Below, in pieces: positions 1 to 23,890 of a DNA stretch of 23,890 nucleotides. Source of the DNA: Candidatus Tayloriibacteriota bacterium (GTDB lineage Bacteria > Patescibacteriota > Minisyncoccia > Phycocordibacterales > JAKAEA01); contig JARIGY010000037.1 of the NCBI GenBank assembly GCA_029288535.1, forward strand, positions 1 to 23,890. Reading direction: 5' to 3'. The position numbers were made by a program, and so were the translations under genes. The notes beneath the pieces were generated by a model. It was not told the DNA's origin. It was given only the letters and a program-made list of their open reading frames with translations, and ran no database searches. Each line of letters starts with the position of its first letter. Position 1 is the stretch's first letter.

Positions 1-1
1 G

Positions 2-496
2 GAAAAGGCTGTCATTATCCTTCGCAAAATCAGCAAGGCCGTTGCGGACAAAAAGTCCGACCGGGTGTTCGGTGCCGGCGTCGTCCAGGCATACATCCAT
101 TCGAATGGCGCTGTCGGCGCTCTTGTCGAGCTCGTATGCGAGACGGACTTTGTTTCAAAGAATGAGGACTTCAAGGCGCTTGCCCGGGATATTGCCATGC
201 ATGCGACCGCGTCCGGTGCGGAGTACCTGAAAGCTTCAGACATTCCGGAAGACGCAAAGAAAACCGCAGCTGAAGTTTTTGAAAAAGAAGTCGATGCCGG
301 CAAGCCAGAAAATATCAAAGCCCAGATCCTGGAAGGCAAGCTCAAGACTTTCTTCAAGGAAAAAACGCTTCTTGATCAGGATTTCATCAAGAACCCCGAA
401 GTCACGATCCAGGGCCTGCTCGATTCCGGCATCCAGAAGTTCGGAGAAAAGATCGAGGTCGCCCGTTTCGCCCGTTTCTCGGTATTGGGCAAGTAG
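2..496 (+). CDS. tsf: Translation elongation factor Ts, 3' part
   Basis: EF-Ts is the cytoplasmic guanine-nucleotide exchange factor that recycles EF-Tu from its GDP form. The reading frame is open from base 2, so the start lies outside the window; about 164 residues remain. The segment VELVCETDFVSKNEDF is the highly conserved EF-Ts core signature in contact with EF-Tu, preceded by GAGVVQAYIHSNGAVG, a close match to the family's strand before it. The C-terminal part keeps the pattern KTFFKEKTLLDQDFIKNP, followed by a helical end. The missing portion should be the N-terminal UBA-like domain. In most bacteria tsf follows rpsB, which would be expected just left of the window. A small membrane-protein gene follows after 15 bases and may be cotranscribed. 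Confidence 0.96.
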   Translation, partial: EKAVIILRKISKAVADKKSDRVFGAGVVQAYIHSNGAVGALVELVCETDFVSKNEDFKALARDIAMHATASGAEYLKASDIPEDAKKTAAEVFEKEVDAGKPENIKAQILEGKLKTFFKEKTLLDQDFIKNPEVTIQGLLDSGIQKFGEKIEVARFARFSVLGK

Positions 497-511
497 TTTC
501 TTCACAATCAC

Positions 512-895
512 ATGAACATATCGCTTATCGCGTTTATAGCGTCAGGAGTCGGAATTTTCCTTCTTGTGGGGCTTAAAATGCTTCAGCAGCGGCTCGGGCT
601 GCTTTTGTTCTGGCCGGATGTCCGTGAGAAAGGCGAGCTTGTGCTGAGACGTCACGTAACGAAAGTTGCAAGATTCGCCGACGGGTTCAGCAAGCGCAGC
701 GTATATATCGCGCTTCATTATGTATTGTTCAAGATCCGGGCGCTCTTTGTGTATTTCCAGGAGAAGATCGACAAGCGGCTCGTGCATCTCATGAATCTGA
801 TCAAGGGCAAGCAGATGCTCGACGCGACTCGAGGCAAAGCTTCTCATTTTCTTCATGATATCAGCCGGTTCAAGGATAAGTTCAGGAGACAGTAA
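512..895 (+). CDS. Small membrane-anchored hypothetical protein
   Basis: This is a 127-residue protein I do not recognise. Residues 3-24 form a strongly hydrophobic N-terminal helix (ISLIAFIASGVGIFLLVGL). The rest is a very basic, mostly alpha-helical segment rich in Lys, Arg and His with few acidic residues, suggesting a single-pass protein with a charged cytoplasmic helix or a membrane-surface-associated domain. The ATG lies 15 bases after the tsf stop, with no Shine-Dalgarno sequence in front, so it may depend on readthrough from tsf. It ends 25 bases before tRNA-Thr. The same-strand position and tight spacing argue that it is a real gene, but no function can be assigned. Confidence 0.7.
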   Translation: MNISLIAFIASGVGIFLLVGLKMLQQRLGLLLFWPDVREKGELVLRRHVTKVARFADGFSKRSVYIALHYVLFKIRALFVYFQEKIDKRLVHLMNLIKGKQMLDATRGKASHFLHDISRFKDKFRRQ

Positions 896-900
896 AAGTG

Positions 901-909
901 TGATATATT
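901..909 (+). promoter_or_regulatory. Extended -10 promoter of tRNA-Thr
   Basis: TGA followed by TATATT (904-909) forms an extended -10 element. Initiation about seven bases later would give a leader of roughly five nucleotides before the mature tRNA 5' end at 921. No convincing -35 hexamer is visible at the expected distance. The element overlaps nothing else, being in the 25-base gap after the preceding gene. Confidence 0.45.
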
Positions 910-920
910 CATAAGGATTA

Positions 921-996
921 GCCGACTTAGCTCAGTTGGTAGAGCAACTGTTTTGTAAACAGTAGGTCCCCGGTTCAAGCCCGGGAGTCGGCTCCA
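921..996 (+). tRNA. tRNA-Thr (anticodon UGU), CCA encoded
   Basis: A full cloverleaf can be folded by eye. The acceptor stem is GCCGACT (921-927) with AGTCGGC (986-992), 7 pairs. The D-stem is GCTC/GAGC. The anticodon stem is ACTGT/ACAGT with loop TTTGTAA, giving anticodon TGT, which reads Thr codons. The T-stem is CCCGG/CCGGG with loop TTCAAGC. The discriminator is T993, and CCA is genome-encoded at 994-996. The last A is also the first base of the ATG of the downstream deacetylase gene. The cognate synthetase gene, thrS, is in the same window near 18926-20680. Confidence 0.97.
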
Positions 997-1880
997 TGAA
1001 AGGTTTCCGACAGCGCGCATTGGTAAACCGGAAATCAGCTTTAATAGGCGGTATCATTTTAGCGGGTGTTCTTGCTGTGCTTGGAGCTATTCTTCTGCAG
1101 TCGAAGAAACAGGATGATACGGTAACTATCGTGTTGTCGCCGCATTATGATGACGCAGTCCTGTCGCTCGGCGGCCTTCTGGCAAAACACGAGCATCCTG
1201 CGGTCGTGGCCACATTCTTTACAGGAGTGCCTGCGGTTGCCACGACGACTCCATGGGACACGCAGTCTGGCTTTTCTTCAGTCAAAGAAGCCATGCTTGC
1301 CCGAACAAAAGAAAATAGCGCAGCTATCCGCATGCTCGGGGCGGAAGTGAAGGATTACGGATACTTGGACTACCAATACCGCGAACACGCCACCAGTTCA
1401 GAAATAGAGCTCGAGCAGGAAGTCGCTCAGGATATCCAGGCGCTCATCGCTTCCTATGGAAATAAAAATATTGCGATTTATGCGCCGGCTATTTTTACGC
1501 CGCCCATCACGCATCCGGACCATGCGCTTCTGCATCGGGCGTTCAAAGACGTGTCCGAGCAGTATCCGAAAAAAAACATCAATTTTTATTATTACGAGGA
1601 TTATCCGTACGTCCAAGAGTTTAATAAAGAATCGCAGATATCTTTAGAGAAAAATCTTGAGAACGATACTGGCAGGATTTTCGATGAAATCAGGATTCCA
1701 CTTTCGTCCCGGCAGGCAGGCCAAAAGCAGTCGAGCCTGGAAAAATATGCCTCTCAAAGCAAAGCGTTTCAGGCGGAAAATACCGACATTGTAAAGAGCA
1801 GTACGGCGTATACCAAAACCCGTTGCGCTACGGAAAATGCGTGCGAAGTCGTCTACAGACTTTTCCGGGTTACTGATTGA
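996..1880 (+). CDS. Membrane-anchored PIG-L/LmbE-family deacetylase
   Basis: This 294-residue protein has the zinc-site motif of the PIG-L/LmbE superfamily, PHYDDAVLSLGG, at residues 49-60, where the family has P-H-x-D-D. The second conserved element, HPDH, is at 173-176. The family removes N-acetyl groups from GlcNAc-containing lipids, polysaccharides or small thiol precursors using a divalent metal. A hydrophobic helix at residues 15-34 predicts N-terminal anchoring with the enzyme domain outside. The ATG is the last A of the tRNA CCA plus TG; GGGAG inside the tRNA T-stem/acceptor (983-987) is spaced eight bases ahead and could act as ribosome-binding site. A TTG at 1020 is an alternative start. 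The 3' end overlaps the convergent glycosyltransferase gene by 11 bases. The real substrate is unknown; a surface glycan is inferred from the neighbours. Confidence 0.85.
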   Translation: MKGFRQRALVNRKSALIGGIILAGVLAVLGAILLQSKKQDDTVTIVLSPHYDDAVLSLGGLLAKHEHPAVVATFFTGVPAVATTTPWDTQSGFSSVKEAMLARTKENSAAIRMLGAEVKDYGYLDYQYREHATSSEIELEQEVAQDIQALIASYGNKNIAIYAPAIFTPPITHPDHALLHRAFKDVSEQYPKKNINFYYYEDYPYVQEFNKESQISLEKNLENDTGRIFDEIRIPLSSRQAGQKQSSLEKYASQSKAFQAENTDIVKSSTAYTKTRCATENACEVVYRLFRVTD

Positions 1881-3234
1881 TTTTATAGATTAAAAAGCGG
1901 CAGGAGTTGACGCTCGAAGAATAGACAAGAGTCTTCGTCTCTAGGCTCGACATGATATCTTCTCTGGTAGCATCGCACTTCGCCTGGGTCGTAAGGCATG
2001 AGAGCGCACAGGTATTTATAGCGGCATATTCTTTCGGAATTGCCGGATTTCTGTAGTTTGTATCTATGTCCTCCCACATATCGTTGATGCTTGTTGCGCG
2101 TATATCGTTGTTGACCATGATTTCCGGAGAAGAGGAAATGACGCTGACTCCCTGCAACGTGTGGAAAAAATCCAAGTATTCCTGTACTGCCGGTGGTGGT
2201 GTTTGCGGCGTATTGTTCTTGAGCAGGTTGACCGAAATAAAGAGCAGGCTTGCGGTTATCGCTGTTAGGATGATCGGCTGAACAAAGCCGGATTTGATAT
2301 TTTTGAATGCGAGATAAATGCCGAAGCCGGCCATGATGGAAAGATAGGGCAGAAAGGCTATAGAGTATCGCAGCTCTTTGTGCGGAAAAAAATTAAAGTA
2401 GCTGGCGATGATAAGGGCAGATAGCATAACAAGTATTCGGGCTGGGTGGCGGAGTGTCGATGCGTATTTCCGCAGCCAGACAAAAAGCGCGATGGCTGCA
2501 AAAATAATGAATGGATTTTCCGCGAGAGTATATAGAGTGTAAAAGAAAGGGTCGTGGTCATGCGGTCCGACTGAGGCTGAAGTAACGGCGTTGGCGGTAC
2601 GGATCGGCAATAGCGGGTCGTGATAGATCGCTATGTTGAAAATAAAAAAAGCGAGGAGGATCGGCAAGATTCCGAGCAGAAATCTCCCGATCGGCCGTGT
2701 GCGCCTGCCGCGGACCAGATACACGAGTGCCATGATCCCGAGCGGAACGGCGATGAGGACTTCCGGAAAACGGAATAGGAACGCGCAACCTACCAGGATG
2801 CCGGCGGTGAAAAAATATTCTTCAAGGAAAAAATACAGCCCAACGAGAGCCAAAGCCGCCGAAGAAATATCGGTAAGCGGCGCGATGGTGAATGCCAGGA
2901 AAATCGGCGTAAAACTGAGAATAGCCGCGGCGTAGATGCCGCTGCCGCGCTTTACTTTCTCGCCGATTTTATAGGTGAAATAAACGGCAGCCAGGCCGGA
3001 AAATACCTGGATGCATACGCCGATGGAATATGCGTCAAGATGCAGTTTCCAGAAAATACCGAGAATGAGGGGCCAAATGACAGGCCGGAAAGGCTCCCAG
3101 TACCCGAGCGTGCCGTGGCTGAATATGTACTTGCCCATGCCGACATAGATCGCTCCGTCCCACATCAGGACTCTCGGCGCAAGAACCATGATGGCGCGGA
3201 CGATGAATGATGCGATAAAAAGCAGGACGAGCAT
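1870..3234 (-). CDS. GT39/PMT-type membrane glycosyltransferase
   Basis: This 454-residue polytopic membrane protein has about ten hydrophobic segments in its first 345 residues and a soluble C-terminal part of about 100 residues. Near the N-terminus the acidic residue in MWDGAIYVGMGKY (about residues 24-36), in the first extracytoplasmic loop after helix one, fits the catalytic Asp position of GT-C enzymes of the PMT/GT39 family (ArnT, dolichyl-phosphate-mannose protein mannosyltransferase-like). Such enzymes transfer a sugar from a polyprenyl-phosphate donor to a protein or lipid on the outer face. It is the last gene of a minus-strand operon, starting 5 bases after the stop of the thioredoxin-like gene. 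The C-terminal region has several Cys residues (CALSCLTTQAKC), which could form disulfides and might be served by that neighbour. Exact donor and acceptor cannot be read from sequence. Confidence 0.75.
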   Translation of the reverse strand: MLVLLFIASFIVRAIMVLAPRVLMWDGAIYVGMGKYIFSHGTLGYWEPFRPVIWPLILGIFWKLHLDAYSIGVCIQVFSGLAAVYFTYKIGEKVKRGSGIYAAAILSFTPIFLAFTIAPLTDISSAALALVGLYFFLEEYFFTAGILVGCAFLFRFPEVLIAVPLGIMALVYLVRGRRTRPIGRFLLGILPILLAFFIFNIAIYHDPLLPIRTANAVTSASVGPHDHDPFFYTLYTLAENPFIIFAAIALFVWLRKYASTLRHPARILVMLSALIIASYFNFFPHKELRYSIAFLPYLSIMAGFGIYLAFKNIKSGFVQPIILTAITASLLFISVNLLKNNTPQTPPPAVQEYLDFFHTLQGVSVISSSPEIMVNNDIRATSINDMWEDIDTNYRNPAIPKEYAAINTCALSCLTTQAKCDATREDIMSSLETKTLVYSSSVNSCRFLIYKINQ

Positions 3235-3239
3235 ACAGT

Positions 3240-3947
3240 CTATTTATGACTGGTTTTTTTCAATTTGCTTACTGTCGTGGTGGCTATGGATGGAGTGCTT
3301 GTCGCGATTTTTATGTATTGCTTGATGATCGAGTCCAGGCTATCCAGGCTGTCGAAACTGGCATATGCCTTGCCGTTGATATCAATGACGGGGGGTTTCG
3401 GCGGAATACTATGCAGGGTAATGAGCGTTTTAACGGCAGGCAGGTCGAGAGCGTAATCGAAGCTATAGGTTTCGGTCTGGGGATATTCGTCGCGGATCGC
3501 CCGAAGGTAAAATTCCTGGGTTTGGCAGTCGGGACAGTCTTTGTTTGCATAAAAATACAGAATGAAGATCGTATCAAAATGGCACTGCTCGCTCATTTTT
3601 TTGGTCAGCAGGTAGTCTTTGATTTCCAGAAGGGAATAGTAGCGCTTGAGGCGGAATACATCCGGGTTGTCGTCGCCGACTTGGCCTTCCATAAATTGGA
3701 GTTTTGAAGACAAAGTATCGAGTTCGCTGCGCAGCGTATCCCTGTTAAATGTCTTGCATGATGAATCCTTAAGCAGGTCGTACTGCGTTTCGAGCGACAG
3801 AATGTTGATCGAGATCTTGTCTTCATCTGATTTAAGCTCCTCTGTTTTTTTCTGGGTGATATAGGTGCTGATCGCAAACGCCACGACAAAAAGCGCCAGC
3901 GTGGCGAACAGGGTAAAAAAATATGTTTTTGTTTGGATCGGTTGCAT
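3240..3947 (-). CDS. Membrane-anchored thioredoxin-fold protein with CPDC motif
   Basis: This 235-residue protein has one N-terminal transmembrane helix (about residues 9-30), a coiled-coil-prone stretch (about 32-90) and a C-terminal domain beginning FILYFYANKDCPDC. CPDC at residues 138-141 sits directly after a hydrophobic strand, as the CxxC of thioredoxin folds does, and IPPKPPVIDINGK (181-193) fits the cis-Pro loop and following strand. This predicts a dithiol oxidoreductase on the outer side of the membrane. It is probably not a classical thioredoxin, since the WCGPC motif is absent and the linker is long. Its start overlaps the stop of the GT2 gene as TAATG with GGAGA just before it, indicating translational coupling. 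A Ser/Thr-rich tail follows the domain. Confidence 0.7.
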   Translation of the reverse strand: MQPIQTKTYFFTLFATLALFVVAFAISTYITQKKTEELKSDEDKISINILSLETQYDLLKDSSCKTFNRDTLRSELDTLSSKLQFMEGQVGDDNPDVFRLKRYYSLLEIKDYLLTKKMSEQCHFDTIFILYFYANKDCPDCQTQEFYLRAIRDEYPQTETYSFDYALDLPAVKTLITLHSIPPKPPVIDINGKAYASFDSLDSLDSIIKQYIKIATSTPSIATTTVSKLKKTSHK

Positions 3948-5212
3948 TATCTCCAGCTTGTCGTCTTTGAAAAGACGGCGTTATAGACTGACTTTATGAC
4001 CCAGAACGGCGAAATGAGAGGGTAGACCACGAAAAACGCAATGAGGTTCTTTGAAATGCCGCGTTTGCCTTCGACCATGTGCCGCGCCGCTGTCATGAGC
4101 GTAACAAGCAGGATGAAAAGCATGGCGCCTAGCAGTATGGTGAGCTTGGTGCTGATGAAAAACCAGCTGAAATGGATATGGATATGGGTGAAGCCGATAG
4201 CCCTGAATTCTATTATTTTCACCCAGATGAAATGGATAAGGTTGTAGAGCATGAAGAAGACAGAGCTCAGGACTGCGCCGATGAGGATGACTGCGGTCGG
4301 CATGGTAAGCAGGCCGAGGTTGCCGTATTTTTTGTTGAAAAACAGGTATTTGTAATCCTTTGAATTTTCGATGAAGCCGTGCGTCCATCGCAGGCGCTGC
4401 TTATAGAGTTTTTTTACGCTATTGGGGCCGACCGTGTAGATCCAGGCATTGTGCACGTTGTCTATCTTGAGGTGGTTGGCTTGCATGCGGAACGCGATTT
4501 CCATGTCTTCGGTATTGTGGGCGTGCCTGAACGGGCCGATTTTTTCAAAAACCTCTTTGCGGAAAATAGTGAACGGGCCGGGAGTGACATGGATGGCGCC
4601 GAGGTATGACATGACTTTCTTAACGAGAATACCGAACATATACTCTGCGCTCTGGACCATCTGTACTACGGTAGAAGGCTTGTGGATGCGGATAGCCGGC
4701 GTTACAGCCATGGCGAGCGGGTCTTCGACAAAGCGGCGCACGATCTTCTTCAGCGTTTTCGGGTCGACGAACGAGTCGGCATCAAGGCAGCCGATAAGCT
4801 GCGTCGTGCAATGCTCGATGCCGTAATTGAGCGCGGTATATTTGCCGCCGTTCTCTTTCTGAAGAATATCGATCTGGGGGTATTTTTTATGATATTCGCT
4901 CAGAACATTCCAGGTAGTGTCGGTACTGCCGTCGTCTACGGCGATGACTTTGAGCTTGTCTTTCGGATAATCGAGGGCGAGTACCGAATCCAGCGTGGAA
5001 GCGACAGTCTTTTCTTCGTTGAAACAGGGGACGACAAGCGTGACCGATAGGAAAACGGAAAGATCGTCGGGCGAACGTTTGCCTTCTTTTTCGATTTCCT
5101 TCCGTCGGCCAAGGTATGTCGTCAGAATGAAGATTTCGAGGTAGGTAGTGACGAAAAGGAAGAAATACAGAAGTATTGTCTCTGCGGTGGCCATATATAA
5201 GGTTAGTTTCAT
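3947..5212 (-). CDS. Processive family 2 glycosyltransferase, membrane-bound
   Basis: This is a GT2 enzyme of the NodC/PgaC/hyaluronan-synthase type, which polymerises sugars from nucleotide-sugar donors at the cytoplasmic face and usually passes the chain through the membrane. Visible motifs are VVPCFNEE (60-67), VDDGSTD (92-98), the metal-binding DAD at 144-146, the catalytic TED at 234-236 and QRLRW at 272-276, the Q-x-x-R-W signature of processive enzymes. One transmembrane helix precedes the catalytic domain (about 13-33), and three to four follow it (about 301-410). The first ATG, at 5212, lies immediately next to a likely -10 box, so the second ATG at 5194 (MATAET) is a plausible true start. 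It heads the operon with the CPDC protein and the GT39 enzyme. Poly-N-acetylglucosamine-like product is an inference supported only by the nearby deacetylase. Confidence 0.85.
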   Translation of the reverse strand: MKLTLYMATAETILLYFFLFVTTYLEIFILTTYLGRRKEIEKEGKRSPDDLSVFLSVTLVVPCFNEEKTVASTLDSVLALDYPKDKLKVIAVDDGSTDTTWNVLSEYHKKYPQIDILQKENGGKYTALNYGIEHCTTQLIGCLDADSFVDPKTLKKIVRRFVEDPLAMAVTPAIRIHKPSTVVQMVQSAEYMFGILVKKVMSYLGAIHVTPGPFTIFRKEVFEKIGPFRHAHNTEDMEIAFRMQANHLKIDNVHNAWIYTVGPNSVKKLYKQRLRWTHGFIENSKDYKYLFFNKKYGNLGLLTMPTAVILIGAVLSSVFFMLYNLIHFIWVKIIEFRAIGFTHIHIHFSWFFISTKLTILLGAMLFILLVTLMTAARHMVEGKRGISKNLIAFFVVYPLISPFWVIKSVYNAVFSKTTSWR

Positions 5213-5221
5213 ACTATAGCA
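5210..5221 (-). promoter_or_regulatory. Extended -10 promoter for the GT2 operon
   Basis: On the minus strand TGC plus TATAGT (5218-5213) forms an extended -10 element ending one base before the upstream ATG of the GT2 gene. Initiation about seven bases downstream would fall inside that ATG's first codons and favour the ATG at 5194 as the translated start. It faces the pheS promoter, with about 21 bases between the two -10 boxes. Confidence 0.45.
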
Positions 5222-5236
5222 CAGTTAAGCCCTTTT

Positions 5237-5245
5237 TGCTATAAT
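5237..5245 (+). promoter_or_regulatory. Extended -10 promoter of pheST, near-leaderless
   Basis: TGC plus TATAAT (5240-5245) is a perfect extended -10, followed by nine bases and the pheS ATG at 5255. The transcript would start only about two to three bases before the ATG, so pheS is probably translated from a leaderless or nearly leaderless mRNA. No good -35 hexamer is seen. Confidence 0.6.
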
Positions 5246-5254
5246 CCCAACTAC

Positions 5255-5968
5255 ATGACGAACAACAGCGGACACTTACACCCGATCACCCAGACTGTCC
5301 GGTCCATATACGCTATTTTCCGGGAAATCGGCTTCGATGTCGCCCTTGGGCCTGAGCTTGAGACCGAGTTCTACAACTTCGACGCTCTGAATGTGCCGGC
5401 TGAGCATCCTGCCCGCGATATGCAGGATACATTCTGGGTTAAGTCGGACCCATTCGACAAGCTCAGGGCAAGCCGCAAAGTCCTGCGGACCCATACGTCG
5501 CCTGTCCAGATCCGCTATATGGAGACGCATGAACCCCCTTTTCGCATCATCGTGCCGGGCAAAGTCTTCCGCAATGAAGCAACAGACGCGACGCATGAAG
5601 CCCAGTTCCATCAGATCGAGGGGTTATATATAGATAAAAAAGTCTCGCTCGCCGAGCTCAAGGGCACACTAGAATTTTTCTTCAAGAAATTCTTTGGCGA
5701 AGAGGTGAAGCTCCGTTTCCGGCCGAGCTTTTTCCCGTTCGTCGAGCCTGGCGTCGAAGTCGATATTTTCTTCAACGGCAAATGGCTGGAAGTCATGGGA
5801 GCCGGCTTGATCCATCCAAACGTACTGAAAGCTGCCGGGCTTGACCCAGAGGCATGGCAGGGTTTCGCTTTCGGCGGCGGCATAGACCGCCTAGTAATGA
5901 TAAAGCACGGCATTACCGACATCCGAGTGCTGTACAATACCGACCTGCGCCTCATCAATCAATTTTAA
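5255..5968 (+). CDS. pheS: Phenylalanyl-tRNA synthetase alpha subunit, short form
   Basis: This is the catalytic subunit of the PheRS alpha2-beta2 enzyme, charging tRNA-Phe. At 237 residues it is about 90-100 shorter than typical PheS (about 330-340), because the N-terminal tRNA-binding coiled-coil is missing: HLHPITQTV at residues 7-15, the start of the catalytic domain, lies almost at the N-terminus. Class II motifs are present: HPARDMQDTFW (51-61), LRTHTSPVQ (77-85), FRNEATDATHEAQFHQIEG and the glycine-rich motif 3 FAFGGGIDRL. A nine-residue segment DPFDKLRAS (65-73) is inserted before LRTHTSPVQ and is encoded by a recurrent-looking palindromic element (separate entry). pheT follows after 12 bases with no Shine-Dalgarno sequence. 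Confidence 0.96.
   Translation: MTNNSGHLHPITQTVRSIYAIFREIGFDVALGPELETEFYNFDALNVPAEHPARDMQDTFWVKSDPFDKLRASRKVLRTHTSPVQIRYMETHEPPFRIIVPGKVFRNEATDATHEAQFHQIEGLYIDKKVSLAELKGTLEFFFKKFFGEEVKLRFRPSFFPFVEPGVEVDIFFNGKWLEVMGAGLIHPNVLKAAGLDPEAWQGFAFGGGIDRLVMIKHGITDIRVLYNTDLRLINQF
5449..5470 (+). repeat. Small palindromic-type element inserted in pheS
   Basis: The string CATTCGACAAGCTCAGGGCA matches, from memory, a half-site of short dispersed elements seen in many environmental bacterial genomes. In three frames these give the peptides FDKLRAS, STSSGQA and, on the opposite strand, PELVEG. All three peptides can be read here in the corresponding frames. In pheS it adds DPFDKLRAS in frame, in a loop of variable length. 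No second copy was found in this window. Confidence 0.55.
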
Positions 5969-5980
5969 TTTTAATAATAA

Positions 5981-7915
5981 ATGAAAGTCTCGCACAGCTG
6001 GCTCCAGACATACTTCAAAGAGAAAATCCCATCGGCAGAAAAACTGGCCGAGCTTTTTACTTTTCACGCATTCGAAGTCGAAGATGTTGCGCATGTCGGC
6101 GAAGACGCTGTTATAGATGTGAAGATTCTGCCCGACAGGGCGCACTACGCGCTTTCGCACCTCGGCATTGCTCGGGAAATAGCTGCCATCACCGGGCTGA
6201 CACTCAAGCACAAGGAAATTCTCGATGTTGAATCGGTAGTTCAAAAAGACCTGACTATCCTGATCGTGAATACCGACATGTGCCGCCGATATGTCGGCCG
6301 CAGAGTGGGCGCTGTGTCTGTCGGAGATTCTCCAGCCTGGCTTCAGGAAAGGCTTGAAGCCATCGGCCAGCGCTCGATAAACACTATCGTCGATGCGACG
6401 AATTTTGTCATGCACGACATTGGCCAGCCGCTTCATGCTTTCGACGCGGACAAAGTAGCGGGCGGCATCGTTGTCCGCAAAGCCATGGACGGCGAAAAAA
6501 TCACCACGCTCGACGGCCGGGAAGTGAATCTGGATCAGGGTATGCTTGTCATTGCGGATGATAGCGGCCCGCTTACCATTGCCGGAGTAAAAGGCGGCAG
6601 CAGGGCGGCGGTCACTGCATTTACCAAAAATATCATTATCGAATCGGCAAACTTCGAGCCGACTACGGTCCGCAAGACTTCCACCAAAGTCGGCATCCGC
6701 AACGATTCTTCCAAGCGCTTTGAAAATGAGATTTCGCCGGAGCTTGCGGGAATTGGGATGAAAGAAATTTCTGCGCTTATTCACACGCTTTCGCCCCACG
6801 CTGAGTTTGGGGAAATAGTGGACATCTATCCTGCTCCGGCAAAACCATGGACTGTAACTATTGCTCCTGAATACATTTCTTCGCTGCTTGGCCTTACTAT
6901 TTCAGAACAGGAAATAGTCGCGATCCTAAATAGGCTGCACATCAAAACGGAAAAGCAGAATGAAGAACTGGTGCTCGCTATTCCATATTGGCGGCTCGAC
7001 CTTACTGCTCCGCAGGACATTGCGGAAGAAGTTGGCCGGATTTACGGCTATGAAAAGATCCCGGCCGCGATGCTACCGCCAACCGAAAAGCAGTCGATCA
7101 ACAAGACGTTTTATTGGATTGAAAAAATCAAGGATATTCTCGCCGAGCGCGGGTATTCGGAAATCATGGCGTATTCGCTTGTCGGCCATGGCAGCGTGGA
7201 AATCCAGAATCCGCTCGCTTCGGACAAGGGTTTCCTGCGCGACAGATTGTATGAAGGCATAGAAAAAGCTCTTGCGTTCAATAGCCGCAACGCCGCTTTG
7301 CTCGGACAGGAAGAAATAAAAATTTTTGAAATCGGCAGCGTATTTACAGAAGGCGAGCGGGAAGAGACTTATCTTGCGATCGGCTATTTTTCCACGAAGA
7401 ATATAAAAAATAAGGAAAAAGCCGGTTGGGAACTGGTTGAAAATCTCGTTAAGGAAATAGGCGGGAAAATCGGCGCAGAGCTCAAAGGCGTACTTGAAAG
7501 CAGCGAGGCGGGGATCATATTCGAAATGAGCCTGACGAAACTCATCGAGCTTCTGCCGGCGCCCGAGGCGTGGGATATTTCAGAAAATAGCGCAGGGAAA
7601 AGCCAGCCGAAAAAATACAAGGCCGTTTCACCGTATCCGTTTGCGACCCGCGACATCGCGGCATTCGTTCCGGAAGGAGTTTCCCAGGAGAAAGCAGAAA
7701 AAATAATCATCGAAAAATCCGGCAGCCTTCTAGTGCGCGCCGACCTTTTCGATGTCTTTACCAAAACATTTCCTGACACTACCAAAAAAACCTCGTACGC
7801 GTTCCGGCTGGTTTTTCAGTCACAGGAAAAGACTCTTGCCGAAGATGAGATAAATTCGATCATGAAATCGATCACCGATGAAATGAATAGCCAGGATGGC
7901 TGGCAGGTGAGATAA
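5981..7915 (+). CDS. pheT: Phenylalanyl-tRNA synthetase beta subunit, reduced form
   Basis: This is the non-catalytic editing and structural subunit of PheRS. It has 644 residues against about 790-800 usual. The N-terminus goes directly from MKVSHSWLQTYF into VKILPDRAHYALSHLGIAREIAA (about 47-70), so the EMAP/OB tRNA-binding domain normally inserted there is absent. Then come the B3/B4 editing domain (about 90-270, with GQRSINTIVDATNFVM and GQPLHAFDADK), the B5 domain (about 285-365, IPYWRLDLTAPQDIAEEVGRIYGY shortened here), the catalytic-like core, and a C-terminal FDX-ACB anticodon-binding domain (about 545-644, starting YPFATRDIAAF). It is cotranscribed with pheS and is followed by a bidirectional terminator. 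Confidence 0.96.
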   Translation: MKVSHSWLQTYFKEKIPSAEKLAELFTFHAFEVEDVAHVGEDAVIDVKILPDRAHYALSHLGIAREIAAITGLTLKHKEILDVESVVQKDLTILIVNTDMCRRYVGRRVGAVSVGDSPAWLQERLEAIGQRSINTIVDATNFVMHDIGQPLHAFDADKVAGGIVVRKAMDGEKITTLDGREVNLDQGMLVIADDSGPLTIAGVKGGSRAAVTAFTKNIIIESANFEPTTVRKTSTKVGIRNDSSKRFENEISPELAGIGMKEISALIHTLSPHAEFGEIVDIYPAPAKPWTVTIAPEYISSLLGLTISEQEIVAILNRLHIKTEKQNEELVLAIPYWRLDLTAPQDIAEEVGRIYGYEKIPAAMLPPTEKQSINKTFYWIEKIKDILAERGYSEIMAYSLVGHGSVEIQNPLASDKGFLRDRLYEGIEKALAFNSRNAALLGQEEIKIFEIGSVFTEGEREETYLAIGYFSTKNIKNKEKAGWELVENLVKEIGGKIGAELKGVLESSEAGIIFEMSLTKLIELLPAPEAWDISENSAGKSQPKKYKAVSPYPFATRDIAAFVPEGVSQEKAEKIIIEKSGSLLVRADLFDVFTKTFPDTTKKTSYAFRLVFQSQEKTLAEDEINSIMKSITDEMNSQDGWQVR

Positions 7916-7927
7916 TTTTTCCAAGAG

Positions 7928-7964
7928 AAAACCCACGCTCCGAAGATTGTGGGTTTTTATTTTC
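7928..7964. terminator. Bidirectional rho-independent terminator
   Basis: AAAACCCAC (7928-7936) pairs with GTGGGTTTT (7949-7957) around a 12-base loop. The plus strand continues as T, A, TTTT, giving a good U-tract to end pheST. Read from the minus strand the same hairpin ends TTTTC, so it could also end the small minus-strand transcript starting near 8171. Confidence 0.8.
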
Positions 7965-7980
7965 TTGTGATGCTGACGTT

Positions 7981-8097
7981 TTATCCCCTCGGCTTCGTGG
8001 GCGCTCCGGCACGGGGATTCATCGAACCCCACAACTTTGCCTGATAGCCACGGCCTTGGCAGATCCGAACATTTACGACGGCTGCTTTCCGAGACAT
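7981..8097 (-). CDS. Possible 38-residue basic small protein (or part of an ncRNA)
   Basis: This short ORF lies in the 333-base gap between pheT and the kinase-like gene. Its ATG at 8097 is preceded by GGAG with five spacing bases, better than most genes here have. The product, beginning MSRKAAVVNVR and ending GAPTKPRG, contains eight Lys/Arg and no Asp/Glu, so it could bind nucleic acid. It lies between a consensus minus-strand promoter (8205-8178) and a terminator hairpin (7957-7928), which is the layout of a single-gene transcription unit. A second overlapping ORF, 8073-8165 (30 codons, MKGAQVEPPQ...), starts about 12 bases after the -10 box and could be a leader peptide. The transcript also has hairpins such as GCTCA-AGT-TGAGC, so a structured RNA is an equal alternative. 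I do not recognise it as tmRNA, SRP RNA, RNase P RNA or 6S RNA. Confidence 0.3.
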   Translation of the reverse strand: MSRKAAVVNVRICQGRGYQAKLWGSMNPRAGAPTKPRG

Positions 8098-8177
8098 GTG
8101 AACTCCGTTTCTCTCTCACTTCTCCTGCTGTGTGACTGGGGCGGCTCAACTTGAGCACCCTTCATCAGTCTGGGTAT

Positions 8178-8205
8178 ATTATATCATTCCTATATATTTT
8201 GTCAA
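8178..8205 (-). promoter_or_regulatory. Consensus sigma70-type promoter driving a minus-strand transcript
   Basis: TTGACA (8205-8200) and TATAAT (8183-8178) are both perfect consensus hexamers, separated by 16 bases. Transcription should start near 8171 and run left towards the terminator at 7957-7928, giving an RNA of about 240 nt. No annotated large gene lies in that direction before the antisense strand of pheT, so the promoter implies a small gene or ncRNA. Confidence 0.75.
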
Positions 8206-8229
8206 GTATCTTTTATATATCAAAAATCA

Positions 8230-8238
8230 TGCTACTAT
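8230..8238 (+). promoter_or_regulatory. Extended -10 promoter of the kinase-like gene
   Basis: TGC plus TACTAT (8233-8238) lies ten bases before the ATG at 8249. As at pheS and gyrB, the predicted transcript would have only a few untranslated bases, and no Shine-Dalgarno sequence is present. Confidence 0.5.
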
Positions 8239-8248
8239 ATAAAACCGT

Positions 8249-8812
8249 ATGGTTACCATCGGCATTACGGGCACTATCGGCGCAGGCAAAGGCACTATTG
8301 TCGATTTTTTGGTCAAAGAAAAAGGGTTCAAGCACTTCTCCGTAAGGGCTTTTTTATTGGCTGAAATCGGAAAGCGCGGTTTGCCGCCGACCCGCGACTC
8401 GATGTGGTTTGTGGCGCAGGATCTTCGAAAAAACTTTTCCGCAGGATATATCCTGGAACAGCTTGCATTGCAACGAAAAGACTTTGACGGTCCGGCAGTA
8501 ATAGAGTCTGTCCGCGCGCTCGGAGAAATACAGGCATTGAAGGAAATACTCGCAGACTTTACCCTGTTTGCTGTCGATGCCGACCCGAAGATCCGCTACG
8601 AGCGCATCCTGGAAAGGAACAGTTCGACCGATCACATTTCATATGAAAAATTCTTAGCCGACGAGCAGAAGGAAAGCATCTCAACCGAAGCATGGAGCGG
8701 CAACCTTCCGGCTTGCAAGAAAGAAGCGGATTTCGTTTTTGAAAATAATGGAACTGTGGATGAGTTTCATGCAAAAATCGAGGCTGTATTAAGACAGATT
8801 TCTTTGGTATAA
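8249..8812 (+). CDS. P-loop nucleotide-kinase-like protein
   Basis: This 187-residue cytoplasmic protein opens with a Walker A loop, ITGTIGAGKGT (6-16), of the adenylate/dephospho-CoA/cytidylate kinase class. The phosphoryl acceptor is unknown. Downstream, VIESVRALGEIQAL and FTLFAVDADPKIRYERILER have the strand and Arg-rich lid pattern of small-molecule kinases in the AAA_17/AAA_18-like group, and resemble archaeal UPF0200-type and dephospho-CoA kinase-like proteins. No Walker B DEAD-type box or fused domain is visible. The C-terminal region (EADFVFENNGTVDEF) matches the end of dephospho-CoA kinases in style. It ends ten bases before gyrB, whose -10 box overlaps its last codons. A role in nucleotide or CoA metabolism is inferred. 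Confidence 0.75.
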   Translation: MVTIGITGTIGAGKGTIVDFLVKEKGFKHFSVRAFLLAEIGKRGLPPTRDSMWFVAQDLRKNFSAGYILEQLALQRKDFDGPAVIESVRALGEIQALKEILADFTLFAVDADPKIRYERILERNSSTDHISYEKFLADEQKESISTEAWSGNLPACKKEADFVFENNGTVDEFHAKIEAVLRQISLV

Positions 8813-8813
8813 T
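8805..8813 (+). promoter_or_regulatory. Extended -10 promoter of gyrB inside the upstream gene end
   Basis: TGG plus TATAAT (8808-8813) overlaps the last codon and stop of the kinase-like gene and sits ten bases before the gyrB ATG at 8824. This predicts an independent, near-leaderless gyrB transcript. Confidence 0.55.
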
Positions 8814-8823
8814 AGACCTAATT

Positions 8824-10914
8824 ATGGCTAAAACAGACGAAAAAAAGACAAAGAAAGAGCATGAGTACGGTGCGGACGATATCCAGGTCCTCGAAGGACT
8901 GGAACCGGTCCGAAAGCGGCCGGGCATGTATATCGGCACCACCGGACCGGACGGCCTCCACCACCTCATCTGGGAAATTTTCGACAACTCGCGCGATGAA
9001 GCCATGGGCGGTTTCGCCAACGACATCGAGGTCGTTATCTTGCCCGGAAATAAAGTGCGCGTCGTCGACAACGGCCGAGGCATTCCCGTCGACATCCACA
9101 AGCAGACAAAAGTTTCCGCTCTCGAAACGATCATGACTACGCTCCACGCCGGAGGCAAATTCGGCGGCGAAGGCTACAAAGTGTCCGGCGGTCTGCACGG
9201 CGTGGGCGCGTCCGTCGTCAACGCGCTTTCCGTCGATACCAAGGTTGTCGTCCACAAGAACGACGGCATTTACATGCAGGAATACGCGATCGGCAAGAAA
9301 AAGAAGGACGTCAAGAAGATCGGTTCGACAAAACAGCACGGCACCATCGTCAGCTTCCAGCCGGACGGCACTATCTTCCAGGAAACCAAATTCGATTTCA
9401 ACCGCGTTGTAAACCATTTGCGCCAGCAGGCGTACTTGGTCAAAGGACTTCGGATTTCTATTTTTGATGCCCGGGAATATGCGGGCGAAATCGACCTCGA
9501 CGATACCAAGATCATGTACTTCCGCGAGCTCGGCCTCGAAGTGCCTTCGATGTCGTTTTTCTTCGAAGGCGGACTGCGCTCGTTTGTCGCGTTCTACAAC
9601 CGCACACTCAAGCCGATCCACAAGAATATTTTTTATATCGAGAAAGACACGACCGACTACGGCTCGGTGGAAGTCGCGCTCCAGTATGTCGACGATATCA
9701 ATTCGCGCATCCTGCCATTTGCCAACAATATTTACAACTCCGAAGGCGGAACCCACATCACCGGTTTCAAGACTGCGCTTACCCGCATTCTCAATACCTA
9801 CGGGCGCAAGAATAACCTGATCAAGGAATCGGAAGATAACTTTACCGGTGAAGACGTACTTGAAGGTCTGACTGCCGTCGTGTCGGTCAAGATTCGCGAG
9901 ATCCAGTTTGAAGGCCAGACCAAGGCCAAGCTTGGAACTGTCGAAGCCAGAGGCATGGTGGAGACTATTTTCGGCGAAGCATTCAATGCGTATCTTGAGG
10001 AAAATCCCGAAGACGCCCGCGCGATAATCCAAAAAGTCATCCTGGCATTGCGCGCCCGAAAAGCCGCCAAAGCCGCAAAGGATTCGGTGCTCCGAAAAGG
10101 CGCTCTCGAAGGCATGACGCTTCCCGGCAAGCTCGCCGACTGCCAAAGCGGCACGTCGCCGGAAGATGCCGAGCTGTTTATCGTGGAAGGAGATTCCGCA
10201 GGCGGCACGGCCAAAATGGGACGCGACCGCCGCACGCAGGCTATCCTGCCGCTTCGAGGTAAGATCCTCAACGTCGAACGTGCCCGGCTCGATAAAATGC
10301 TCGGTTCCGAACAGATCAAGAACCTGGTTGTTGCACTCGGCACGGCTATCGGCGACACTTTCGATATCACCAAGCTCCGCTATCATAAAGTCATCATTGC
10401 GACCGATGCCGACGTGGACGGCGCGCACATCCGCACGCTCATCCTCACGCTGTTATATCGTTTTTTCCGGCCGCTTATCGACGGCGGGTATATCTACATC
10501 GCCCAGCCGCCGCTGTTTAAAATCAAAAAAGGCAAGGACGTTTTCTACGCATACTCGGACGAAGAGCGCGCCAAGATTCTTGGCAAGGACGCACCGAAGA
10601 TAGAAGAAATAGAGTCAACCGATGAAGCAGCTGAACCGGCCGAAGAAGAAACCGAAGAGCAGGTTGAGGCGGAAGTCAAAGCCGGCAAGCGCGTTCAAAA
10701 GATCACCGTTCAGCGCTACAAAGGTCTGGGAGAAATGAATGCCGAAGAGCTCAAGGAAACGACTATGGACGCCACCAAGCGCATCCTGAAACAGGTTCGT
10801 ATCGACGATGCCCAGGAGGCCGACAAAGTGTTCGATATTCTGATGGGTACCGATGTGCCTTCCCGAAAATCGTTTATCCAGTCAAACGCGCAGCGGGCGA
10901 ACTTGGATATTTAA
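8824..10914 (+). CDS. gyrB: DNA gyrase subunit B (type IIA topoisomerase ATPase subunit)
   Basis: This 696-residue protein supplies the ATPase and Toprim domains of gyrase, acting with GyrA to introduce negative supercoils. The GHKL ATPase domain shows EIFDNSRDEA (51-60, Asn and Asp/Glu for Mg-ATP), VVDNGRGIPVD (80-90) and GGLHGVGASVVNALS. The Toprim domain has EGDSAGG at 455-461 and DADVDGAH around 528-535, the metal-binding acidic cluster. QRYKGLGEMN and the C-terminal tail DVPSRKSFIQ are conserved. A Glu/Ala-rich acidic insertion (about 595-620) separates Toprim from the tail. ParE cannot be excluded from sequence alone, but the length and tail fit GyrB. gyrA is not in the window. A strong terminator follows. 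Confidence 0.93.
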   Translation: MAKTDEKKTKKEHEYGADDIQVLEGLEPVRKRPGMYIGTTGPDGLHHLIWEIFDNSRDEAMGGFANDIEVVILPGNKVRVVDNGRGIPVDIHKQTKVSALETIMTTLHAGGKFGGEGYKVSGGLHGVGASVVNALSVDTKVVVHKNDGIYMQEYAIGKKKKDVKKIGSTKQHGTIVSFQPDGTIFQETKFDFNRVVNHLRQQAYLVKGLRISIFDAREYAGEIDLDDTKIMYFRELGLEVPSMSFFFEGGLRSFVAFYNRTLKPIHKNIFYIEKDTTDYGSVEVALQYVDDINSRILPFANNIYNSEGGTHITGFKTALTRILNTYGRKNNLIKESEDNFTGEDVLEGLTAVVSVKIREIQFEGQTKAKLGTVEARGMVETIFGEAFNAYLEENPEDARAIIQKVILALRARKAAKAAKDSVLRKGALEGMTLPGKLADCQSGTSPEDAELFIVEGDSAGGTAKMGRDRRTQAILPLRGKILNVERARLDKMLGSEQIKNLVVALGTAIGDTFDITKLRYHKVIIATDADVDGAHIRTLILTLLYRFFRPLIDGGYIYIAQPPLFKIKKGKDVFYAYSDEERAKILGKDAPKIEEIESTDEAAEPAEEETEEQVEAEVKAGKRVQKITVQRYKGLGEMNAEELKETTMDATKRILKQVRIDDAQEADKVFDILMGTDVPSRKSFIQSNAQRANLDI

Positions 10915-10938
10915 ATTTTATTGAAGTTCCTGATAATA

Positions 10939-10970
10939 AAAACGCCGCTCCTGTTGGGGCGGCGTTTGCG
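10939..10970. terminator. Bidirectional terminator between gyrB and convergent gene
   Basis: ACGCCGCTCC (10942-10951) and GGGGCGGCGT (10956-10965) form a 10-bp stem, including one G-T pair, around the tetraloop TGTT. On the minus strand the hairpin is followed by TTTTTATTAT, a good U-tract for the convergent gene. On the plus strand it is followed by TTGCGTTT. Confidence 0.85.
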
Positions 10971-10987
10971 TTTGAACCAAAACAGGG

Positions 10988-11599
10988 TCAAGGCGCGGAT
11001 TCCGGGACGGCTTTGTTCGCTTCCTCAAGCTCGAGTTCCTTCCGGACTTTCTCAAGAAAAGCATCCGGACTGAATTCGTTGTCGGTCAGGTCGAACGCTC
11101 TGCATGTTTCGAATGCGTCGGTGAAGTTGATTGTGTCTTCAAAGACGCAGTGCTTGAGCCGTCTCTTGGCTTTGCTGGTCAGTATGCGCTTAGCTGTCTG
11201 TGCAAGTTCTGCTTCGCTCATCTCGGTAAAATCTTCCAAAAGGAAGACAAGGCCTAGTTCTACCACATCAGTCAGATGTTTGAGCGGAACAGCTTCGCCT
11301 TTGGAAGAACTCCAAAGTTTCCAGCCGAGCAGTGCGGAAAGTGTCACGAGGACCGCAGCCACTGTAAGGAAAATCTGCCAGAGAAAACTCGGCAGGTAAT
11401 CCGTTGCAAGAGAGCAAAACCGAGCGAGAAACACAAAAATGCACACTGAGTATAAAAGGCATTTTTCCCACCAGCGTTCTTTAAGGATCGTCTTAGGATT
11501 AGTTACCGGCTTGTGGTCAGATTGTCGCGACGACCACAGTTTGTACAAAACCCACGAGGTTTTCCTGCTGAAGATCGCGTTGCGAAGCATGGTACGCAT
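10988..11599 (-). CDS. Two-helix membrane protein of unknown function
   Basis: This 203-residue protein matches nothing I recognise. A basic N-terminal segment of about 45 residues is followed by two transmembrane helices (about 46-66 and 72-93) with a short loop, then a cytoplasmic or external helical domain of about 110 residues, acidic at its end (EKVRKELELEEANK). The start at 11599 is supported by AGGAG six bases upstream, one of the clearest Shine-Dalgarno sequences in the window, whereas most neighbours have none. The codon choice (TGC, AGT, CTT rich) and good SD suggest a possibly different origin, but this is weak evidence. It stands alone, between two hairpin terminators. Confidence 0.7.
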   Translation of the reverse strand: MRTMLRNAIFSRKTSWVLYKLWSSRQSDHKPVTNPKTILKERWWEKCLLYSVCIFVFLARFCSLATDYLPSFLWQIFLTVAAVLVTLSALLGWKLWSSSKGEAVPLKHLTDVVELGLVFLLEDFTEMSEAELAQTAKRILTSKAKRRLKHCVFEDTINFTDAFETCRAFDLTDNEFSPDAFLEKVRKELELEEANKAVPESAP

Positions 11600-11678
11600 G
11601 TGAGTCTCCTGTTGTGAAAGGTGCTTGAATCGATTCTTCCTATACTTTGCTTAAAATAATCAATTTTGTCAACCCAAC

Positions 11679-11708
11679 AAAAAACTCCCATTCGAATGGG
11701 AGTTTTTT
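11679..11708. terminator. Perfectly palindromic terminator
   Basis: Thirty bases form a perfect inverted repeat: six A, then CTCCCA-TTCGAA-TGGGAG, then six T. On the minus strand it ends the Ig/CARDB gene transcript 22 bases after that gene's stop. It is symmetrical, so it can stop transcription in both directions. Confidence 0.9.
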
Positions 11709-11729
11709 GAGAATCCTGCCTTTGATATT

Positions 11730-13160
11730 TTAATTGCGGACGATGTTTACCGAGGTTGTATTATTGTTCTCGTTCGATTCTCCAACCTGGTTGGCGGAAT
11801 CGACAGTGATCGTTGCCGTGTTGCTACCGTAGTTCTGAAGCGTTTCAAAGACGATGCTGAATGTCATGCTCTGGCCGGGGTTCAGACTCGGTTCAGGGTC
11901 GGAGTCGTAGCTTGCGACGCGGCTATCGGTAGCGGGCAGAGTCGCATGGAACTTCCATGTGCCTGTCGGCGTTGTGCCGGAGTTGGTCACCACAAAACGG
12001 ATGCCGACGCGGTCGGAACTGCCGACAGAAGACTGTGCGGTGTAAACGCCGGTCGAACGATTGACGACTCCGGTGTCGAGTACTCGGACTGAAAGGTCGG
12101 CATTGCCGGTATTCGAACCGCTCGCAAAGTTATTGACGATATGGATCCGGGCCGTATTGTTGGCTTTTGAATATTCCATGAGAAAGTTGGAAGGGTCGGC
12201 AGTGATCGTCGCTATATTGTCCTGGGCATTGTCGATGTTTCTGAAGCCGAGCACGTATTCGATGCGGTCGCCGGGGCCGAGGTTCTGCTGGATGCCCGAG
12301 GTAAACCGAGGGTCGGTCTGGGAAGGGATGTCCATGGCGAATGTCCATGCACCGGTATTCTTGTCGCCGACGTTGACGATGGAGAACTTTATTGCTGCCT
12401 GCTGATTCGGATTTACCGAACCTGAAGGAATGAATACGCCGTTGTCATTTAAGTATCCGACTGAGATAGGGCGGACTTCGAGGTCAGGCAAGCCGTTCGG
12501 ATTCGACACTGCGCGAGTGCTGCGGACTATCGGGTGTGAAGATGCGGGAATGAGTTTCTTTGCAGGCTGGGTTGTGGTCGTGGCGCTCGTGCCAGTAGAT
12601 GGGGTGGTCGTAGCGGGAAGATTGTCACTCAGGCCGGTATTGGTGACGGTCACTGACGTGCTGCCGAGCGTATCGACAGTTGCGGCTCCGTTTTCAAGGA
12701 AGCCCAAAGTGATTTTTGCATCGGCGAAACGCGTACCTTCGGAGATAACGGTAACGTCGATTGAATTCTGGTTCGGTGAAAAATAGTAGGTTGTGCCGCA
12801 GGGAACCGTTTCGTTCGGCTGATTGACTGAAGTGACGAGGCGAAGACCGGTCGTGCAATCGTAGGTGAGGGAATAGGTGCCGTTGGTCTTGTGGCTGCCG
12901 TTCCATGAAATGGTAAACGTATCGCCGGAATTGACGTCGGTTTTATCGGTGGTTACGGTGACGGGTTTGTTGGGGGTGAATATCGAGGAGATGCTTGAAG
13001 CGATGGACGAAAAAGCATTGGGGATGAGCTTGATCGGCAAAAGGACTCCGACAACAAGCAGTACGACAAGAATAACAAGAACCGTTACTTTGAGGGCCTT
13101 GCTCGGTTTCTTCCTGTTTTCCAATTCGTTTTGTTCCTGTATGTCGCGTGGATTGTCCAT
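11730..13160 (-). CDS. Membrane-anchored extracellular Ig/CARDB-domain protein
   Basis: This 476-residue protein has a charged cytoplasmic N-terminus, a transmembrane helix at about 24-44 and the remainder predicted outside. Residues 66-175 form an Ig-like beta domain with two Cys (102 and 121). A Thr/Ser-rich linker (about 176-205) follows. Two repeats of about 120 residues (226-344 and 353-476) each have the CARDB pattern: PDLEVRPISV or ADLSVRVLDT at the start, F-x-V-x-N-x-G in the middle, LNPGQSMTF-type strand, and a final V-x-E-x-N-x-x-N-N (VGESNENNNT, MEYSKANNT). CARDB domains are adhesion-type beta sandwiches. It is divergent from the sortase, so it is likely part of the same surface locus. 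Its function is probably structural or adhesive; no catalytic motif is seen. Confidence 0.8.
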   Translation of the reverse strand: MDNPRDIQEQNELENRKKPSKALKVTVLVILVVLLVVGVLLPIKLIPNAFSSIASSISSIFTPNKPVTVTTDKTDVNSGDTFTISWNGSHKTNGTYSLTYDCTTGLRLVTSVNQPNETVPCGTTYYFSPNQNSIDVTVISEGTRFADAKITLGFLENGAATVDTLGSTSVTVTNTGLSDNLPATTTPSTGTSATTTTQPAKKLIPASSHPIVRSTRAVSNPNGLPDLEVRPISVGYLNDNGVFIPSGSVNPNQQAAIKFSIVNVGDKNTGAWTFAMDIPSQTDPRFTSGIQQNLGPGDRIEYVLGFRNIDNAQDNIATITADPSNFLMEYSKANNTARIHIVNNFASGSNTGNADLSVRVLDTGVVNRSTGVYTAQSSVGSSDRVGIRFVVTNSGTTPTGTWKFHATLPATDSRVASYDSDPEPSLNPGQSMTFSIVFETLQNYGSNTATITVDSANQVGESNENNNTTSVNIVRN

Positions 13161-13197
13161 TTGTTTATTAAGTTAGCCTGATAACGTAGATATAGGA

Positions 13198-13226
13198 ATA
13201 TTACAATATTACAAGAATATTGTCAA
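13198..13226 (-). promoter_or_regulatory. Promoter of the Ig/CARDB gene
   Basis: TTGACA (13226-13221, perfect) is separated by 17 bases from TAATAT (13203-13198). The predicted start is near 13191, leaving a leader of about 30 bases without a Shine-Dalgarno sequence before the ATG at 13160. Confidence 0.6.
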
Positions 13227-13259
13227 GCTACGGCTTTACATATCGCTCATTCGGCCTCA

Positions 13260-13270
13260 TACTATATAAA
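13260..13270 (+). promoter_or_regulatory. Likely -10 region of the sortase gene
   Basis: The run TACTATATAAA contains overlapping -10-like hexamers (TACTAT, TATATA, TATAAA) seven to twelve bases before the ATG at 13278. The same ACTATATAAAA string precedes the kinase-like gene at 8234-8244. No Shine-Dalgarno sequence is present, so short-leader initiation is likely. Confidence 0.4.
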
Positions 13271-13277
13271 AATCCCC

Positions 13278-14018
13278 ATGAGTCAATACCGCCAAAAACC
13301 CAGGCCGCCAGCGTCATTTCTCGACATAGTCTGGCGCTATAAATTCTACCTGGCATTTTACATTATCTGCATTTCCTTTGCGTCTTTCGCGCTGCTCTAC
13401 TTCATTGGAGGGGTGCCGGATGAGTTGCGGGTGCTCGATGCGGAAAAGCCTGTGCCGGCTGTCGTTACGACTATCGACAATACCAGCCAGGCATCGACAA
13501 CTCCGCCTGTTACGCCTGCCGCTGTGCCCTTGAAAACCCTGCCGGCAACCGGCAAAAAGCTCGATTATTCCTACGGTCCGGACTACCCGGTGCGGATACT
13601 CATCGATAAGATAGCTGTCGACACGAGCGTCAGCAACCCTATTTCCACCAACGTAGATTTTCTCAATAATGCCCTGCTTAAAGGTGCAGTGCGCTATGCC
13701 GGTTCCGGTACGCTCGGTCATGGCAATATGTTCATTTTCGCTCACAATACGGGTATCAAGATCGTAAATAATCAGGCGTACAAGGCCTTCAATCATCTCA
13801 AAAACCTGGCGGCAGGGGACACGATCCGGGTCCAGTCGACCGACGCGGAATATATCTACACGGTTACTTCGGTCAAACTTGTCGACAGCAGCCAGTCGTG
13901 GGTGACCTTTTCAAACGATAGGAACATGCTTACGCTTTCGACTTGCGATGTTTTCGGGGAAAAGCAGGACCGCTACGTAGTTGAAGCCACATTCTCACAG
14001 TCGATTCCACTCCGGTAA
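13278..14018 (+). CDS. Sortase family transpeptidase
   Basis: Sortases cleave surface proteins at an LPxTG-like motif and join them to an amine acceptor outside the cell. This 246-residue protein has an N-terminal cytoplasmic stretch, one transmembrane helix (about 22-44), a Pro/Thr-rich linker and a sortase beta-barrel domain (about 100-240). The catalytic His is likely H156 in GNMFIFAHNTG, the Cys is C223 in LTLSTC and the Arg is R232 in EKQDRYVVEA. The linker carries an LPATG pentapeptide (88-92), identical to a canonical substrate motif. It is followed directly by the large surface protein with a VPYTG motif, its probable substrate. The subclass cannot be set by eye. Start at 13278 is supported by the upstream -10 and by the position of the helix. 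Confidence 0.88.
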   Translation: MSQYRQKPRPPASFLDIVWRYKFYLAFYIICISFASFALLYFIGGVPDELRVLDAEKPVPAVVTTIDNTSQASTTPPVTPAAVPLKTLPATGKKLDYSYGPDYPVRILIDKIAVDTSVSNPISTNVDFLNNALLKGAVRYAGSGTLGHGNMFIFAHNTGIKIVNNQAYKAFNHLKNLAAGDTIRVQSTDAEYIYTVTSVKLVDSSQSWVTFSNDRNMLTLSTCDVFGEKQDRYVVEATFSQSIPLR

Positions 14019-14062
14019 GGGAAGGCGGGCTCAGCCGTCTATTACTGCAGATCAGGCACTAT

Positions 14063-14090
14063 TTGACATTTATTATATACATGATATAAT
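14063..14090 (+). promoter_or_regulatory. Consensus promoter of the large surface protein
   Basis: TTGACA (14063-14068) and TATAAT (14085-14090) are perfect hexamers with a 16-base spacer, and TGA before the -10 box adds an extended element. Transcription should start near 14097, giving a leader of about 70 bases, AT-rich and without a Shine-Dalgarno sequence. This and the minus-strand promoter at 8205-8178 are the strongest in the window and suggest high expression. Confidence 0.75.
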
Positions 14091-14166
14091 TGGCATATTC
14101 TCGTTGACAAACAATGAAAATACTCTAGTTTGGAAATTACTGTTTAACCGTTAAAATTATAAATCT

Positions 14167-17100
14167 ATGATGAAGAAAATCGGCATGGTGAGTGGTATTC
14201 TTGCGGCTGTCGCCCTGACAGTTGCTTTCGGCTACCACGTGAGCGGAGAGCTTTCGTTGGCAAACGCGTCGGGCGATAATACGCCTATCGTGCAAACCGC
14301 ACCGGCTACCGATATTACCGCCACCTCGGCGCTTCTTCACGGGATCGCAAGCAATAACGGCGGTGAAAACGGCCATGTCTGGTTTGAATACGGAATGAAT
14401 CCAACTGCTCCGGTCTATGCCGACGCATGGCCCTCCCAGGCAGGTTCGCAAAGCTTCGATGGCGAATCAGACATGAACCTCTCGGTTCCGATCTCGAGCC
14501 TCTCTCCAGGTACGACCTACTATTACCGTGTCGCTTCAGAAAACTCTGCCGGACAAACCTATGGCGAAACACTCAGCTTCAAAACTACGGCCGATACCGC
14601 GGTCCAGGCTTGCGCAGACAATACAACGTTGACTCTCGCAGAAACCAAAGCGGCTATCGCCAGCGGCAAAATTACCGTCTCTTTGGCAAACAGCACAACG
14701 GAAAACAAGGCGATCGGCACCATCAAAAATGATACCGGCTGCGCGCTGCCTGTCAGCCAGGCGACTTTCAAAATGTTCGATCAGAAACTTGCAACGCAAG
14801 TGCTTTTGGATTACGCGCCTTCCGCCGGAAACACCACAAATGTTCCCGCACATACCACCATTGCCCTTAAAACAAACCTTCCGTCATGTATGGCGCAGAG
14901 CGACATCTTCTACGGCGCTGCTCCAACTACCCTTAATGAGTCAAACAATTATCCTCAGAATCTTACCTACAACTTTTTTCAGAATAGTGGATCCAATTAC
15001 TTCGACGCGGCTGGCAACTTCTGCGGCAACACTCCCGATCTCGGCACGCTCACGCTCGTAAAAACCGTTTCAAATACCCATGGCGGCACGAAGCAGGTTG
15101 CGGATTTCGCCCTCTTCGAAAACGGCGTCCAGGTAACCAGCGGTCAGGCAACGAGCTACAACTTCGCGTCCCTTAACGACAATAAGATTTTTACCGCGAC
15201 CGAAACCAACCTTCCCGGCTATACGGCAGGAGCATGGGGCGGCGATTGTACAGCGGACGGAAAAGTCACGCTTCATCCCGGCGAACACAAAACCTGCACT
15301 ATTACCAATAGCGACGCGCCTGCTGTCATTACTTCATCCTGCGCAGACAACACGACCCTGACTCTCGCAGAAACCAAAGCGGCTGTCGCCAGCGGCAAGA
15401 TTACTGTTACTTTGGCAAACAGCACAACGGAAAATAAGGCGATCGGTACCGTACATAACGACACCGGCTGCGCGCTGCCTGTCAGCCAGGTCACATACAA
15501 GATGTTCGACCAGCAGCTTTCAACCCAGGAACTTTTTGATTACGCGCCGGCTCCGACCGGAAGCGTGCTTACTGTCCCTGCCCACACTGTCGGTCATCTG
15601 AACACGAATCTCCCTGTTTGCATGGCTCAGTCCGACCTTTACTATGGTCCCGGCCCTATAACTCTCAATGACGCAAACAACTATCCGAACAATTTGGCAT
15701 TCGCATTCAGCATGAATAACGCGAATAATTATTTCAACGCGGCGGGAAATTTCTGTCAGCATACTTCACCTACCACCTCCCTCAAGCTTATTAAAAATGT
15801 CATCAACGACAACGGCGGTACCAAAGTCGCGACTGACTTTCCTTTGTTCGTCAACACAACCCAGGTCACAACCGGCCAGGATAATACTTTCGCGCCTGGC
15901 ACCTACAAGGCTTCGGAAACCAACCTTCCCGGCTACACTGCCGGAACATGGGGCGGCGACTGTGCCGCAGACGGAACGGTTGTCCTGAATGCGGGCGATC
16001 ACAAAACCTGTACGATCACAAACAACGATAACCCTGCAACAGTAACCAATACTTTTGCATTGACCTGCAGCGCAAATCCTACTTCCGCGCTGATAGGTAC
16101 AGCCATTACCTATACCGCAAACGCAACGAACGGAACAGGCTCATATGTTTACTCATGGACCGGCGACGACGGTTTGAGCGGCAATGCAACGACCACTTCG
16201 ATAACCTACAGTTCAATCGGCACAAAGAACGCGACGGTTACCGCCACATCCGGCGGCCAGACCCTTACCGCGCAGTGCAGCGTACCCATTACCGTTACTC
16301 CGGTTATAAACCCCGGCTGTACGAACTGCGGATTTCTCTACCCGCCAAATAATCCTCCTCCAGTGACTGTTACGAGTACGCCAAACCCAGGCCAGGTCGC
16401 CGGCGTCTTCCTGAGCCAGGTGCCATACACCGGTATCGGCAGCAACTTCAAAGTCGCGCTTTTCATGGTCGCTCTCTTCAGTTGGAGTGCGTGGATCTCG
16501 TACCTTATCATCAAGCGCAAGGCTGCAAAGAGCGGCGTCACTGTCGCCCAAATGTTTCAGAATCCTGTTGCAGCTTCGACCATGGCATTTGCCGGAAGCA
16601 TGAGCATGCCGAAAGTAAGCATTACCGCCATTCCCCATGAACCGAAAAAACTCGAAGGGTTGGTAACATCGCCTTTCCTCGAACACATGACCCAGAAGCC
16701 GGCTCCGAAGTATGAACCTGTAATGACACCTAAAAAAGCTGAGTCAAACATACTGCCGGAAATCGCCAAGCCTCAGGCGCAGATCGCGATCGCCTCATCG
16801 AAGGATGACGTTGTCAACAGTCTTGAAATGCGGGCCCGCGAATTGCAGACCCTTGTTTCAGCCGACGGACTGGAGATCATCGCAAAAGCTTCGGACAACA
16901 ATAAGCACAACGCGCTCATCATCCTCACGCATCTCGTCGAGCTCTACAAGGGTTCGGAGCACGAAGTCGAGGGTGATTGGATGGTGCTGAACGGAGAAAA
17001 AATCAACAGCATTCTTTTCTCAACCTACATCACCATGACACCGGTATTCATCCAGTGGCTCGCCGAAGGCGATGACAAGAAGACGATGGCGTTTGTCCGC

Positions 17101-17370
17101 ATGCTTCAGATGCAGGGCCAAACTGTCAAAGACTTTGTCATGAATATTGTTATCGAGCTCGACAAGGCGTACCGTTTCCGCGTTGAAAACACCGGAGACG
17201 CAGACGCGCAGATCCTCGACTCGACCATGCAGTGGTCAAACCAGGAACTCGAAACTGTCATCCATACGCTTGTTACCGCAGTCGACCAGACATACTCATC
17301 GGTCTATTCCTCAGTGAAGATCGCTTTGGTAAAAGTTCTCGACCTGGCACGGACAAAGGCGCTCGCTTAA
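14167..17370 (+). CDS. Large modular surface protein with VPYTG motif and cytoplasmic domain
   Basis: This 1067-residue protein has a signal peptide (about 1-35) and a fibronectin-III-like module (40-142). A four-Cys domain I do not recognise follows (C149, C192, C241, C286), then a prealbumin-like domain (293-383, GYTAGAWGGDC...HKTCTITN). The pair is then repeated: C392, C435, C485, C530 and 537-621. A PKD/Ig-like domain (628-712) and a Pro-rich linker lead to VPYTG (752-756) and a transmembrane helix (761-782) ending KRK. This resembles a sortase sorting signal, but instead of ending there the protein continues about 285 residues on the predicted cytoplasmic side. That part is Cys-free and mainly helical after about 850, with no known motif. 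It lies 148 bases after the sortase gene and before two secreted paralogues. Adhesion or envelope display is inferred; the domain layout is seen directly. Confidence 0.85.
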   Translation: MMKKIGMVSGILAAVALTVAFGYHVSGELSLANASGDNTPIVQTAPATDITATSALLHGIASNNGGENGHVWFEYGMNPTAPVYADAWPSQAGSQSFDGESDMNLSVPISSLSPGTTYYYRVASENSAGQTYGETLSFKTTADTAVQACADNTTLTLAETKAAIASGKITVSLANSTTENKAIGTIKNDTGCALPVSQATFKMFDQKLATQVLLDYAPSAGNTTNVPAHTTIALKTNLPSCMAQSDIFYGAAPTTLNESNNYPQNLTYNFFQNSGSNYFDAAGNFCGNTPDLGTLTLVKTVSNTHGGTKQVADFALFENGVQVTSGQATSYNFASLNDNKIFTATETNLPGYTAGAWGGDCTADGKVTLHPGEHKTCTITNSDAPAVITSSCADNTTLTLAETKAAVASGKITVTLANSTTENKAIGTVHNDTGCALPVSQVTYKMFDQQLSTQELFDYAPAPTGSVLTVPAHTVGHLNTNLPVCMAQSDLYYGPGPITLNDANNYPNNLAFAFSMNNANNYFNAAGNFCQHTSPTTSLKLIKNVINDNGGTKVATDFPLFVNTTQVTTGQDNTFAPGTYKASETNLPGYTAGTWGGDCAADGTVVLNAGDHKTCTITNNDNPATVTNTFALTCSANPTSALIGTAITYTANATNGTGSYVYSWTGDDGLSGNATTTSITYSSIGTKNATVTATSGGQTLTAQCSVPITVTPVINPGCTNCGFLYPPNNPPPVTVTSTPNPGQVAGVFLSQVPYTGIGSNFKVALFMVALFSWSAWISYLIIKRKAAKSGVTVAQMFQNPVAASTMAFAGSMSMPKVSITAIPHEPKKLEGLVTSPFLEHMTQKPAPKYEPVMTPKKAESNILPEIAKPQAQIAIASSKDDVVNSLEMRARELQTLVSADGLEIIAKASDNNKHNALIILTHLVELYKGSEHEVEGDWMVLNGEKINSILFSTYITMTPVFIQWLAEGDDKKTMAFVRMLQMQGQTVKDFVMNIVIELDKAYRFRVENTGDADAQILDSTMQWSNQELETVIHTLVTAVDQTYSSVYSSVKIALVKVLDLARTKALA
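14611..15315 (+). repeat. First copy of the four-Cys plus prealbumin-like unit
   Basis: This codes for residues 149-383 of the large surface protein. It is a direct repeat of 15340-16029. Stretches such as CTCGCAGAAACCAAAGCGGC and AACAGCACAACGGAAAA are identical in both copies, showing a recent internal duplication, while the prealbumin part has diverged more. Confidence 0.85.
15340..16029 (+). repeat. Second copy of the four-Cys plus prealbumin-like unit
   Basis: This codes for residues 392-621. Cysteine spacings in the first half (43, 50, 45) match the first copy (43, 49, 45). The end of the four-Cys part is closer to the single copy in the next gene (NNYPNNLA-AFSMNNANNY) than to the first copy, suggesting exchange between genes. 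Confidence 0.85.
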
Positions 17371-17396
17371 TAAGATACAATAAAATAGAATAGAAT

Positions 17397-18245
17397 ATGA
17401 AAAAATATATTTACACTTTGGCAATTGCCGCAGCCGCAGCTGGTTTGGGTATCGCAAGCCATCACGCTACTGCCGCCCAGAAGAATACCTGGCCGATCAT
17501 CTACACCCTTGATTCTTCAAATGTCACTTCAAGTTCGGCTACGCTGAACGGCCTTATTACGCCCCGCGACGGAGCAACAAATTCCGTGTGGTTCGAATAC
17601 GGCAACAATTTCGTTCCCGGCAACTTCGCCGCTTCATGGCCTTCAAAATCCCCAGTACAGCTTGTAAACGGTTCAGCGCAGGTAAAAATATCCGCAACGT
17701 TGAATGGTCTTAAACCAAACACCCTTTACTATTACCATATCCAGGCAAAAAACAGCGCCGGCCAGAACGGTTACGGCCCCGGCATCGATATCAGTTTCCG
17801 CACCCTCAGTGCGCCTGCAAAGCCCGCTCCAGTCGCAGCTTGCGCCAACGGATCCGTGCTTTCACTGCAGGAAGCCAAAGCCGCAATTGCCGCGGGCAGC
17901 ATCAAAGTCAACCTCGCGCTCGACGGGCAGCATGCCTCAGGTACTGTCTGGAACAATACCGGCTGTGCAATGCCGGTGAGCCAGACGACATACAAGATGT
18001 TCGATCGTCAGCTCATGACCCAGCAGCTTTTCAGCAGTTCAAACGCTGTTGTCGCAGCCCGCTCTTCAGCTGTGATCCGCACGACTCTTGCCTCATGCAT
18101 GAGTCAGACTGACATGTATTACGGCTACGCAAGCCCGGAAGTGCTCGACAATGCGAACAACTATCCAAACAACCTGGCGTACGCATTCAGCATGAATAAC
18201 GCCAATAACTACTACAACGCGTCCGGCAACTTTTGCCGCCAGTAG
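17397..18245 (+). CDS. Secreted FN3-like plus four-Cys domain protein
   Basis: This 282-residue protein has a signal peptide (about 1-27, cleavage near ATA-AQ). A fibronectin-III-like module (32-138) follows, with SSATLNGLI, VWFEYGNNF, LKPNTLYYYHIQA and the end ISFRTLS. A single four-Cys domain (C149, C190, C234, C280) closes the protein, homologous to the two in the upstream large protein. The protein ends two residues after the last Cys, so it has no sorting motif or membrane anchor and must be released or held by partners. It starts 26 bases after the previous stop; a TAAGATACAATA string (17371-17382) just ahead may include a -10 box (TACAAT). It could be an accessory subunit of the same surface structure; no enzymatic motif is visible. 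Confidence 0.8.
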   Translation: MKKYIYTLAIAAAAAGLGIASHHATAAQKNTWPIIYTLDSSNVTSSSATLNGLITPRDGATNSVWFEYGNNFVPGNFAASWPSKSPVQLVNGSAQVKISATLNGLKPNTLYYYHIQAKNSAGQNGYGPGIDISFRTLSAPAKPAPVAACANGSVLSLQEAKAAIAAGSIKVNLALDGQHASGTVWNNTGCAMPVSQTTYKMFDRQLMTQQLFSSSNAVVAARSSAVIRTTLASCMSQTDMYYGYASPEVLDNANNYPNNLAYAFSMNNANNYYNASGNFCRQ

Positions 18246-18248
18246 GAT

Positions 18249-18303
18249 AAGAAATATCTTACCTTGAAAGGACTGGTGGGTTTGATCGTCGTACAGTACG
18301 ACC
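18249..18303 (+). other. Two intergenic hairpins between paralogous surface genes
   Basis: TAAGA-AATA-TCTTA lies just after the stop of the upstream gene. GTCGTAC-A-GTACGAC (18288-18302) is a near-perfect palindrome flanked by GGG and CC. Neither is followed by a U-tract, so they are more likely RNA stability or regulatory structures than classical terminators. Confidence 0.4.
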
Positions 18304-18331
18304 CATTAGTATTCATAGTAATTATATTTTT

Positions 18332-18922
18332 ATGCTACAAAAAATAGTCCGAATCCCAGCCAGCCGTTTTCTTGGTCTTGTTTTGATCCTTTCGAGTTTT
18401 GCGTTTGCCGGCAGCCCCGTCTTCGCGTCGGGTGTCAGAGGCAGCAGATCATGGCCGATAACTTATACGCTCGATACTACAAACGTCACATCGAACTCAG
18501 CAACTCTCAATGGCCTTATTTCCGGCTCCGATCTCGGCAATGACCAGGTGTGGTTCGAGTATGGCGACAATTTCACTCCGGGCAATTACAGCGCTTCATG
18601 GCCGTTTAAATCGGGCGTGCAGGAGGTTTCGGGCATAAATCAAAGGACGGTATCTATGCAGATTTCCAATCTGAAGCCCGATACGCTCTACTATTACCAT
18701 ATCAAAGCGGTTAACAAATATGGCCAGAACGGTTACGGCCCCGGCATCGATATCAGTTTCAGGACGCTAAGCAATAGAATTTTGCAGCCGGTAGTAGCCA
18801 CATTTAATAACTACAATAACAACACATACAACACTACTTCTACAGTAAACACGACGAATAATACCAACTATAGCACCACGAACAACAATTATTCAGAATC
18901 GGCTTATATCACCAAAGAATAG
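18332..18922 (+). CDS. Secreted FN3-like protein with Asn/Thr-rich tail
   Basis: This 196-residue protein has a signal peptide (about 1-33) and one fibronectin-III-like module (41-147), very similar to the module of the preceding gene: WPITYTLDTTNV, VWFEYGDNF, LYYYHIKAVN and NGYGPGIDISFRTLS. The four-Cys domain is absent and replaced by a low-complexity tail (about 158-190) made almost only of Asn, Thr, Tyr and Ser. The tail has no anchor and could be a glycosylation-rich or sticky stretch; a truncated paralogue is the other reading. It ends four bases before the convergent thrS stop, leaving no space for a separate terminator. No catalytic residues are seen. Confidence 0.78.
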   Translation: MLQKIVRIPASRFLGLVLILSSFAFAGSPVFASGVRGSRSWPITYTLDTTNVTSNSATLNGLISGSDLGNDQVWFEYGDNFTPGNYSASWPFKSGVQEVSGINQRTVSMQISNLKPDTLYYYHIKAVNKYGQNGYGPGIDISFRTLSNRILQPVVATFNNYNNNTYNTTSTVNTTNNTNYSTTNNNYSESAYITKE

Positions 18923-18925
18923 CGT

Positions 18926-20692
18926 CTACTTCTTCTCTTTTATTTCTTCGCTAACTTTTGCGATAAGTTCAGGGAGGGAAATGTGTCCAAGCTGGCCATG
19001 GTCGCGACTTTCGAGCGTGACCATTTCGGCTTCGACTTCCTTGTCGCCGATGACAAGCCAGTAGGGGATCTTTTCAACTTTGGCAGCGCGGACTTTTTTG
19101 CCGAGGCCTTCGTCCGAGTTGTCGAAGTCTACCCGCATGCCGATAGCTTTAAGCTGATCTGAAACTTCTTTGGCAAATTCATTGTAGTTTTCTCTGATAG
19201 GAATTACCTTGATTTGGACTGGAGAGAGCCAGAGCGGGAAGCTGCCCGCAGTGTGTTCGATGAGAGTCGCCATGAAGCGTTCGATAGAACCCATGATAGC
19301 GGCGTGGATCATCACGACATCGTCTTTCTTGCCCTCTTCGTTGGTATAACTCAAGCCGAAATTTTTTGGCATGTTGAAGTCGAGCTGGATGGTTGCAACC
19401 TGGAGTATCCGGCCGATAGCGTCTTTGGCGATGAAGTCTAGTTTGGGTCCATAAAATGCTGCTTCGCCTTTGCCGTCGGTCCACTCAACTCCACGGGTTT
19501 TCATGAGCTTAACAAGTGCGCCTTCGGATTTTTCCCATGTTTCTTTAGTTCCCAAATATTTTTCAAAGTGCTCTGGGTCATGCCTGGAAAAACGCACTTT
19601 GATATCTTTGAATCCGAAAGTCCCATAGAACTGATCGATAATGTCCCAAATAGAAAATACTTCCTGCTCGATCTGATTCTCCCGGCAGAAGACATGCGCA
19701 TCGTCCTGAGTAATAGAAAGCACGCGGGACAAACCGGAAAGCTCACCTGATTGTTCATCCCGGTAGACCATGGTTGTTTCTGCATACCTCTGCGGCATGT
19801 CGCGGTAGCTGCGGGGTTCAGAATCGAAAATCTGAGTGTGATGCGGGCAGTTCATCGGCTTGACGACGTATGTCTTGCCTTCGCGCGTTTCGATCTTGAA
19901 AAGGTCGTCGGCATATTTTTGCCAATGACCTGATGTTTCGTACAGATCTTTTTTGGTTAGGTGGGGAATGGTTACTTTTTGATAGCCTTTGGCGCTGCGA
20001 AGTTCCCAAATATATTTGTCGAGCAGGTCGCGGATGATCGTGCCTTTTGGCGTCCATAAAGGAAGTCCGGGACCGACGAGCGGAGAAAACACAAAGAGGC
20101 CCATTTCCTTGCCGATTTTTTTGTGATCCCTTTTCTTCGCTTCTTCAAGCTGGGCCTCATATGCCTCGAGCTCCTCCTTTGTCTGGAAAGCCAGGCCGTA
20201 AATGCGCGTTAGCATCTTGTTCTTTTCGTCTCCGCGCCAGTACGCGCCGGCTACGCGGTCCAGTTTAAATGCTTTCGAATCGATATCCTTCTTGGGGTTT
20301 TCGACGTGGCCGCCGCGGCATAGATCAGTGAAAGCTCCGGAAGTGTACAGAGTTATTTTTTCGTTTTTGCTTACGATTTCCTTGATGAGTTCTAACTTGT
20401 ACGGATTATCCTTGAAATGCTCTTCTGCTTCTGTTTCTGTAACTTCTTTGTGGGAAAAAGATTCCCAACCCTTCAATAGCTCGCGCATCTTCTGTTCGAT
20501 CTTGCCGAGCTCCTTGTCGCCGATGGTGACGCCGGCAGGGAATTCGAAATCGTAATAGAAGCCGTTATCGATCGCCGGACCGATAGTGTTCTTGGTCTCA
20601 GGCCAGAATGCAAGCACGGCGGCGGCCGTAAGGTGGGCAAGGGTGTGGCGGATATGGGCGAGCTGTTCTTCGTTTTTCATACCGGTCATCAT
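18926..20692 (-). CDS. thrS: Threonyl-tRNA synthetase lacking the TGS domain
   Basis: This enzyme charges tRNA-Thr, whose gene is at 921-996. It has 588 residues against about 640 usual, because the N-terminal TGS domain is missing and the protein starts at the editing domain. The editing site is HTLAH (16-20) with CRGGH further on, the Cys/His set that removes mischarged Ser. The catalytic core has the zinc ligands in NCPHH, DDAHVF and IHAAIMG, plus motif 2 YRDEQSGELSGLSRV. The C-terminal anticodon-binding domain (about 490-588) contains PYWLVIGDKEVE. The upstream ATG overlaps a likely -10 box (TATGAT, 20693-20688), so the fifth-codon ATG at 20680 is probably the real start. Confidence 0.96.
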   Translation of the reverse strand: MMTGMKNEEQLAHIRHTLAHLTAAAVLAFWPETKNTIGPAIDNGFYYDFEFPAGVTIGDKELGKIEQKMRELLKGWESFSHKEVTETEAEEHFKDNPYKLELIKEIVSKNEKITLYTSGAFTDLCRGGHVENPKKDIDSKAFKLDRVAGAYWRGDEKNKMLTRIYGLAFQTKEELEAYEAQLEEAKKRDHKKIGKEMGLFVFSPLVGPGLPLWTPKGTIIRDLLDKYIWELRSAKGYQKVTIPHLTKKDLYETSGHWQKYADDLFKIETREGKTYVVKPMNCPHHTQIFDSEPRSYRDMPQRYAETTMVYRDEQSGELSGLSRVLSITQDDAHVFCRENQIEQEVFSIWDIIDQFYGTFGFKDIKVRFSRHDPEHFEKYLGTKETWEKSEGALVKLMKTRGVEWTDGKGEAAFYGPKLDFIAKDAIGRILQVATIQLDFNMPKNFGLSYTNEEGKKDDVVMIHAAIMGSIERFMATLIEHTAGSFPLWLSPVQIKVIPIRENYNEFAKEVSDQLKAIGMRVDFDNSDEGLGKKVRAAKVEKIPYWLVIGDKEVEAEMVTLESRDHGQLGHISLPELIAKVSEEIKEKK

Positions 20693-20696
20693 ACCA
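20688..20696 (-). promoter_or_regulatory. Extended -10 promoter of thrS
   Basis: TGG plus TATGAT (20693-20688) lies seven bases before the ATG at 20680 and overlaps the two ATG codons further upstream. This matches the near-leaderless layout of pheS and gyrB and points to 20680 as start. Confidence 0.45.
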
Positions 20697-20743
20697 CAGT
20701 GGCTTGATTTTTAAAGGCCAAACGCAAGCAGAAATGATATACT

Positions 20744-20749
20744 TATAAT
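20744..20749 (+). promoter_or_regulatory. Possible -10 box of the 20777 gene
   Basis: A perfect TATAAT lies 27 bases before the ATG at 20777, in the 84-base divergent gap with thrS. There is no clear -35 hexamer and no Shine-Dalgarno sequence. Confidence 0.4.
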
Positions 20750-20776
20750 GCAACAATAGCAGCTTAATTAAATATT

Positions 20777-21490
20777 ATGAAAATAGAACAACTTGATGCT
20801 CCTTACGAACATGATCATGTCGACGATGAAAATATAGGCTTGAGTGATTTATATCATAATAGCGATACGGGTTTTGACATGGAACTTAACAAGGACCTGA
20901 CCGCAGCCACTAGACCAAAAATTGAGACTGGTCCTATTCGTCAGCAAAGGCAGCATCAGGTGTCACATAAAAAAATAGGCGATATTATGAATCGTGCCGT
21001 TGATGCAGGCAAGCCCCGTATCCCTGAAATGCAGCCGGTTATTGCAGAAGTTCCGGTTAAAACGGAAGACTATAAAACAACAATCGAAAAAGCAAAAGCG
21101 ATAGCTGCGGATAATGATATGAATACTATTCCGGAGTCAGGATTAATGAGCTTGAATGAGCTTCAGGATTATCTTTCGACTGCAAACGACCCGGGAGAAT
21201 TGCAGGCAAATCTGGAAACCCGCCAGGTGGCTTTGGCTGAATATCAAGCGGTCTACGCCAAGCAGATGAACAAAGAAAACCTCCGTGGACGGGAAATCAA
21301 AAAATTGATGGATGAGCAGGCGCAGGCGGTTATTCTTATCGAGTTGCGCCTTAAGGATTTAATGAAAAGCAGTCCGATCGGAAATGTTGTCGATAAACCT
21401 ATCGATAGGCCAGCGATCATGCTTAAACCGGAAAAGAAAGGATTTTGGGCTCGTGCAAAAGGTTTTTTTGGTTTCGGTTCAAAAAAATAA
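20777..21490 (+). CDS. Soluble hypothetical protein with coiled-coil region
   Basis: This 237-residue protein is of unknown function. The N-terminal half is polar and probably disordered, with acidic clusters (EHDHVDDENIG). The middle (about 105-200) is helical and charged, rich in Gln, Glu and Lys, and could form a coiled coil. The C-terminus ends in an aromatic, basic segment, FWARAKGFFGFGSKK, which could touch a membrane or a partner. No signal peptide or transmembrane helix is seen. Base composition is noticeably more AT-rich than the tRNA synthetase and gyrB genes, especially at third positions, which may point to relaxed constraint or separate origin. A 111-residue gene follows after 22 bases. 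Confidence 0.65.
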   Translation: MKIEQLDAPYEHDHVDDENIGLSDLYHNSDTGFDMELNKDLTAATRPKIETGPIRQQRQHQVSHKKIGDIMNRAVDAGKPRIPEMQPVIAEVPVKTEDYKTTIEKAKAIAADNDMNTIPESGLMSLNELQDYLSTANDPGELQANLETRQVALAEYQAVYAKQMNKENLRGREIKKLMDEQAQAVILIELRLKDLMKSSPIGNVVDKPIDRPAIMLKPEKKGFWARAKGFFGFGSKK

Positions 21491-21491
21491 A

Positions 21492-21502
21492 TAAGATACA
21501 AT
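21492..21502 (+). promoter_or_regulatory. Possible -10 box of the 21513 gene
   Basis: TACAAT (21497-21502) ends ten bases before the ATG at 21513, the same distance seen at gyrB. It sits in the string TAAGATACAATA, which is repeated exactly at 17371-17382, also just after a stop codon. Confidence 0.35.
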
Positions 21503-21512
21503 ACTTACGCAT

Positions 21513-21848
21513 ATGCAAACAGAAAAAGAGCGCGCTGAGCCGGCTATTCCTGCATCAGTAACTGCTGCGGGTGTGAGATATGAAGCCGTTCCTTGGGCAA
21601 AAGGCCGGGGATTGGGCCAAAATGGCGGCTATATTTCTGCGGTTGATGCCGCGACAGGAAAAGAGCTCTGGACACTCAAGGTCTATGAGGTGATTTATAA
21701 TGACGAAATGGAGGAAGACAAGCAGGATGTGTTCATTGCCAAGCTTGTACTTTCAGCCGATGGAAAAACGCTTCGGGTTGAAAACGAGCGCGGCGGGGTT
21801 TTTGAAGTCGATCTTCAAACCAAAGCAGTAACCCGAGCAGATAAATAA
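21513..21848 (+). CDS. Small beta-rich protein with a PQQ-like repeat motif
   Basis: This 111-residue protein is soluble, with no signal peptide. The segment GGYISAVDAATGKELWTLKVY resembles one blade of a PQQ-type beta-propeller repeat (AVDAATGKELW), and LVLSADGKTLRVENERGGVFEVDLQTKAV supplies further strands. One blade alone cannot make a propeller, so it must fold as a small beta domain or oligomerise. I recall similar stand-alone short proteins in other bacteria but cannot name the family. It ends 9 bases before the convergent dnaE stop. Function is unknown. Confidence 0.65.
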   Translation: MQTEKERAEPAIPASVTAAGVRYEAVPWAKGRGLGQNGGYISAVDAATGKELWTLKVYEVIYNDEMEEDKQDVFIAKLVLSADGKTLRVENERGGVFEVDLQTKAVTRADK

Positions 21849-21857
21849 TTTTTGCTT

Positions 21858-23890
21858 TTACAGCGTCTTAGCCTTGTCGATAATAATGGAAGGTATGCCG
21901 TTGCGCGCCGAGAGCCGGCCTTTGATGGCGATGCAGGCATCGGGCATGAAGTGCTGCTCGAGATCTTTTAATATTTTTGGAAAGACGACGGCTTCGATGG
22001 AACCTGTCGTGTCGGCGATTTTTACGAAGAGCATTTTGTCGCCTTTCTTGGTAAGGATCGGCTTTGATTCTTCGACGACGCCATAGGCGACGGCCATCAT
22101 TCCTTCTTTCAGCGTTTCCTTCAGTTCTTTGATGGTCATGTCGCGCTTGCCGAGCTTGTCGGCGTAGGTGTCGAGCGGATGGCCGGAAACATAGAGTCCG
22201 AGCAATTCCTTTTCCCAGGCAAGCTTGTCGCGCATGATCGCCGGCGGCGCTTCGCGAAGGCGCAGAGTGGGAACGCTCGACGTGTCGGCCATCAGGCCGA
22301 AAAGCGAATCCTGTTCGTGCACGTCGGTAGATTCCTTATTGTATTTCAAAAGATCGTCGAGGTTTTCGAGCATCTGGCCGCGTTCGCCGAGCAGATCCAT
22401 CGCTCCGCATTTGGTGAGCGATTCGAGCGATTTTTTATTCAGGTTCCTGTCTTTGATCCTGTGCAGGAAATCGAGCAGGCTTTTGAACGGTCCGCCGCGT
22501 GTGCGCTCGGCGATGATCGCCGTGCCGATGCCTTCGCCGAAGTTCTTGATCGTCGTCAAACCGAAACGGATCGCGTCGCGGGTTTGCCCCTCTTGTTCAT
22601 AGGGGTCGGACGAAGTCCGGGGGAGATTCTTCACCACCGTAAACCCCTCGAAACTTTCATTGATATCCGGCGGCAGCACGGGTATCTTCATGCGCTTGCA
22701 CTCGGCGATGATTTCCGCCACTTTTTCGGTGTCGCCCGATTCGGCCGAAAGCACCGCGCTCATGTAGATAGCGGGGTAATTGGCTTTCATGTACGCGGTC
22801 TGGTACGCGACTTTGCCGTAGCTCGCGGCATGGGCTTTGTTGAATCCGTAGGCGGCAAACGGTTCGATCTGCTTCCAGAGAAGTTCGGCCTTTTTCTCGT
22901 CGAGGCCATGCTTGATGAAGCCGTCGTGGAGCTTGGCTTTTTGCGCTTCCATTTCCGCCGGGATTTTTTTGCCCATGGCTTTGCGCAGTTTGTCGGCCTC
23001 GAGCCACGAGTAGCCGGCGAGGTGGATGGCGGTGAGCATCACGTCGTCCTGGTAGGTGATGACACCATACGATTGATCGAGAATTTCCTTGAGCCGCGGG
23101 TCGGTATACTGCACGAGATGCGGGTTGTGCTTGCGCTCGATGTAGGTCGGGATCATTTCCATCGGGCCCGGTCGGTACAGCGCCACCATGGCGTTGATGT
23201 CGTGAATGCTCGACGGTTTGAGCTCTTTCAAAAAGCGCGTCATACCCGAGCCGTTGAGCTGGAAGAGTCCGACCGTCTCGCCGCGGGCCAGCATGCGGAA
23301 TGTTTTCGGGTCGTCGAGCGGGATGTTTTCGATATCGACGTCGACATGCTCGATCTGTTTTACCAGGATAACCGCGTCGGCAAGAATGGACAGGTTGCGG
23401 ATTCCGAGAAAGTCGAATTTGAGAAGGCCGACGCCGTCCTCGCCGACGCCGTGCATGTCGTATTGGGTGATGAGCTTGTTGCCTTCTTTCGAGTCGTACT
23501 GCAGAGGCACATGCTCGGTCAATGCGTCGGGAGAAATGACAACGCCGGCGGCATGCACCGAGATGTGCCGGGCGCAGCCTTCGATCTTTTTTGCTAAATC
23601 TATTATTTCTTTCACTTCAGGCTCTTTGGCGTACATTGTTGCGAGCTCCGGCACTTCCTCGAGCGCCCGGTCTATCGTCATGGCAAAACCCTGCGAGCCC
23701 ATCGGGATAAGTTTCGAGATCCGGTCGCCGGTGGTGTATGGGTAGCCCAACGCCCGGGAGACGTCGCGCACCGCGCCTTTTGCTGCCATAGTACCGAAGG
23801 TGCCGATCTGGGCGACTTTGTCTATGCCGTATTTTTCGCGCGCATACTGGATCATCTCGTCGCGGCGGTTGTCGGCGTAGTCCATGTCGA
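21858..23890 (-). CDS. dnaE: DNA polymerase III alpha subunit, C-terminal part
   Basis: This is the replicative polymerase. The frame is open to the right edge, so the PHP domain and the first part of the palm are outside the window. About 677 residues remain, beginning with DMDYADNRRDEMIQY, which contains the catalytic Asp pair. The third palm Asp is in LKFDFLGIRNLSIL. The fingers and beta-binding region show YQDDVMLTAIHLAGY and GFNKAHAASYGKVAYQTAYMKA, then tandem HhH motifs. An OB-fold domain (MAVAYGVVEESKPIL...) ends the protein, so the tau-binding tail of long DnaE forms is absent. An unusual segment, LPRTSSDPYEQEGQTRD, is inserted before AIRFGLTTIKN and is encoded by palindromic DNA (next entry). 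Confidence 0.95.
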   Translation of the reverse strand, partial: DMDYADNRRDEMIQYAREKYGIDKVAQIGTFGTMAAKGAVRDVSRALGYPYTTGDRISKLIPMGSQGFAMTIDRALEEVPELATMYAKEPEVKEIIDLAKKIEGCARHISVHAAGVVISPDALTEHVPLQYDSKEGNKLITQYDMHGVGEDGVGLLKFDFLGIRNLSILADAVILVKQIEHVDVDIENIPLDDPKTFRMLARGETVGLFQLNGSGMTRFLKELKPSSIHDINAMVALYRPGPMEMIPTYIERKHNPHLVQYTDPRLKEILDQSYGVITYQDDVMLTAIHLAGYSWLEADKLRKAMGKKIPAEMEAQKAKLHDGFIKHGLDEKKAELLWKQIEPFAAYGFNKAHAASYGKVAYQTAYMKANYPAIYMSAVLSAESGDTEKVAEIIAECKRMKIPVLPPDINESFEGFTVVKNLPRTSSDPYEQEGQTRDAIRFGLTTIKNFGEGIGTAIIAERTRGGPFKSLLDFLHRIKDRNLNKKSLESLTKCGAMDLLGERGQMLENLDDLLKYNKESTDVHEQDSLFGLMADTSSVPTLRLREAPPAIMRDKLAWEKELLGLYVSGHPLDTYADKLGKRDMTIKELKETLKEGMMAVAYGVVEESKPILTKKGDKMLFVKIADTTGSIEAVVFPKILKDLEQHFMPDACIAIKGRLSARNGIPSIIIDKAKTL
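22585..22625 (-). repeat. Small palindromic element inserted in dnaE
   Basis: Two adjacent hairpins lie here: CCCCT-9-AGGGG (22587-22605) and CGGAC-GAA-GTCCG (22607-22619). The coding strand reads through them in frame as about twelve residues, RTSSDPYEQEGQ, at a site where DnaE proteins usually pass directly from FTVV to AIRFGL. This fits a mobile palindromic element that has been fixed in a tolerant loop. No other copy was found in the window. Confidence 0.5.

What the first reader, a model, noticed from the sequence alone, without database searches (positions are those of the whole stretch)
16420..17370. Sortase-like VPYTG motif followed by a 285-residue cytoplasmic domain
In ordinary sortase substrates the LPxTG motif, hydrophobic helix and a few basic residues form the very end of the protein. 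Here VPYTG (752-756), a helix (761-782) and KRK are in the right order, but about 285 further residues follow on the predicted cytoplasmic side. The sortase gene is next door. If cleaved, the extracellular part would be released or attached elsewhere and the inner domain left in the membrane, which would couple surface assembly to an intracellular signal. If not cleaved, the protein is a transmembrane connector.
Basis: partly seen in the sequence, partly recalled or inferred. Interest (0 to 1): 0.75.

Follow-up and report, generated by a model that had tools for sequence, protein, structure and literature searches.

The report
Surface protein with a DnaX-like tail
In a group of tiny, mostly uncultured bacteria, a surface protein carries the cutting mark of the enzyme sortase in its middle instead of at its end, and behind the membrane helix sits an inner domain related to DnaX, the core part of the DNA-clamp loader, which is an unexpected thing to find on a surface protein.

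Summary
ORF 14167-17370 (1067 aa) has VPYTG (752-756), one helix (763-782), KRK, then 282 more residues. It is a conserved gene family, not a fusion error. The tail domain occurs in 74 of 397 genomes of the order; in 65 of 74 it follows xPxTG plus helix, PYTG in 60. A sortase lies upstream on the same strand in 54 of 74. Of intact proteins, 5 of 10 in genomes without a detected sortase lack the motif, against 2 of 62 elsewhere.

The inner domain (880-1067) is related to domains II and III of DnaX (clamp-loader lid and collar), without ATPase domain or sensor-2 arginine. Three lines agree: family models, profile comparison with the relatives' own DnaX (P 3.5e-8; best of 30 shuffled controls 0.029), and an AlphaFold model (pLDDT 89.5) for which all 19 PDB chains at Foldseek E <= 0.001 are E. 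coli clamp loader. Cleavage and the tail's role are inferred; I favour a cytoplasmic docking or clustering platform.

The parts
14167..17370 (+). the whole gene, 1067 aa: signal peptide, modular ectodomain, xPxTG sorting signal, helix, linker, DnaX-like lid and collar
14167..14268 (+). signal peptide region (residues 1-34, hydrophobic 5-23)
   Evidence: hydropathy; the end after ANA is by eye
14380..16293 (+). ectodomain: PurAP-N/Fn3-like module (72-140), two SpaA_2 modules (best 537-617), PKD-like module (about 632-709, below Pfam's cut-off)
16399..16434 (+). sorting signal with its conserved upstream residues (745-756, AGVFLSQVPYTG); VPYTG itself is 16420-16434
   Evidence: conservation in 65 proteins
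16453..16512 (+). transmembrane helix (763-782)
16513..16521 (+). KRK after the helix (783-785)
16522..16803 (+). cytoplasmic linker (786-879), variable in length among homologues
   Evidence: alignment
16804..17016 (+). tail domain D1: AAA+ lid-like (DnaX domain II), residues 880-950; His914 stands at the sensor-2 Arg position
17017..17367 (+). tail domain D2: clamp-loader collar-like (DnaX domain III), residues 951-1067
13278..14018 (+). sortase, 246 aa, with TLSTC and DRYVV; the partner gene
   Evidence: PF04203; co-occurrence and placement
11730..13160 (-). CARDB protein with an N-terminal hydrophobic stretch, 476 aa, part of the conserved neighbourhood
   Evidence: found in 5 of 12 named loci examined
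17397..18245 (+). protein sharing ectodomain modules, no sorting signal in the translation
18332..18922 (+). Fn3-like protein, no sorting signal in the translation

Best explanation
The gene encodes a substrate of the neighbouring sortase that is built with a cytoplasmic module. The signal peptide exports the ectodomain, the helix and KRK stop transfer, and a lid-plus-collar domain related to DnaX stays in the cytoplasm (parts shown by sequence and predicted fold; topology inferred). The sortase next door recognises YLSQxPYTG and cleaves between T and G (inferred from conservation, co-occurrence and co-loss). The DnaX-like tail lacks what a working ATPase lid needs; it most likely acts as a docking or clustering module, as the collar does in clamp loaders: it gathers the precursors, or holds them to a cytoplasmic partner, so that the ectodomains are presented together to the sortase. 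After cleavage the ectodomain is attached elsewhere on the surface and the helix plus tail remains in the membrane. My odds: identity of the parts about 0.9; cleavage about 0.75; docking or clustering role of the tail about 0.4.
For: xPYTG is invariant in 18 of 18 aligned sequences, and xPxTG plus helix stands before the tail in 65 of 74 genomes, where residues that the search pattern did not impose are conserved too (Y in 60, the Leu four before P in 62, the Gln two before P in 53 of 65). All 19 genomes with the module among 41 relatives have a sortase against 3 of the 22 others (P 6e-9); in 397 genomes 63 of 74 tail genomes have one against 119 of 323 others (P 1.3e-14). Sortase upstream on the same strand in 54 of 74. 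Co-loss: of 72 proteins, leaving out two whose motif region is cut off by a contig end, the motif is missing in 5 of 10 from genomes without a detected sortase and in 2 of 62 from genomes with one (P 3e-4); G102 keeps a 94-residue sortase-like relic. Tail related to DnaX domains II-III. Sensor-2 position: no Arg in 26 rows of A4 or in 19 rows of an overlapping set, while 26 of 26 DnaX of relatives have it; no Walker A. The invariant tail residue R126 (Arg1005 of the protein) has a counterpart, R in 21 and K in 4 of 26 DnaX. The tail is more conserved than the ectodomain in 11 of 11 comparisons made, out of 17 relatives (50-88% against 28-71% identity), so it is not idle.
Against: No cleavage product, no oligomer and no partner is shown. 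Of 21 related proteins read, 6 have tails of 29-51 residues, 7 have tails of 77-132 (lid only) and one (L023) ends a few residues after the helix like an ordinary substrate, so the collar is not needed for every substrate of this type. Two uncut tail proteins lack the motif although the genome has a sortase (G044, G120), so the tail can exist without this cleavage. Five proteins keep the motif in genomes without a detected sortase (four of them explained in part, see Tried and rejected). Kinship of the genomes inflates the P values.
Confidence: 0.5

Rival explanations
1. The tail joins or mimics the cell's clamp loader. It offers a DnaX-type collar to delta, delta' or DnaX itself at the membrane, so that the surface protein, or its sortase-cut remnant, tethers or titrates the replication machinery and couples attachment to DNA replication.
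For: Closest relative among those compared is DnaX (26-row tail alignment: P 3.5e-8, against 0.0026 for HolA, 0.1 for the HolB candidates, 0.064 for RuvB); the collar is the part by which clamp-loader subunits assemble (recalled); 28 of 30 relatives searched have a DnaX over the cut-off, so there is a partner to meet; two of 12 named loci show the whole row gyrB, CARDB protein, sortase, thrS, dnaE of the window (L213, L219).
Against: About 12% identity with E. coli gamma. At a collar position where 26 of 26 DnaX have Arg, 25 of 26 tails have Asp (D120), a reversed charge, so that surface is not a plain copy of DnaX (a paired, opposite surface is conceivable). Lid-only tails exist. The neighbourhood may be plain vertical inheritance.
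Confidence: 0.17
2. The protein is never cut. VPYTG is kept for another reason (for example structure at the helix edge) and the protein is a permanent transmembrane connector between surface and a cytoplasmic partner.
For: Genomes G102, G129, G136 and G178, without a detected sortase, keep helix and at least part of the tail; G044 and G120 have a tail without the motif; G163 has the motif without a detected sortase.
Against: In G102, G136, G178 and G129 the motif reads APYIG, LPEVG, LPETS and none (by eye), which is expected if a sortase was what kept it; sortase co-occurrence and position.
Confidence: 0.15
3. The tail is a passive leftover of an old gene fusion, tolerated because it is cut off.
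For: Tails differ in length among 21 related proteins: 7 long, 7 lid-only, 6 short, 1 almost none.
Against: In 11 of 11 comparisons made the tail is more conserved than the ectodomain; the fold-bearing sequence recurs in 74 of 397 genomes.
Confidence: 0.07
4. Frameshift or assembly error joining two genes.
For: One Paceibacter source has the corresponding region as two proteins, P0015 and P0020.
Against: Same fusion in other assemblies and in 65 of 74 genomes.
Confidence: 0.01

Closest known systems
Sortase substrates with an LPxTG cell-wall sorting signal (Gram-positive surface proteins and pilins)
   Same: N-terminal hydrophobic signal, xPxTG, helix, basic residues, sortase gene beside it, SpaA-type ectodomain modules
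   Different: the signal is internal: 77-365 residues follow the helix window in 65 relatives; the conserved stretch is longer, YLSQxPYTG; the cytoplasmic part holds a folded domain
DnaX (gamma/tau), domains II and III, of the bacterial clamp loader
   Different: no AAA+ ATPase domain, no Walker A, no sensor-2 Arg; attached to the membrane through a surface protein
RuvB lid
   Different: profile match weak (P 0.064 and 0.011 with the two tail alignments); it covers the lid only
PEP-CTERM/exosortase and GlyGly-CTERM/rhombosortase substrates (recalled; PMC1569441 and PMC6219818 seen in search listings only)
   Same: motif-helix-basic signal tied to a dedicated enzyme
   Different: their signals are C-terminal

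Membership tests
Sortase substrate (LPxTG-type) | xPxTG motif directly before a helix | tested here: met
   65 of 74 relatives
Sortase substrate (LPxTG-type) | export signal at the N-terminus | tested here: met
   hydrophobic window 5-23, mean 1.95; no dedicated signal-peptide program was run
Sortase substrate (LPxTG-type) | basic residues after the helix | tested here: met
   KRK; 61 of 65 relatives have two or more K/R in the 15 residues after the helix window
Sortase substrate (LPxTG-type) | signal at the extreme C-terminus | tested here: not met
   285 residues follow the helix
Sortase substrate (LPxTG-type) | sortase in the genome, often adjacent | tested here: met
Sortase substrate (LPxTG-type) | cleavage between T and G and transpeptidation | not testable with these tools
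   needs biochemistry; co-loss of motif and sortase is indirect support
DnaX (clamp-loader gamma/tau) | AAA+ domain I with Walker A | tested here: not met
   no GK[ST] in the protein; the profile match to DnaX begins at its position 174
DnaX (clamp-loader gamma/tau) | lid with sensor-2 arginine (position recalled) | tested here: not met
   R in 26 of 26 DnaX of relatives, in none of 26 and none of 19 tail rows, overlapping sets with 1 and 2 gaps
DnaX (clamp-loader gamma/tau) | domain III collar fold | tested here: met
   predicted model only; profile match to DnaX 174-359
DnaX (clamp-loader gamma/tau) | score above the curated cut-off of the DnaX model | tested here: not met
   TIGR02397 matches 8 of 17 members, best E 8.9e-5; the window's domain scores 18.3 bits against a cut-off of 250
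DnaX (clamp-loader gamma/tau) | oligomerises into a clamp-loader ring | not testable with these tools
   no complex prediction available

The most novel reading that the evidence does not exclude
A transmembrane surface protein whose inner domain is a captured DnaX lid-collar that still talks to the clamp loader. Sortase cleavage outside, perhaps on host contact or at the end of surface assembly, changes the state of a membrane-held clamp-loader part inside and so ties the surface of a host-dependent cell to its DNA replication. In the window and in two named loci the gene lies in the row gyrB - sortase - substrate - thrS - dnaE, and a collar Arg that is invariant in the DnaX examined is an Asp in the tail, as if the two surfaces were made to pair.
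Probability: 0.12. Interest if true: 0.95.

Novelty: new variant of a known kind. Interest (0 to 1): 0.78.

Why it matters
Sortase sorting signals are defined as C-terminal. Here a lineage of Patescibacteria uses an internal one and keeps a folded cytoplasmic domain behind it, so, if the cut is made, the cell retains a membrane stub with a definite fold after each cleavage. That the fold is that of a replication-machine part (DnaX lid and collar) on a surface protein is unexpected and gives a concrete, testable entry to how these cells link surface, envelope and cell cycle. A search for sorting signals that demands a C-terminal position would miss the family (inference).

Tried and rejected

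Results against the reading: G044 and G120 have tail without motif but with a sortase. Five proteins keep the motif in genomes without a PF04203 match: G163 on a large contig; G321, G357 and G394, whose gene starts at or near a contig end; and G387, where phmmer finds a sortase 240 nt upstream after all. G186 has a second-half-only protein without a hydrophobic window. G168 and G269 were dropped from the motif-by-sortase table because a contig end cuts them. In one search I placed 47 of the 63 genomes that have both; the tool's list of sortase places was truncated; 38 of 47 were upstream on the same strand, 8 on other contigs, 1 far away on the other strand. Of the 22 phylum-level matches, 16 are weak; of 14 of those that I read, 13 are DnaX and one (L209) is unclear.

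Papers: searches listed no title or abstract start that reports a sortase substrate with a clamp-loader-like tail; the lists were capped in several of them. Only titles and starts of abstracts were seen, except PMC6744442, of which I saw passages. Papers outside the open library are not covered.

Full report
What is there. ORF 14167-17370 encodes 1067 residues without interruption. It starts with a hydrophobic segment (5-23), runs through a PurAP-N/Fn3-like, two SpaA_2 and a PKD-like module, and reaches VFLSQVPYTG at 747-756, a helix at 763-782, KRK, a linker, and a domain at 880-1067. No other hydrophobic window reached the threshold. The gene follows a sortase on the same strand; a second sortase sits on contig C88 of the genome.

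The architecture is a family. A protein search with residues 742-1067 found 18 proteins including the window's own. In the alignment of 18 sequences the invariant columns are L749, P753, Y754, T755, G756, L770 and S774, that is, the sorting signal and two helix residues. Among 41 related genomes 20 match, one of which (G023) matches outside the motif. I read 21 proteins from these loci: 7 have tails of 219-312 residues, 7 of 77-132, 6 of 29-51, and one (L023) ends a few residues after the helix (classes drawn by me). The middle class holds only the first half of the domain.

With a profile of the domain, 74 of 397 genomes of the order match at E <= 0.001. I took one frame per genome from the fetched neighbourhoods: 65 of 74 have xPxTG and a helix before the domain (VPYTG 29, IPYTG 26, LPYTG 4, TPYTG 1, VPHTG 2, IPATG 2, VPETG 1). 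Positions that the search pattern did not impose are also conserved: Y in 60, the leucine four before P in 62, Q two before P in 53 of 65. A spread search over the phylum (379 genomes) gave 22 matches; the six strong ones, the window's own among them, are all of the same order. Of 14 weak ones that I read, 13 are DnaX itself, so the profile of the tail picks up DnaX in genomes it was not made from. Twelve loci from named records were found; their titles name Parcubacteria, Taylorbacteria, Kaiserbacteria, Giovannonibacteria, Paceibacterota, Patescibacteria or only uncultured bacterium, and several of them match in motif and helix only.

The sortase link. All 19 genomes with the motif module among the 41 have a PF04203 sortase; of the other 22 only 3 have one. 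In the order, 63 of 74 tail genomes have a sortase against 119 of 323 others. These P values ignore kinship. Placement: 38 of 47 placed pairs have the sortase 0.8-7.8 kb upstream of the tail match on the same strand; together with phmmer hits in the fetched loci the union is 54 of 74. The neighbourhood is old: thrS lies in 50 and gyrB in 19 of the 74 stretches (median stretch 6 kb, so these are lower bounds), and the named loci L213 and L219 show gyrB, CARDB protein, sortase, thrS and dnaE in the order of the window, two of 12 examined; seven others show parts of the row and three show none of it.

A natural experiment. Nine of the 74 lack the motif. Two are cut by contig ends. Five lie in genomes without a PF04203 match: G102 reads APYIG and keeps a 94-residue frame with a 39-residue sortase match, G136 reads LPEVG, G178 LPETS, G129 has lost the ectodomain and the motif, G186 has only the second half of the domain and no hydrophobic window (motif readings by eye). 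Two, G044 and G120, have a sortase. Of the 65 with the motif, 5 lie in genomes without a PF04203 match, one of them wrongly (G387) and three with the gene at or near a contig end. The table is 60, 5, 2, 5, P 3e-4. So a sortase seems to be what keeps the motif, and the helix and tail can outlive it.

How it most likely works. Shown: parts, fold by prediction, conservation, gene partnership. Inferred: export to the helix, cut by the neighbouring sortase after T755, transfer of the ectodomain, and a membrane stub with the tail inside. The tail is more conserved than the ectodomain in 11 of 11 comparisons made, so it does something. The collar of clamp loaders is an assembly surface (recalled), and the loss of the ATP-sensing arginine speaks for a structural or docking use. 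I therefore favour clustering or docking of precursors, at about 0.4, over a direct tie to the replication machinery at 0.17, which is the more exciting reading and which the data do not exclude.

Novelty. The parts are known kinds; an internal sorting signal followed by a folded, DnaX-like cytoplasmic domain did not appear in the paper lists that I could search. PMC6744442 (passages seen) reports that more than half of CPR have a sortase family that is near ubiquitous in Microgenomates and patchy in other CPR; this arrangement is not in the passages seen.

Noticed in passing
L011, L013, L018, L024 (C-terminal ends of xPxTG proteins): Short tails of four proteins from three genomes (G013 twice, G011, G019) share a pattern FKx[ED]N near the end, so even some short cytoplasmic ends look constrained; it may be another docking motif.
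   Followed up: no
17397-18245 and 18332-18922: Two proteins behind the substrate share its ectodomain modules but carry no sorting signal; they could be partners or caps of the anchored protein.
   Followed up: no
L093 (G102), + strand near 6149-6430: A 94-residue sortase-like relic with TLSTC kept (phmmer E 4.5e-5), in the genome whose substrate motif reads APYIG.
   Followed up: partly
11730-13160 (-): CARDB protein conserved between gyrB and the sortase in named loci; by eye the G102 member of the tail family begins with a similar N-terminal part.
   Followed up: partly
8824-10914 (+), 18926-20692 (-), 21858-23885 (-): The surface locus sits beside gyrB, thrS and dnaE, and thrS or gyrB recurs in 54 of 74 fetched stretches.
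   Followed up: partly
P0015 and P0020: In a Candidatus Paceibacter source the protein ends 56 residues after the helix, and a separate 215-aa protein listed with a contig of the same length (10,601 bases) carries the tail domain: a split gene or a frameshift.
   Followed up: no
G000:C88:2218-2637: Second sortase of the same genome; its substrates were not looked for beyond the short locus.
   Followed up: no
tail domain residue D120 (Asp999 of the protein): Asp in 25 of 26 tails where 26 of 26 DnaX of relatives have Arg: a reversed charge at a position fixed in both families.
   Followed up: partly
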